NCBI GenBank assembly: GCA_012518795.1
Contig: JAAYRL010000044.1
Coordinates: 1 to 58,734 of the forward strand
Direction of reading: 5' to 3'
Source of the DNA: Clostridiaceae bacterium
GTDB lineage: Bacteria; Bacillota; Clostridia; Saccharofermentanales; DTU023
Length of the DNA: 58,734 bases
Positions 1 through 58,734 of this stretch are shown here, piece by piece. The notes under the pieces are model-generated. The model was not told the origin of the DNA and did no database searches. It saw only the letters and a list, made by a program, of their open reading frames with translations. The position numbers and the translations under genes were made by a program. How positions within the stretch are numbered: position 1 is the stretch's first letter; each line of letters opens with the position of its first letter.

Positions 1-160
1 ATGCTTTCAATCTTTCCAAGTCTTCTTTTGACATGTTGAGAAGTTCGCCTGCAGAAATTTCTAAGGCATCAAAGCCTAAGTCCTTTACCTTTTTGGCATA
101 ATAGAAATAATCTCCTTTCCATTCGTCTGACCAGTACGAGAAAAATATTCCATATTTCAT
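1..160 (-). CDS. Ketose 3-epimerase (D-psicose/D-tagatose 3-epimerase family), 3' part missing
   Basis: This gene starts inside the window (ATG at 160, AAAGGA ribosome site upstream) and runs off the left edge, leaving 53 codons. The N-terminus begins MKYGIFFSYWSDEW and continues with KKVKDLGFDALEISAGEL. This is the first beta strand and helix of the sugar-phosphate isomerase/epimerase TIM barrel and closely resembles D-psicose (allulose) 3-epimerases. Such enzymes interconvert ketohexoses at C3 using a divalent metal; the metal ligands lie beyond the window. It is the last visible gene of the minus-strand sugar operon. The 293 bp between it and the FGGY kinase is AT-rich with no other gene and may carry its own promoter. 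The family is well supported; the exact sugar is not. Confidence 0.75.
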   Translation of the reverse strand, partial: MKYGIFFSYWSDEWKGDYFYYAKKVKDLGFDALEISAGELLNMSKEDLERLKA

Positions 161-453
161 TGCTTCATTCCTTTCTTCTGCTTTGTTATTGTTTTTAAAT
201 TTCAAGAGAGCATGCTATTATGCGTTGTTTAGTTTGTTCTAACATATTAACATACAGTCTTGCAAAAATCATTCTCTTTTGTTCATTTTGTTGTTATTAA
301 CTAAAAAAGAACCTTGTTGTTTAGTGATAATTCTATAATAATAATATTTTAATATAATTTGTATTTATATTATCAAGATCACATTAGATCAAATTATTTT
401 TATTATGTGTTTTATTGTAAATTTATCTCTTTACATAATTTGAATTTCTCAAA

Positions 454-1965
454 CTAATCACGGTTACAATAATCACCATAATCCGATAGCATTTCTGCTA
501 TGTATGAAAATCGTTTTTCTAATAAATCATATGTATCTCTATTATTTGCATTTGGAGATAAATTATATTCTTCTTCATGCAGTTGTTTAATTTTGGAGTA
601 ATCATCCCACAATCCCATCGCTTTAGCAGAAATTGCCGCTGCTCCTAACGATGCTGCATCTTGATCTATATTAGTCTTTATAATATTTACATTGAATATA
701 TCAGCAAACATTTGTAACCAAATTTTACTTTTGCTGCCTCCGCCACAAATTAAAAGATTCTTCGATAATTCGATTTTTTCCGCAATCTGATTGTATGACA
801 ACTTCAGATTCATGGCTATTCCCTCAAGAGTTGCTCGCAAAATATCTGATTTTAATGTTCCTAAACCAAGGCCCAAATAAGCTCCTCGTATGTTTACGCT
901 TTTATCTTGAGAAGTGCCCCCGGCAAGACTTGGATTAAAAACAACATCGTTTGAACCAGGCGGCGACTGTAACGCCAGATCATCAATAATTCTATAAGCA
1001 TTATTAGAATCTTTAAGCTCTTGACAAATCGTATCTCTTACCCAAGTCAAAGAACTGCCGGCAGAAAAAATTGAATAAGCGGAAGTATACATCTGTTCTT
1101 GGATATGGACAAAAACATATGGTTTTGTTTTATAATCCAGCATTGGTTTTCCGGAGTTAACAGCAATCCAGCTAGATGATCCAAGAGATAGATAAACAGC
1201 ACCTTCTTCAGCTCCGACTGCTCCCAAAGCCATACAAGCATTATCCACACCACCGCAAGCTACAGATGTTCCTTCAGATAATCCGGTTAAATTCGCAGCT
1301 TCTTTCGTGATTTTGCCAATAATAAAATGAGAGTCTACAATTTCAGGAAAAATGTCTTCGGGAATACCGGCAACGTTTAAAAATTGCTTTTCCAATTTAT
1401 TATCATTAAGATTATAAACTCCAAAACCAGAAGCATATGAATGATCTGTATAGAAGTTTCCGGTTAATCTGTAATTGATATAATCCTTCGAACCTAAAAC
1501 TTTATAAGTATTATTAAAGATATGCGGCTGATTTTTCTTTAGCCACATTAGTTTAAAAACAGAATAAAGTGGTGCAGGAAAGCCATTTCCTGTTGTCAAG
1601 TACCATTCTTCTTCATTAATTTTTTTAAAAAATAACTGAGCTTCTAAAAAGGCACGTGAATCAGACCAAATCGGAACAAACTCAGATAATAGCTCACCTT
1701 CAGTATCAATAGGTACTGTAACAAGACTATGACCAGATAGGGAAACACATGCAATTTCCGAAGGATCAATTTTTGTCTTTTGCAGCAATTCGGTTGTGCT
1801 TTCAATGACAGCTTGCCACCAATCTTCAGGTCTTTGTTCATGGTATCCGTCTTTCGGATAATAAGTATCGTATTCAATGAATGTTTTTTCTATCGTATTC
1901 AAATTTTCATCATAAAGCGAGGCTTTGATTCCACCAGTTCCTAAATCATATGCAATAAATTTCAT
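454..1965 (-). CDS. FGGY-family carbohydrate kinase (xylulokinase-like)
   Basis: A full-length 503-residue sugar kinase that would phosphorylate a pentulose or hexulose with ATP in the cytoplasm. The first phosphate-binding strand is DLGTGGIKASLYD. The catalytic-Asp motif GGVDNACMALG and the phosphate-2 stretch YLSLGSSSW lie mid-protein. The C-terminal ATP site is LICGGGSKSKIWLQMFADI followed by DQDAASLGAAAISAKAMG. Length and domain order match xylulokinases. The start is ATG at 1965 with an AAAGGT site 7 bp upstream. It lies between the DUF4432 gene (66-bp gap) and the ketose 3-epimerase, so a ketose is the likely substrate. FGGY subfamilies are hard to separate by eye, so xylulose, ribulose or a ketohexose are all possible. 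Confidence 0.85.
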   Translation of the reverse strand: MKFIAYDLGTGGIKASLYDENLNTIEKTFIEYDTYYPKDGYHEQRPEDWWQAVIESTTELLQKTKIDPSEIACVSLSGHSLVTVPIDTEGELLSEFVPIWSDSRAFLEAQLFFKKINEEEWYLTTGNGFPAPLYSVFKLMWLKKNQPHIFNNTYKVLGSKDYINYRLTGNFYTDHSYASGFGVYNLNDNKLEKQFLNVAGIPEDIFPEIVDSHFIIGKITKEAANLTGLSEGTSVACGGVDNACMALGAVGAEEGAVYLSLGSSSWIAVNSGKPMLDYKTKPYVFVHIQEQMYTSAYSIFSAGSSLTWVRDTICQELKDSNNAYRIIDDLALQSPPGSNDVVFNPSLAGGTSQDKSVNIRGAYLGLGLGTLKSDILRATLEGIAMNLKLSYNQIAEKIELSKNLLICGGGSKSKIWLQMFADIFNVNIIKTNIDQDAASLGAAAISAKAMGLWDDYSKIKQLHEEEYNLSPNANNRDTYDLLEKRFSYIAEMLSDYGDYCNRD

Positions 1966-2031
1966 AATTTTTACCTTTAGTTAACTCAATTAATATTCAT
2001 ATTAATCAGCAATCTTCAATCTTATAAATAA

Positions 2032-3045
2032 TTAAATCTTATCGATAAATTTGAAAGAATATGTATAATCTCTGCTTGCGCCCGGCTGTAAAATTGGAGC
2101 TTTACAGCCTTCCTCACCCAATTTAGGACCATCTAAAGGTGTGTTAAGCGGCTCTAAACCTAAAACATATTCACCTTTTCCCAACATTTTCCATTGCACG
2201 AAATAGGGGAAGTCTTCATGTTTATATTGAACATTAACACCTATATTTATATCCGGATTAAATAATGTATACTGACTAATTCCATCATTATCCGGTTTCA
2301 CATTGTGAAAATAACAACGCTCCGGGTATGGATATTGCGGTTCCTCTATCTCGATCCACGAATCAATATACTTAGCTGCATTTTCCTCTCTGGGTTCAAC
2401 ATCCTCAGTATCCATAATTATTTGAGCACCTTTGTCCAACAACGGATACCCATAGTTTAAGTGGAGTGAGTACAGATATTGTCTTTCACCAAAGCCATGA
2501 TTTGTGATAGTATCAGTAATTGTAAAAGCATCATCTTCGTATAAAAAATCTATTTTGCGTTTTAATGTTAGATTTTCACCAAAAATTCTTCCTTCTCGCA
2601 TCGTCCCTTCAATAGATAAAGAAGGAACATCTGATACGGAATCTCGTGTAATTGTTACATTCTCTGCAGGAGTATTGCTGATTCTTCCGTGTAATCCAAC
2701 CTCTTCACCATTAATAACTGCTGGACTGCCGATATGTTGTAAACCACAAGTAGTTAAAAAACCGACAAAAAAGTTTCTCAACCATCTAAATCCATGAGCA
2801 TCATAATACTCGGATGCTATTATTCCGCTAGGAGCAATATAATTTAAATTTTTTCCTTTATATCTTACTTGATAAATGTCCATGCTGCGTCCGGGCAAAA
2901 TTGTTGCAGAAATATTTCCCCCGTTGTTGACATGTATACATTTTACTCCCTCTTGAAACCCCCCGGAAAGAACACTTTCTTCGCAAGAAATTAATTGGTT
3001 TGCATCACCTATAAAAGGCAACATTTCATTATAAGATTTCTTCAT
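2032..3045 (-). CDS. DUF4432 aldose-1-epimerase-like protein
   Basis: A protein of about 337 residues with the beta-sandwich signature of the DUF4432 branch of the galactose mutarotase superfamily: an early LPGRSMDIYQVRYKG segment, then GFLTTCGLQHIGSP and the hallmark EVGLHGRISNTPAENV. These proteins accompany sugar kinases and transporters and probably act as sugar epimerases or isomerases; the reaction is not established. I prefer ATG at 3045 (MKKSYNEML), which has AGAGGTGG 5 bp upstream. A GTG three codons earlier overlaps that ribosome site. The gene lies 66 bp before the FGGY kinase and about 100 bp after the PfkB gene, all on one strand, so co-transcription is likely. Confidence 0.8.
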   Translation of the reverse strand: MKKSYNEMLPFIGDANQLISCEESVLSGGFQEGVKCIHVNNGGNISATILPGRSMDIYQVRYKGKNLNYIAPSGIIASEYYDAHGFRWLRNFFVGFLTTCGLQHIGSPAVINGEEVGLHGRISNTPAENVTITRDSVSDVPSLSIEGTMREGRIFGENLTLKRKIDFLYEDDAFTITDTITNHGFGERQYLYSLHLNYGYPLLDKGAQIIMDTEDVEPREENAAKYIDSWIEIEEPQYPYPERCYFHNVKPDNDGISQYTLFNPDINIGVNVQYKHEDFPYFVQWKMLGKGEYVLGLEPLNTPLDGPKLGEEGCKAPILQPGASRDYTYSFKFIDKI

Positions 3046-3146
3046 ATTTACCACCTCTTATTATAATTAGCTATTTTATTAAAATAAATTTTGTTACCTA
3101 AATCAAAATATAGTGTTCTCTGACTTTTCAGAATAATTATTAATGA

Positions 3147-4100
3147 TTACTTAGCATATTCTAGCGAGACATTATTCTTCTTCAAAAATTCAAAAACGTC
3201 TTCTTCGTAAGGTGCGCCCTCCATAGGACCTTTCTTTGTTACGGATAATGCACCAACTGCATTTGCAAAATAGCCACAACTCTTTAAATCATAGCCTCTC
3301 AAATATGCTGTAATAAATCCGGCAGCAAAAGAATCTCCGGCACCAGTCGGATCAATTTCTTCAACCTCAAAAGACGGCACTTCCATTCTTTGATCGCCTG
3401 AATAAATTACACATCCTTTTTCACCGTTTTTCAAAACTACAAGTTTGCCTTCAGCGGCTAATTTTTTACAACCTAAATCATCTGTTTCCAGTTGAGTAAA
3501 TAGTTGTGCTTCTGTTTCGCTGGGGAAAAATATATCACAACGTTCCAACACCGGACGACATAATTCACGAATTTCATCTGCACTCAAGACTTCCGGACGG
3601 ATATTGGGATCAAAACTTACTAAAGTATCATCTGAAACTTCATTGTTTAACTTATACATAGTTTCCTTCATGCTGTCATTAACAGACATGCCTACTCCGG
3701 TTAAGTGTAAACACTTAAGGTCTTTTAATAATTCAGGATTTACTTGATCATAATTAATTTGACCGGCAGCAGCATAGCGCCAATGATAAATAAAATTGCG
3801 GCTCCCGTCACTGAAATACGCGACAAAAGCAACACCTGTAGTATTCAGCGGATCAACCTTAATTGAAGAAACATCTACACCGTCTTCTTTCAAGCGATTT
3901 ACAATACATTCTCCAAATCCGTCGTTGCCTACTGTACCGACCATTGCGACTTTATTGCCTAATCGCGCTGCAACATCAGCAAATATTGTTGCGTCTCCGC
4001 TCGGATACGGACCAGTCAAATCAGCTGCCTGGGTAAATGGTTGGTCCAAATCTTTACGCATGATCTCTGCCAATAAACCACCAATCGTTAAAATTTCCAT
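3147..4100 (-). CDS. PfkB/ribokinase-family sugar kinase
   Basis: A 317-residue ribokinase-like kinase. The N-terminus (MEILTIGG) leads into the substrate-site region with DLTGPYPSGDATIFADVAAR. The ATP and anion-hole signature near the C-terminus is DPTGAGDSFAAGF, where the Asp of GAGD is the catalytic base. The family phosphorylates sugars such as ribose, fructose or 2-keto-3-deoxygluconate; the substrate here is unknown. ATG at 4100 is the likely start because it has GGAGG 5 bp upstream; an ATG four codons earlier overlaps this site. Having both a PfkB and an FGGY kinase with an epimerase in one operon suggests either two phosphorylation steps or two substrates. Confidence 0.85.
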   Translation of the reverse strand: MEILTIGGLLAEIMRKDLDQPFTQAADLTGPYPSGDATIFADVAARLGNKVAMVGTVGNDGFGECIVNRLKEDGVDVSSIKVDPLNTTGVAFVAYFSDGSRNFIYHWRYAAAGQINYDQVNPELLKDLKCLHLTGVGMSVNDSMKETMYKLNNEVSDDTLVSFDPNIRPEVLSADEIRELCRPVLERCDIFFPSETEAQLFTQLETDDLGCKKLAAEGKLVVLKNGEKGCVIYSGDQRMEVPSFEVEEIDPTGAGDSFAAGFITAYLRGYDLKSCGYFANAVGALSVTKKGPMEGAPYEEDVFEFLKKNNVSLEYAK

Positions 4101-4215
4101 AATAACCTCCATTTTTAATCTATTTTATTAATTTTTATACTTGTGCTTACATTGTTTTAAAAGTAGATACATTTAATTGCAAACTTAAGTATTCAATAGT
4201 TCGTATTCTAAATTC

Positions 4216-5223
4216 CTATGATTCAGCTTCACTTTTCTTATCATTTTCATCTTTGTTTTTTTGATAATTGACCAATATAATTCCCAAAACAATTAGTATT
4301 ATTGTAATGATTATACGAGGCTGAAAAATATTTTCTTTGAGAAGAATTGCTGATCCTACTGCACCGATAACCGGTACCATGCTTTTGAAAATACTGATTT
4401 TTGCAACTTGATGATATTTTAACAAAGTAATCCAGAGAGAAAAAGCAATTGAACTCAAAATTCCCAGATAAAGTACTACAAGCCAAGCAAAATTTGTTTG
4501 AGACATAAGTTTTCCATTAAGAACACCACCAATAATCAGAAAAATTGATCCTCCTATAATAAAATTCCAACCACTTAACAGTCTGGGATGATTTTCTTTA
4601 GTTAATGGCTTTGTTACTACATCACCGACTGATGATGAAAAAGCTGACAGTAACATCATGCCATCTCCCATCCAATTAAATCCCAATGAATCCGGAGACG
4701 GAAAATCAATTACAACTATCCCGATGAATCCTATTATGCATCCAAGAATTTTTAAAGCATTCATTTTTTGATCTTCATAAATTATACTTGCAAGAATAAC
4801 AGCCATAAAGGCTGATGTTGAAGATAAAATTGATCCGATTGCTCCGGAAGTATAGGCTAATCCTATAAAAAGTGGACCGTGCTGAAACAGAGTATGTGGA
4901 ATACATAATAAAAAAGCATCTCTGATTTGTTTCGGTTTTGTCGGAAACGGATTAATTTTTTCTGTCAATGCCGTAAATCCCAAAATTATTAACCCGCCTA
5001 AAGTAAATCTTAAGCCAGCAAAAAGTAATGATGAAGGAATCACGTTTGCGGACTGATTATCAATACCAAATAATTCGTAGCCTTTTTTTACTATAGGAAA
5101 TACGCTCCCCCATAAAAATACACAAAGAAACGTTGCCGAAAACCATACAACCGGTTTTTTCCAAAAAATTTCTTTTCGTTTTTCAGAATTGGTGACAGCT
5201 TTTTTAATATTTTCACTTGACAT
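4216..5223 (-). CDS. EamA/DMT-superfamily transporter, about 10 membrane helices
   Basis: A 335-residue integral membrane protein made of two EamA repeats. A short basic N-terminus is followed by TM1 beginning WFSATFLCVFLWGSVFPIV. Further hydrophobic helices follow, including LAYTSGAIGSILSSTSAFMA with its helix-breaking Gly/Ser pattern and ILGCIIGFIGIVVIDF at the repeat junction. The C-terminus is charged (KNKDENDKKSEAES) and probably cytoplasmic. DMT carriers move metabolites such as sugars, amino acids or nucleosides. Its position in a sugar operon with no ABC or PTS genes suggests it is the substrate or product carrier. The ribosome site is weak (AGAGA). Substrate unknown. Confidence 0.8.
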   Translation of the reverse strand: MSSENIKKAVTNSEKRKEIFWKKPVVWFSATFLCVFLWGSVFPIVKKGYELFGIDNQSANVIPSSLLFAGLRFTLGGLIILGFTALTEKINPFPTKPKQIRDAFLLCIPHTLFQHGPLFIGLAYTSGAIGSILSSTSAFMAVILASIIYEDQKMNALKILGCIIGFIGIVVIDFPSPDSLGFNWMGDGMMLLSAFSSSVGDVVTKPLTKENHPRLLSGWNFIIGGSIFLIIGGVLNGKLMSQTNFAWLVVLYLGILSSIAFSLWITLLKYHQVAKISIFKSMVPVIGAVGSAILLKENIFQPRIIITIILIVLGIILVNYQKNKDENDKKSEAES

Positions 5224-5429
5224 AAAAATCTCTGATTTCGCTACAAAATATTTTGTAGTTGTCCAGTGTTGAAAATAATCAATTATTATTTCAACACTAA
5301 ATTCAAACTATAATTTTATACAATATCCCGAGATGTAATCTTAAATAAAATTAGCGGCAATAAAGAATATTTATGGCCACTAATTTAATTGTTATATCAA
5401 AAGATATTCCTCAGGTAGAAGACCATATC

Positions 5430-5858
5430 CTATTCTCCAATAATGTCTACATATACTTTTCGTTGTTGCGGACCATCAAATTCCATAAATACAATTTCCT
5501 GTGCCGCACCCATTGCAAGTGAACCATCAACAAGAGAAACAAGCGTATGATTTCCTGTAAAGATCGATCTGAGGTGACCATACGAATTTGCTGACGTCCT
5601 GCCATATGTATGTAAGAAATGAGCATGTGAATATTCTGCATCTTCAGGAATAAATTCAGTTAATAAATCCTTAAGATCGCTTAATATACAATCTAAAGGC
5701 TCCGTTACGAGAATACCGCAACTTGTATGTGCAGTAATTACAGAAACAATACCATTTTTCACGCCTGACTCTTTGACATATTCTTTTACGATATCACCAA
5801 TATAGGCAGTATCATATTCATCATTTGTCATTACAAAAAATTCATAATGTTTAACCAT
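5430..5858 (-). CDS. YjbQ/UPF0047 family protein
   Basis: A 142-residue compact protein of the UPF0047 family. Hallmarks in order: VSVITAHTSCGILVTEP, AHFLHTYGRTSANSYGHLRS (usually GNAHSHLK in the family), GSLAMGAAQEIVFMEFDGP and the terminal strand RKVYVDIIGE. Members have weak thiamine-phosphate synthase activity in vitro, but their physiological role is unsettled. The gene follows the amidohydrolase-like gene with a 3-bp gap, and its ribosome site (GGAGGAG) is built from the last codons of that gene, so translation is coupled. The coupling suggests the two proteins work together. The 206-bp gap to the EamA gene has no visible ORF. Confidence 0.9.
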   Translation of the reverse strand: MVKHYEFFVMTNDEYDTAYIGDIVKEYVKESGVKNGIVSVITAHTSCGILVTEPLDCILSDLKDLLTEFIPEDAEYSHAHFLHTYGRTSANSYGHLRSIFTGNHTLVSLVDGSLAMGAAQEIVFMEFDGPQQRKVYVDIIGE

Positions 5859-5861
5859 TTT

Positions 5862-6713
5862 TTACTCCTCCATTCCTAAAAATCTAAGAGCATTCTCGCC
5901 CATAACCATTCTTCTTTGTTCATCTCTTAATGTTAATGAATTTACAGCTCCAACCATTCTTTTTTGTTCGATTCTAGGATATGTCGACCCGAACATTACT
6001 TTATTGTAGAGCATCCTATCAATCCAAAATTCACCTAAAGTATTATTAAATTCTGTATTAAAAAATTGCTTAGGTGAATCGAAATATAGCAAAGCTGTAT
6101 CGGCATAGACATTCGGATATTTCAATAAAAGCATGGCAACTTCTCTGACCCACGGCCAACCGAAATGTCCCAAACTAAATCTTAAATCAGGATATTTGAT
6201 TGCAACATCTTCAAATAATAAGGGGTTCGAATACTTAGTTGGACTATCTTTTATCCAGGTCATCCCTGCCTCAAAAATAATCGGTTTATTGTACTTTATA
6301 CACACTTCGTATAGTTGCTGAGCTTTTTCATCCATTGGATAGAACCTTTGCATAGCAGGACTTAATTTTAATCCGGATAATTTTAAATTCGAAAATGCAT
6401 CTTCTAATACTTCAATAGCATCTTCTCTATTCGGATCAACACTAGCAAAACCAATTAATCTGTCCGGTTCCAAGTCTACTAATAGTTTAACTTCTTCATT
6501 GGAAACAATAGTATCTCCTGCTTTAGTCGTAACATCTTCTGCAGAAATAATGGATTTATCAATACCTGCTGCATTCATTTGTGTTACAAACAAACTTAAT
6601 GGCCATACATGCTGCTTCAAGAGAAAATATTGTTCTCGTCGAAAAGCAATTCTTTCTTCATCTTGGCTAATTTCTTTTAAAAAGCCTGGAAATGTGTAAA
6701 CGTCAATTATCAT
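5862..6713 (-). CDS. Amidohydrolase_2-like protein with a degraded metal site
   Basis: A 283-residue TIM-barrel protein resembling the amidohydrolase 2 family. Visible landmarks are GFASVDPNRED, GLKLSPAMQRFYPMD (the usual G-x-K-hydrophobic segment), RFSLGHFGWPWVRE (the family GHxGxPW) and the C-terminal MGENALRFLG. Several metal ligands of the family are replaced. The N-terminal D-x-H-x-H reads IDVYTFPG. The strand that normally carries a His reads KPIIFEAG. The late G-S-D-x-P motif reads GSTYPR. Only the His of GHFG remains. It may therefore be metal-independent or non-hydrolytic. The start has AAGGAG 9 bp upstream. It is the promoter-proximal gene of the sugar operon and is coupled to yjbQ. 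Confidence 0.75.
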   Translation of the reverse strand: MIIDVYTFPGFLKEISQDEERIAFRREQYFLLKQHVWPLSLFVTQMNAAGIDKSIISAEDVTTKAGDTIVSNEEVKLLVDLEPDRLIGFASVDPNREDAIEVLEDAFSNLKLSGLKLSPAMQRFYPMDEKAQQLYEVCIKYNKPIIFEAGMTWIKDSPTKYSNPLLFEDVAIKYPDLRFSLGHFGWPWVREVAMLLLKYPNVYADTALLYFDSPKQFFNTEFNNTLGEFWIDRMLYNKVMFGSTYPRIEQKRMVGAVNSLTLRDEQRRMVMGENALRFLGMEE

Positions 6714-7436
6714 ATAAATACTCCTTTTCTATAATAATGTTCTGTTAACTTAAAAATTAAAATTCTGGAAAATCTCCGGCTGAATACTATTTCTTCAAAT
6801 CACATTTTCTCAAGAGATGATAAATCAAATCTGCATATCAAGGCATGGTCGTGACTCATTTTAACCTTCTGTGGTCTCGTTTGTTTATTATAATCTTTAT
6901 CGTTTACTACAAATAAATACGAATTTTAGCTTAAGTATTTTAGGCTGAGCACTAAGAAAAGGTCAGACAAAAAGTTTCTTTTTACACTAAATGTTATCTA
7001 TCATACAAACATATAAAATGCCTTTTCATAAAGTTCTTCAAAAACATCTTAATAACATTTAAGCTTTTTTGCAATTGATATTTCGCATAAGAATATTTTA
7101 TGTTTTTTGTAGAAAAATACAAGTATTTTATTTATGTACTGAGTAAATATATACAAAAAAAACAGTTGTTTAGTTTAATAGAAAAAAGGAATCTTTGCCT
7201 AAAAGCTATACCAGTCTTTCCCTACTTAACTAAAATGTTTTCTTTTAGTCCAACAATAAATTCAGAAAAATATTTTTGGCATAAGTATTTCTCTTCAAAT
7301 GTTGTTTTAATTGTTAACAGTTTTTTGAAAAAACAAAATAAAGCAGGTATATAGTGTCTTGGAATTGACATCAATAATAATCATCACAAAGCTGACTTCG
7401 TTCTTTACTAAGTCTATTTTAGAGCAGATATTATTA
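6714..7436. other. 723-bp AT-rich intergenic stretch, no gene recognised
   Basis: This gap lies upstream of the sugar operon and downstream of the inositol-monophosphatase gene, both on the minus strand. It should contain the operon promoter and any operator. I see no RNA gene, no recognisable protein fragment and no strong inverted repeat. An 84-codon open frame on the plus strand has no ribosome site and AT-driven composition (Phe/Lys/Tyr-rich), so I do not call it. A decayed regulator gene could once have been here but nothing recognisable remains. Confidence 0.5.
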
Positions 7437-8300
7437 TTAACGTATTTTTTCAATCAAAGGTAGTACAAGTTTGTGCAAGGTTGGATTTGCACTAAGAATA
7501 GAGCTAGTTTTGAAAATATTAACTGGTTGATTATGAAAGTTTGTCACAATACCACCTGATTCTTCAACGATCAAGATTCCTGCGGCAAAATCCCATGGTC
7601 TGAGTTTCGATTCAAAAAATATGTGATGTCGATTTGCAGCTATATATGCTAAATCCAAAGCAGCTGAACCAAAACGTCGAATATCTTCTGTTTGTGCAAA
7701 AATATCATACAGTACTTGGAACATAACTTTGTGATTTATTTCTATACCCCGATCATAAGGACTTGAACCAAAAGCAACAATAGCATGGCTTAAATCAGAA
7801 ATATTATTTATAATTAATTTCGTTTTTTGTAAATTATAATACTCTTTAGTTCTAATCGTTTGTTGTTTTATATTTCTGATCAGATAAGATCCTTCATTTC
7901 TGTTTGCTTCATATAATTCATCTAAAAAAGGATTGTAAATTATAGCAAAATTCAAATCGTTGCCGTTCCAAAAAGCTAAAGATGTACTTGAATGATGCAT
8001 ATCTAAAATCAAATTCTTCGTTCCGTCAACCGGATCAAGAATCCAACAAGGGTTAGCTTGATCAAATTTATGATCAGCATCTTCTTCACCTAAAAATTGA
8101 TGATCAGGAAAAATGTTTAAGATGTGCTTTTCAATATAATTTTGAACATCATAGTCAATTTTTGTTACATAATTTGCAAAGCCTTTTTGTTCAATTGTTT
8201 TTATATCTTCAGCTGATTCAGCTTTAGACATGATAATATTTGATGACTGTAAGACAATTTGTATTACTTCATATTTTTCTTCGTTTGTTAATTTAAACAT
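7437..8300 (-). CDS. Inositol-monophosphatase family phosphatase
   Basis: A 287-residue Mg2+-dependent sugar-phosphatase-fold enzyme. The two metal-site motifs are FLGEEDADH (the Glu pair of the GEE motif) and WILDPVDGTKNLI. The C-terminal metal motif is RPWDFAAGILIVEESGGIV. Family members dephosphorylate inositol-1-phosphate, 3'-phosphoadenosine phosphates or fructose-1,6-bisphosphate; which applies here is not visible. The gene is 149 bp downstream of the NCS2-type permease on the same strand and could be read through from HPr and the permease. The ribosome site is weak (GAGAT). Confidence 0.85.
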   Translation of the reverse strand: MFKLTNEEKYEVIQIVLQSSNIIMSKAESAEDIKTIEQKGFANYVTKIDYDVQNYIEKHILNIFPDHQFLGEEDADHKFDQANPCWILDPVDGTKNLILDMHHSSTSLAFWNGNDLNFAIIYNPFLDELYEANRNEGSYLIRNIKQQTIRTKEYYNLQKTKLIINNISDLSHAIVAFGSSPYDRGIEINHKVMFQVLYDIFAQTEDIRRFGSAALDLAYIAANRHHIFFESKLRPWDFAAGILIVEESGGIVTNFHNQPVNIFKTSSILSANPTLHKLVLPLIEKIR

Positions 8301-8449
8301 TTTTATCTCAAATTTTTGTTGAATAACATTGTATTCTCATTATATAATTTATCAAACAAAATAAATTGACTCCTCCTTTAAATACAGTTATAACTATTGA
8401 GAATTTAAATCGAACTGTAATTCAATTTGAACAAAATTCAATACTTTCA

Positions 8450-10033
8450 TCATTGCCTTCTTTCTTGTTTTGATATCAACCATATAATTAAAAATGTAAT
8501 TGCTAAGCCCAGATAAGTTATGCTGAGAATGGGATTGGCATTAATTGCAAGTTTATTTGCGTGAATTAAACCAAAAAAGGAGAATACTGTCGTAACGAAA
8601 AAGAAAGCTGATGTTTTGAGCCATTTGTGGTCGATAATCAGGCATAGAATTGACGCATATAAAATTGCTGTGGTCATTGCTCCTTGGGCAAGTGTAATGA
8701 ATCCTTCAGCATAACCTGCTTCTGCCAGTTTTGTCATCAGAATTGATGTAGAACTGTCATTTATATTAGTTAAACTATCTGACGTTTGTTCATTGAGTAA
8801 ATTCGAACTGTTTTCTGCAAAATTTCCCAGTACATCGACGATTGAAAGCACTTTATTATTAACTAATTCAAAAAGTGGTATCGCAACACCTAGCATCATG
8901 GCTCCATAATAGCGTTTGCGTCCTGATGCGAATGCTCCTGCACCGGACACTATTCCTATGTAGATGAGCATAACTAATGAAGCACTGACCGGAATTATCG
9001 AGGCGACTACAGCAACTAATCCCGTTAAAGACAAAATTAGATGTATTATGCCTGAAAATAGCGAATAACTTGCACCGGCTTCTGCCTTTTTCCAAGCAGG
9101 ATGTCCCCAATAATAATTTAACAGAAAAGGATTACCCAATAATGTTCCTATTAAATTACTCAGAGAAAGACCGACTAAAGCTGTACGTGCCGGATAAATC
9201 TCTTTACTCTCTTCAGCTTGAGAAAATGCTTGCATATCTGCAGTTAATTCTGCAAGTAAATATGCTAAAATTAACGGTAAATAGTTTAATGAAAATTGCA
9301 AAGATTCGCTTGTAAAAAGACCAAATTGAAAACTCGGCAGATACAAATTCAGGTTTGTAAATGATTCTCTCAGATCATCAATTTGCATTACTCCGCTTAT
9401 CCAAGCAATAATTGTACCTATTCCGATTGCTATTAAAGCAGGAGTACCTATTTTCGGTTTTATTTCTCCAAAGTAAAAAGTAAATAAAATAAATAGTGTT
9501 GGTATTACCACCCAAGGAGTTGTAAATGCTTCTCCCATCGGCGAAAGAATCATCCAAGTCAAAGCTCCACCAACAGTTGCACCCATCAATGCCTCTCGCG
9601 GAATAAATTTAAATACAAAACTGAAAATAAATGATAAAACCAGTTGTAAGATAGAATATATAAGCGAAACTCCGAGCGTTACCGACCAGGCAAATATGGG
9701 ATCTTGACTGACAAAATAAGTAGGCAACATAATAGCATTTAACCAAACAAAAAGTAAGGTTCCTGAAATGCCACCAAATAGAGCTGTTATATCCTTATTC
9801 TGATTTTTTTTACCCAGACTTCTGGCAAATAATGTATTAAATAAAGAAAAGATAAATACCGTAAGACCGGTAGCCGCCACAACCTTTTCAAAAACCAGTT
9901 GTTCCGGCATATTCAGGATACCAATCATAATTGGAACAGCAATGATTATTTTACCAAAACTGTCAAAAAATGTACCCAGAGCGGCATCTATATCCCCTTT
10001 TTTAAACCAAGGGATTTTTATTTCCTTATTCAT
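8450..10033 (-). CDS. NCS2-like (xanthine/uracil-type) permease
   Basis: A 527-residue polytopic membrane protein with about 12-14 hydrophobic helices. The N-terminus IPWFKKGDIDAALGTFFDSF and the following GILNMP segment resemble a branch of nucleobase:cation symporter-2 permeases. Internal helices carry the Gly-rich SGTLLFVWLNAIMLPTY and the polar-helix pair typical of the fold. An acidic stretch (LLAELTADMQAFSQAEESKE) lies mid-protein. The likely function is uptake of a purine or pyrimidine base, but this branch is poorly characterised. It lies 51 bp after the HPr gene, and that gap contains a copy of the HPr gene's own tail. Confidence 0.6.
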   Translation of the reverse strand: MNKEIKIPWFKKGDIDAALGTFFDSFGKIIIAVPIMIGILNMPEQLVFEKVVAATGLTVFIFSLFNTLFARSLGKKNQNKDITALFGGISGTLLFVWLNAIMLPTYFVSQDPIFAWSVTLGVSLIYSILQLVLSFIFSFVFKFIPREALMGATVGGALTWMILSPMGEAFTTPWVVIPTLFILFTFYFGEIKPKIGTPALIAIGIGTIIAWISGVMQIDDLRESFTNLNLYLPSFQFGLFTSESLQFSLNYLPLILAYLLAELTADMQAFSQAEESKEIYPARTALVGLSLSNLIGTLLGNPFLLNYYWGHPAWKKAEAGASYSLFSGIIHLILSLTGLVAVVASIIPVSASLVMLIYIGIVSGAGAFASGRKRYYGAMMLGVAIPLFELVNNKVLSIVDVLGNFAENSSNLLNEQTSDSLTNINDSSTSILMTKLAEAGYAEGFITLAQGAMTTAILYASILCLIIDHKWLKTSAFFFVTTVFSFFGLIHANKLAINANPILSITYLGLAITFLIIWLISKQERRQ

Positions 10034-10049
10034 TCTATATGTTTTTCTA

Positions 10050-10101
10050 AATTAATTATTATTTAAAAATTTCTAAATTAATTATTATTTAAAAATTTCG
10101 T
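10050..10101. repeat. 26-bp tandem duplication spanning the HPr stop codon
   Basis: Two back-to-back 26-bp copies (10050-10075 and 10076-10101) contain the string TAATTATTATTTAAAAATT. The right copy includes the last codons and stop of the HPr gene. The left copy is a non-coding duplicate in the gap before the NCS2 gene. It is one of many short tandem duplications in this genome. Confidence 0.8.
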
Positions 10102-10378
10102 CTAAAGAAATCATTTCTTCATCAAAACCGCCATTAATCATATCTTCAATTTTTTTCAGATCTTCAACTTCATTTGGCCCTTCGACTTGAATCAAAATTT
10201 CTGATCCTTGCTTGATTCCTGCTCCTACTATCATCAATACACTTTTGGGATTTATATGTTTATCTTTAAAAATAATTTTAATTTCCGAATCCATTCTGGC
10301 ACATAATTGTGAAAGCTCTGTTGCCGGTCTTAAGTGCAGTCCCGTTTTATTCCTTACATAAATTGTTGATTCAACCAT
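10085..10378 (-). CDS. HPr-family phosphocarrier protein
   Basis: A 97-residue HPr. The phosphorylation site is NKTGLHLRPATEL with His at position 15, the residue phosphorylated by PEP via Enzyme I. The regulatory site is NPKSVLMIVGAGI with Ser at position 46, the HPr-kinase target in low-GC Gram-positives. Both residues are present, so PTS transfer and CcpA-type signalling are both possible. The C-terminus is about 10 residues longer than usual (DEEMISLDEIFK). It has a strong AAGGAG ribosome site. No ptsI or PTS permease lies nearby; the next gene is a nucleobase-type permease, an unusual setting for HPr. Confidence 0.9.
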   Translation of the reverse strand: MVESTIYVRNKTGLHLRPATELSQLCARMDSEIKIIFKDKHINPKSVLMIVGAGIKQGSEILIQVEGPNEVEDLKKIEDMINGGFDEEMISLDEIFK

Positions 10379-10693
10379 GTTTTTTTCTCCTTTCTAGGAA
10401 CAAAAATTAGTATTTTAAAAAGATAATGCAGATAATGCATATTATACATGATTTATCATTCAGATGATTCAATTATTAATCGGATTTTTTGTGATATTCT
10501 CTCACTTTATTGCTTTTGAATGTTCTATTCTTTTGAATATTCTATTATTTTGAATCGTGCAACATTTATAAGAGAATCATTTGTTGTTTTTTTATATGAT
10601 TATAAATAACATAATCAATATAATAAATCATTTCTTCGGTAGAATTTTATTAGATGGTATAATTATTAAGAAATAAATTATGGAGGTTTGATT
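10379..10693. promoter_or_regulatory. Divergent promoter region between HPr and nitroreductase genes
   Basis: This 315-bp AT-rich gap separates the leftward HPr gene from the rightward nitroreductase gene and has no ORF of note. A TATAAT at 10658-10663 with a poor -35 (TTCGGT at 17-bp spacing) precedes the nitroreductase ribosome site. A TATAAT also reads leftward near 10440. Both are plausible but unproven -10 elements. Confidence 0.4.
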
Positions 10694-11236
10694 ATGGACG
10701 TTATATCCGCCATTAAAAAAAGGAGTAGTTGTCGTGATTTTAAAAAAACACAAATTAAAAATGAAGATTTAAATCTTTTGATGGATGCAGCATTAGCTTC
10801 GCCTACTGCAATTAATTTGCAAGATTTAAAGATCAATGTCGTTCAAGATGCAAATCTAATTCATGATATTTCTCAAGAATGTTTTCGTTTAATGGATGAA
10901 AAAGTAAAGAAAAGAATGCAAGATAGAAAAGCAGATAGTATTTTTTATAATGCACCAACTGTTTTCATTTTGAGCTCACCGAAAACTATTTATTCTGATT
11001 TGAATGCAGGGATTGTTGCACAAAGTCTTTGCATAGCAGCAGAATCTCTAGGCCTTGCTTCATGTATTATCGGGATGGCTGCGCCTGCTTTTGCAAAAAC
11101 CAATCCCAATAATTTAAAAAACCGTTTAGATATGGCTGATGATGAATGTTTCTGTGTTTCAGTAGCCATTGGCTATGCTAATTCAAAAAAACTGCCACAT
11201 GAATTTAATTACAATCAAATAAGAGGATTTTTTTAA
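10694..11236 (+). CDS. Nitroreductase-family flavoprotein
   Basis: A 180-residue NAD(P)H-dependent, FMN-binding nitroreductase-fold protein. The N-terminal FMN site is KKRSSCRDFKKTQIK, where the family usually has RRSVRxF. It is followed by LMDAALASPTAINLQDLK for the phosphate and isoalloxazine pocket. The C-terminal core is AAESLGLASCIIGMA. Substrates cannot be inferred. The start is ATG at 10694 with GGAGG 7 bp upstream; an in-frame TTG two codons earlier is less likely. It is the only plus-strand gene between 1 and 23.7 kb. It converges on parB, and a strong terminator lies between them. Confidence 0.85.
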   Translation: MDVISAIKKRSSCRDFKKTQIKNEDLNLLMDAALASPTAINLQDLKINVVQDANLIHDISQECFRLMDEKVKKRMQDRKADSIFYNAPTVFILSSPKTIYSDLNAGIVAQSLCIAAESLGLASCIIGMAAPAFAKTNPNNLKNRLDMADDECFCVSVAIGYANSKKLPHEFNYNQIRGFF

Positions 11237-11308
11237 ATTTATTTAATCTAAGTATTCAAGCCTTTTTTGCACTTAATATTAAAAAATATCATCTAATACT
11301 AAAAACAT

Positions 11309-11352
11309 CGCCTCAAAGAGAACAATTGTTCTTCTTGAGGCGCTTTCTTTTT
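11309..11352. terminator. Bidirectional terminator between nitroreductase and parB
   Basis: CGCCTCAA (11309-11316) pairs with TTGAGGCG (11335-11342). The interior is a second near-palindrome around AGAACAATTGTTCT. A T-rich tract (CTTTCTTTTT) follows on the plus strand, and a weaker T tract follows leftward. It can end both convergent transcripts. Confidence 0.85.
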
Positions 11353-11420
11353 ATGCAAATTTTTAAAAGGTATATGTTTTATTGTAAGTAATCATTTCGA
11401 AGCTATATAGATTCTCTATA

Positions 11421-12314
11421 TTATTTTTCAGATAAAATATCAATAAGCCTGTTTAGTTCTTCATTATTGTTATATGGAATTATAATTTGTCCTCTACCCG
11501 AACGATCTTTTAATTTTACTTTTGTTCCCAGAGATTTCGAAAGATCGGTTTCAACTTTCTTGATACTTAATTCATATTCAAGATCTTTTTTCTTTTTGGG
11601 TTTAGATTTAAGTACCGGTTCATTGATCCTTTTTACATAATCTTCCGTTTCTCTAACACTTAGACCGTTTGCAATTATTAGTTCACATGTATTTATTTGA
11701 TCTTCAATCCGAGAAAGAGATAATAAGCATCTTGCATGTCCTGCTGAAATATTTCCGGAAGCTAGTTCTTTTAGAATTTCTTCAGGTAAATTTCTTAATC
11801 GAAGAGTATTAGCTACAGCTGATCTACTTTTACCTAAAGTATTAGCTAATTCTTCTTGTGTCATATTATATTGAGTCATCAATTCATGAAATGCATTTGT
11901 TTCTTCTACAGGATTTAAATTTTCTCTTTGAATGTTTTCAATAATTGAATGTTGTAAAATCAGATGATCCTCAACGTTTCTAATTATTGCCGGTACGGTT
12001 TTTAAACCGGCAATTCTAGCAGCTCGCCAACGTCTTTCTCCGGCAATGATTATATAATGGTTCAAATTCTCTTTAAAGGTAACAATGATTGGTTGAAGAA
12101 TCCCATGTTGTTCAATTGATTGAGCAAGTTCTTCCAGTTTTTCCTGATCAAATTCTTGCCTTGGTTGATCTTTATTAGGACTAATTTCTTCTAAATCTAA
12201 TTCAATTATTTTTTCTGTACTTTGTGAAGCTTGTTGAAATTGTTTTTCGGTTTGCCCTAATAAAGCCCCTAATCCTTTACCGAGTCCTGTTTGTTTTTTG
12301 TTTTTTGCTGACAT
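11421..12314 (-). CDS. parB: ParB/Spo0J chromosome-partitioning protein
   Basis: A 297-residue ParB. The N-terminus GLGKGLGALLG is the typical ParA-interacting peptide. The CTP-binding ParB_N domain carries IIAGERRWRAARIAGL and ENIQRENLNPVEE. A helix-turn-helix (MTQEELANTLGKSRSAVANT) reads parS, and a C-terminal dimerisation domain follows a Lys-rich linker (KSKPKKKKDL). ParB loads at parS as a CTP-gated sliding clamp and spreads. It is downstream of parA (83-bp gap) with its own strong AGGAG site. Unlike many Bacillota, parAB here follows gyrB rather than lying on the rpmH/gidB side of dnaA. Confidence 0.95.
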   Translation of the reverse strand: MSAKNKKQTGLGKGLGALLGQTEKQFQQASQSTEKIIELDLEEISPNKDQPRQEFDQEKLEELAQSIEQHGILQPIIVTFKENLNHYIIIAGERRWRAARIAGLKTVPAIIRNVEDHLILQHSIIENIQRENLNPVEETNAFHELMTQYNMTQEELANTLGKSRSAVANTLRLRNLPEEILKELASGNISAGHARCLLSLSRIEDQINTCELIIANGLSVRETEDYVKRINEPVLKSKPKKKKDLEYELSIKKVETDLSKSLGTKVKLKDRSGRGQIIIPYNNNEELNRLIDILSEK

Positions 12315-12397
12315 TAACTTTCTCCTGTATCTGTCTTAATCCTATTTTGTAATATTGAGCAAATGTATCTAACACGCTTTGGATAATCTAGTTTGCA

Positions 12398-13180
12398 TCA
12401 TCCAAAAATATTTCGAGGTTTATTTTTAACTCTTTTGACTACTTCTTTAGCCAATGCTTTATAACTTCTTGCTCCTTTAGACCATTTATCATGTTCTTGA
12501 ATTGGCAAACCAAAACTAGGTGCCTCACTTAACCTGACATTCCGCGGTATCACGGTGTTAAAAACTAAATCGCTGAAGAAATTATTAATTTCATTTGCAA
12601 CCTGATGTGATAATTGTGTTCTTGTATCAAACATCGTAACTAAAACACCCAACACAAATAATTCCGGATTTAAATTTTCATGAATCATTCTAATGGTATC
12701 AAGTAATTGACTCAAACCTTCCAATGCGTAATACTCAGCTTGAATTGGTATTATTAAAGAATCAGATGCAGTTAGTGCATTTACAGTTAACAATCCTAAA
12801 GAAGGTGGACAATCAATCATAACTATCTCGTATTCTTGTTTTATTGACTCTAAGGCTTGTTTAAGAATTGTTTCACGTGAAACAATTGAAACTAATTCAA
12901 CTTCAGCACCTGCCAAATCAATGTTTGAAGGTATTAAATCAAGGTTTTTTCTAACATCCTTCAACACAGTTTCTTCAATTGGTTTTTGGTTAATAATGGT
13001 ATCATAAATGGTTGCTTCTTGTGCGTTTTTGTCAAAACCAAAACTTGAAGTTGTGTTTCCTTGTGGATCGAGATCTATTAGCAGTGTTTTCTGTTTGATT
13101 CTGGCTAAATTATCTGCCAGATTTACAGCTGTAGTCGTTTTACCAACACCGCCTTTTTGATTTACTATTGAAATAATCAT
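12398..13180 (-). CDS. parA: ParA/Soj partitioning ATPase
   Basis: A 260-residue deviant-Walker ATPase. The P-loop is NQKGGVGKTTTAVNLADNLA, with the signature first Lys of KGGVGK. Walker A' is TLLIDLDPQGNTTSSFG, and Walker B is YEIVMIDCPPSLGLLTVNAL. Soj-type proteins bind DNA as ATP dimers, drive origin segregation with ParB, and regulate DnaA as monomers. It has a strong AGGAG site and one parS sequence within its coding region. The transcript with parB probably starts in the repeat-rich 518-bp gap before gyrB. Confidence 0.95.
   Translation of the reverse strand: MIISIVNQKGGVGKTTTAVNLADNLARIKQKTLLIDLDPQGNTTSSFGFDKNAQEATIYDTIINQKPIEETVLKDVRKNLDLIPSNIDLAGAEVELVSIVSRETILKQALESIKQEYEIVMIDCPPSLGLLTVNALTASDSLIIPIQAEYYALEGLSQLLDTIRMIHENLNPELFVLGVLVTMFDTRTQLSHQVANEINNFFSDLVFNTVIPRNVRLSEAPSFGLPIQEHDKWSKGARSYKALAKEVVKRVKNKPRNIFG
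12869..12884. promoter_or_regulatory. parS site inside parA
   Basis: A perfect 16-bp parS palindrome, TGTTTCACGTGAAACA, matching the Bacillota consensus TGTTNCACGTGAAACA, in the coding sequence of parA. It is a ParB loading site. Confidence 0.95.
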
Positions 13181-13308
13181 AAAAATACTCCTGAGAAAGA
13201 ATTTTTTGATTTAGGTGAAATCTCTTTAGTTTTCTAACTAACATATTTAATTCTAACAGAATTAATTTCTATTATCTTTAAATTTTTTGGTAAACACTAA
13301 TAAAAAAT

Positions 13309-13440
13309 GGAAAATTCCAAATCAATATATCATTCTGAATGGTTTTGTATTTGCAAAATCTCAAATTAATTTATCATTCTGAATGTTTTTGTATTTGGAA
13401 AATCTCAAATCAATATATCATTTTGAATGTTTTGCAAATG
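13309..13440. repeat. Three tandem 44-bp repeats upstream of parA
   Basis: Units at 13309-13352, 13353-13396 and 13397-13440 share the core ATATCATTCTGAATG and differ at a few positions each. They lie in the 518-bp gap between parA and gyrB, 40 bp from a parS site and about 130 bp upstream of the parA start. The 44-bp period is close to four helical turns. They could bind a regulator of parAB, be origin-linked, or be chance tandem duplication. The rest of the gap holds the parS site, the gyrB terminator and copies of the gyrB tail. Confidence 0.85.
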
Positions 13441-13479
13441 ATTTTATTTGTCTATTATATGAAAATATGAAAGCTGAAT

Positions 13480-13495
13480 TGTTTCACGTGAAACA
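13480..13495. promoter_or_regulatory. parS site between parA and gyrB
   Basis: A second perfect TGTTTCACGTGAAACA, about 300 bp upstream of the parA start and immediately next to the gyrB terminator hairpin. Two perfect copies 611 bp apart mark this as an origin-proximal ParB loading zone. Confidence 0.95.
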
Positions 13496-13524
13496 AAAAC
13501 CACCCTAATGTTGTTTTAGGGTGG
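13494..13524 (-). terminator. gyrB transcription terminator
   Basis: On the minus strand CCACCCTAA pairs with TTAGGGTGG (13500-13508 with 13516-13524), a 9-bp stem followed by TTTTTGTTT. It lies about 175 bp past the gyrB stop, so the dnaA-gyrB transcripts should end before parA. Confidence 0.85.
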
Positions 13525-13555
13525 TAAATGATATTTTTTTTGATATTCTAACTTT

Positions 13556-15912
<2,357 letters not shown>

Positions 15913-15983
15913 TCAAAACCTTTAGGACCTTTCTTTTAAAACATCTTTCTATCTACATAATCTACATAATATATAATATTATA

Positions 15984-16250
15984 TTATTTCACTAAAAAGA
16001 ACTTATGTTTGTTTTGACACGAGCGTGAAACGATCGTTTTTGCAGAGATAGGTGAGAGATAAATTCTATCAAGAGTCACGATAAAAGATCTCGGTATATC
16101 AGGTGAAACAATGTCCAACTTGCCAAGTTGTTCTTGTTTACTCAAAAAATTTTTTGTATCTGTTCCGTATGTTGTAGTTTGATCTAAATCAAAAATTCCC
16201 ACAATCCATTTATCGGAAAGAGTGTACTCGCCACCAATGTGAATGTACAA
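15984..16250 (-). CDS. remB: RemB/DUF370 extracellular-matrix regulator family protein
   Basis: An 88-residue member of DUF370. The N-terminus MYIHIGGEYTLSDKWIVGIF matches the family's M-Y-x-H-x-G-G start, followed by FDLDQTTT and DIPRSFIVT. The position between recF and gyrB is that of B. subtilis yaaB/remB. RemA-type relatives form rings that bind promoter DNA; the RemB role is less clear. I accept a TTG start at 16250 because GGAGG lies 5 bp upstream and it gives the exact family N-terminus. The C-terminus (SCQNKHKFFLVK) is about 8 residues longer than usual. Confidence 0.85.
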   Translation of the reverse strand: MYIHIGGEYTLSDKWIVGIFDLDQTTTYGTDTKNFLSKQEQLGKLDIVSPDIPRSFIVTLDRIYLSPISAKTIVSRSCQNKHKFFLVK

Positions 16251-16345
16251 TTCAACCTCCGCTTTATATTAATAATATTAAATTAAGAAAATGTAAAATT
16301 AATTCTGTTTTTCTCTATCATTTTATTTTAATTTTATTAATAATA

Positions 16346-17647
16346 TTATAGCAAATATTGGCGTTTAACGGTACCTTCGTGAACCTTGAAGAAGTTGATA
16401 TATGAGTGGTTTAAGTTCTCTTCAATAATATTTTTTGATTTATTTATGGTATTGTCTAAATTAGATGGTTTTTGTTTACCTGATAATTTCCCTTTATACT
16501 CAGGATAAATCTGTCCTAAATCCGTACAAGTTATAAAAACTTGATTATCTTCAAATGCAGAAAGCAAATGAGTTCTTCTTTTATCATCCAGCTCAGACAT
16601 CACATCGTCTAAGAGAAGGACCGGCTTTTGATTTGTTTCATTTTCAATAATTTGCAATTCTGCTAATTTTAGCGCCAATACTGCTGATCTTTGTTGTCCC
16701 TGTGAACCACGCTCTTTGAGCAAATTATTATCAACAATTAATTCAAGATCATCTCGATGTGAACCGTTTCCCGTACTTCCTCGTTGAATATCATCCTCTT
16801 GTTGGCGTTCAAAACGAAACATTAAGCTCTCATAAATTTGCTTTGGATCATGCTTTGGATCTACTCCGGGAACTGTTTTATAATTAATTTTGAGCTTTTC
16901 TTTTCCGTCAGAAATCTTTTCTAAAGCTTTTATCGCAAAGTCCTCTATTTGTAAAATATATTTATACCTTGTACTGATTATTTGTGCTGATATCTTAGCC
17001 AAATGTTCCGTCCATATGGTTAATTGCAGTAAATTAAAACGATAGATTTCAGGATCGTAAGCAGAATTGCTCATTCTTTTATCAAATTGCATATCTCTCA
17101 ATATTTTTAAGAGATTATTCCTTTGTTTGAGATATTGTTGATAAAGTTGCAAATTTTTAAAATATAATGGTTTTATTTGAGAAATTAATAGATCTAAAAA
17201 ACGCCTTCTGGCTGCGGGTCCTTCTTTAATTAACATTACATCTTCAGGTGCAAATATCACTGCATGGAAAAGACCTATTAAGTCACTAATTTTATCCTGT
17301 TTAAAACCACAATAATAAATATTTCTTTCAATTGTTGGAAATTTTTTATATTCAATCCTAATTTCTTCAAAAATCGCTTCATCTTCAGTTAGAGGTTTAT
17401 CTTCCGGAACATATTTATCTGACTCAAATTGAATTTCTACCTGATAAAAATCAGCACCATCTTTGATTAAATCATTATCCTTGCCTGTACGATGGGAACG
17501 GGCACAAGTACACAAATAAATTGCCTCGAGGATATTTGTTTTGCCTTGAGCGTTTTGTCCGACAAATACATTTGTTCCTGAAGCAATTTCAATCGTTTGT
17601 TCCGTATAATTACGAAAGTTTTTTAATTTAATTTGTTTAACTTTCAT
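16346..17647 (-). CDS. recF: RecF recombination mediator
   Basis: A 433-residue SMC-like ABC ATPase that loads RecA at gapped DNA. The N-terminus KQIKLKNFRNY is diagnostic. Walker A is VGQNAQGKTNILEAIYL, the signature is GSHRDDL followed by QGQQRSAVLALKLAELQ, and Walker B is VLLLDDVMSELDDKRR. It is about 60 residues longer than typical RecF, with the excess in a Lys/Asn-rich C-terminal tail after the D-loop domain. It lies 204 bp downstream of dnaN. The small RNA-binding S4 gene (yaaA) that usually sits here is absent. Confidence 0.95.
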   Translation of the reverse strand: MKVKQIKLKNFRNYTEQTIEIASGTNVFVGQNAQGKTNILEAIYLCTCARSHRTGKDNDLIKDGADFYQVEIQFESDKYVPEDKPLTEDEAIFEEIRIEYKKFPTIERNIYYCGFKQDKISDLIGLFHAVIFAPEDVMLIKEGPAARRRFLDLLISQIKPLYFKNLQLYQQYLKQRNNLLKILRDMQFDKRMSNSAYDPEIYRFNLLQLTIWTEHLAKISAQIISTRYKYILQIEDFAIKALEKISDGKEKLKINYKTVPGVDPKHDPKQIYESLMFRFERQQEDDIQRGSTGNGSHRDDLELIVDNNLLKERGSQGQQRSAVLALKLAELQIIENETNQKPVLLLDDVMSELDDKRRTHLLSAFEDNQVFITCTDLGQIYPEYKGKLSGKQKPSNLDNTINKSKNIIEENLNHSYINFFKVHEGTVKRQYLL

Positions 17648-17851
17648 CTATGATAAAATATCTTTTTTCAAACTTTTAAACTCAATATATAAAGATAAAA
17701 ATAAAGATAAAGATTTTTCTCTTTAATCTATTTAATTGCATATATTCATATATTCATTACACATAACTTAATATAAATCTCTGCTTTATATTATTTAGTA
17801 AACATAAATGATATTCCTTCATTAATATTACTTTTAAAAAATTAACAATAA

Positions 17852-18955
17852 TTATCTGCGTAAGGGGAGTACCAGATAAAGAAATTGTTCATCTTCTAAA
17901 GGTTTGATTAAACAAGGACCAAACGTTCCGGAAAATTCAAGATAAATATTTTCCACCGGAATATTGCGTAAAGCATCCAAAAAGTATTTTGGATTATAAT
18001 CCGCATCAATATTTTCTCCTTCTAAATTAATAGGAATTTCTTCATGAACTTCACCCAAATCTGTTTGTGATGAAATGACCAGAGTTTCTTTGTCTGTATT
18101 TTCTATGGTAACCGGGTAGCGTCTTTGTTCGACATTAATTACTAACGAAGCTCGATCAATGGCATTTAACATATCTTTAGTTCTCAACTTCACTTGACTC
18201 ATCACTTCGTTTGGCACAACTTTATTATAATCCATATATTCACCTTGCAATAATCTTGAAACAAGCTTTACTGCACCGGTATCAAATAATATATGATTAT
18301 GTGAAGGATAAATTTTAACCGGATTGTCAGTCGGATCCAATATTCCCGAAACTTCTTGCATCGCTTTTGCAGGAACAATAAAGGACATTGCTGGTAATTC
18401 TTCTTTAAATACTTCTCGTCTTATAGCCAAACGAAAACCATCAATAGCAATTAATTCAAGCTTATTATTATCTGCAACAACTTTTATTCCATTCAAAATC
18501 GGTCTGTTTTCATCTGAACTTGCCGCAAAAATGGTTTGATTTATCATATCTTTCAATACACGTTGAGAAACTTGCATCTGTTCAGCTTCTTCAACAATCG
18601 GAATCTTAGGATAATCATCTGCTTCGATTCCTTTAATCTTGAATTGTGCTTTTCCGCTTGTTATTTTAATTACATAATTTGCTTCTACTTCGAGATTTAC
18701 TATTTCTTCCGGCAGTTTTCTCACTATATCACCGATCATTTTCGCATTTAATACCACTTTTCCGGGAATTATTACATCTGTATCAATTTTACATTCAATT
18801 CCCGTTTCTAAATCATATCCGGTTATTGTTAAAGTATCACTTTCTGCTTCGAATAATAAACCATCGAGAATCGGCAGGGTAGAGCGGGTGGCTATAGCTT
18901 TTTGTGCCATAGAGATTGCATCGTTTAATAAATTTTTAGAGCAGATAAGTTTCAT
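17852..18955 (-). CDS. dnaN: DNA polymerase III beta subunit (sliding clamp)
   Basis: A 367-residue clamp with the normal three-domain length. It begins MKLICSKNLLNDAISMAQKA and continues with RSTLPILDGLLFEAES, both typical of domain 1. The C-terminus ends FLYLVLPLRR, corresponding to the conserved P-M/L-R-L/R tail that shapes the clamp-binding pocket. It has a strong GAAAGGAAAG ribosome site. It is separated from dnaA by 369 bp containing repeated 9-mers proposed as DnaA boxes. Confidence 0.95.
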   Translation of the reverse strand: MKLICSKNLLNDAISMAQKAIATRSTLPILDGLLFEAESDTLTITGYDLETGIECKIDTDVIIPGKVVLNAKMIGDIVRKLPEEIVNLEVEANYVIKITSGKAQFKIKGIEADDYPKIPIVEEAEQMQVSQRVLKDMINQTIFAASSDENRPILNGIKVVADNNKLELIAIDGFRLAIRREVFKEELPAMSFIVPAKAMQEVSGILDPTDNPVKIYPSHNHILFDTGAVKLVSRLLQGEYMDYNKVVPNEVMSQVKLRTKDMLNAIDRASLVINVEQRRYPVTIENTDKETLVISSQTDLGEVHEEIPINLEGENIDADYNPKYFLDALRNIPVENIYLEFSGTFGPCLIKPLEDEQFLYLVLPLRR

Positions 18956-19324
18956 ACACTTTCCTTTCTGATAAATAGTATTGATATTTTCTTATTAATT
19001 TAATAATTACTCATATTGTTAACAATTTGGTAATTTAACAAAAATAAAACTCTTTGTTTTATAAAATTTTTCTAACAATATTTATTATACTATTTACTTA
19101 ATTAGTATTCATCCTCTTATTATATACTGTTGATACTGTTAATAACTAACTTTAAACATTGGTTTAATAATCTTCTTGTATGTAAAGAACTATGTTAAAA
19201 GAGTGCCAATAACTTTTTTGTTTTTAACGTAATCAACATTCGAATTTTTATTAACAATTTTAAGTCTTTTTTCAACACTTAGTTTTTCACAAATGATGAT
19301 AGATTTGTGAAAAAATCTAGAAAA
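18956..19324. other. Candidate oriC segment between dnaA and dnaN
   Basis: A 369-bp AT-rich region with no gene. It contains TTATTAACA 9-mers exactly at 19137-19145 (minus orientation) and 19248-19256 (plus), plus near matches at 19017-19025 (palindromic TTGTTAACAA) and 19128-19136 (GTATCAACA, directly abutting the 19137 copy). I find no canonical TTATCCACA box. The arrangement, with box clusters on both sides of dnaA, mirrors the bipartite B. subtilis origin. The box identity is an inference; the positions of the 9-mers are direct. Confidence 0.6.
19283..19314. repeat. Perfect 12-bp inverted repeat just after dnaA
   Basis: TTTTTCACAAAT (19283-19294) pairs with ATTTGTGAAAAA (19303-19314) around an 8-nt loop, beginning about 10 nt after the dnaA stop. 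No T tract follows on the dnaA strand, so it is a poor intrinsic terminator. Each arm contains TTTTTCACA, two changes from a TTATNCACA DnaA box, in opposite orientations. Confidence 0.6.
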
Positions 19325-20671
19325 TTAAATAGGTGAAAGACGTAAATTAATTTCTTTAATTGAATTAACCAACTCTGAATTATTATCTAATTCTTCTTTA
19401 ATTCTGTCACATGCATGCATTACTGTAGCATGGTTTTTATTTCCGAAATCGTTGCCTATATCTTTGTATGTCATATTGAGCAAATTGCGACAAAGATACA
19501 TGGAAACCTGACGAGGTTGAACAATTTCTTGACTACGTTTTTTTGATTTTAGATCATCAACAGTTACATTAAAATAATTAGCCGTAACATTCATAATTAA
19601 TTCAGAATTCAGACTTTTAACAGAATGAGGATCAATTTGATCTTTCAAAGCTTTTCTGGTTGAAGCGAGATTAATTCCTCCACCGAGCATCGAATAAGCA
19701 TAAATTGTTTTAAAAGCGCCTTCGAGTTCACGAATATTGGATGAAATATGAGTTGCTATATAATCAAAAACTTCATCGGGCCAATCAACACGATGAGCCT
19801 GCGCCAATTGAAGCAGGATCGCAATTCTCGTTTCATAATCAGGTGGATTAATGTCAATCGTAATACCGCTTGAAAAACGAGTTTTTAATCTTTCTTCAAG
19901 AGTAATTAATGATTGTGGAGGCTTGTCACAAGTCATCACAATATTTTTTCCAACTTCATATAAAGCGTTAAATGTATGGAAAAATTCCTCTTGCATTCTT
20001 TCTTTATTTTCTAAAAATTGAACATCATCAATTAACAATAAATCGGTCATCCGATACTTATTACGGAAAGGTTCAAATTCTTTTAGTCTGATAGCTTCAA
20101 TAAACTCATTGATAAAATTTTCAGAATTTACATAAATTACGTTTTTATCGGAAAAATTATCTTGAACATAATTTCCAATTGCATGCATTAAATGAGTTTT
20201 GCCAAGACCTGAACCGCCATAGAGGAATAAAGGATTGTAATTATTGCTATTTTGCAAAGAAGCAACAGCAACACAAGCCGCATGAGCAAAGCGATTACCT
20301 GAACCTACAACAAATGACTCAAATGTGTAAGCAGGATTTAATACATCATTTGAAATATAAGATGCTTCTTCGTCCTCTTTGGTTAGAATGTTTTGTTTTA
20401 GATTTTGTAAATTCTCTTTAGCATTAATTTCAACTTTTACATCAAAAGTCTTTTGTGTTGCAAGTTTAAGAGCGGTACTAATCATGTCCTTATATTGAAC
20501 TACAAAATCACGTGAAATTTCATTCGGTACAGATAAAACAAAAGTGTCATCATTATAAAGCATGGGAATTATGGGTTTCAACCAAGTAGTATATGTGAGT
20601 GTTGGAACTTCTTTTTCGAGATAATTTTCACATACATTTTGCCAAATAACGTGAGCGTTTTGTTCTTGCAT
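19325..20671 (-). CDS. dnaA: Chromosomal replication initiator DnaA with a divergent DNA-recognition motif
   Basis: A 448-residue DnaA. Domain I begins IWQNVCENYLEKEVPTLTYT. The AAA+ Walker A is LFLYGGSGLGKTHLMHAIGN, and Walker B is DLLLIDDVQFLENKERMQEE. Sensor and arginine-finger regions follow. In domain IV the helix-turn-helix signature, usually GGRDHTTV, reads GNKNHATV at residues 410-417: the Asp and first Thr that contact bases in E. coli (D433, T435) are Asn413 and Ala415 here, while His414 is kept. The ribosome site is GAGGGGG, 4 bp before ATG. dnaA is flanked on both sides by clusters of the 9-mer TTATTAACA. No rpmH lies upstream, unlike most Bacillota. Confidence 0.97.
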   Translation of the reverse strand: MQEQNAHVIWQNVCENYLEKEVPTLTYTTWLKPIIPMLYNDDTFVLSVPNEISRDFVVQYKDMISTALKLATQKTFDVKVEINAKENLQNLKQNILTKEDEEASYISNDVLNPAYTFESFVVGSGNRFAHAACVAVASLQNSNNYNPLFLYGGSGLGKTHLMHAIGNYVQDNFSDKNVIYVNSENFINEFIEAIRLKEFEPFRNKYRMTDLLLIDDVQFLENKERMQEEFFHTFNALYEVGKNIVMTCDKPPQSLITLEERLKTRFSSGITIDINPPDYETRIAILLQLAQAHRVDWPDEVFDYIATHISSNIRELEGAFKTIYAYSMLGGGINLASTRKALKDQIDPHSVKSLNSELIMNVTANYFNVTVDDLKSKKRSQEIVQPRQVSMYLCRNLLNMTYKDIGNDFGNKNHATVMHACDRIKEELDNNSELVNSIKEINLRLSPI

Positions 20672-20959
20672 ATATCCCCCTCTTTTCTTAATCGTTAAAC
20701 TATACTAACAGAAATAAACTTCAGGTAAAAGTTGTAAAAATACAGAAGAAATGTAATAAAAATCAGTTTTTTCAACATTATTAATCTTTGCATAAAATGT
20801 TAATAGTGTTAATAACTTGATAATAACTGAACAATTCAAGCAAAAAATACGTGAACAATGTTAATAAGCCTATGAAATAATGTTAACAACTTTATGAATA
20901 TTATGAATATAGTTTTTTGTAATATAAAAAAAATATTTAATACAAATAGATAATAGCAA
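20672..20959. other. Candidate oriC segment upstream of dnaA
   Basis: This 288-bp AT-rich region should hold the dnaA promoter. In minus orientation it carries TTATTAACA exactly at 20807-20815 and 20859-20867, CTATTAACA at 20798-20806 directly abutting the first, and TTGTTAACA at 20881-20889. The abutting 9-bp pair has the same geometry as the pair at 19128-19145 on the other side of dnaA. These are proposed DnaA boxes for autoregulation and initiation. Confidence 0.6.
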
Positions 20960-21715
20960 TTAATCCATACTCTCTAATTGAGTTTTTTCTGACGGATATT
21001 TATGTTTTAATTTAGCTAAAAGATAGTTAAATTTTTTGATCTGGATTCGAAATAATTCCAAGTCAAAATTTGTGTCAACATCTCTTAATAAATTCTCAGC
21101 TTGATCAATTTCTTTTTGTAATAATGTTTTTTGTTCCGGGTTGAGGGTTTTATTATTGGTTAAATGTTTTGTTAAGGAATTTATTCGCTTTCTTAGATTA
21201 ATGACATGAGAGATTACGATTCTGTCTTGAGTAAGTTCATTAATTAATTTGTCAAAAGTAAAATGATAGTTGTTTTTGGTAGTAACTGCTTTTAGAGGAA
21301 ATCGTGGATATTTTTCATTACGAATCTTTTCTAAAAAATTTTCGACTTGATCACGTGAAAAACCGGAAAAGAATAAAATGTTATCTGTTTGTTGTTTTTT
21401 ATGTTGATATCCTTTTGATATTGGACTGCGCTCATTTCCTTGCTTATTTGTTTTTTCTAAATGAACCAAAATTTGTGAAATGGTTAATGAAAAATCTTCG
21501 TTTTTGATTAAATAAAAAGGTATTTTTTCCGAATTTAAAAAATTTATGAAACAAGATTTTTTATTTTTATCTGAATCTTCTGAATCTTCGAAATCTTCTG
21601 TTTCCGGAAAAAAAACAATCAGCCCAAACGGCGTATCAAAAACAGGTTTGCTGGTTTGGATTGCTTGATCTGTTAAATTACCAGAAATTTCAGTTTTTTC
21701 TTTTTTATCAATCAT
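20960..21715 (-). CDS. DUF3783-domain protein next to dnaA
   Basis: A 251-residue soluble protein of unknown function. Residues about 110-165 match the DUF3783 pattern: ILFFSGFSRDQVENFLEKI, then FPLKAVTTKNNYHFTFDKL and INEL. The N-terminus has a PFGLIVFFPETE strand followed by an acidic Glu/Asp/Ser run. The C-terminus is a predicted helical hairpin rich in Lys, Leu and Gln. It lies 34 bp downstream of the cardiolipin synthase gene and probably shares its transcript. No role can be assigned. Its place directly upstream of dnaA, where rpmH normally lies, is notable. Confidence 0.6.
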   Translation of the reverse strand: MIDKKEKTEISGNLTDQAIQTSKPVFDTPFGLIVFFPETEDFEDSEDSDKNKKSCFINFLNSEKIPFYLIKNEDFSLTISQILVHLEKTNKQGNERSPISKGYQHKKQQTDNILFFSGFSRDQVENFLEKIRNEKYPRFPLKAVTTKNNYHFTFDKLINELTQDRIVISHVINLRKRINSLTKHLTNNKTLNPEQKTLLQKEIDQAENLLRDVDTNFDLELFRIQIKKFNYLLAKLKHKYPSEKTQLESMD

Positions 21716-21749
21716 ATCGTTTCCAGTTTTATCATTAGGAATAATCAGC

Positions 21750-23402
21750 TTAGAGCAGAGTTGAAAAGATGCGCATAAACGCTTCGATTGCTTTTTGTCG
21801 CAGCGGACGTTGTTGCCAAGTTTCCAGATCCATTAGTTCGCAATCCTTAAAAATATCGAGTAAGTCATCATAAATATCTTTCAATACAGGATCACCGCAA
21901 ATATAAACCGAATTTTCAAAATGCAAATGAAAACTGCGAAAATCAAAATTTACACAACCGGTAATTACATGGAAATCATCGGCGATCACAGTTTTACCAT
22001 GGATGAACCCCGGGGTATATTGATAAACTTTAACTCCTCCCACCATTAACTTGGCATAATTTGATTGTGTAACAACATAAGCGTACCATTTGTCCGGAAT
22101 TCCCGGTGTAATTAACCTGACATCAACACCGGATTTTGCCGCACGACAAAGGTCGGAAATCATGAAATCATCAACAATGAAATAAGGTGTGCAAATATAA
22201 AGATAATCTTTTGCATTATTGATCATTGAACGATAAATATCTTCTGCCGGATTGTTTGGATTATTTAACGGACTGTCCCAATAGGGGATAAAATATCCTT
22301 TAGCATTTTGGTAATATTCAGGACGTGGCATATATTTTTCATAATCTTTTTCCTGAATATTGCTTTCAAATTCCCACATTATGAGAAACATCGTTGTCAA
22401 ACCTCTAACAGCATCACCTTCAAGACGAATTGCCGAGTCTTTCCAATGACCGAAACGGGGGTACAAATTTGCATATTCATCAGCTAAATTGGTACCACCT
22501 GTATAAGCGAGATTTCCATCAATAATACAGCATTTTTGATGATTACGATAATTGATATATAATTTGGAAATATAACGTACAACCGGATTAAAATTATATA
22601 CTTTTACGCCATTGGAGCGGAGTTTTTTGATAACATCATTCGGTGCTTTGATAATACTTCCGAAATCATCAAATAACAAGCGGACATCGACACCTTCATG
22701 TGCTTTTTGAATCAGAATATTTTCAACTTCCTCCCAGATCACACCATCTGCCAAAATAAAATATTCCATAAAGATAAATTCTTTTGCTTTGCGTAAATCT
22801 TCGAACATTTGAACGAACTTGTCTTCACCTAAAGAAAAATATTGACAAACAGTATTTTGATAAACAGGGAATCCCGAATTATATAAAAAATTGGCAAACA
22901 ATTTGCTTTCAGGATAATCGAGAATTAAATCATCCAATAATTGAGGATTAGGTATAATATGTTCATTGACTCGATTTTCTATTTCTGCAAATTTAATATT
23001 TTCTTTTTTAAATCTGGAACGCCTGCCCCATAACAAATAAATGCTTAATCCTGCAACAGGAACTGCCAGGATCAAAATAGCCCAAGCAAGAACATATGAA
23101 GAGTTGCGATCTTGATGAATTACAAAAAGCACAAAAATCAAACTGATAACCTGAAGTCCTAAATATATCCAAAAAGCTGATTTACTTAGGTATATGGCAA
23201 TTAAAACACTAAGCAGAATAATTATAATAAGCAATAAAAGAACAAATCCGAGTCTGATCATTCCGGGTATTTTGATTGCATAAGCTCTTTTATCAACTCT
23301 TGCTTTAAAAGATTTCATAAAATTGTTTTTGCTCTTATTGGCTTTTTTCTTTTTTTTGTTGCTACTGCTTTTTTTCTTTTTCTGATTAGTGTTGTCTTCC
23401 AT
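21750..23402 (-). CDS. cls: Cardiolipin synthase (phospholipase D family)
   Basis: A 550-residue membrane phospholipid synthase that condenses two phosphatidylglycerols. A Lys/Ser/Asn-rich cytoplasmic N-terminus of about 45 residues precedes two or three hydrophobic helices (FVLLLLIIIILLSVLIAIYL and following), as in bacterial Cls. Two PLD catalytic motifs are intact: HQKCCIIDGNLAYTGGTNLA and HGKTVIADDFHVITGCVNFD, each with the H-x-K-x4-D pattern. The charged N-terminal tail is longer than usual. It is the first gene of a two-gene unit with the DUF3783 protein. Confidence 0.93.
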   Translation of the reverse strand: MEDNTNQKKKKSSSNKKKKKANKSKNNFMKSFKARVDKRAYAIKIPGMIRLGFVLLLLIIIILLSVLIAIYLSKSAFWIYLGLQVISLIFVLFVIHQDRNSSYVLAWAILILAVPVAGLSIYLLWGRRSRFKKENIKFAEIENRVNEHIIPNPQLLDDLILDYPESKLFANFLYNSGFPVYQNTVCQYFSLGEDKFVQMFEDLRKAKEFIFMEYFILADGVIWEEVENILIQKAHEGVDVRLLFDDFGSIIKAPNDVIKKLRSNGVKVYNFNPVVRYISKLYINYRNHQKCCIIDGNLAYTGGTNLADEYANLYPRFGHWKDSAIRLEGDAVRGLTTMFLIMWEFESNIQEKDYEKYMPRPEYYQNAKGYFIPYWDSPLNNPNNPAEDIYRSMINNAKDYLYICTPYFIVDDFMISDLCRAAKSGVDVRLITPGIPDKWYAYVVTQSNYAKLMVGGVKVYQYTPGFIHGKTVIADDFHVITGCVNFDFRSFHLHFENSVYICGDPVLKDIYDDLLDIFKDCELMDLETWQQRPLRQKAIEAFMRIFSTLL

Positions 23403-23750
23403 TTAATATACTTTCTGATTCTCAGAATTTTTGACAGCTTCCGAGGCTGTGTTCATATTTATTCGACTATATTCTAACACAAGTTTTAATAGAGTCTAAT
23501 TTGTTCATAAATATCTTTAATTTAACCCGGCTGTAATGAACCTGATAAATGATGAGAACCATCTTTTAATTCAACTTATAAATATAAAATTAGAGATCCT
23601 GAAAGAATGCAAACAGATTATTCTGTGGTTTTGGTTACTAAAAAAGATTAGGACTCTGTTATACTACTAAGAAATAAATCAATACAAATAATAATTTATA
23701 AATTGGATAAAGATTCGAGTAACAAATAAAAATTAACAGGGGGTAATTTT
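23403..23750. promoter_or_regulatory. Divergent intergenic region, cls and VOC gene
   Basis: This 348-bp gap should contain promoters for the leftward cardiolipin synthase and rightward VOC genes. The only clear signal is a GGGGGT ribosome site before the VOC start. No RNA gene or repeat of note is visible. Confidence 0.4.
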
Positions 23751-24128
23751 ATGGATTTAGATTTAAGAATGGCACACATGAACATTAACACAATGGATTT
23801 AGAAAAATCGGATAAATTCTATCGTGAAAATCTCGGTTTAAAAGAAGTCCGGAGAAAAGAAGCGAAAGACGGAAGTTATATTCTGGTTTATTATACTGAT
23901 TCGAATGATTTTTTTGAGTTGGAAATAACATGGCTGCGTGATCGTAAAGAACCATATGATTTAGAAGACAATGAAATTCATCTTTGCTTCAGAACTGCTG
24001 AGTATGAAAAAGCTTTAGCTTTTCATAGGGAACAAGGTGTAGTCGTTTTTGAAAACGAAGGTATGGGAGTATATTTCATTGAAGATCCTGACGGATACTG
24101 GATCGAAATTGCACCTTACCGGAAGTAA
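23751..24128 (+). CDS. VOC-family protein, lactoylglutathione-lyase-like
   Basis: A 125-residue two-module vicinal-oxygen-chelate protein. Module 1 has RMAHMNINTMDLEKSDKFY and FFELEIT; module 2 has IHLCFRTAEYEKALAFHRE and PDGYWIEIAPY. The four expected metal ligands are present: His in MAHM, Glu in ELEI, His in IHLCF and Glu in WIEI. Glyoxalase I isomerises the hemithioacetal of methylglyoxal and a thiol. Many clostridial homologues have other substrates, so the label is by family only. A strong GGGGG site precedes ATG at 23751. Confidence 0.8.
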   Translation: MDLDLRMAHMNINTMDLEKSDKFYRENLGLKEVRRKEAKDGSYILVYYTDSNDFFELEITWLRDRKEPYDLEDNEIHLCFRTAEYEKALAFHREQGVVVFENEGMGVYFIEDPDGYWIEIAPYRK

Positions 24129-24230
24129 CATTAAACCTGAATGATTAATGAACTTTTAATGATTAATGAGCTTTTTATATAATAGATTGCTTATTGAAAT
24201 AAAAAGCCAATTAACGATATTAATTAGCTA

Positions 24231-25154
24231 TTATTTTTGGCAATGGGGGCAAAAATGTGTGCTGCGACCGGCTACTTTGATTTTTTCGATTGTGGTACCG
24301 CAACTAGCACAAGGTTTACCGTCTTTTTGATAAACGGCAAGCTGTAATTGGAAAAAACCTTTATTGCCTAATCCGTCAACATAATCACGAAATGAAGTTC
24401 CGCGATGTCCGATTGCTTCGGCAATCACTTCGCGGATTTTTTGCCGGAGCAACTTGATTTTAGATTGAGAAATTTCTCCGGCCTTGCGATTGGGTATTAT
24501 TCCCGCACGAAACAGACTCTCGTCGGCATAAATGTTGCCGATTCCGGCAATTGCTTGTTGATTTAACAAAACTCCTTTGATTGTACTTTTACCGTATCTT
24601 TTACAAGTATTAATCAGATAATCGGCAGTGAAATCATCACCTAAAGGTTCAGGTCCGAGTGTTGCAAAACCATGGTCATTATATTCGTCACCGGGTGAGA
24701 ATAAGGTTACTCTGCCGAAACGTCTTGTGTCATTAAAATCGAGACTTCCGCCATTGCTTAAAACAAAACGCACATGGGTATGTTTTGCCGGTTCAACGAT
24801 GCTTTCTTCTAATAACAGTTTTCCGGTCATTCTTAAATGAACCATCATCACGCAAGAATTTTCAGCGGTACGATCCGAATAATTTGTAGAATAATTATTG
24901 TCTGAGAAATCAGTATCATTCTTGAGAATATTATCTGAATTGATATTTAATGTATCAGGATTTGCTTTTTCCAAATCGAATAATAAATATTTTCCGCGGC
25001 GTCTGATGTCTTTGATTAACCAATTTTTTAAAGAAATGTCATCGGGATTAACTAATACATCCGGATGATAGCAAATGATTTCTTCGATAAATTTATTTTG
25101 AATCTTATCGATCAGAGTTCTGCGTATTGTTTCTACTTCAGGCAGTTCAGGCAT
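24231..25154 (-). CDS. mutM: Formamidopyrimidine-DNA glycosylase
   Basis: A 307-residue base-excision-repair glycosylase/AP lyase that removes 8-oxoguanine. The mature N-terminus PELPEVETIRRTL supplies the catalytic Pro and Glu. The H2TH region has NQQAIAGIGNIYADESLF, and the C-terminal zinc finger is CASCG...CPHCQK with four cysteines. A Ser/Asn/Asp-rich insertion of about 30 residues (near residues 68-95) is not usual for the family. It starts 1 bp after the nadE stop, so the two are translationally coupled. Confidence 0.95.
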   Translation of the reverse strand: MPELPEVETIRRTLIDKIQNKFIEEIICYHPDVLVNPDDISLKNWLIKDIRRRGKYLLFDLEKANPDTLNINSDNILKNDTDFSDNNYSTNYSDRTAENSCVMMVHLRMTGKLLLEESIVEPAKHTHVRFVLSNGGSLDFNDTRRFGRVTLFSPGDEYNDHGFATLGPEPLGDDFTADYLINTCKRYGKSTIKGVLLNQQAIAGIGNIYADESLFRAGIIPNRKAGEISQSKIKLLRQKIREVIAEAIGHRGTSFRDYVDGLGNKGFFQLQLAVYQKDGKPCASCGTTIEKIKVAGRSTHFCPHCQK

Positions 25155-25155
25155 C

Positions 25156-27264
25156 TTAATTAAGTCCTTCTAAGTCTTCAATCCATAATTTGACAACGGC
25201 ATCACTCGGCATGGCAAAGCTTTGTCTGGGGGAGAGAGCGATTTGACTGATAATCGGTCCGTCCGGTGCAGCAGAACGTTTGAATTGATTTGCAAAGAAA
25301 CGTTTATAAAAGAGCTTAAGCCATTTGATGATAGTTGGCCGGTCATATTTGTTACCAAAAGTTTGCTCTGTAATGAAAAGGATTTTACGCGGAGCAAATT
25401 GATAGCGCATGAAATGATAAAGGAATAGATCATGCAATTCATATGGTCCGATCAGATATTCGGTTTGTTGAGCAATTTTACCTTGTTCTGGCGGCAAAAG
25501 TTCAGGACTGACCGGAGTTGCCAAAATATCAAATAAGATTTTTGCGAGATTTTCACCTTGTTTTGCCGGTGGTTCTTGTTTTGAATGAAAATTCTCTGCC
25601 ATAAAATTTTTTGCTTCGTATTCTATTAAGTGGCGGATTAAGGTTTTCGGGATCCCGCCGTTGATATGGTACATAGACATATGGTCACCGGCATAGGTGA
25701 CAAAACCCAGAGCGGATTCTGACAGATCACCGGTTCCCAACACGATACCGCCTCTTTGGTTTGCTAAATCCATCAAAATTTGAGTTCTCTCTCGAGCTTG
25801 AGCATTTTCATAAGTAACATCATGTAGATTAGGATCGTGATTGATATCTTTGAAATGTTGCTTAACGGCAGCGGTAATCGGAATTTCTATATAGCTCGTA
25901 TTACAGGCATCTGCTAATTTTTTTGTATTGTTATAAGTTCTGTCAGTTGTACCGAATCCCGGCATACTGACACAGAGAATATTCTGATTACTTTTTTTGA
26001 GAATTCTTTGGGTACGGACAGCAATTAATAAGGCAAGTGTGCTATCCAATCCGCCGGACAGACCCAAAATAACCCGAGGATTATTAATATGTTCCAGTCT
26101 TTTGCGTAAGCCCTGAGCTGCCATATTTAAAATTGAATCAAAATATGCCTTGTGCTCTTTGCTATCTTCAGGTAAAAAAGGATTCTCGGAAAACTTGCGG
26201 TAGAGCTCGTTATTTTTTGCTTGATCGGCAATTGATTCGGAACGTAAAGTATTTTTGTTTGGTCCGGTAATTTGATTTGATTTTAACGGTCTGAGCGGCT
26301 TGGTTATCTGATTTAATTCCAGACTAATAATCGGGTCGACGGTAAGACAGGTTGAGGATTTTGCATTTGTGAAATCGGTCGGAGTTTTATTACCATCATT
26401 TGATCTTAGATTTGATCGTCGGCTTGTTGAAAAATCTGAATTTGTCAAAATTTGCAAATCAAGATCGCCGATCATTAAATCCGGTTCATAAAGAGTTGTG
26501 GCTGCAAGCAGACAATCTTGTTCAAAAATATAACCACGCCCGGAATAAATATAATCAGTTGTGGATTCACCGTAACCGGGGCTTAAATAAACGATTCCTG
26601 TTTGCGCTAATTGAGCAAAAGCACTGAGATTTTTTTCGGTTCCGGTCCGATTTTCTATCAACTCAGGATAAGACGACATGACAACATTTATATTTGGTAT
26701 TAAAGCTTTGTTTGAATAGTTTTTATATAAATCAATAATACTTTGATAAACCCCTAAACAGAAATTTATGCCGGAAATATTGTTTTTTAAGAAAAAAGAA
26801 GTTTCAGGTTTCATCAGATAATATTCACCGCTCGGGTCAGTGATCAATTCATCCGGCGAAGCAAAATATTTGCTCAAACAGGCGGATTTTTCAACGGGCA
26901 TCATGATTTTTATTATCGTATTGCGATTCAAAAAATGCAGGACCTTAACCAATTTGCCGTTAATCTTTTCCGGAATGGTCAGAATAATATTCAAATTAGA
27001 TTCAGCTAAAGCCGTTTTTAATTTCTCCAAAGCTAACTTGGTTTTTTCCAACAAGATATTTTGTTTGAATAAATCTTGGCAAGTAACTCCGGTTAGAGAA
27101 AAATCAGGAAAAATCAAAAGATCAATTTGCTCCTGTTCAGCCAATTTTATCAATTGCAGATGCTCTTGCAAATTGAAATCAACATCGGCAACTTTAATTT
27201 CCGGAGTGGCACCGGCAACTCGGAAATAGCCCAATTTTTTTGCATTGATAATTGTACTATTCAT
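25156..27264 (-). CDS. nadE: NAD+ synthase, glutamine-dependent type
   Basis: A 702-residue two-domain enzyme making NAD+ from deamido-NAD+. The N-terminal nitrilase-fold glutaminase domain runs to about residue 275 (LLIFPDFSLTGVTCQDLF, then GINFCLGVYQS and SPGYGESTTDYIY). The C-terminal synthetase has the ATP-PPase loop VILGLSGGLDSTLALLIAV and LGTGDLSESALGFVTYAGD. In the glutaminase domain the usual catalytic Glu of FPE-x-S-L-T-G is Asp, and the usual I-C-E-D-L-W reads FCLGVY, so ammonia delivery from glutamine may be weak or lost. A Ser/Thr/Asn-rich linker of about 60 residues is inserted between domains. It is upstream of and coupled to mutM. Confidence 0.93.
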   Translation of the reverse strand: MNSTIINAKKLGYFRVAGATPEIKVADVDFNLQEHLQLIKLAEQEQIDLLIFPDFSLTGVTCQDLFKQNILLEKTKLALEKLKTALAESNLNIILTIPEKINGKLVKVLHFLNRNTIIKIMMPVEKSACLSKYFASPDELITDPSGEYYLMKPETSFFLKNNISGINFCLGVYQSIIDLYKNYSNKALIPNINVVMSSYPELIENRTGTEKNLSAFAQLAQTGIVYLSPGYGESTTDYIYSGRGYIFEQDCLLAATTLYEPDLMIGDLDLQILTNSDFSTSRRSNLRSNDGNKTPTDFTNAKSSTCLTVDPIISLELNQITKPLRPLKSNQITGPNKNTLRSESIADQAKNNELYRKFSENPFLPEDSKEHKAYFDSILNMAAQGLRKRLEHINNPRVILGLSGGLDSTLALLIAVRTQRILKKSNQNILCVSMPGFGTTDRTYNNTKKLADACNTSYIEIPITAAVKQHFKDINHDPNLHDVTYENAQARERTQILMDLANQRGGIVLGTGDLSESALGFVTYAGDHMSMYHINGGIPKTLIRHLIEYEAKNFMAENFHSKQEPPAKQGENLAKILFDILATPVSPELLPPEQGKIAQQTEYLIGPYELHDLFLYHFMRYQFAPRKILFITEQTFGNKYDRPTIIKWLKLFYKRFFANQFKRSAAPDGPIISQIALSPRQSFAMPSDAVVKLWIEDLEGLN

Positions 27265-27525
27265 GGCAGACTCCCGCTAAAAATCTTGCTAATAATCTTA
27301 TAGATAGATTATAACGCATTATCTGTTTTGTTGTTAAATAACTCACATATTGAATTATTTAGATAAATGTTTAATTTAGAAATGTTTTTAAATTTGAATT
27401 GTTTGCTATAATAAATTTACACAAAGCTAACAAGATCATATCAAGTAAATCGAATTATATAAAACTGCTGAGTTAAACATACGACAAATTGAATGTGTGA
27501 GAAAGTTTAAAGAGAGTGAAATAAT

Positions 27526-27981
27526 ATGAATTCCAGTAGAGAAGATTATATTATTGCCATCTATCGTTTAACAAAACAAGCCGGTTTCGTAAACAGCGTG
27601 ACTATTGCAAAAAAGCTTGGTGTTTCGCGCGCTTCGGTCAGTGAAATGGTCAAAAAACTATGTGAAGATGAATTGATTACTTTTGAGCAAAATAAAATCA
27701 GTCTGACAGAAACCGGTATGATAAAAGCTCGCGATATTATTTCTTGCCATCGTTTGTGGGAATATTTTTTAACCGAAATTTTAGGAATGTCATATTCTGA
27801 AGCACATGAACAGGCTGATCTTTTAGAACATGTCACAGGTGAAAATCTCAAGGATGCCCTTAACGAATATCTGAATTATCCGGAATTAAGTCCACGCGGC
27901 AATGTTATCTGGGACAATGTTGAAAAGGTTGACAGCGAACATCAGTCTGACATTGAACATCAGTCTGAAAACAAGTTTTAA
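27526..27981 (+). CDS. DtxR/MntR-family metal-dependent transcriptional regulator
   Basis: A 151-residue metalloregulator. The N-terminal winged helix (SVTIAKKLGVSRASVSEMVK) is followed by the dimerisation and metal domain with SCHRLWEYFL and ADLLEHVTGE. Compared with MntR ligands, the His and Glu-His pair are kept, but Glu11 is replaced by a hydrophobic residue and one Glu by Asp, so metal preference is uncertain. The C-terminal tail contains the repeated element EHQSD/EHQSE. There is no SH3-like third domain. It is followed 16 bp later by a phosphoribosyltransferase gene, an unusual partner for a metalloregulator. Confidence 0.85.
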   Translation: MNSSREDYIIAIYRLTKQAGFVNSVTIAKKLGVSRASVSEMVKKLCEDELITFEQNKISLTETGMIKARDIISCHRLWEYFLTEILGMSYSEAHEQADLLEHVTGENLKDALNEYLNYPELSPRGNVIWDNVEKVDSEHQSDIEHQSENKF

Positions 27982-27997
27982 GTATGAGGTTTTAATA

Positions 27998-28555
27998 ATG
28001 AAAGAATTACCGAAATATTATCCGATCGATATCTATGGGTTAAAAAGACAGTTAAATATAGTAAAAGTTTCAGATGATTTGGCGATTGCCGCTTTAATAA
28101 TTTTGGGAGATGTTGAGGCAGTAAGCCATTGTGCGAAATTGTTAGCTGAACGCATACCGGAAGTGGACGTTTTGATAACAGCGGAAGCCAAGGGAATACC
28201 GTTGGTTCATGAGCTATCACGTATTTTAGATATTCCGCGTTATGTTGTTGCCCGCAAAAGCAAAAAAACCTATATGGAAGAGCCGCTGTCGGTTGATGTT
28301 GAATCGATTACTACAATAGGACATCAAAAATTATATTTGCCACGCGAGGATTTGCATTTAATTCAAGGCAAAAGAGTCGGTATTATTGATGACGTTATTT
28401 CAACCGGCGAATCTCTCAAATCGCTTGAAGAATTGATTGACCAAGCAGGTGGCAATGTAGTAGTAAAAGCTTCAATCTTAGCAGAGGGTGATGCAATTGG
28501 TCGCAACGATATTCTTTATCTCCAAGAACTGCCGGTATTCCCAATTGAAAAATAA
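27998..28555 (+). CDS. Type I phosphoribosyltransferase (adenine PRT-like)
   Basis: A 185-residue PRT. The PRPP-binding signature is VGIIDDVISTGESLKSLEEL, preceded by a catalytic-loop region (RYVVARKSKKTYMEEP) and the LITAEAKGIPLVHELS motif found in adenine and xanthine PRTases. It probably salvages a purine base with PRPP, or is a PRT-fold regulator like PurR. The ATG at 27998 (MKELPKYY) has GAGGT upstream; an open frame continues further left but overlaps the regulator gene. It appears to form an operon with the DtxR-like regulator. Confidence 0.8.
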   Translation: MKELPKYYPIDIYGLKRQLNIVKVSDDLAIAALIILGDVEAVSHCAKLLAERIPEVDVLITAEAKGIPLVHELSRILDIPRYVVARKSKKTYMEEPLSVDVESITTIGHQKLYLPREDLHLIQGKRVGIIDDVISTGESLKSLEELIDQAGGNVVVKASILAEGDAIGRNDILYLQELPVFPIEK

Positions 28556-28590
28556 TTGAATTGCCACTCAACGTACGTTATAATGTACGT
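28556..28590 (+). promoter_or_regulatory. Promoter and operator of the yefM-yoeB module
   Basis: TTGAAT (28556-28561), 17-bp spacer, TATAAT (28579-28584). ACGTAC (28571-28576) and GTACGT (28585-28590) form an inverted repeat that brackets the -10. Operators over the -10 are typical of autorepressed YefM/Phd modules, and the GTAC cores fit the known YefM preference for TGTACA-like sites. Confidence 0.8.
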
Positions 28591-28629
28591 AAAGGGTTAT
28601 TATTTTTAACTCTGTTATGGAGGATTATT

Positions 28630-28878
28630 ATGCAATATTCAAATATTACTAATTTTCGAAAAAACATTTATAAGCTTTTAGAAGAAACAATCAAATATAA
28701 TGAACCTCTGCAAATTAGTACGAAAGACGGCAATGCTATTGTATTGAGTGAAGATGATTATAACAGTCTTATTGAAACCCTTTATTTAACATCTGTACCG
28801 GGAATGAAAGAAATAATAAAAGACGGTCTGGCGACCTCTATTTCAGATTGTATATCGGAAGATGAGGTTGAGTGGTAG
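28630..28878 (+). CDS. YefM/Phd-family antitoxin
   Basis: An 82-residue antitoxin: N-terminal NFRKNIYKLLEETIKYNEPL, the Phd/YefM DNA-binding fold with AIVLSEDDYNSLIETLYL, then a short acidic C-terminal toxin-binding tail (ISDCISEDEVEW). ATG at 28630 has GGAGG 6-7 bp upstream. The stop codon is directly followed by the toxin ATG (TAG ATG), the usual tight coupling. It neutralises the YoeB-like toxin and represses the promoter at 28556. Confidence 0.92.
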   Translation: MQYSNITNFRKNIYKLLEETIKYNEPLQISTKDGNAIVLSEDDYNSLIETLYLTSVPGMKEIIKDGLATSISDCISEDEVEW

Positions 28879-29142
28879 ATGTATAAGATTGTCTATACCA
28901 AAAGAGCGATCAAAGATATTCCCAAATTGAAAAGAGCCAAACTTGATCCAAAAGCAAAAAATCTCATTTCTATAATTAAAAACAATCCTTTTCAAAAACC
29001 TCCGTCATATAAAAAATTAAAAGGCGACCTACAAGGAGCTTTTTCCAGACGAATCAACCATCAACATAGACTTGTATATCAAATTTTGGAAGAAGATAAA
29101 ATCATAAAAATAATTAGCTTGTGGACACATTATGAAATTTGA
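28879..29142 (+). CDS. YoeB/Txe-family mRNA interferase toxin
   Basis: An 87-residue RelE-superfamily toxin that would cut mRNA on the ribosome. The core LKGDLQGAFSRRINHQHRLVYQI and the C-terminal TLWTHYE-like SLWTHYEI match YoeB. The Arg of SRRI and the terminal His84-Tyr85 are kept. The residue aligned with the YoeB catalytic Glu46 (E-P-L-K) is Lys (K-K-L-K) here, so activity may be reduced. It has no separate ribosome site and relies on coupling to the antitoxin. Confidence 0.9.
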   Translation: MYKIVYTKRAIKDIPKLKRAKLDPKAKNLISIIKNNPFQKPPSYKKLKGDLQGAFSRRINHQHRLVYQILEEDKIIKIISLWTHYEI

Positions 29143-29259
29143 TTCCTAATATCGTCTACTAGAGTTGACAAGTACAAGTTAACAAGTACAAAATCCGAAA
29201 TCTTCCTGGATGAAAATTCAAAATGTTCTTGGATGAAAGACGAAAATCTTCATGGATGA

Positions 29260-29462
29260 ACCCCCGAAATCCTTTTGAGATTAAACTGGGGGCAAATCAA
29301 ATTGAACAAGCGGCAGTCAATCTTTTGAAAATCAAAAATGATTTACTAGCCGAAAAAGCAAAAACTCCTTCAGTTTTATGTGTACTATGTGGCTTGAGCA
29401 ATGCGGCATATTTGCGAGAAGACGGAGTATATGTGATTCCGCTTACTGCCTTGAAGCAATAG
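29260..29462 (+). pseudogene. C-terminal remnant of a DUF4143-type AAA ATPase
   Basis: An open stretch encodes FEIKLGANQIEQAAVNLLKI, VLCVLCGLSNAAYLREDGVY and VIPLTALKQ, the characteristic end of DUF4143-family ATP-binding proteins. Nothing of the ATPase or nuclease-like core precedes it; upstream lies a run of degenerate repeats around TGGATGAAA. It has no ribosome site. This is the leftover 3' end of a deleted gene. Confidence 0.75.
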
Positions 29463-29544
29463 AAATTGCATTGTAAATTTTGGAGACAAAGCGATTAAGG
29501 GAACATGGTAACTTAATGATGAAATAATTAATCTTAAAGCAGAC

Positions 29545-29572
29545 AAAAAACCGACCCTCGATTGAGGGTCGG
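29545..29572 (-). terminator. Enolase transcription terminator
   Basis: CCGACCCTC pairs with GAGGGTCGG across a GATT loop (29551-29572). On the minus strand it is followed by TTTTTTGTCTG. It is a strong intrinsic terminator about 150 bp past the enolase stop. Confidence 0.93.
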
Positions 29573-29721
29573 CTTCCGATAATTAAGGATCTTTTTATGG
29601 TTTCTTTGAAAAGATTCTCAAATTTGATGTTTAATTCTTTAAAAAAACAACAAAAGTTTCAATTCAATTTGCAATAAATTCAATTAGAATTCAATTTAGG
29701 AATATCTAAAGTTAAATTCAA

Positions 29722-31113
<1,392 letters not shown>

Positions 31114-31135
31114 CTATTGATTATACATGATTGGC

Positions 31136-31236
31136 CTCAATAATATAAGCCTTGATATAATTCTCATTTATGAAGATAAAGATTTTGAAATTATTGAAGA
31201 CTCAATAATATAAGCCTTGATATAATTCTCATTTAT
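31136..31236. repeat. 36-bp direct repeat, two copies
   Basis: Two identical 36-bp copies begin CTCAATAATATAAGCC and lie at 31136-31171 and 31201-31236, 65 bp apart start to start. They sit in the enolase upstream region. Confidence 0.9.
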
Positions 31237-31451
31237 ATAGCAAGGAATGCATGTAATTAATGTTGACTTATAGGTGACTTATAAAACAAAATATAATTAA
31301 TATTCATTTTAATTAGTAATTAATAACATTAATTAACTCATGTAATTAACGCAGAAAAAAATATTGACTAAACTATATTTCAAAGATTAGACTATATTTC
31401 AGAATAGAAAAATCTTTGAGCATTTATTTGAGTATCTATTTGAGTATTTAG

Positions 31452-31535
31452 GATCAGCTTATTAGCTACAATGATCAGCTTATTAGCTACAATGATCAGC
31501 TTATTAGCTATAAGGATCAGCCTATTAGCTACAAT
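31452..31535. repeat. Four tandem 21-bp repeats upstream of gdhA
   Basis: The unit GATCAGCTTATTAGCTACAA plus T is repeated exactly at 31452 and 31473, with a 3-base variant at 31494 and a 1-base variant at 31515. The period is exactly two helical turns, so each copy presents the same DNA face. The array ends about 57 bp before the gdhA start. It may be an operator array, or a slippage product. Confidence 0.9.
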
Positions 31536-31592
31536 GATCCCTCACTTAGCATCACAGATTTTTCTCCGGCAAATGCTGAAATGGAGGTTACT

Positions 31593-32852
31593 ATGAGCGA
31601 ACAAAAATTATCCCAATATCAAGAAACTTTACAATCCATAAAAGAGATTGCTGAAGAGCTGGGTTATGAAGAATCAGAATATATAACATTGTTAAGTCCG
31701 GAAAGAGAACTGACAGTATCTTTGCCTGTGACTATGGATGATGGTAGTGTTCGTGTTTTCCATGGCTATCGGATTCAAGACAATAGTGCACGTGGGCCAT
31801 ATAAAGGTGGTGTACGCTATCATCCCGAAGTAGAAATTGAAGAAGTTCGTGATCTGGCTTTATTAATGAGCTTAAAATGTTCGGTTGCGGATATTCCTTA
31901 TGGTGGTGCAAAAGGCGGTATCACGGTAGATCCACGCGAATTATCCGAAACAGAATTAGAGCGTTTGACACGCAAATATGCCGAGAAAATTTATCCGGTA
32001 ATCGGTGCAGAAGTAGACATTCCTGCCCCTGACATGAATACCAATGCCAAAATTATGGGCTGGTTCAAAGATGAATATAGCAAAATTGCAGGTGTTCAGG
32101 TTCCGGGAATTGTTACCGGCAAACCGGTTGAAGTCGGCGGTTCATTGGGCAGAAATGAAGCAACCGGCCTTGGTGTTTATACAATAACTCATGCTTTTGC
32201 TCAAAACCAAAATTTAGTTCCGCAAGAAACAAGAGTAGTTGTTCAAGGTACGGGTAATGTCGGTTTGATCAGTGCTCAATATCTGGCGAAAGAAGGATAT
32301 AAAATCATTGCTCTGTCCAATGTGGCAGGTGCTGTCTATAATTCTAACGGTTTTGATGTTTCTGTTCTCAATTTAGCAAACGGTGATCAAAAGAATTTTG
32401 ATCTCTTGTTAGCACAAGAAGGCTCAGAAGAAATTCCGATGAATGAATTATTATTGGTTGAATGTGATATTTTGATTCCTGCTGCTCTGCAAAATCAAAT
32501 CCGTGCCGATAATGCAGATCAAGTTAAGGCTAAAATTGTGATCGAAGCTGCGAATGCTCCGGTCTCAGCAGAAGGGGAGGCTATCTTAGTCAAAAATGGC
32601 ATCAAAGTTTTGCCGGATATCCTTTGTAATGCGGGCGGTGTTGTTTGCTCATATTTTGAATGGGTACAAAATCTGCAACATTTCAGCTGGACTTTAGAAG
32701 AAGTCAATTCGAGATTAATTGCAAAAATGCAATCGGCTTTTGCTGCAGTACTTGCAATGCAAGCAGAGAAAAATTGTACATACCGTCAAGCAGCTATGTT
32801 TATTGCTGTTGATCGGATTATCAAAGCAACTAAATTCAAAGGTAAATTTTAA
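31593..32852 (+). CDS. gdhA: Glutamate dehydrogenase (Glu/Leu/Phe/Val dehydrogenase family)
   Basis: A 419-residue NAD(P)-dependent amino-acid dehydrogenase linking 2-oxoglutarate and ammonia to glutamate. Substrate and catalytic segments are GPYKGGVRYHPEVEIEEV, MSLKCSVADIPYGGAKGG and DIPAPDMNTNAKIMGW. The Rossmann glycines are VVQGTGNVGLISAQYL, and a late core segment is DILCNAGGVVCSYFEW. Length fits hexameric GDH. ATG at 31593 has GGAGG 5 bp upstream; an ATG four codons earlier overlaps this site. Leucine dehydrogenase activity is less likely but not excluded. Confidence 0.9.
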   Translation: MSEQKLSQYQETLQSIKEIAEELGYEESEYITLLSPERELTVSLPVTMDDGSVRVFHGYRIQDNSARGPYKGGVRYHPEVEIEEVRDLALLMSLKCSVADIPYGGAKGGITVDPRELSETELERLTRKYAEKIYPVIGAEVDIPAPDMNTNAKIMGWFKDEYSKIAGVQVPGIVTGKPVEVGGSLGRNEATGLGVYTITHAFAQNQNLVPQETRVVVQGTGNVGLISAQYLAKEGYKIIALSNVAGAVYNSNGFDVSVLNLANGDQKNFDLLLAQEGSEEIPMNELLLVECDILIPAALQNQIRADNADQVKAKIVIEAANAPVSAEGEAILVKNGIKVLPDILCNAGGVVCSYFEWVQNLQHFSWTLEEVNSRLIAKMQSAFAAVLAMQAEKNCTYRQAAMFIAVDRIIKATKFKGKF

Positions 32853-32863
32853 TAAAGATCCTG

Positions 32864-33018
32864 TAGCCTGCACACTTTTTAAGTTTGTGCAGCGGAAATC
32901 CGGTCTAACCTTAGAAAGTGTGCAATCACGGCTCGTAAACTCCGATTTTGGAGGCTAGCCTGCACACTTTTTAAGGTTGTGCAGCGAAAATCCGGTCTAA
33001 CCTTAGAAAGTGTGCAAT
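32864..33018. repeat. Two 63-bp palindromic repeats after gdhA
   Basis: Copies at 32864-32926 and 32956-33018 differ at two positions. Each can fold: GCACACTTTTTAAG at one end pairs with CTTAGAAAGTGTGC at the other (13 of 14 bases plus a wobble), enclosing a second small hairpin. They lie 11 bp past the gdhA stop. They resemble small REP- or MITE-like elements and might also stabilise or end the gdhA transcript. The remaining part of the 313-bp gap shows no gene. Confidence 0.85.
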
Positions 33019-33165
33019 TCATGAGAACATAAAATTGTAATATATGATACCAATATGTCATTGCACATGCGCAGATACTGATTATTATGCAAAATATGCA
33101 ATAATAAGTAAAAGAACTTTTTATCAAAACATATATTTTCAAACATAGAAAACAGGAGGTACATC

Positions 33166-34740
33166 ATGAAAAAATATGATTATCTTGTAATAGGTACAGG
33201 AGCAGCTAATATTACTACCGATGCGGCAATAGATGCAGGAAAAACTGTAGCAATTATTGAAAAGGGTAAGTTTGGCGGAACATGTTTGAATCGTGGTTGC
33301 ATTCCGACCAAAACATTAGTCAACCCTGTAGATTATAAAATAGATTTTGATCGACTTAAGAAAAAGGGTCTGGCTGAAGGTGATTTCAAGCTTAATTGGA
33401 CAGCAATGGGCGAGAGAATGTGGAATCATTTAAATAATAATAGTTCAAGGGTTCTTGAAGCGTATTTTGCTGAAGAAAATGTAGATGTTTACCAAGGGAC
33501 AGGATATTTTACCGGGGAAAAAGTTCTCCGGGTTCAATTAAATGATGGTACACTTTCGGAAGAATTGACGGCAGATACGATTTTAATTGCGAGCGGAGCC
33601 CGCACCAGAATTCCTGATAATATTAAAGGCTTGGAAAATATTGACTACATAACTTCTGAAACATTTTTTGGAGAAAAATTTCCGAAACAACCATATAAAA
33701 GTTTAGTGATATTAGGCGGCGGTCCGATTGCAACGGAATTTGCTCATATCTTTGCTCATTTGGGGACAAAGGTTACAATCGTTCAACATAATCCTCGATT
33801 ATTACCGGTTTTTGATTCTGACATTTCTGAAGTTGTGCTGCAAGAATACAAAAAATCCGGGATTGAGGTCTATCTCAATTCTGAAATGATAGAAGTTGAG
33901 GAAAAAAACGGAGTCAAAAAATTTACAATCGAGCATCGGGCAACCGGCGAAATCAATATTATCGAAGCAGAAGATTTATTACTGGCTACAGGCTTGACCA
34001 GTAATAGCGATACTTTGCAGATTGCGAATACCGGTATCGAACTGGATCATCGTGGCTGGATTAAGACTAATGAATTTTTAGAAACTTCCGTAGAAGGCGT
34101 ATATTCAATCGGTGATGCAAATGGTAAGTATCAATTACGTCATGTAGCAAATTATGAAGCGGAAATTTTGGCTTTTAATTTATTTGAAAGAGAGCGTAAT
34201 GATGCAGGTGAAGCTGTTACGCCTAGAAGAAGAGCACGTTATGACGTCGTTCCGTCTGCGGTTTACACTCATCCTCAAGTAGCTTCAGTCGGTTTGAACA
34301 CAAAAATGGCTGAAGATCAAGGTTATCAGATAACAGTTGGTAAATTTCCATATGGATATACGATTAAACCTTTTGCTATGGGTTACGATTTCGGTAAATC
34401 GGAAAATTTTGTAAAAGTTATAGCGGATCAAAAAAACAGACGAATTTTGGGAGTACAAATTGTCGGTCCGGAAGCAGCGATATTGGTCCAACCCTATGTA
34501 AATTTAATCAATGTAGGAGAGCATGAATTCAAAATTATCGAGCCGGAAATCGGATTTGCTGAAACGGCAAGAGAACGCAAAGAATTCACAGCAAGATACC
34601 TGGATCCGAGAACACCGGATGCAGTCAACTACACAATGACTATCCATCCTGCTTTAAGCGAAGTATCAACTTGGGCATCCGGCGAAATTGAATTCGACGG
34701 ACCGATTCTCAATGCTGAACAACCGATTGACTCCGATTAG
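33166..34740 (+). CDS. Class I pyridine-nucleotide disulfide oxidoreductase
   Basis: A 524-residue flavoprotein like dihydrolipoamide dehydrogenase or mycothione reductase. FAD site: YDYLVIGTGAANITTDAA. Redox-active disulfide: GGTCLNRGCIPTKTLV with the C-x4-C pair. NAD(P) site: SLVILGGGPIATEFAHIFA. Second FAD motif: GVYSIGDANGK. The C-terminal interface has MTIHPALSEV, whose His supplies the catalytic base. It has a strong GGAGGT site. It is not next to pyruvate or 2-oxoacid dehydrogenase genes, so it may reduce a low-molecular-weight disulfide. A C-terminal extension of about 20 residues follows the usual end. Confidence 0.85.
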   Translation: MKKYDYLVIGTGAANITTDAAIDAGKTVAIIEKGKFGGTCLNRGCIPTKTLVNPVDYKIDFDRLKKKGLAEGDFKLNWTAMGERMWNHLNNNSSRVLEAYFAEENVDVYQGTGYFTGEKVLRVQLNDGTLSEELTADTILIASGARTRIPDNIKGLENIDYITSETFFGEKFPKQPYKSLVILGGGPIATEFAHIFAHLGTKVTIVQHNPRLLPVFDSDISEVVLQEYKKSGIEVYLNSEMIEVEEKNGVKKFTIEHRATGEINIIEAEDLLLATGLTSNSDTLQIANTGIELDHRGWIKTNEFLETSVEGVYSIGDANGKYQLRHVANYEAEILAFNLFERERNDAGEAVTPRRRARYDVVPSAVYTHPQVASVGLNTKMAEDQGYQITVGKFPYGYTIKPFAMGYDFGKSENFVKVIADQKNRRILGVQIVGPEAAILVQPYVNLINVGEHEFKIIEPEIGFAETARERKEFTARYLDPRTPDAVNYTMTIHPALSEVSTWASGEIEFDGPILNAEQPIDSD

Positions 34741-34900
34741 ACGGTTTTTCTGATGAACTTTAAAATCATTCTGATTCAATCTATCAAACAGTATATAATT
34801 TTAGATATGATAATATTTAATATTTATTATTTTCTTTATAATTACATTTTGAAAAAGGATGCATATTTACATGCATATTTAAGATAATAATATGATTATT

Positions 34901-34952
34901 AATTAGTGCAAATAATTAGTGCAAATAATTGATGCAAATAATTGGTGCAAAT
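34901..34952. repeat. Four tandem 13-bp repeats upstream of addB
   Basis: AATTAGTGCAAAT occurs at 34901 and 34914, then AATTGATGCAAAT at 34927 and AATTGGTGCAAAT at 34940. The array ends about 26 bp before the addB start and so lies in or next to its promoter and 5' leader. Confidence 0.92.
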
Positions 34953-34978
34953 AATAAATTATATATTTGAAAGTAGAG

Positions 34979-37900
34979 ATGGTGTTGAAAAATCGAGCTG
35001 AATTAATTGCCGCAACAAATCCGATACAATTAATAGATTATTGTCTCTCTGATTTGGCAAGCCATGCAAAGGGCATGATTTCCAGGCTGAATGAAAGAGC
35101 TTTTTTAATCGTACCGGAAGCGTTGAAAGCTGATCTTGAAAGAAGATATTTAGAAAATTATGATGTAGACGGTTTGATGTTGGCAGAGGTTTTATCATTC
35201 AACCGTTTGGCACATCGAATTTTTTCGATTGCCGGTGGTTTAGCAACTGAGACCATTTCCCGTTTGGGTAAATCTTTAATTATTCAACGCTTAATTCATG
35301 ATAATTCAGAAAAATTCAAACGCTTTCAACGTTTTGCCGGAGTGCCCGGTTATTCTTCCGAATTAGAAACTGTTTTAAGCGATTTCAAGCGTTTTGATCT
35401 CGATAATTCGACCTTAGCTCGTTTAGCGGAGTTGGCTCCGCCATCTTTAACCAAAGATAAATTGGCAGATTTTGCTACTTTACAGAATCTTTATCAGACA
35501 AAGATGCAGGAACTGGAATTGATTGATCAGGATGATAACCTGGATCGTTTGGCAGAACTCTTACAAGATACAAAATGGCAACCGGAATTAAATTTTTTAA
35601 GCAATACCAGAATTTGGATTACCGGTTTTGCGGATATTCGGACTTTTAACCAACAAGAATTAAAAATTATTCAGTTATTGGCGGAACGTGTGCAAGAACT
35701 AAAAATTACGATTTGTACAGACTTGAGTTCTCCCGGCTCTAATGATTCAATGAAATCAATTGACTCTAATGATTCCATTAAATCAATGAAATCAATTGAC
35801 TCTAATAATTCCGTTGAATCAGTTGAATCAATTGAATCAGTTGAATCAGTTGAATCAGTTGAATCAGTTGAATCAATTGATTCTGTTAATTCAATCAGAC
35901 GGGAATTGTTTGAACCGGGTTATCAATCTTTTCTTCAGTTGCGCAAGATATTGCCTGAAGCACAATTACTTACCTTAAAAGAAAAGAACACACCGGCACG
36001 CAGAGCATTGCAAAATTCATTTTTGACGGGGATATTGCAACTTGACGGAGAGAATAATGAATTACCGCCTGATCTTGAAAAGCTTGAATTGCAATCAAAT
36101 CCCACTGAAATTGCTTTTCCTACTGAAATTGCTTTGACAAAAGATGAGCTGCTATCTGAATCCAAGAATCAAATTTCCGAATATGATCAGTTTACTTTAA
36201 TTGCAGCAGAAGACAAAAGACAGGAATGGGCATTCATTGCCGGTGAAATCAAACGACTTTTGACAGAAAATAATTATCGCAAAAAAGATATCGGAATTGT
36301 GATTTGTGATGATATTAAAGATTTAAGTCTTGAAAAGTCAGTTTTTCGTGAATTTGGTCTGGATACATTTTTGTCGGAACGGATACCTTTGCGTCAAACT
36401 GCACTTTTTCGGTATTTATCCGGATTTTTTGAATTATCGACCAATGATTTCAAGCTCAATGATTTATTGGCATTTCTGAGGTCCGGCTTAGCAGAACCGA
36501 CGGAAGATGAAATTGATCGATTTGAAAATATTTGTTTGGAATTCGGGCTGAATAATGCTCAAAAAATTCAAAATGCAGAATATTATGCTGCTATCAAATC
36601 TGATCAAAAGGAATGGGCATTATCTTTCAAGCAAGAATATCTTGATCCGGTCTTTACTGCCTTAAAAGAAATGCGAAGTATAAGACGGGGTGCTGAGAAA
36701 TCAAAACATCTTTTAGCCTGGCTTGCACAGGATTTCTTGATAGAAAAATTTCAGCAGATGATTGATCAGCTGCGAGATACCGGTGAAGAAGATATTTCAC
36801 TGTCGCTTGCCAGGTCTTGGGAATTAGTTATTCAATTGTTAGAAGAGAGTATAACGCTTTTAGGCGAGAGCCAAATTAGCCAAAAAGGCTTTAAGGAAGT
36901 AATTCTCGGTACTCTGGCGGGACAAACACCAAGTTCTATTCCGGTGGGTCTGGATCGGATTAGGGTTGGCAGTCCACGTGAGATGATGTACTACGATTGC
37001 AAAGTATTATTCATTACCGGAGCAACTGGTGAAACATTTCCGCATACAAATGTAGCAGAAGGATTTTTGAATCAAACAGAAATCAACTGGATCGAATTAA
37101 ACAGTGAAAAAAAGCTGCCGGATTACAAGAAAAACGGGATCTTGTCCAATCAAGTCACCTCTATTTTGAATTTAACTGTACCACAGGATCGGATTTATCT
37201 TTCAGTTCCGGATTTGGACAAGGCAAAATGGCCTGCAATTTTTGTTCTTTTACAGAATGAGTTGGTAAATAATTTTGATCAGGAAAATAAATCTGAATTG
37301 GCAAAACGGATCAATTTGAATTCAATAATACTGGGAGATACTACAGAACCGGATCAGCGTTGGTTGACTGCAGCCAGAACGAAGCGATATTTGTTAGCAA
37401 ATCAAAGGTTAAAAAATACAGATTTACAAAACACATTGCAAAAAACGGAAATTATTGCTGAACAGAAATCTGATTTACGTCTGCCTACGGCAAATATTTT
37501 TTGGCAAAAAGCTTTGGCACAAATCAAAAACACAGATTCGGAACAGATATCAAGCGTATATTTAACTACAGATCCGTTGGACTCAATCAAGCCGTATCTG
37601 ACTTTGGATAAAACATTACTCAAGCAAGTGTTTGCTGACAATCATTATTTCTCTGCCAGCGGGTTGGAAAGATTTCAAGCTTGCCCCTATCAATATTTTG
37701 CAGACTATACTCTGGCACTGCGGGAAAGACCGCTCTGGGATGCTGACCCGCGTGATCGGGGAACTTTAATACACTCCATGATGGAAATAGCTTTGCGTAA
37801 TTTAAAAGAAAAATTGAATGTAATTCCGGATTCTGCAACCAGAAATGAAGAATTTAAGAAATGGCTTGATCGGATCAAAACAGATTCTTTTTATGATGAT

Positions 37901-38800
37901 TTATACAATAACAGTGTAAAAGCCACAGGAGTTATAACATATCAAGATGGGGCAATTGTTGCCGCTCAAGGTCGGAGAATCAAACGACATGTGCGGGCGG
38001 CACTTTGGTATAATGCTACAATTATTGCTCCTGACGGATTCTTTCCCCAATTTTTTGAATGGAGATTCCCTCCTCATGAACAATTAAGTACTGACCAAGC
38101 TCATAAACAATTAAGTACTGACCAAGCTCGTGAACAATTAAGTATTGACCGAGATCGTGAACAATTAAGTATTGACCGAGCTCGTGAACAATTAAATTTT
38201 GAGCAAGTTGGTGAAGAACCGATGATTGATCAAATATCCGAACAATTAAGTACTTATCAGGAACTTGAACTTTCTGCGGCAAATCCGAAAGTTTTTTTGC
38301 GTGGTGTAATTGACCGAGTTGATCTCAATGATTCCGGGCAGTATCGCTTGTATGACTATAAAACCGGTGGTAAAAAACTTGAATCGGAACCAATTCGCTT
38401 AGGTCTGGATCTTCAATTGGGTCTTTATCAAAAAATCTGGCAAATCAACTATCCTGAGCAAACCGCAGATCGAATTGCCTATTTGAATTTCAACAATAAA
38501 CCCAAGGATAGTTATAATGCGAAACACTTGTTTTATCCGCCGCAAGATGATTTGATTCAAAGGCTCAATAGCAATAAACCGATCCAGGAAATTCAAACAT
38601 CGGATGAACAAGATTTGAATGCAATTGGTGAGCAGGCTTTGCAACATGCAAAATCGGCTGTTAAGAAAATCTGTCAAGGACAGATTTCGCCGATTCCCAA
38701 AACGGTTAGCCAAGATAGTTTACCCTGTGATTATTGTGCTTATCAAGAAATGTGTCGCTATGATCAGAGATTGATTGAAAAACGTGCTGAATATTTATAA
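34979..38800 (+). CDS. addB: AddB subunit of the AddAB helicase-nuclease
   Basis: About 1273 residues. AddAB processes double-strand breaks to Chi for RecA. The C-terminal RecB-type nuclease core is RGVIDRVDLNDSGQYRLYDYKTGG with the D...D-Y-K pattern. The iron-sulfur cysteines are one in RFQACPYQYFADY (about residue 906) and three in CDYCAYQEMCRYD near the end. The N-terminal inactivated helicase region lacks a Walker A, as expected. Two in-frame repeat tracts are inserted, Ser/Val/Glu triplets at 35746-35895 and a 27-bp repeat at 38075-38263. The start is uncertain: ATG at 34979 is chosen, with GTG 34982 and TTG 34967 as alternatives and no strong ribosome site. It overlaps no gene, and addA follows 104 bp later. 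Confidence 0.93.
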   Translation: MVLKNRAELIAATNPIQLIDYCLSDLASHAKGMISRLNERAFLIVPEALKADLERRYLENYDVDGLMLAEVLSFNRLAHRIFSIAGGLATETISRLGKSLIIQRLIHDNSEKFKRFQRFAGVPGYSSELETVLSDFKRFDLDNSTLARLAELAPPSLTKDKLADFATLQNLYQTKMQELELIDQDDNLDRLAELLQDTKWQPELNFLSNTRIWITGFADIRTFNQQELKIIQLLAERVQELKITICTDLSSPGSNDSMKSIDSNDSIKSMKSIDSNNSVESVESIESVESVESVESVESIDSVNSIRRELFEPGYQSFLQLRKILPEAQLLTLKEKNTPARRALQNSFLTGILQLDGENNELPPDLEKLELQSNPTEIAFPTEIALTKDELLSESKNQISEYDQFTLIAAEDKRQEWAFIAGEIKRLLTENNYRKKDIGIVICDDIKDLSLEKSVFREFGLDTFLSERIPLRQTALFRYLSGFFELSTNDFKLNDLLAFLRSGLAEPTEDEIDRFENICLEFGLNNAQKIQNAEYYAAIKSDQKEWALSFKQEYLDPVFTALKEMRSIRRGAEKSKHLLAWLAQDFLIEKFQQMIDQLRDTGEEDISLSLARSWELVIQLLEESITLLGESQISQKGFKEVILGTLAGQTPSSIPVGLDRIRVGSPREMMYYDCKVLFITGATGETFPHTNVAEGFLNQTEINWIELNSEKKLPDYKKNGILSNQVTSILNLTVPQDRIYLSVPDLDKAKWPAIFVLLQNELVNNFDQENKSELAKRINLNSIILGDTTEPDQRWLTAARTKRYLLANQRLKNTDLQNTLQKTEIIAEQKSDLRLPTANIFWQKALAQIKNTDSEQISSVYLTTDPLDSIKPYLTLDKTLLKQVFADNHYFSASGLERFQACPYQYFADYTLALRERPLWDADPRDRGTLIHSMMEIALRNLKEKLNVIPDSATRNEEFKKWLDRIKTDSFYDDLYNNSVKATGVITYQDGAIVAAQGRRIKRHVRAALWYNATIIAPDGFFPQFFEWRFPPHEQLSTDQAHKQLSTDQAREQLSIDRDREQLSIDRAREQLNFEQVGEEPMIDQISEQLSTYQELELSAANPKVFLRGVIDRVDLNDSGQYRLYDYKTGGKKLESEPIRLGLDLQLGLYQKIWQINYPEQTADRIAYLNFNNKPKDSYNAKHLFYPPQDDLIQRLNSNKPIQEIQTSDEQDLNAIGEQALQHAKSAVKKICQGQISPIPKTVSQDSLPCDYCAYQEMCRYDQRLIEKRAEYL
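35746..35895 (+). repeat. In-frame 9-bp repeat tract in addB
   Basis: From 35813 the unit GTTGAATCA (Val-Glu-Ser) is repeated seven times, with two copies beginning ATT instead of GTT. It is preceded by related Ser-Ile-Asp/Ser-Met-Lys units. The tract encodes about 50 residues of Ser/Glu/Asp/Val low complexity between conserved AddB segments. Every unit keeps the frame. Confidence 0.95.
38075..38263 (+). repeat. In-frame 27-bp repeat tract in addB nuclease domain
   Basis: Seven 27-bp units encode the 9-residue pattern EQLSTDQAR and variants (HEQLSTDQA, HKQLSTDQA, REQLSIDRD, REQLSIDRA, REQLNFEQV, then two more diverged). The tract lies shortly before the nuclease core RGVIDRVD, in what should be a surface loop. 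Confidence 0.95.
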
Positions 38801-38904
38801 ATGCCGGAAAAGACAAATGTAACAGAGAAAATCGAGAAAAAAGTAAGCGTAGCCTGTGGATTACGAGAATACAGAAAACGAACAACAAGATCAGAGAGAA
38901 AAAC

Positions 38905-41900
38905 ATGAGTGTTAACTGGACAGAAGAGCAATTACAAGCGATCGAATATGATCAACCAAGACCGTTATTAGTTTCGGCTGCTGCCGGTTCGGGCAAAACA
39001 GCAGTCTTGATTGAAAGAATATTCCGTCGGGTCATGACAAAAAAGGTTGAGCCGGAAAATATTTTGGTTGCGACTTTTACCGATAAAGCTGCTACTCAAA
39101 TGCGCCGGAAAATTGATGAAAAAATTGCAGCGGAAATGCAACAAGCAACTGATCCGACTACTCTAAAACATCTTAGAGAACTTAAGCAACGTTTTCCGTT
39201 GGCACAAATTTCCACGATTCATGCTTTTTGTCTAAATTTGATTAAAGAATACGGTGCATATCTAACAGATCAGAACGGTCAGCTCATTTTGCAACCGGGC
39301 TTTACCACAATATCGCAAACATACCGGGACATTTATCTCAATCAAGCAATTGATGAGGTATTGACGGATTTATATCAAAAAATTTCTGAGCTTAATATTT
39401 CTGACGATACATCTTCAAATTTTGAATCATCACAAAATAATTTAGCAATTAACGCCGTAAATAGTGAATCGAGACTAAATGAACTGAATGAAAAAAACTC
39501 AAATAATGAGGAGAACAATGAATCAGAACCAACCATTCTGAATAAAAAAGACTTCAACAAAGACCTAAACCGAGAAGATGTCAGCACATCTTTGGTTCTG
39601 CAAGAAATTCCCGGAATACAAAGCAAAATTGAATTATTTAATTTACTGGAAGAGCCAATTACTCAAGACGAATGGTTGCAAGATTTTGATCGGTTAGTTT
39701 TGATGATAACTGATTCCTTAAGTGATCAGCCGGTACGCGATCAATTAGCCCGCTCGTTGGCTCAATTGCGCAGTATGGCATATTTTGAAACTGAAATTCA
39801 ACAAGCACTGAAAGATTTTCAAGCGCAAGCTGAGGACTTCAGCAGACATCCGTTAGTCAAAGAAGCTTTAGAACAAATTGAAGCGTTGATCAATCCGGCG
39901 ATAGAAGGTTTGGATTATGCATTGAACAGTGAACATTTACGTATTGTTTTAAGTAAAAAGACCAGAACAAAAGAACATTTTCAAATAGAAGAACGTTTGA
40001 ATCTTGAATTAAAAGTTATCCAAAAGATAAAGCAAATTCTTACTGCAAAATCTTCTGATCCGGAGAAATGGAATCAAATTCATGAACAAGGCAAGTTATT
40101 AGGAGATTTTATCAGTCTGCGAGCAAACAATTCATGTACACCTGAAGCTTTGGCCAAAATGGATTTTATTGAAAATTATGAGCCTAATGTTTTACCGATA
40201 ATTGCAATGATCCATCCGGATTTTAGACATAATTCAGCAATAGCCAAACGTAATCAACTTGAAAATACCAAACCATACTTTATTCGCAGTACACACGAGA
40301 TTGAACAGGATCTTCAATCAATGCTCCGGCCTTTGGCACGGTTTTTTGAAACTGTGATTCTGGTAGAACGTCGTTTTCAACAAATTAAAATCAGACACAA
40401 TCAAATAGATTTCAACGATTACGAGCATTATGCCTTGCAGCTATTAGATCAACCGGAAATTGCCAAAGTACTTCATGAGAAATATCAGGAAATTTATTTG
40501 GATGAGTATCAGGACACCAATCCGATCCAGGAAACCTTGATTTCCAGAATCAAATGTCCGCGAGTTTTCATGGTGGGAGATCTGAAACAAAGCATTTACA
40601 GATTTCGTTTTGCCGATCCCGGTCTTTTCAGAAAAAAATTAAGCACCTTCTTTTTGTATGATAAATATGAAGATTCACTCTGTACAGCTGAAAATTTATC
40701 TGAAGCAGAAAACGATTTGTCTGAAGCAGATGAAAATTTATTCGCAACGGATCAAGATTTACCTGAAACACATAAAAAATTATCTAAAGCACATCAGGAT
40801 TTGTCTGAAGCAGCTGAAAATTTATTCGCAACGGAACAAGATTTATCTGAAACACATAAAAAATTATCTAAAGTAGATCAGGATTTACCGAAACAATTGC
40901 CGGAGAATTTTCCTGATGGATATACGGTTTTATTAAATCGAAATTTCCGGAGCAGTGAGACGATTTTGCATGCAATAAACGATTTATTTAGTTGGTTTAT
41001 GCGAAGTGAAATAGCCGAGATCGAATATGATCATACTCAAATGTTGATTCCGGGACGTGCGGATTTGAGTGAGATCGAATTGAGTGAGACCGAATTGGGT
41101 GAGACCGAATTGGGTGAGGCAGAATTGAGTGAGCGTCTGATTTCATTGGAACATCTGGTGATTCCCAATGAAATAAATGATTTTGATCTCAATTTAATTC
41201 CTGAATTAACCCGGATAAAAATTGAATCAGGTACCGATTTGGAATTGGCATTGGAAGCTTTGCAAGCAGTAAAAATTATCAAGCGTGAATTGCTCAACGG
41301 ACGACAATTAAGTGACATTGCAATTCTCAGTCGCAAGCATGATATCAGTAGTATCTACAAACAAGTTCTTGCTGCTTACGGGATACCGGTCAGTGGAGGT
41401 GAACAAGCTACTTATCTGGAAACTCAGGAACTACGATTTTTAACTCAATTAATCAGTTTATTAGATAATTTTCAGCAAGATATACCCTTGGCCTCAGTGA
41501 TGCGTTCCCAAATTTTCGGCATACCTTTCGATGAAAACGAATTATTAGCATTACGTTTAAGCCAACCGGATGCCAAATATTTTTACGAAGTTGTCCAAAA
41601 TGCGAGCAAGTTGTCACGAGAGGATTTCGTTTCTCAAACTGAGCAAATATTGACGTTTAATCAAAATGCTGACCAAAATGCTGACCAAAATTTTGATCAA
41701 AATGCTGAATCCGATTATGCAGATGAGTCGGATAAATCTTTCGACAAAGCTGAATCAAAGCGGCAAAATCAAATTACAATTGATTTGTATAATAAATTGC
41801 ATGATTTTATGCGATTAATCAACGATTTACGTAATCAGTCCAAATGGCTGTCTTTAGCAGAATTGTTAGATAATATTTTTCGCATTGCAGATTATCCGGA

Positions 41901-43848
41901 TTATTTGATGCGACTTCCTTTTTCTGAGCAAAGACTTTCCGATATTGAACGTTTTCAACAATGGGCGAATCAATTTGAACAAGAACAAGGCGGCGGTTTA
42001 AGGAATTTTATTGTTTATATAAACCAAATCACTGAACAAAAATTAAAATTGGAGAATTTCGATATTCCTCCTGCACCGGGCAACAGTGTTGCTACTATGA
42101 CCATTCATGCATCTAAAGGTCTGGAATTTCCGGTGGTGATTTTGGCGGGCGCCAACAATCAGTTATCAGTAAGAAGAAGCACGGATATTTTGAATTTTGA
42201 TCCGACATTCGGTTTATCAAGTTACATTGTAAACTTTGAACAGCAGGCTACATACTCATCACCGGCAAATGCTTGGCACCAAGAACAGATTATCAGCATG
42301 GAATTAGCGGAAGAATATCGCTTGCTCTATGTAGCAATGACTCGTGCCGAAGAAAAGCTTTATATTTTATCCAGTGAAAAAATGAAATCGACTGAAGATG
42401 AATACTATGGGAAGGCTTTAGAGCTAATTAATCAAAATTTTACCAGATCGAATTTTCAAAATCTGAAAAGTTATGCGGAAATCATCGTCGGATATTTGAA
42501 TAGTCAAGATAAACGTATTCTCGAAGAATTTCCCGGATATTCCATATTGGCAACATATGATTTCTTAGATATGTTTCGCGAATCGCCGGAAACTGAAAAT
42601 TCCAACAGGCCGAAAGAAAATAATGAGCAAGTCATCAATAATCAAACAACAAATAGCGAACAAGTAATGAACGAAAAACAAAATCCGGACCAAAAACTGA
42701 ATTTACCGGATTTGAATCAGAAAAGATATCAACCGCTAACGATTGGTAAGTATTCTTTTTCAGTTAATTATCTTTCGGAAATTTTTGCGGAACTTAAACA
42801 GGTTAATTGTGAATATGCTGATTATTTAGTGCAAGCAGAAGCAACCGGACAAATCCGCCAATCTGAGATTATTCTACCCGCAGACTCCGGTAGTGAAGCT
42901 GCCAAAGCAATTGAACGTTTGAAAAAACTCTTGCCTGATTTGCCGGAGGAAGATCCGCTGAATCTGATTCCGGCCAAATTGACGGTTTCGGAAATAAGTG
43001 CCAAAGAACAGATTCAAAATCTTGATAGTGCGGAGCAGATTATTCTGCCTTCCGGTATGGCGGATATGGGCTATACTTTGCGCAAACCGGAGCCGGAACC
43101 GGCAACTGATGAGGTTAGCTATTCGGGCAGAGAGTTCGGAACTTTTATTCATAGCTTGATGCAGTTTATTAAGCCGGAAGACTTCCTCGAACAACCCGAA
43201 GCGCAATGGGAAAATATTTTCCGAGAACAAATTGAACAGATGATTCACAAACAACAACTATTTGCCAAAAACAAGTCTCAGGCCAAAGCGGCATATCCTT
43301 TTTTGGAAAAATTCTTGCGTTCGGAAATAGCTCAACGTCTTTATCAAGTGGAAAAGGCCGGAGGTCCGGTCTATCGGGAAATTCCGTTTACTTTAGCGAT
43401 TCCGGCAACCCAAGTACTTGATGTGAATCAAATTAAGCAGCTTAATATAGATCAAATTGAGCAGCATAATATGAATAATCAAATCGAGCGGCTTAATATA
43501 GATCAAATTGAGCAGCATAATGTGAATAATCAAATTGAGCAGCTTAGTATAGATCAAATCGAACACAATGATATTACAAAATCGGACGCTAGCCGGGACT
43601 ATGGCCAAGATCAAACTTTAATTCAAGGTATGATCGATTTGTGGTTTATAGAAAATGATCAAGCGATTCTTTTGGATTATAAATCAGATTATATTTTGGG
43701 AAATGATCGTCAAATTCAAGCAGAACTGGAAAAAAGATATGCTGTTCAGCTCAAATATTACACTTTGGCGATTGAGAAAATTATTGAACGACCGGTCAAA
43801 GAACGGTATATTTGGCTGTTCCGCCAAGGTAAAGCTTATAGTTTATAG
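38905..43848 (+). CDS. addA: AddA subunit of the AddAB helicase-nuclease, enlarged by repeats
   Basis: A 1647-residue UvrD-like helicase fused to a RecB nuclease. Walker A is LVSAAAGSGKTAVLIERI, followed by LVATFTDKAATQMRRKI. Walker B/motif II is EIYLDEYQDTNPIQE, motif III MVGDLKQSIYRFRFADP, motif IV LLNRNFRSSETIL, motif V ATMTIHASKGLEFPVVIL and motif VI EEYRLLYVAMTRAEEKLY. The nuclease site is QGMIDLWFIENDQAILLDYKSD. Typical AddA is about 1200-1250 residues. The excess sits in low-complexity insertions near residues 165-235, 598-660, 722-744, 918-950, 1229-1275 and 1507-1557, all between conserved motifs. The start has GAGAG upstream. Confidence 0.96.
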   Translation: MSVNWTEEQLQAIEYDQPRPLLVSAAAGSGKTAVLIERIFRRVMTKKVEPENILVATFTDKAATQMRRKIDEKIAAEMQQATDPTTLKHLRELKQRFPLAQISTIHAFCLNLIKEYGAYLTDQNGQLILQPGFTTISQTYRDIYLNQAIDEVLTDLYQKISELNISDDTSSNFESSQNNLAINAVNSESRLNELNEKNSNNEENNESEPTILNKKDFNKDLNREDVSTSLVLQEIPGIQSKIELFNLLEEPITQDEWLQDFDRLVLMITDSLSDQPVRDQLARSLAQLRSMAYFETEIQQALKDFQAQAEDFSRHPLVKEALEQIEALINPAIEGLDYALNSEHLRIVLSKKTRTKEHFQIEERLNLELKVIQKIKQILTAKSSDPEKWNQIHEQGKLLGDFISLRANNSCTPEALAKMDFIENYEPNVLPIIAMIHPDFRHNSAIAKRNQLENTKPYFIRSTHEIEQDLQSMLRPLARFFETVILVERRFQQIKIRHNQIDFNDYEHYALQLLDQPEIAKVLHEKYQEIYLDEYQDTNPIQETLISRIKCPRVFMVGDLKQSIYRFRFADPGLFRKKLSTFFLYDKYEDSLCTAENLSEAENDLSEADENLFATDQDLPETHKKLSKAHQDLSEAAENLFATEQDLSETHKKLSKVDQDLPKQLPENFPDGYTVLLNRNFRSSETILHAINDLFSWFMRSEIAEIEYDHTQMLIPGRADLSEIELSETELGETELGEAELSERLISLEHLVIPNEINDFDLNLIPELTRIKIESGTDLELALEALQAVKIIKRELLNGRQLSDIAILSRKHDISSIYKQVLAAYGIPVSGGEQATYLETQELRFLTQLISLLDNFQQDIPLASVMRSQIFGIPFDENELLALRLSQPDAKYFYEVVQNASKLSREDFVSQTEQILTFNQNADQNADQNFDQNAESDYADESDKSFDKAESKRQNQITIDLYNKLHDFMRLINDLRNQSKWLSLAELLDNIFRIADYPDYLMRLPFSEQRLSDIERFQQWANQFEQEQGGGLRNFIVYINQITEQKLKLENFDIPPAPGNSVATMTIHASKGLEFPVVILAGANNQLSVRRSTDILNFDPTFGLSSYIVNFEQQATYSSPANAWHQEQIISMELAEEYRLLYVAMTRAEEKLYILSSEKMKSTEDEYYGKALELINQNFTRSNFQNLKSYAEIIVGYLNSQDKRILEEFPGYSILATYDFLDMFRESPETENSNRPKENNEQVINNQTTNSEQVMNEKQNPDQKLNLPDLNQKRYQPLTIGKYSFSVNYLSEIFAELKQVNCEYADYLVQAEATGQIRQSEIILPADSGSEAAKAIERLKKLLPDLPEEDPLNLIPAKLTVSEISAKEQIQNLDSAEQIILPSGMADMGYTLRKPEPEPATDEVSYSGREFGTFIHSLMQFIKPEDFLEQPEAQWENIFREQIEQMIHKQQLFAKNKSQAKAAYPFLEKFLRSEIAQRLYQVEKAGGPVYREIPFTLAIPATQVLDVNQIKQLNIDQIEQHNMNNQIERLNIDQIEQHNVNNQIEQLSIDQIEHNDITKSDASRDYGQDQTLIQGMIDLWFIENDQAILLDYKSDYILGNDRQIQAELEKRYAVQLKYYTLAIEKIIERPVKERYIWLFRQGKAYSL
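40696..40884 (+). repeat. Nine 21-bp (heptad) repeats inside addA
   Basis: 189 bp encode nine consecutive seven-residue units: LSEAEND, LSEADEN, LFATDQD, LPETHKK, LSKAHQD, LSEAAEN, LFATEQD, LSETHKK, LSKVDQD. Units 2-5 and 6-9 form a higher-order 84-bp duplication. The leucine-led heptads could form a coiled coil. The insertion sits between helicase motifs III and IV, where normal AddA proteins have a short loop. Confidence 0.95.
43441..43562 (+). repeat. 51-bp in-frame repeats in the AddA nuclease domain
   Basis: Two full 51-bp units (43441-43491, 43492-43542) and a partial third encode LNIDQIEQHNMNNQIER and close variants. They lie about 20 residues before the nuclease motif QGMIDLWF, the region corresponding to the repeat insertion in AddB. 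Confidence 0.92.
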
Positions 43849-44180
43849 TTTAGCCAAATTATGAATGTAAATAGTTTAGCCAAATTATGAATGCAAATGG
43901 TATTTATATTTGTAGGGAACAAACGGAAAAAAATAATTACTTTAAAATTGTTTTATTTCTAACATAATTCTGATATTATTTTAATTCAAAATTATACGCA
44001 AAGCGGTATAATTATTAGAGCAGTGTAAAAGCGGTATAATTATTAAAGTAGTGTAAAATATGAGGAATAACGATTAGCAGTGTAAAAGCGATATAAGGAT
44101 TAGCAGTGTAAAATATGAGGTATAAGGATTAGATAACGATTAGAGTTAATAAAAATCCTGAAAGATACGTTAACTGAAAA
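43847..44180. repeat. Tandem repeats between addA and the aminotransferase gene
   Basis: The 381-bp gap holds two 26-bp copies (43847-43872, 43873-43898; the first starts inside the addA stop region), two 28-bp copies around AGCGGTATAATTATTA (from about 44001), and a mosaic of CAGTGTAAAA, ATGAGG and TAAGGATTAG elements up to about 44140. Several copies contain TATAAT, so the array may scatter -10 elements ahead of the aminotransferase gene. No ORF is present. Confidence 0.75.
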
Positions 44181-44229
44181 CCCGAAATATGTAAGGATAC
44201 AAGCTTTTTATAATGAGGAGGAAAAACAA

Positions 44230-45417
44230 ATGAAAGAATTATCAAATTTGGCTATGACCTTAAAAGGTTCAATTATTCGTGAAATGCACAGTGCGGCAGC
44301 AGGTATGACAGATATCTTAAATTTCACTGTAGGCGAGCCTGATTTCGTTACTCCTAAGCCAATAATAGATAGAGCTTATCAATCAATGCTTGAAGGAAAA
44401 ACTTTTTATTCACAAAACAGGGGTATTCTACCTTTAAGAGAAGCTATTTCCGCCTACCATAAAAAAGTTGACGGCGACAAAATTGCTGTTGATCCGAATG
44501 ATAATATTCTTGTGACAATTGGTGCAACTGAGGCTTTGCAACTAGCATTATTTGCTACAATCAATCCGGGTGATGAAGTTGTTGTTCTTACTCCTTGTTG
44601 GCCGAACTATCTTGGCATGGTTACGGTTGCCGGCGGAGTTGCCGTATGTGTTCCGGGATATGAAGAGAACGGTTTTGCACCGAATCCGGCAGATATTGAA
44701 GCTGCAATTACACCCAAAACAAAAGCGATTATGGTTAATTCACCGTCAAACCCGACCGGAGCGGTGATTCCCCAAGACACGATGGATCAAATAGCAGCAC
44801 TCATTGAAAAACATGATTTATTTGCTCTAGTCGACGAAGTATATCGTACCATTGTTTTTGATGGTCAAAGAGCTGCTTCTTTAACCGACTATCCGGCAAT
44901 TAAAGATAATATTATTTTTATCAACAGTTTTTCAAAAATGTTTGCTATGACCGGCTGGCGCGTAGGATATGTAACGGCGGTTCCTCAATTAATTGCCAAA
45001 ATGACCTTGTTGCATCAAAACTTTGCCAATAGCATTTTTGTTCCGGCTCAAGAGGCTTGCATCACTGCTTTGGAAGAGTGTATTCCTGATTCTGAAAAAA
45101 TGACAGAGTCTTATGAAAAACGACGCAATTTGATAATTAAAGGGCTAAATGATATTAAAGGGCTTTCCTGTATTACACCGGGTGGTGCTTTTTATGCCTT
45201 TACAAATATCAGTGAATTCGGCATGAATTCCCGTGATTTCTGCCTTAAAGTTCTAGAAGAAACTAAAGCTGTAACAGTTCCGGGTGTTGGCTTCGGACAA
45301 TCAACAGACGGTTTGAATTTGGATAATTACATCAGAGTTTCCTATGCAACTTCTGAAGACAATATTAATGAATTTCTCAATCGTATGAACGATTTCAGTC
45401 AAAAATTCTTTGGCTGA
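44230..45417 (+). CDS. Pyridoxal-phosphate aminotransferase, class I/II
   Basis: A 395-residue fold-type I aminotransferase. NFTVGEPDFVTPKPI marks the substrate region. ATEALQLALFATINPGDEVV forms the cofactor phosphate pocket, and MVNSPSNPTGAVI has the conserved Asn-Pro-Thr-Gly. The PLP lysine is in NSFSKMFAMTGWRVGYV, and a conserved Arg for the carboxylate is in YIRVSYAT. It most resembles aspartate/aromatic aminotransferases of group I; the exact amino donor cannot be told. It has a strong GAGGAGG site. Its last 23 bp overlap the end of the convergent ADH-like gene. Confidence 0.9.
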   Translation: MKELSNLAMTLKGSIIREMHSAAAGMTDILNFTVGEPDFVTPKPIIDRAYQSMLEGKTFYSQNRGILPLREAISAYHKKVDGDKIAVDPNDNILVTIGATEALQLALFATINPGDEVVVLTPCWPNYLGMVTVAGGVAVCVPGYEENGFAPNPADIEAAITPKTKAIMVNSPSNPTGAVIPQDTMDQIAALIEKHDLFALVDEVYRTIVFDGQRAASLTDYPAIKDNIIFINSFSKMFAMTGWRVGYVTAVPQLIAKMTLLHQNFANSIFVPAQEACITALEECIPDSEKMTESYEKRRNLIIKGLNDIKGLSCITPGGAFYAFTNISEFGMNSRDFCLKVLEETKAVTVPGVGFGQSTDGLNLDNYIRVSYATSEDNINEFLNRMNDFSQKFFG

Positions 45418-46801
45418 CTTTTTGCAGAATTTCATCCAATTTTTCATCGGATAAAATGAGCGGAGAAGAGTGAATACGGTTGATATCTTTTTTCACGTAT
45501 TCACTTATTTCCTGCATCGGCAAACTTTTTGCTTGTTTATTTATTTGTTTATGCGAGACAGTAATATTCCAAGTTTTACTTAATTCATTAATTTGCACAA
45601 TGATTTTTTCGATGTTGAAATCACTGCCGAAACGGTTAAATAATTTGGGTTTTATATTTAGATATGTCTCAAGTATTAAAGGCAAAGTCACAGTAGCAAC
45701 ATCACTGTAAGGTAAGTCGCCAAAGACAGCCAGAGCATTTGCAATTGCCGTAATATAACCGACACCGGACCTGCCGGCAGCATTTCCTGTTTTGAAAGCT
45801 GAATTTTGCAAAGTTTCAATAAGCTGATTTTTGTTTGCAAGAGTTACAGGACTTTGTTCACCTTTAATGACTTGTTCCTTGATTTCATCAACTTGATTAT
45901 TGTTATTCTGCCGGTTATGACTTTTCTGCTTCTTTAGATTGCTCAAATCATTTGTAGTACTCAAATTATTCAAATCATTTGTAGTACTCAAATTATTCAT
46001 ATCATTTGAAACACTCAAATTATTCATGTTGCTTAAATTGCTGAAAAGTTTATGATTTTCCAGACAATTGAGGATGTCGGATATTGCTTCTGCGGCATTT
46101 TTATTTATGTAGGCAGAATTATTTCTGCTGAGCAATGCTTCAAAAGCTTGGACAAGAGTTCCGAAACTAGTACTGAATAATAATTGATTTGGTAGGGTAG
46201 TAACGTACTCTGCACAATGCATGACATAATTCGGCTGAATCGCTCTGTCATTTAAAATAAATTTACTCTGTTTTGTATGATCAATAATCCAGGCTACCTT
46301 GGAAGATTCACCGGCAGTGATTGTTGTCGGACTGGTAATTAAAATCGGGAAGGCTTTGCTGCTCGCTCTGATTTTTCCCAAACCGTTTAATTTATGCAGG
46401 CTTTTATCAGGTCTGATAATTCGAGCTTTGGTAGCTTTAGCAAGATCGATAATTGAACCGCCGCCGATTGCCAAAATTGCTTGACAATCATTGCTGAAAA
46501 ATAGGTGCACACATTGTTCAACCAGGGTTATCGAAGGATTTTCAATTTGTGTGGGATATAAGAAAAGCTTTAACCCTGCACCCTGCATCCGTTCTTTTAA
46601 TTTTGTGAAATACATTTGCGATTGGAAGTCTTCAGCACAAATAATCAAAACCCGATTTACATTCTGTTCACGCAGAATATGAATCAGATGGAGTTCCGAC
46701 TCTTTAGCATCTGATTTGTTGATCACACGCGGTTCTTTTGTATTCCAAAAACCTGTACAAAGAAAAAATAATTTATTTATAATTTTTTGCAATAATCGCA
46801 A
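45395..46801 (-). CDS. Iron-containing alcohol dehydrogenase homologue lacking the metal ligands
   Basis: A 468-residue Fe-ADH-fold protein. The NAD-binding region is intact: ILAIGGGSIIDLAKATKARI (residues 109-128) and ILITSPTTITAGESSKVAW. The four metal ligands of FucO-type enzymes (Asp, His, His, His) are all substituted: the D-A-L-T-H segment reads GTLVQ (Gly214, Gln218), H-A-M-A-H reads TAIAN (Asn355), and the P-H-G His is Tyr365. Residues 256-308 are an in-frame Asn/Ser/Leu repeat insertion. It may bind nucleotide without being a metal dehydrogenase, or be decaying. It converges on and overlaps the aminotransferase gene. The ribosome site is poor. Confidence 0.75.
   Translation of the reverse strand: MRLLQKIINKLFFLCTGFWNTKEPRVINKSDAKESELHLIHILREQNVNRVLIICAEDFQSQMYFTKLKERMQGAGLKLFLYPTQIENPSITLVEQCVHLFFSNDCQAILAIGGGSIIDLAKATKARIIRPDKSLHKLNGLGKIRASSKAFPILITSPTTITAGESSKVAWIIDHTKQSKFILNDRAIQPNYVMHCAEYVTTLPNQLLFSTSFGTLVQAFEALLSRNNSAYINKNAAEAISDILNCLENHKLFSNLSNMNNLSVSNDMNNLSTTNDLNNLSTTNDLSNLKKQKSHNRQNNNNQVDEIKEQVIKGEQSPVTLANKNQLIETLQNSAFKTGNAAGRSGVGYITAIANALAVFGDLPYSDVATVTLPLILETYLNIKPKLFNRFGSDFNIEKIIVQINELSKTWNITVSHKQINKQAKSLPMQEISEYVKKDINRIHSSPLILSDEKLDEILQKVSQRIFD
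45944..46024 (-). repeat. Three 27-bp in-frame repeats in the ADH homologue
   Basis: Units at 45944-45970, 45971-45997 (identical) and 45998-46024 (variant) encode the 9-residue pattern NNLSTTND and neighbours. They form the core of a 50-residue insertion between the two domains of the Fe-ADH fold. Confidence 0.93.
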
Positions 46802-47012
46802 AATTACTGACCTCTACTTAAGTAAATATTTGTTTATTATATCAAAAGGATCTTATTTATAACAATTACAGTACTTTTAAGCTAAAATAGGACATAATTG
46901 TATTTGGATCAATTGAGATACAATATGAAAACAAAAGGTATTTCAGGACATCGCTTATCATGTCATAACATAAACATAGCTTGTTCTCATGAAAATAATA
47001 TAGAGGTACTAT

Positions 47013-48626
47013 TTGAATTCGGATTCAAAGTTAACAAAAGATAAAGCTGCTAAGGCAACAAAAACGATTGTCATTGTAACCGTAATTGTTCTGTTTAGTG
47101 AAACAATGGGTTTCTTGCGTGATGTGTTGATTGCTTACCGTTACGGTACAGGTATTTTGAGTGATACATATTTTGCGGTGGCGGGAATAACAATCTTGTT
47201 ATTCAATTTGATTGTTAATTCCGTGATTACAACGGTGATTCCGATTCTTTCACATGTCGAAGCAGAACATGGCAAAAAGCAAAAAATAGTTTATACCGGA
47301 AAGATTTTATTGCTGATTGGTCTGATCACATTGATCTTTGCTGTATTGGCAGAAATCTTCGCTCCGCTTTTAATCAGGTTGATTGCAACCGGATTCGGCC
47401 CGGCACAATTTGATTTGGCAGTCAAACTTTTGCGAATCGGCATTCCCGGCATAATTTTCAGCGGCATGGTCGGTGTTCTCTCCGGATTCTTGCAAAGTGA
47501 AGGGAAATACTACGCCAGTTCATCAACCAGAATAATTTTCAATTTAACTTGCATTCTGTATTTATTCTTTTTCTCAGACCGTTTCGGCATCTTGGGTCTG
47601 ATGGCGGCAGCTGTGGCAGGTTCGATCTTGCAATTTTTGATCTTGCGCAAAGATCTTCAATCGACAGGTTTTAGCTATCGGTCCTTGTTTAGAAAAAACG
47701 ATATTCAGCTAAACGCAAGTAAAGATTTATATCTCAACCGAGTACTTAAGTTGAGTTTGCCGGTTTTTGTCGGCGTGGCGATCTATGATTTGAATACGAT
47801 GCTTGATCGTACTTTTGCCTCATTTCTATCCGTCGGCAATATCTCGCAACTTACTTATGCCAATAAAATAGAAACTTTGGTCATCAGTATTTTCATAACC
47901 GGTTTAATGACAGTTATATATCCGGAGATTTCACAAAAGGTAGCTGATCAAGACTTGCCCGGTTTCAAAACCGTTTTTCAACGTGCGATAAATCTTAGTC
48001 TTTTGATCACAATTCCTGCCGCTGTCGGTTTAATTATTCTCGGTCAGCCGATTGTGCAAATATTGTATCAAAGAGGGGAGTTTTCAGGACAAGCGACAGA
48101 GATTACGGCCAGGGTTCTTGCAATGTATGCAGTCGGCTTGCTTGGCAAATCAATCCGTGAGGTGACGGTGCGAGCTTTTTACGCCTTAGAACAAAACAGA
48201 GTTGTTTTGCTCAATAGCGGGGTAACGCTGTTACTTAATCTTTTGCTGAATTTTAGCGTAATCAGCTTTGCCAAAGTAGAATTGCTGGCTTTAACAACCA
48301 GTCTGGCAATAATCATCACGACTTTTATTCTGTTGCTTCAATTGAAACGCAAAACAGGCAAACTCGGTCTGAAAAACATTTTGTTCTGCAGTCTGAAATC
48401 TCTGCTTGCAACCCTTATCATGGCAGTAATAACTAACTATACCTATCAAGCTTTGCTTCGAATAATCGATTCTGAGTCTAATTTCCAGGTTTTTCTGATT
48501 TTAGCTCTGTCCATAATCTTAGCTGCCATAGTCTATGCTGTTCTAATCTATCTTTTCAAAGTCGAAGAAGCCCGCGAAATTATTGATAATATCTTTCACA
48601 AAAAGAAACATCCGAGAAACAATTGA
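47013..48626 (+). CDS. murJ: MurJ/MviN-type lipid II flippase family protein
   Basis: A 537-residue membrane protein of the MOP superfamily with about 14 helices. Diagnostic segments: SETMGFLRDVLIAYRYGTG (helix 1-2 loop), GMVGVLSGFLQSEGKYYASS, VYDLNTMLDRTFASFL-like IYDLNTMLDRTFASFLSVG, and VQILYQRGEFSGQATEITAR. It would flip the peptidoglycan precursor lipid II, though clostridia often carry several paralogues. The proposed start is TTG at 47013 with AGAGG 6 bp upstream. It ends before two hairpins. Confidence 0.88.
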   Translation: MNSDSKLTKDKAAKATKTIVIVTVIVLFSETMGFLRDVLIAYRYGTGILSDTYFAVAGITILLFNLIVNSVITTVIPILSHVEAEHGKKQKIVYTGKILLLIGLITLIFAVLAEIFAPLLIRLIATGFGPAQFDLAVKLLRIGIPGIIFSGMVGVLSGFLQSEGKYYASSSTRIIFNLTCILYLFFFSDRFGILGLMAAAVAGSILQFLILRKDLQSTGFSYRSLFRKNDIQLNASKDLYLNRVLKLSLPVFVGVAIYDLNTMLDRTFASFLSVGNISQLTYANKIETLVISIFITGLMTVIYPEISQKVADQDLPGFKTVFQRAINLSLLITIPAAVGLIILGQPIVQILYQRGEFSGQATEITARVLAMYAVGLLGKSIREVTVRAFYALEQNRVVLLNSGVTLLLNLLLNFSVISFAKVELLALTTSLAIIITTFILLLQLKRKTGKLGLKNILFCSLKSLLATLIMAVITNYTYQALLRIIDSESNFQVFLILALSIILAAIVYAVLIYLFKVEEAREIIDNIFHKKKHPRNN

Positions 48627-48645
48627 TGACACCTTTACACAAAGA

Positions 48646-48720
48646 AATACCCGACTCGTTTGTGTTAAGCAAATTTTGAAATTAAGCCGGGTATTATTAT
48701 AAAAGCTCGAAGCTTTTATA
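48646..48720 (+). terminator. Two hairpins downstream of murJ
   Basis: AATACCCG (48646-48653) pairs with CGGGTATT (48688-48695) across a long loop. It is followed at once by TATAAAAGCT/AGCTTTTATA (48698-48707 with 48711-48720) around a 3-nt loop. Neither has a long T tract; together they probably end or protect the murJ transcript. Confidence 0.55.
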
Positions 48721-48800
48721 AACATATTAGCGAATGACATGAATTGTAGCTGTCAAAGTTTGATAGAAACTAAAGCCGACATATTAACCATTTAGTTAGT

Positions 48801-48890
48801 TTAGTCTAACTCAATATTAAAAAAATTTGAATCCTTTTCTATTAACCGAAATATTACGTAAAGTACGCATCCCTGTTTTGTTTCTGACAT
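48801..48890 (-). CDS. Possible 29-residue peptide with a strong ribosome site
   Basis: On the minus strand a 29-codon frame (MSETKQGCVLYVIFRLIEKD...) is preceded by AAGGAGAGG 4 bp before ATG. No homologue is recognised. It sits in the 533-bp gap between murJ and tRNA-Ser, otherwise empty except for the murJ hairpins and a 13-bp triple repeat. It may be chance. Confidence 0.2.
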   Translation of the reverse strand: MSETKQGCVLYVIFRLIEKDSNFFNIELD

Positions 48891-48999
48891 AGACCTCTCC
48901 TTGCTCCCTGAAACAAATCCCAAGTCTTTAACAGGAATTAGCCTAAGCTAACAATATTAAGTTTAACATCGTGGCAATAATTGTCAATAAGCAAAATTT

Positions 49000-49038
49000 G
49001 ATTAAAATTGCCGATTAAAATTGCCGATTAAAATTGCT
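49000..49038. repeat. Three tandem 13-bp repeats
   Basis: GATTAAAATTGCC at 49000 and 49013, with a one-base variant at 49026. It lies upstream of the tRNA-Ser promoter. Confidence 0.9.
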
Positions 49039-49114
49039 GTGCTTTTTATAGAATGTTAATTGCAATTGATACTGAAATTGCATTGCATTTTATTTTACAA
49101 CTCGCGGACAAAAA

Positions 49115-49143
49115 TTGACATTGATTCGCTTATTAGATAATAT
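49115..49143 (+). promoter_or_regulatory. Promoter of the tRNA-Ser(UGA) gene
   Basis: TTGACA (49115-49120), 17-bp spacer, TAATAT (49138-49143), ending 16 bp before the tRNA. It is a near-consensus sigma-A promoter, as expected for a stable RNA. Confidence 0.85.
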
Positions 49144-49159
49144 TATAAAGCTAATTATT

Positions 49160-49250
49160 GGAGGGATGGTCGAGCTGGCTGAAGGCACCGGTCTTGAAAA
49201 CCGGCAAGGGCGCAAGTCCTTCGTGGGTTCAAATCCCACTCCCTCCGCCA
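49160..49250 (+). tRNA. tRNA-Ser (anticodon UGA)
   Basis: A 91-nt tRNA with a long variable arm. The acceptor arm GGAGGGA pairs with TCCCTCC, discriminator G, and CCA is encoded. The anticodon stem ACCGG/CCGGC-type helix presents the loop CTTGAAA with anticodon TGA. The T arm contains GTGGGTTCAAATCCCAC. It decodes UCA and, by wobble, other UCN codons. Confidence 0.97.
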
Positions 49251-49415
49251 TATTACAAATTTTCTGAAACAGAAAAAAGCGAAATTGTGCTAGGTAAATT
49301 GCTAGATATCTAATCTATATAAATTGCTGAATAGCGGTATGTATAAATTGCCAAAAATGTATATAATATGATTATTAAGATATGTTTATATGTTTTGGTT
49401 TAATATTCATCACAC

Positions 49416-49505
49416 GGAGAAATACCCAAGTGGTGAAGGGGACGGTTTGCTAAACCGTTAGCAGGGGCGACCCTGGCGAGGGTTCAAATCCCTCTTTCTC
49501 CGCCA
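49416..49505 (+). tRNA. tRNA-Ser (anticodon GCU)
   Basis: A 90-nt serine tRNA with a long variable arm. The acceptor GGAGAAA pairs with TTTCTCC, discriminator G, encoded CCA. The anticodon loop TTGCTAA carries GCT for AGC/AGU codons. The T arm has GAGGGTTCAAATCCCTC. It is followed 6 bp later by a strong terminator. The genomic island begins just downstream, and tRNA-Ser 3' ends are common integration sites, though no second att copy is visible in this window. Confidence 0.97.
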
Positions 49506-49511
49506 CACTTT

Positions 49512-49552
49512 GTCCGAAAACGCTGAATTTACAGGGTTTTCGGACTTTTTTA
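49512..49552 (+). terminator. Terminator after the tRNA-Ser genes
   Basis: GTCCGAAAAC (49512-49521) pairs perfectly with GTTTTCGGAC (49536-49545) around a 14-nt loop, followed by TTTTTTA. It ends the tRNA transcript. Confidence 0.95.
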
Positions 49553-49660
49553 TGCTTATACAATTTTACTATGAATTATCTTATGCGGAACGATCCTTAC
49601 AGTTGATGAAGGTTGGGCAAAATGTATGATTGTGCAATATATTTATTTAATGTACTTAGA

Positions 49661-49785
49661 CCTTTTCAACACGCGTCAAACTGCGATAATGCGTCCAGCT
49701 TAATTCGCTACGCAGCGCGTAGCCATTTGGAGAGATTTCTATATAGGTCAGCATAGCTTGTAGTTTCGTTTTCGATATTAATCAT
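49661..49785 (-). pseudogene. Fused stub of an AbiEii start and a YhcG N-terminal fragment
   Basis: On the minus strand an AbiEii-like start, MINIENETTSYADLYR, begins at 49785. It is joined out of frame to a fragment encoding PNGYALRSELSWTHYRSLTR (49730 leftward), the conserved N-terminal motif of YhcG/DUF1016 PDDEXK nucleases. The same two elements occur in the same order at 54.7-55.0 kb, so this is a second decayed copy of an abiE-yhcG segment. The rest of the 326-bp gap after the tRNA terminator shows no gene. Confidence 0.7.
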
Positions 49786-49831
49786 GAAAACGTGGTGAGA
49801 AGTAGGCCGTTTTATTATTCTGCTTGTTAGT

Positions 49832-50227
49832 TTAGTTTTCTTCTTGATCGGTAAAAGCATTATTTAAATTGACTGTTGGAATGATTATCGGTTGGTTACC
49901 GTCTGCCGCCGAAATAAAAGAAATTAAACTCCTTACATAGGGAATTAAAATAGATGCAGCAATTATATGCAATGCATGTTCATTTTCTAGTTTTTTTAAT
50001 TCCTCGTTCGCAGTGAAGAATCCGGAAACAATGACTTCTGAGGTAATAGCACCAGAAATATTGACTTTCAAATCGGCTTTTAATTCGTTTTTGTTATCAG
50101 GATTGAACATAATTTCAACCCCTAAATCTATACTAAGTGTGGTAGAAACCTCGTCGTTTTCCGAAAAGTTTCTTTCAAAGAAAACTTTATTAATTTGGTA
50201 TGCGTTAAAATCTACTGCAGCAGTCAT
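49832..50227 (-). CDS. SecB-like chaperone of a toxin-antitoxin-chaperone system
   Basis: A 131-residue SecB-fold protein. The N-terminal strands (FNAYQINKVFFERNF) and the C-terminal signature LIPYVRSLISFISAADGNQP followed by IIIPTVNLNNAF match SecB-like chaperones. Low-GC Gram-positives generally lack housekeeping SecB, and such genes occur next to type II toxin-antitoxin operons, where the chaperone protects the antitoxin. Here it is third in a hicA-hicB-secB order, starting 9 bp after the HicB stop with GGGAG before ATG. The Asp/Glu-rich tail (DQEEN) is typical. It is likely a tetramer that binds the HicB C-terminal tail; this is inference. Confidence 0.8.
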   Translation of the reverse strand: MTAAVDFNAYQINKVFFERNFSENDEVSTTLSIDLGVEIMFNPDNKNELKADLKVNISGAITSEVIVSGFFTANEELKKLENEHALHIIAASILIPYVRSLISFISAADGNQPIIIPTVNLNNAFTDQEEN

Positions 50228-50236
50228 ATTATCTCC

Positions 50237-50704
50237 CTATATTGCTCTTTGTAACGGCAAAACTTTCTCGCCAAAAGATCCCTTCTCCCAATCTACATCT
50301 GACTTTTTTGTAGAATTATCGGTTGGAAGACTATAATTAATGTGAAAGTGAACTGTGTTTTTTTGCTTAGACTCACCTAAGCCAAAAGCTAATAATTGGC
50401 AACAATATTGATTCAGACTGACACCTTCATTTTCTGCTTGTATTACTAGATCCTTATGCAAAGAACTAGTCGTTCTAATTAGTATCTTTCCGTTATATTC
50501 TTTACTATAAAGATTTTTAGGCTTAGGATAAGAATTATGCTCTTCAAAATAAACATCTAACCATAATTCTTTTGCTAATTCTCCATCAGCTAACGCTTCT
50601 TCAGGAGTATCACCAACTCCGGAACATCCGGGCAAGTCCGGAAAAGCACAAATCCAATCTCCCTCGTATTCAAATAAACGATATTCGTAGTTGTAGTTTT
50701 TCAT
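50237..50704 (-). CDS. HicB-family antitoxin with a 45-residue C-terminal tail
   Basis: A 155-residue antitoxin. The N-terminal HicB fold has YEGDWICAFPDLPGCSGVGD and TPEEALADGELAKELWLD, the partial RNase H-like domain. A ribbon-helix-helix domain follows (KILIRTTSSLHKDLVIQAEN, SLNQYCCQLLAFGLG; residues about 72-110). Most HicB proteins stop there. This one continues for 45 residues including the aromatic NTVHFHINYSLP. The gene lies between hicA (14-bp gap) and the SecB-like gene. The tail is the natural candidate for a chaperone-addiction segment. A 97-bp copy of part of this gene is found at 57660-57756. Confidence 0.9.
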   Translation of the reverse strand: MKNYNYEYRLFEYEGDWICAFPDLPGCSGVGDTPEEALADGELAKELWLDVYFEEHNSYPKPKNLYSKEYNGKILIRTTSSLHKDLVIQAENEGVSLNQYCCQLLAFGLGESKQKNTVHFHINYSLPTDNSTKKSDVDWEKGSFGEKVLPLQRAI

Positions 50705-50718
50705 AATATTACCCTCTT

Positions 50719-50970
50719 TTAATTGTTATCTAAGATATCTAAAGCTTGCTTAATTTGATACACTGAAACATGTTGACTAGCCCTTTTGCCGTGCGGTACA
50801 GTGACAGTTACAATACCCCTCCCTTTGAACGTGTAAACATAGTGCGATCCAGGTTTTTGCGATCTTCTTAATTCGAATCCATTGTTTGTTAAAAATTTTT
50901 GAAATTCTGCGAAGCGTAAATCTTTAGGTAATGATCTTACTCTTTTGTCAAGCTTGTCTTTTGAACTCAT
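50719..50970 (-). CDS. HicA-family mRNA interferase toxin
   Basis: An 83-residue dsRBD-fold RNase toxin. The core is NNGFELRRSQKPGSHYVYTF with the catalytic His in GSHY, then VTVPHGKRASQHVSVYQIKQ. The N-terminus is about 20 residues longer than minimal HicA. It has a good GGAGAG ribosome site and a perfect 22-bp palindrome directly upstream. It is the first gene of hicA-hicB-secB. A 161-bp segment of this gene (50723-50883) is duplicated at 53727-53887 with one base change. Confidence 0.9.
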   Translation of the reverse strand: MSSKDKLDKRVRSLPKDLRFAEFQKFLTNNGFELRRSQKPGSHYVYTFKGRGIVTVTVPHGKRASQHVSVYQIKQALDILDNN

Positions 50971-50982
50971 TTTTTCTCTCCG

Positions 50983-51004
50983 GTGATATTATATATAATA
51001 TCAC
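50983..51004 (-). promoter_or_regulatory. 22-bp perfect palindrome at the hicA promoter
   Basis: The half-site GTGATATTATA is followed by its exact reverse complement TATAATATCAC, ending 12 bp before the hicA ATG. It contains TATAAT- and TATATT-like -10 hexamers. It is a likely autoregulatory operator for the HicB ribbon-helix-helix domain. Confidence 0.8.
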
Positions 51005-51062
51005 TTTTTATAGATAATATGTTAACAATTTTAATTCTTATAACAAATATTACATAAAAAAG

Positions 51063-51155
51063 TTAACATTCATAATGTTTTTGCAGTTTATTAATTCCTA
51101 TTTTCATCCTAAATATTTCATCCCAAATAGGTTTAGCAGTTGATATTTTAGCCAT
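51063..51155 (-). CDS. Possible 30-residue peptide with consensus ribosome site
   Basis: On the minus strand a 30-codon frame (MAKISTAKPIWDEIF...LQKHYEC) has AAGGAGGT 7 bp before ATG, one of the best ribosome sites in the window. The site itself can pair with an upstream CTCCTCCGTTAAGGAGG-type hairpin, which would hide it. It lies between hicA and abi, opposite and next to a candidate small RNA on the plus strand. No homologue is recognised, and it is not hydrophobic like type I toxins. Confidence 0.35.
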   Translation of the reverse strand: MAKISTAKPIWDEIFRMKIGINKLQKHYEC

Positions 51156-51189
51156 TAAAAGACCTCCTTAACGGAGGAGCTACTTATGC

Positions 51190-51269
51190 TATAATAGCGT
51201 TGTAGCCTCAGTGTTACACTTTTAGCCAATTCCGCGTTATGGTGATGTAAGGGAGTTGGCTATTTTTTT
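51190..51269 (+). ncRNA. Candidate small RNA with its own promoter and terminator
   Basis: TATAAT at 51190-51195 (weak TTAACG -35 at 16-bp spacing) is followed about 28 bp later by the hairpin TAGCCAATTCC (51223-51233) with GGAGTTGGCTA (51252-51262, one G-U pair) and seven Ts (51263-51269). No protein gene runs rightward into this hairpin, so it would end an RNA of about 65-70 nt. The promoter lies head to head with the 30-codon frame on the other strand. Confidence 0.45.
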
Positions 51270-51300
51270 GTACTAATTTTTCTTTTATGTCAAATTAATC

Positions 51301-52311
51301 TTAATATCTATTTTCCATCTGTTGTGTTTTGGTGTATTTTATTGCACGGTCAATGAAGTCGATTGGTATTCCCGAGAATTTACTGTATATATCCCAAATC
51401 TCACTATTTCTATTTTGATTTACCGTTATGTCTATCAGTTGACTAAGTTCAAGTAAAAACGTTTGTATTTTATATTGATCACCTAATAACATTATAATTG
51501 AAAGAATCATTGCATATGCATTTCTTCCTATATCGGCTTTTCTAAAATCTGAACCTTTTATAAAAGTATTATTGAAAAGAGGTCTGATTTTTGAATATGA
51601 AATCTGTTTCTTGGATCCAACCTTAAAAGTCATGAATTTCCCTGGATGAGCAATTTTGTTTCTAAATTTTCTTACGATAAACAAAGAGTTAGAAAATATT
51701 TCTTTACGATATTTGTTGTTTATTTTAGAACTCAACAATTCATTCACAACATAATCTTTGTCTTCTGTCTTTAAGAAGCTGTATAAATCACTACAATCAG
51801 ACCAATACGCATTTTTGAATAAGATCCATGCTGGAGTATGGTTATGGTTATTATTATAATGATGAGATGGCTGATCTGGATATCTTTTATTTGTTATTTG
51901 TTTTAGTCTTTTCATAGCTTGATTAAATATATTAGACTGAGACTTATTTTGAGGTTGCATATAATGTTTTTTATTCAAATAATCATCCGCATGAACACCA
52001 TATTGCATAGAGATTCTATATGCTAATATATTTTTAAACCTTGTTTCGACATAAACACTATATTTAAACAAGATATTTTGAAAGTCTCTATCAAACTCAT
52101 GAAAACTATATAAATATTCTATAGAATATCCAGGTAAATACCTTTCATTGCTATCTTGAAAACATTCTTTATAGCCGTTTATTAAATCATAATAAGATAG
52201 ATTTTTTAATGCTTCTTTCGCAAAATTATCATCATTAATTTCTAATCCATGTCTGTCTTTTAAATGTTGAATCTGTTGTTCAAACGTTTTAAAGGGTTTA
52301 TTGTATGACAT
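51301..52311 (-). CDS. Abi_2/AbiF-type HEPN RNase-like abortive-infection protein
   Basis: A 336-residue Abi family protein. The N-terminus KPFKTFEQQIQHLKDRHGLE and LKNLSYYDLINGYKECF are the standard opening of Abi_2 proteins. A mid-protein AYWSDCSDLYSFLK segment follows. The HEPN catalytic motif R-x4-H is at RKFRNKIAHPG (Arg217, His222). HEPN Abi proteins are RNases that shut down the cell on phage infection. Related AbiF-type toxins are reported to be controlled by a structured RNA, and such an RNA candidate lies directly upstream (52327-52402). The ribosome site GGAG begins only a few bases after the RNA's U-rich end. The start is ATG at 52311. Confidence 0.85.
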   Translation of the reverse strand: MSYNKPFKTFEQQIQHLKDRHGLEINDDNFAKEALKNLSYYDLINGYKECFQDSNERYLPGYSIEYLYSFHEFDRDFQNILFKYSVYVETRFKNILAYRISMQYGVHADDYLNKKHYMQPQNKSQSNIFNQAMKRLKQITNKRYPDQPSHHYNNNHNHTPAWILFKNAYWSDCSDLYSFLKTEDKDYVVNELLSSKINNKYRKEIFSNSLFIVRKFRNKIAHPGKFMTFKVGSKKQISYSKIRPLFNNTFIKGSDFRKADIGRNAYAMILSIIMLLGDQYKIQTFLLELSQLIDITVNQNRNSEIWDIYSKFSGIPIDFIDRAIKYTKTQQMENRY

Positions 52312-52326
52312 ATATACTCCAATAAA

Positions 52327-52402
52327 AATAGGGCTTCCACCATTACTGATAGAATCCCTATTGACGGTCTGAAACTTAATCCTAGACCACGTATCTATCA
52401 GT
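52327..52402 (-). ncRNA. Candidate abiF-like structured RNA upstream of the Abi gene
   Basis: Read on the minus strand: outer arms CTGATAGA (52401-52394) and TCTATCAG (52353-52346) pair perfectly; inside, GGTCT (52388-52384) pairs with AGACC (52370-52366). AATAGGG (52362-52356), inside the outer helix, pairs with CCCTATT (52333-52327) beyond it, forming an H-type pseudoknot, and TTTATT follows. Conserved structured RNAs next to abiF genes are known (abiF motif); the match here is by position and architecture, from memory. If transcription starts at the usual distance from the -10 at 52403, part of the outer 5' arm would be missing from the RNA, so the start point matters. Confidence 0.6.
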
Positions 52403-52431
52403 ATATTAACAAAAAATGATTAATATTTCAA
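52403..52431 (-). promoter_or_regulatory. Promoter of the Abi-associated RNA
   Basis: On the minus strand TTGAAA (52431-52426), 17-bp spacer, TAATAT (52408-52403). An alternative -10, TATACT, is 2 bp further downstream. It lies just past the stop of the upstream 133-residue gene, so the RNA has its own transcription start. Confidence 0.65.
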
Positions 52432-52434
52432 TAA

Positions 52435-52836
52435 TTATTCTTTAATAATCATAACTAAATCATTTAAATTTATAGTAGGCTCAACTTTCCATTCTCGCCC
52501 AGATATCTGTTCTTTATTGACGTCAAGTGGTATAGATTCGGTTTTTGTTGCTGTTAATGGATTCATAATTGCTGAAAAACTTTTAATTAGTGGAGATACT
52601 GACCTGTATTTGCGACAAACAGAGAATTTTTCTAAAGCACTTACTATTTCAAGTTCATCTTTTATTGCGTCGAAAGTACCGAGACTATTTCCTGATTCCG
52701 GATCTGTTACAGGTTCTCCAATTATGTAAATGGCAACCTTATCACCTTTTTGGGCTCCATCAACATAGCCATAATTAATAAGAATTTCTTTTTCATTCAT
52801 TATTTCAATTACTTTATACCCTTTGATAATTTCCAT
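52435..52836 (-). CDS. Hypothetical protein, FlgT_C-like beta-barrel
   Basis: A 133-residue soluble protein. INYGYVDGAQKGDKVAIYII, PVTDPESGNSLGTFDAIKDE and LEIVSALEKFSVCRKY form the alternating strand pattern of small beta-barrel domains that define an opening, a D-P-E-S/T-G turn and a closing strand, similar to the C-terminal domain of FlgT. No catalytic residue stands out. GAGGT precedes ATG. It is upstream of the Abi RNA and gene in the same direction. Function unknown. Confidence 0.6.
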   Translation of the reverse strand: MEIIKGYKVIEIMNEKEILINYGYVDGAQKGDKVAIYIIGEPVTDPESGNSLGTFDAIKDELEIVSALEKFSVCRKYRSVSPLIKSFSAIMNPLTATKTESIPLDVNKEQISGREWKVEPTINLNDLVMIIKE

Positions 52837-52934
52837 ATTAAAACCTCAAATTTCTTCATTAACATCACCAGGGTTGTGACATTTTGCCTATTTCTCAGTT
52901 GATTGCTGGTCGGTGAGAGGTAGGCTTTTTATAT

Positions 52935-53540
52935 TTATTTAGTAATCTTAAAAGTAATCGCTTCTCTTCTATTTAACTCAATAATAATTTCTATTTCTTT
53001 CCAATCTTCAGGAACTTCTAAGCCATAGGTTCCTTTAAGCTTTTTACCAGGGACTATCTTTCCGTCAAGAGTACTTTCATCACTTTCAATTAGTGCTTTA
53101 AGACTATTTTTTGCAGCATAACCATCAACATATGCATCAACAGACATTATGCTACTTATAACAATATCTTTATTTGAATTATTTTCAATTTCAAACACGG
53201 GCAAGACAAAAACTTTTCCGTCATCAGGCTTATTGAATTCTGAACCGGTATCTTCTACAACATATTGAAGAGTTATCAAAACATCTTTTTGTTCGGCAGT
53301 TTCTCCGATTATAAAGAAATCTTTTTCTTCTTCGGTTTTCTCTGTTTCTGCCTCGGTTTCTTTTTCTGTGTTCTTTTCTTCAGCAGTTTCTGTTTGCTCC
53401 GTTTTATTATCTGCTTTTTTAGTGTCTTTATCTTTGTCTTTTTTATCTCCAAAAGCGTTAGCCAGTGCAGCTGCTACCACAACGACGATAATTACCCAGA
53501 CCCACCATTTCTTTTTCTTTTTTGTTTGTTGATTATCCAT
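52935..53540 (-). CDS. Membrane-anchored DUF4352-like protein
   Basis: A 201-residue protein: a basic N-terminus (TKKKKKWWV), one transmembrane helix (VWVIIVVVVAAALANAFG), an extracellular Lys/Glu/Thr-rich stalk of about 45 residues, then an immunoglobulin-like domain of the DUF4352/telokin type with GKVFVLPVFEIENNSNKDIV and SSIMSVDAYVDGY. Such proteins are common on clostridial surfaces and in mobile elements; the ligand is unknown. No lipobox Cys is present, so it is anchored by the helix. Confidence 0.7.
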   Translation of the reverse strand: MDNQQTKKKKKWWVWVIIVVVVAAALANAFGDKKDKDKDTKKADNKTEQTETAEEKNTEKETEAETEKTEEEKDFFIIGETAEQKDVLITLQYVVEDTGSEFNKPDDGKVFVLPVFEIENNSNKDIVISSIMSVDAYVDGYAAKNSLKALIESDESTLDGKIVPGKKLKGTYGLEVPEDWKEIEIIIELNRREAITFKITK

Positions 53541-53561
53541 AACATTATTACTCCAATTGTT

Positions 53562-53726
53562 TTATTCTACAGGCGTAGTCCAACCGACTACCAAACCTAA
53601 TATTCTTATATCGTTCTTCTTTGTTGCAATAATATCTTCATAATCTTCGTTTATAGAACGCAAGATTAATTGATCTGTTTCAAAAATAATTCTCTTAATA
53701 TATGTCATGCCGTCAACTTCAACGGC
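53562..53726 (-). pseudogene. C-terminal fragment of an S24-family (LexA/CI-like) repressor
   Basis: The minus strand encodes VDGMTYIKRIIFETDQLILR, SINEDYEDIIATKKNDIRIL and GLVVGWTTP before a stop at 53562. This is the end of an S24-peptidase repressor, where the Lys-containing K-R-I-I strand and R-I-L-G-x-V-V-G-W terminus are typical. The helix-turn-helix and the active-site Ser region are missing. It is cut at 53727, exactly where the duplicated hicA fragment begins. It is a relic of a phage or integrative element. Confidence 0.75.
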
Positions 53727-53902
53727 TTGTTATCTAAGATATCTAAAGCTTGCTTAATTTGATACACTGAAACATGTTGACTAGCCCTTTTACCGTGCGG
53801 TACAGTGACAGTTACAATACCCCTCCCTTTGAACGTGTAAACATAGTGCGATCCAGGTTTTTGCGATCTTCTTAATTCGAATCCATTAATATCATAATTC
53901 AC
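53705..53902 (-). pseudogene. Truncated duplicate of hicA
   Basis: 53727-53887 is a copy of hicA positions 50723-50883 with one base change in 161. It encodes the entire catalytic core with the His of GSHY but lacks the first ~28 residues, and a foreign MNYDIN start replaces them. The C-terminus reads through into the S24-repressor fragment in another frame (KPLKLTA). There is no ribosome site. It is a recent duplication, probably inactive, though the core might still fold. Confidence 0.85.
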
Positions 53903-53985
53903 TTATTGCTATAAAACCAAATTGATTAGGAAGGTCAACCATTTGTCAGACAGTTTTCGCTGGGTGGATTGGTTTGACTACTCGG

Positions 53986-54815
53986 TCAATTTCTTTTTTG
54001 CTCATCGATATAATTTTCTATTGATAAATACCCTTTATTTAATTCATTTAACAGTTCTTTTTCACTTGGCAGATACAATTTATATTTGGATGCAAATATT
54101 TGTTTTTCATCTTCAGGCAATGTGTATTTTACAACCGAATCACTTTTATCAGCACATGAGATAATACCTATAGGCGGATTATCTCCCTCATTCATCATTT
54201 CTCTTTCATAATAATGAACATACATTTGCATTTGTCCTAAATCTTGGTGTGTTAAATCTCCAATCTTCAAATCTATTAAAACAAAGCATTTTAAAATATA
54301 GTTATAGAAAACAAGGTCAATCCTGAAATGCCTCCCGTCAAATGTAAATCTTTTCTGCCTTGCAACAAAAGAAAAACCTCTGCCTAATTCTAAAAGAAAT
54401 TTCTGTAAGTGAGTTATTAAGGCCTGTTCCAAATCACTTTCATAAAAATCGGTATTTGGCTCTAAACCTAAAAACTCCAACACATACGGATCTCTTATGA
54501 TGTCTTCCGGTGTCTTGCTTTTCTCCAGTTTCAGTATTTCTTTTGATACTTCTTCTTTATTTTGGCTTGATAACAGTCTTTCATAGAAAAAGCTGTTAAT
54601 TTGTCAGTCAAGCTGTCTCGTACTCCAATTGGATTTTATGGCTTCCTCTAAATAAAATGTCCTTGCCTTTTCATTTTCAACACGTATCAAACTGCGATAA
54701 TGCGTCCAGGTCAATTCGCCACGCAGTGCGTGACCATTTGGAAATGTAAGATAAAATTGACGCATATATTTTAAATTTGTAACTGTAAATCCTTTACCGA
54801 AATCAATTCTCCTAT
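53986..54815 (-). pseudogene. yhcG: Broken YhcG/DUF1016 PDDEXK nuclease gene
   Basis: The minus strand encodes, in one frame, FGKGFTVTNLKYMRQFYLTF, ELTWTHYRSLIRVENEKAR, NWSTRQLD, a TGA at 54606-54604, then KTPEDIIRDPYVLEFLGLEP, RIDLVFYNYILKCFVLIDLK and GQMQMYVHYY. The family has Arg at the TGA position (R-Q-L-D-R-Q-I), so it is a CGA-to-TGA change. The nuclease motif (FRIDLVFY...LIDLK) is intact downstream. The true N-terminus (about 60 residues) is also degraded. From 54815 to 54985 there is no recognisable gene. Confidence 0.85.
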
Positions 54816-54984
54816 AACATTATATATTTTTCTACTCCACCTTCGTCTTGTCCTATATGTTCGACATTTTTAACTAATCCGTTTTTGACATTCTAATAAA
54901 ACCATCTACCAATCAAAGCCGGTGGGGTTGCGATGATATCTTGTAAGACAAATTCGTTGTTTTAGGTAATTTCTCTTTTTTCTA

Positions 54985-55023
54985 TCAGATTTTATTTCCC
55001 TTTATGCTTTCGATATTAATCAT
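54985..55023 (-). pseudogene. 12-codon stub of an AbiEii toxin gene
   Basis: An ATG overlapping the AbiEi stop (T-C-ATGA) begins MINIESIKGNKI and then stops. It corresponds to the usual start of AbiEii nucleotidyltransferase toxins translated from the overlapping codon. The rest of the toxin is gone. Confidence 0.65.
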
Positions 55024-55607
55024 GAAAGCACCTCCGTATATTGTCTGATTTTATCTTCTATTTTGAATTTTCTGCTATATTTGATGAGTTTTCTTAAGTC
55101 TTTATCTTTTCTTTTAAAATACGTAATAAGTCCATCCGTGAAAATTTGCTTATCAAGTTTTTCTCTTTCATGGATAATATCGCAAATACATCTTTCCATA
55201 TCGTAAACCTTAACAGAGTTCCCAAGAGGTGTTTTGATTTCTGATATACCAATCGGAAATAAATCCTTTTTCACATAGTGAACTTGCAGATTTTTGTATC
55301 TTTTTTTGATATGGCTTGCATTATAACCTTGAGGTACAGAGATGTGAAAAATGTTCGGTGTGCGGTCAGATAAATCATGGAGATAGAGAGCTGTTTGATA
55401 CGAAAAAACAACTCTATCGCTATTAGATGAAATAAGAATAAAATCATCTACAATTTCCCCGGACTTTTGATATACTCCCGGTCTTATCCTTTCAATTTTT
55501 CCTTTATTGGCTAAATCTGACAGGATATGTCGGCCTATTCCCATGTTTTCAGCATCTTTATTTGTGATTACAAGATTGTCTTTTAAATACTGTCTTAAGA
55601 TTTTCAT
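55020..55607 (-). CDS. AbiEi-family type IV antitoxin (orphan)
   Basis: A 195-residue antitoxin. The N-terminal winged helix is NLVITNKDAENMGIGRHILS and ANKGKIERIRPGVYQKSGEI, where G-x-I-x-R-x-x-x-G-x-Y is the family signature. The C-terminal AbiEi domain has VFSYQTALYLHDLSDRTPN, the conserved tyrosine-His-Leu core. AbiEi represses its operon and counters the AbiEii nucleotidyltransferase. Here the overlapping toxin gene is reduced to 12 codons, so this antitoxin is alone. It has an AAGGA site, with a possible promoter TTTACA-17 bp-TACGAT upstream. Confidence 0.85.
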   Translation of the reverse strand: MKILRQYLKDNLVITNKDAENMGIGRHILSDLANKGKIERIRPGVYQKSGEIVDDFILISSNSDRVVFSYQTALYLHDLSDRTPNIFHISVPQGYNASHIKKRYKNLQVHYVKKDLFPIGISEIKTPLGNSVKVYDMERCICDIIHEREKLDKQIFTDGLITYFKRKDKDLRKLIKYSRKFKIEDKIRQYTEVLS

Positions 55608-55781
55608 ACAGGCATTTCCTTACATTTTCGCTTTAATCGTACAAAATCAAAGCAAATTTGTAAATAAGAGAAATAATTAAAATCTAAGGACTTCTAAAAA
55701 GTAGAATTATTTAACGTCTTCTTTCGAAATTAATATCTGTTTGTTTCTAATATTAGTTTTCAAATTTTTGCTAAAATAGCC

Positions 55782-55809
55782 CTCCCGAATATTGTGCGAA
55801 ATTCGGGAG
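55782..55809. repeat. 28-bp palindrome, downstream copy
   Basis: CTCCCGAAT (55782-55790) and ATTCGGGAG (55801-55809) form a perfect 9-bp inverted repeat with a 10-bp centre. A sister copy at 56554-56581 lies at the promoter of the DUF6088 gene. The two share 22 or more of 28 positions and bracket that gene and its toxin stub. The rest of the 55608-55832 gap shows no gene. Confidence 0.8.
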
Positions 55810-55832
55810 ACTTTGATTATTTAATTTACTTG

Positions 55833-55934
55833 CTAATCCTTTTCTACAACAGCTTGAGATATACCCATTTTTGTAGCTGTATTTATAATTAATATTTCTA
55901 AATCTTCTTTCGATTCTATTAAAAATTTATTCAT
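55833..55934 (-). pseudogene. 33-codon stub of a nucleotidyltransferase (AbiEii-type) toxin
   Basis: An ATG overlapping the end of the DUF6088 gene begins MNKFLIESKEDLEILIINTA and continues TKMGISQAVVEKD, the conserved N-terminus of AbiEii/AbiGii toxins (usually followed by a Trp-Val/Tyr strand), then stops at TAG. The entire catalytic domain is missing. Confidence 0.75.
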
Positions 55935-56538
55935 TTTCGTCCTCACAAATTACTCTTATAACTTCATAAATCCATGCTGTTGTGGAAGTTGCTTCTCTAA
56001 GTAGGTTTTCTTTATCTGCTTTTGATAAATTTTGTTTTATTTTCCGAATATCATCTTCGGTAATTTCGTCTTTTCCCAATGCTTTTATAGCCAGAATAAC
56101 AGTAGCTGTCTTCAAACTCATATTAGCAATTTCGCTTGGTTTTACTTTTTTAAATTCGATTTTATTATTGCCAATTTCGTATTCAATATATCTGCCACTT
56201 GAAATAAATGTCCACTTACTCGGAACTTGTGTAGATAATCCTAAAAGGTTGAGAGCGGTACTATTATATGGAGCAATATCCCAATTGTATTTTCGTGCAA
56301 TAGCAATCGCCAATTCATACATAGAGGGTTCTTCATATTCGCCGATTAATTCACTATATCTCGGACGATAATAAAATCCATTGATGATTCGTTTAATTTT
56401 GTTTTCTTTTACCAACTGATTTAATGTTCTGCGAACAGTTTCATTGCTTGCTATATCTAAAAAATCATTAGAGATAAAGACTTTACCTTTATCCATATCA
56501 TCAATTCGATTTTTAATTTGATTAATATAAGTAGCCAC
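55927..56538 (-). CDS. DUF6088/AbiEi-like type IV antitoxin (orphan)
   Basis: A 203-residue antitoxin-like protein. An N-terminal winged helix (VFISNDFLDIASNETVRRTL, KENKIKRIINGFYYRP) is followed by the conserved ELAIAIARKYNWDIAPYNST and LNLLGLSTQVPSKWTFIS. DUF6088 proteins pair with AbiEii-type nucleotidyltransferases. Here the partner starts on the overlapping codon but is truncated after 33 residues. A 28-bp palindrome covers the promoter just upstream, a likely operator. It is full length with no frameshift, so it is retained while its toxin decayed. Confidence 0.8.
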   Translation of the reverse strand: MATYINQIKNRIDDMDKGKVFISNDFLDIASNETVRRTLNQLVKENKIKRIINGFYYRPRYSELIGEYEEPSMYELAIAIARKYNWDIAPYNSTALNLLGLSTQVPSKWTFISSGRYIEYEIGNNKIEFKKVKPSEIANMSLKTATVILAIKALGKDEITEDDIRKIKQNLSKADKENLLREATSTTAWIYEVIRVICEDENE

Positions 56539-56553
56539 TATTTCACCATCTTT

Positions 56554-56581
56554 CTCCCAAATATTGTATCATATTCGGGAG
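56554..56581 (-). promoter_or_regulatory. 28-bp palindromic operator of the DUF6088 gene
   Basis: CTCCCAAAT and ATATTCGGGAG form an imperfect inverted repeat about 15 bp upstream of the DUF6088 start, with a -10-like TACAAT inside on the minus strand. It is the upstream partner of the copy at 55782-55809. Confidence 0.7.
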
Positions 56582-56709
56582 GATTTGTGTTTTGAGTGTA
56601 TTTTCATGAAATATAGCTTTCTTCTTTTAAGAATTGGTAATTCAAACAATTTAGACAGTTTATTAATCCGAAGAAATTTATCTTGTTTAATTAGACTCCA
56701 AATTTGTAA

Positions 56710-56799
56710 TCAAAAACTTTCTATAGGAATTTCTTCTCCGTTATCTAATTGCTTTATGAGATGCTTAGCTATTTTTCTGTATCCTTCAATATGTTTCAT
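56710..56799 (-). CDS. Possible small ORF or decayed gene start (29 residues)
   Basis: MKHIEGYRKIAKHLIKQLDN and EEIPIESF form a 29-codon frame with AGGAG 10 bp upstream. The same frame continues after its stop with plausible protein sequence, so it may be the broken start of a longer gene. No family is recognised. The rest of the 423 bp between the DUF6088 and Fic regions shows nothing else. Confidence 0.25.
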   Translation of the reverse strand: MKHIEGYRKIAKHLIKQLDNGEEIPIESF

Positions 56800-56961
56800 T
56801 ATGTTTGTTCTCCTAGAAATCTTCATAGTCTTAAAATGGAGCGGGGAGAAGAGAAACAGGCAGTAACCTTCTCCCCAATATGACTAATTTCGATAGTAGT
56901 TATGAAAATTGTTATGATTTTTTCACTGTCTGCTAATTCGGTTTTTTCTGCTTTCAATAAT

Positions 56962-57551
56962 TTAATTGTCTGCTACTATATTAATATCTAAATTTCTTGC
57001 TACTGCTTTCATTTCCTCTATTTCTTGTAAACATACAAATCTATAAAAAGCATCCGGAGATGGATTTTGTTTTTTTTGAGCTAACTGAATTGAATTTATG
57101 TACTCACTTCGAAGTATTGGCGGAATAGAAATCGGCAAGTAGCCGTTTCGGATAAGGCTTAAATTAGTTAATAGTCTGGCTGTTCGACCATTACCATCAA
57201 CAAAAGGATGTATCCTTACTAATTCTAAATGCAGATATGCAGAAAATATAACCGGATGCAATGTAGATTCTTCTTCTTTAATTGAACTAATAAAAGTATC
57301 CATTTCTTTAGGTACATCCGAAAAAGACGTTGGTACAAAATCAGTTCCGGTTATAAATACATTCTCTGATCGATATTTGCCGGCAGCATTTGCATCAATT
57401 AATTCATAAAATATTTTGTGTAAATGCATGATTACTTGTTCATCTATTAATTCTTTAAGAATGATTTAGTCATTGGTCTATGGGTATCTAAGGCTTTTTT
57501 ATATTTATCTATTTCAGATAACATTTGCATTAGTTGTTTTGAATTAAGCAT
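56962..57551 (-). pseudogene. Fic-domain AMP transferase gene with internal deletion
   Basis: The 3' part (56962-57429) encodes the Fic core with intact catalytic loop LVRIHPFVDGNGRTARLLTN. A separate 5' piece (57551-57447) encodes LMQMLSEIDKYKKALDTHRP and MTKS, the usual Fic N-terminus. About 80 residues normally found between them, including the region with the inhibitory (S/T)xxxE(G/N) helix, are missing, and the junction is out of frame by one base. The catalytic fragment could start at the ATG at 57429, but no ribosome site is visible. Probably inactive. Confidence 0.8.
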
Positions 57552-57659
57552 AAAAACCTCTTGATATTACAGTCCAATATCTTTTTCTATATATAAATGT
57601 TTTTGAATCTGCTGCTGTCCGTTATAAATAAAGTTTAACACGTGTTCTTTAGGCGACTT

Positions 57660-57756
57660 CATTTTCTGCTTGTATTACTAGATCCTTATGCAGAGAACTA
57701 GTCATTCTAATTAGTATCTTTCCGTTATATTCTTTACTATAAAGATTTTTAGGCTT
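57660..57756 (-). pseudogene. 97-bp duplicate of part of hicB
   Basis: This is a copy of 50428-50524 with two base changes, encoding PKNLYSKEYNGKILIR and SSLHKDLVIQAENE, the HicB linker and start of its ribbon-helix-helix. It lies alone between the fic remnant and the second hicAB, with no start codon. Confidence 0.9.
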
Positions 57757-57769
57757 TTTAATTTACAGA

Positions 57770-58168
57770 TTATCCAACGTTCAATTTCTCTTTTAACGCT
57801 TCTTGTAAGGTTTGAGAAAAGTTAATATTTTCTTTTTCAGCCATAGTATTCAACCATGCGGGAATTGTAAGATTTTTCTTGATTTTTTGGTTTTCCATTT
57901 GTTCGACTACTAATTTTAGATTTACTGTCACTAAGAGAGTGGTTTCACCTTTGCCTACTTCAATCTGATTGAGATGTAAAGGTTCAGGAATATCAATTCC
58001 ATCTTCTAACAATCCATATAAATACAGTTCAAGGACTTCTTGGGCAGTAGATGCGACTTCGTTAATATCGTGAGCACAAGAAAAGCAGCCCTCAAGACCA
58101 GGAAACCAGATGTTGTAACCTTTTTCTTCCTCATCAAATACTGCATAAAAACTATATATATTCTTCAT
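57770..58168 (-). CDS. HicB-family antitoxin (second module)
   Basis: A 132-residue HicB. The N-terminal domain is FYAVFDEEEKGYNIWFPGLE with GCFSCAHDINEVASTAQEVL, and the C-terminal DNA-binding part is KIKKNLTIPAWLNTMAEKE followed by INFSQTLQEALKEKL. Unlike the HicB at 50.2 kb it ends right after this domain, with no tail and no SecB partner. It follows hicA by 32 bp. Confidence 0.9.
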   Translation of the reverse strand: MKNIYSFYAVFDEEEKGYNIWFPGLEGCFSCAHDINEVASTAQEVLELYLYGLLEDGIDIPEPLHLNQIEVGKGETTLLVTVNLKLVVEQMENQKIKKNLTIPAWLNTMAEKENINFSQTLQEALKEKLNVG

Positions 58169-58200
58169 TTTCTTGCCTTTCTTATCTTATTAATCAGGGA

Positions 58201-58392
58201 TTAGACTAATTTAACCCCTGATTGTTTTTGAATTGATTTTAATGTTTTAATTGGTATGTCTTTATCGGGATGTTTTATCGTTGTTGTTCCTTGCTTGCTA
58301 GGATGCTTATATTGATGATGACTTCCTCTTACCCTGACTAGATACCAACCATCTTGCTTTAATATTTTAATTACTTCTCTTGAATTCATCAT
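58201..58392 (-). CDS. HicA-family mRNA interferase toxin (second module)
   Basis: A 63-residue HicA of minimal length: SREVIKILKQDGWYLVRVRG with SHHQYKHP carrying the catalytic His, then GTTTIKHPDKDIPIKTLKSI. Two in-frame ATGs (58392, 58389) follow GGAGG at 5 and 8 bp. The pair is intact and is transcribed from a clear promoter at 58413-58441. Confidence 0.92.
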   Translation of the reverse strand: MMNSREVIKILKQDGWYLVRVRGSHHQYKHPSKQGTTTIKHPDKDIPIKTLKSIQKQSGVKLV

Positions 58393-58412
58393 TCTAGCCT
58401 CCCTATGACTAT

Positions 58413-58441
58413 ATTGTACGCATTTTTATGCGCATAATCAA
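58413..58441 (-). promoter_or_regulatory. Promoter and operator of the second hicAB
   Basis: On the minus strand TTGATT (58441-58436), 17-bp spacer, TACAAT (58418-58413). The spacer carries TATGCGCATA and a second ATGCG half-site, inverted-repeat elements suited to autorepression by HicB. Confidence 0.75.
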
Positions 58442-58608
58442 GGCTTATATAAGAAGAAAATATATAATTTGCACGAATTAATCAGTTTAGTTTTGTGTAT
58501 TATTCTATTGGCATCTCAGCCGTTTCTTGTCCGCTTTTCTTCCTCTAAATCCTCTAAGCAAGCTCATTGGTAATATATTTTGTGATTATATTAAGATCTA
58601 AGTGTTCC

Positions 58609-58734
58609 CTAAATAATAACTTCATTTTTAAGAAATTCTTCAAGTGCTTCCGGCGACAGGGGCCGCGAATAATAGAACCCTTGTATTTCATCGCAAGGTA
58701 TACTTTTCAGTAAATCTGCTTGCCCTTTTGTTTC
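58609..58734 (-). CDS. EAL-domain c-di-GMP phosphodiesterase, C-terminal end only
   Basis: The last 41 codons of a gene entering from the right edge: GQADLLKSIPCDEIQGFYYS and RPLSPEALEEFL. This is the conserved end of EAL domains (C-D-x-x-Q-G-Y/F-Y/F-x-S-R-P-L). The catalytic residues lie outside the window. It hydrolyses cyclic di-GMP in active family members. It marks the far side of the toxin-antitoxin island. Confidence 0.85.
   Translation of the reverse strand, partial: ETKGQADLLKSIPCDEIQGFYYSRPLSPEALEEFLKNEVII

Follow-up and report, generated by a model that had tools for sequence, protein, structure and literature searches.

The family to which this genome belongs has probably changed the DNA word read by the initiator protein DnaA: loss of Asp433 and Thr435 from the recognition helix on the family's stem would have shifted its box preference, and its binding sites at three places (oriC, a three-box element, and the tsaD-smpB gap) would have followed. 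Here, f1 is the family and g1 (or f1g1) the genus of the window, meaning the whole stretch of 58,734 nucleotides that was analyzed, and f2, f3, and f4 are other families of the same order; A6 and C6 give the base at box position 6.

The region around dnaA in this uncultured Clostridia-type bacterium is a bipartite chromosomal oriC, as the sequence-only reading had proposed, with boxes on both sides of the gene and a flip of the GC skew. The skew passes from ca. −0.13 to positive values at dnaA, with the cumulative minimum at 23,528, and the gene order dnaA-dnaN-recF-gyrB is standard (gyrB was identified by reading its sequence, and the other three by profile search). Exact copies of TTATTAACA occur four times in the two gaps flanking dnaA and nowhere else in the window, together with the one-base variants that had also been noticed (Table 1). 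From the dinucleotide makeup of the gaps, 0.098 exact copies would be expected, and 0 of 5,000 simulations gave four or more. An abutting pair had been described on each side of the gene; both pairs are present (CTATTAACA/TTATTAACA at 20798-20815 in the upstream gap), but downstream of dnaA the partner of the exact box, GTATCAACA, differs from TTATTAACA at two positions. The canonical TTATCCACA is indeed absent from both gaps, its sole copy in the window being located at 1241, within a kinase ORF.

The consensus box TTATNCACA has C at position 6, where all four exact boxes of the window have A, and the window boxes match it at the remaining fixed positions (TTAT..ACA). The change from C to A at this position therefore stands, but it is not the only one, since position 5 has also changed, from C to T. 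Throughout the genome, TTATTAACA is found 68 times, against 124 for its reversed control pattern, and is not simply a common word because it is rarer than this control. The genome-wide count, which had been proposed as a check, showed it to be concentrated at oriC, with 4 of the 68 copies in the ca. 0.04% of the genome represented by the dnaA gaps; the copies beyond oriC are scattered, save for a few small clusters. TTATCCACA has 23 copies genome-wide and 0 at oriC.

Table 1. Coordinates of the features described; positions refer to the window unless a contig or locus is given
Feature	Position	Strand	Remarks
dnaN	17852..18955	-	TIGR00663; bounds the downstream gap
Downstream half of oriC (dnaA-dnaN gap)	18956..19324	.	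20% GC
Palindromic TTGTTAACAA	19016..19025	.	One-mismatch TTGTTAACA on both strands, starts 19016/19017
AT-rich block after the downstream pair	19083..19127	-	Kept in the genus and partly across the order
Abutting pair TTATTAACA/GTATCAACA	19128..19145	-	Exact TTATTAACA member at 19137-19145; pair conserved in the genus
Exact TTATTAACA box	19248..19256	+	Word search
dnaA (448 aa)	19325..20671	-	TIGR00362, 505 bits (cutoff, 344)
Codons of DnaA residues 410-417	19421..19444	-	Start of the recognition helix; GNKNHATV vs GGRDHTTV (E. coli, B. subtilis)
Upstream half of oriC	20672..20959	.	21% GC; array in register in six genus members
CTATTAACA box	20798..20806	-	One mismatch; abuts the 20807..20815 box; conserved in the genus
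Exact TTATTAACA box	20807..20815	-	Word search
Weak site TTATTATCA	20818..20826	-	One mismatch; partly conserved in the genus
Exact TTATTAACA box	20859..20867	-	Word search; conserved in the genus
TTGTTAACA box	20881..20889	-	One mismatch; TTATTAACA in some relatives
Three-box element	G000 contig C10:10234-10263 (L200:2035-2064)	-	Intergenic, beside an RlmL-like methyltransferase gene
Predicted DnaA-box cluster, second outside oriC	L201:2017-2124 (G000 contig C16)		tsaD-smpB gap, downstream of tsaD

Immediately upstream of oriC, where many Bacillota carry rpmH, there is a gene for a DUF3783 protein (20960-21715). At 49160-57429 of the window the GC skew is negative again, and two tRNA genes are followed by genes for HicB, Abi_2, YhcG nuclease, AbiEi-type, DUF6088, and Fic proteins, possibly a defense or mobile island.

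In the genus, the four upstream boxes keep their register and A6 in all six members in which dnaA was found (the window's own genome included), whereas the sequence between them varies. Conservation extends to the downstream pair and the adjoining AT-rich block, and other families of the order also have the ATAATAAGA-type core of the block in the corresponding position behind a box pair. This block is a candidate unwinding element or dnaN promoter. It has no clear CTA/TTA triplets and remains only a candidate for unwinding because DnaA-trios do not stand out in it, unlike in the Bacillus and Clostridium controls, where those of the CTACTA type do at this place.

The DnaA of the window, which gives the genome's only match to the Bac_DnaA_C domain, carries the helix motif GNKNHATV exactly as first read. 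By alignment, its Asn413 and Ala415 correspond to D433N and T435A in E. coli numbering (in the E. coli sequence used, the numbered residues fall where the literature places them), and the canonical combination of Asp433 and Thr435 is not matched. Besides, P423 is replaced by Lys, and the equivalent of Arg399 is kept. Base-specific contacts have been assigned to residues 399, 423, 432 to 435, and 438 to 439 (PMC5043019), and D433, called highly conserved, has been placed at box position 7 (PMC8235120). Helices of f1 read NHATV (one NHTTV), those of f3 DHTTV (one DHSTV), and those of the f2 genus g8 (f2g8) KHTTV, KHSTV, or THSTV; family f4 is mixed, with DHTTV, HHSTV, HYTTV, HYSTV, and one DHTTT. 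Written in full, an f3 motif is GNRDHTTV and an f2g8 motif GGRKHTTV. Since f1 and f2g8 stand apart in the DnaA tree, which was midpoint rooted and has some long branches, Asp433 would have been lost at least twice. Few further N433 DnaAs were found with a degenerate NHATV pattern, which misses GNKN types.

The A6 shift at oriC is real but graded between genera. A template-free search gave TTATTAACA as the top 9-mer at the oriC of f1g1 (23 observed versus 0.66 expected), TTATCAACA (31 versus 0.26) and TTATTAACA (21 versus 0.24) in f1g3, whose oriC flanks have 38 to 50% GC, and TATTAACAT together with TTATTAACA in f1g6. The same search returned TTATCCACA/TTTTCCACA for the DHTTV family f3 and TTATCCACA for genus g4 (GGRNHATV); the top enriched words of f4g14 include TTGTCCACA, and f2g8 carries TTTTGAACA, the same type as in its three-box element. 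Fractions of A6 boxes at oriC were 0.84 in g1 and g3, 0.68 in g6, 0.58 in g7, 0.50 in g5, 0.30 in g4, and 0.18 in g2, with 0.32 in f3. Canonical DH genomes reached 0.47 below 28% GC and 0.23 to 0.28 at 28 to 50% GC; at matched GC (below 50%) the values are 0.63 to 0.84 for f1 versus 0.23 to 0.47, a comparison in which Fisher tests count boxes and not independent lineages and thus do not express phylogenetic significance. Despite having the NHATV helix, g2 and g4 carry mostly C6 boxes at oriC. Among canonical (GGRDHTTV) Bacillota with enough boxes, 11 of 99 genomes were A6 dominant, and the canonical genomes with TTATTAACA boxes are mostly AT-rich Clostridia. The other N433 DnaAs of the class are mixed (13 A6 versus 9 C6), and His433 lineages keep CC boxes.

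Outside oriC, a tandem TTATTAACA pair met on contig C10, among the genomic clusters of this word, turned out to be part of a three-box element, TTATACACA-N3-TTATTAACA-TTATTAACA, with spacing fixed at 3 and 0 bp and a single orientation. It is nearly invariant in 7/7 genomes of the genus, with differing flanks, and has upp on its far side in four of these loci. When boxes 2 and 3 were allowed either A6 or C6 without preference, the search pattern matched 105 of the order's 148 genomes, in most cases at a single site but often at two in f3; its reversed control gave no match. In the tally of boxes 2 and 3, entered by hand from the table of matches, C6 was found in 97/98 across f3, f4, and the f2 genera other than g8, all with Asp or His433 where DnaA was read, in all but eight of the genomes. 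Among these f2 genera, g407, g409, g410, and g411 carry elements of the TTATCCACA or TTTTCCACA type. In f1 (Asn433), A6 was found in 62/70, always preceded by T or C, and in f2g8 (Lys/Thr433) in 61/76, preceded by G. Box 1 is C6 in 35/35 f1 genomes, mostly TTATACACA, and box 2 of g4 is TTATCCACA. The gene rlmL and/or upp adjoins the element in most f1 loci examined and in the one f2g8 locus examined, and neither is next to it in the two f3 loci examined. Because the f3 neighbors differ and f3 often has two copies, we regard these as the same kind of element and not as proven orthologs. The element is likely a DnaA control or titration site and may be of the DARS/datA type. Within f2g8, only G704 has TTATCCACA boxes in the element (contig C36:19790-19819), which may reflect a binning error or a reversion.

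The gap between tsaD and smpB holds three or four regularly placed C6 boxes in f3, TTTTTAACA/TTATTAACA boxes, mostly A6, in f1g1, and mostly C6 boxes in g4 and g5. Several boxes just downstream of tsaD are present in g1, f3, f1g4, and f1g5 and absent or nearly so in several other groups. B. subtilis has a strong non-oriC DnaA cluster downstream of gcp (= tsaD), in the gcp/ydiF region, and another upstream of ywlC (PMC4447404). The genome of the window shares the cluster downstream of tsaD, but here the neighbor is smpB and the boxes are A6; the three-box element might be related to the ywlC site, but this is no more than a suggestion.

A joint change of helix and box, as the sequence-only reading had supposed, is supported at the level of lineages: within the NHATV family the change affects several DnaA-site loci that are independent of one another, and the second lineage losing Asp433 also shifted at position 6. 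As a strict one-to-one code (NHATV = A6) it is rejected on account of g2, g4, and the canonical Clostridia; g4 is a refuting case of the kind that the sequence-only reading had set, with the canonical box both at oriC and in box 2 of the element. That the same base changed within one lineage in several site families on different contigs suggests a change in their common reader, DnaA, and not in each site separately. Only two shifted lineages, f1 and f2g8, are independent of each other, and if one residue is to be singled out, 433 is the strongest candidate because it is altered in both, Thr435 being kept or replaced by Ser in the second; its causal role and the change in affinity are what we infer from the sequences. 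T435A is probably not needed, since the f2g8 members seen keep Thr435 or Ser435. P423 is an unlikely determinant, as E423 occurs with A6 (f2g8) and with C6 (f4g14). Loss of Asp433 alone is insufficient, given that His433 lineages keep CC, and residue 433 is not the whole story, with g2 and g4 lagging and box 1 exempt as well.

In the mechanism that we favor, domain IV of DnaA would bind the tandem 9-mers in both gaps and the protein would open AT-rich DNA beside the dnaA-dnaN pair, as expected from the biology of the family. On the f1 stem, Asn would have replaced Asp433 and Ala would have replaced Thr435 in the recognition helix, so that DnaA came to prefer boxes closer to TTATYAACA than to TTATCCACA, and the sites at oriC, in the three-box element (by the RlmL-like gene and/or upp), and at tsaD-smpB would then have gone to A6, to a degree that depends on the genus. 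In the second lineage, Lys or Thr at 433 would pair with TTWTGAACA boxes. In a chemically plausible reading, the amino groups of C6/A7 would donate hydrogen bonds to Asp, A6:T would be favored by Asn or Lys, and G5 would be favored by Lys. A more ambitious version, in which residue 433 sets positions 5 and 6 (CC for Asp/His, YA for Asn, and GA for Lys/Thr), the sites, those of the three-box element included, were rewritten to match in two lineages within a single order, and the mixed genera are a transition under way, is put forward tentatively, as we find it somewhat easier to doubt than to accept.

Specificity might have been relaxed and not switched, with canonical DnaA tolerating A6 and a weakened selection for C6 letting the boxes drift. 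The A6 boxes of canonical Clostridia, the persistence of C6 in box 1, and the mixture of A6 and C6 in g2, g4, and g5 would fit, but we consider this unlikely, since the upstream boxes and the element of the window's genus have A6 without exception while the flanks diverge, the shift persists at 38 to 50% GC, and f2g8 converges on one other word, GA, where drift would give mixtures. An AT mutation bias with no role for the helix is improbable: f1g3 and f2g8 shifted at ordinary GC, and G042, a DHTTV genome with flanks of 26 to 27% GC, keeps TTATCCACA in boxes 2 and 3 of an element-like match, even if the gaps have 20% GC and A6 does rise in AT-rich canonical genomes. As for the repeats being −35 promoter sequences or binding sites for a regulator other than DnaA, TTAACA resembles TTGACA and there is a TATAAT near the downstream pair; we give this very little credence in view of the abutting tandem 9-mers that flank dnaA, where the skew switches, and of the 3- and 0-bp spacing of the three-box element, which matches that of TTATCCACA tandems in sister clades.

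The origin shares with the bipartite oriC of other Bacillota (B. subtilis; C. difficile, PMC7561715) the AT-rich DNA, the skew switch, and the clustering of boxes both ahead of dnaA and between dnaA and dnaN, and differs in its A6 boxes and in that no DnaA-trio of the CTACTA type is clear behind the pair. The identical 9-mer, TTATTAACA, has already been published upstream of dnaA in Mycoplasma hominis, M. mobile, and M. arthritidis (PMC2751442). It is reported there only upstream of dnaA, and the passage cited does not tie it to a helix change, whereas here it lies on both sides of the gene and at other loci. Box preference differs along with recognition-helix residues in Epsilonproteobacteria (PMC5043019), and altered boxes with an altered domain IV are described for Thermotoga maritima (as cited in PMC6669920). 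Position 5 (T) or a 12-mer is involved there, and Asp433 is called highly conserved, while here Asp433 is lost and position 6 changes. An open-literature search, not an exhaustive one, found no paper that ties an A6 shift to residue 433.

Few protein-DNA pairs of bacteria are as conserved as DnaA and its box, which raises the question of how specificity can shift while initiation is retained. Having changed at least twice, with sister clades that did not change and more than one independent family of sites to compare, this order offers a natural test case for the choice of sites by DnaA, testable with small proteins and oligonucleotides. In practice, origin finders that rely on TTATNCACA will under-call such genomes.
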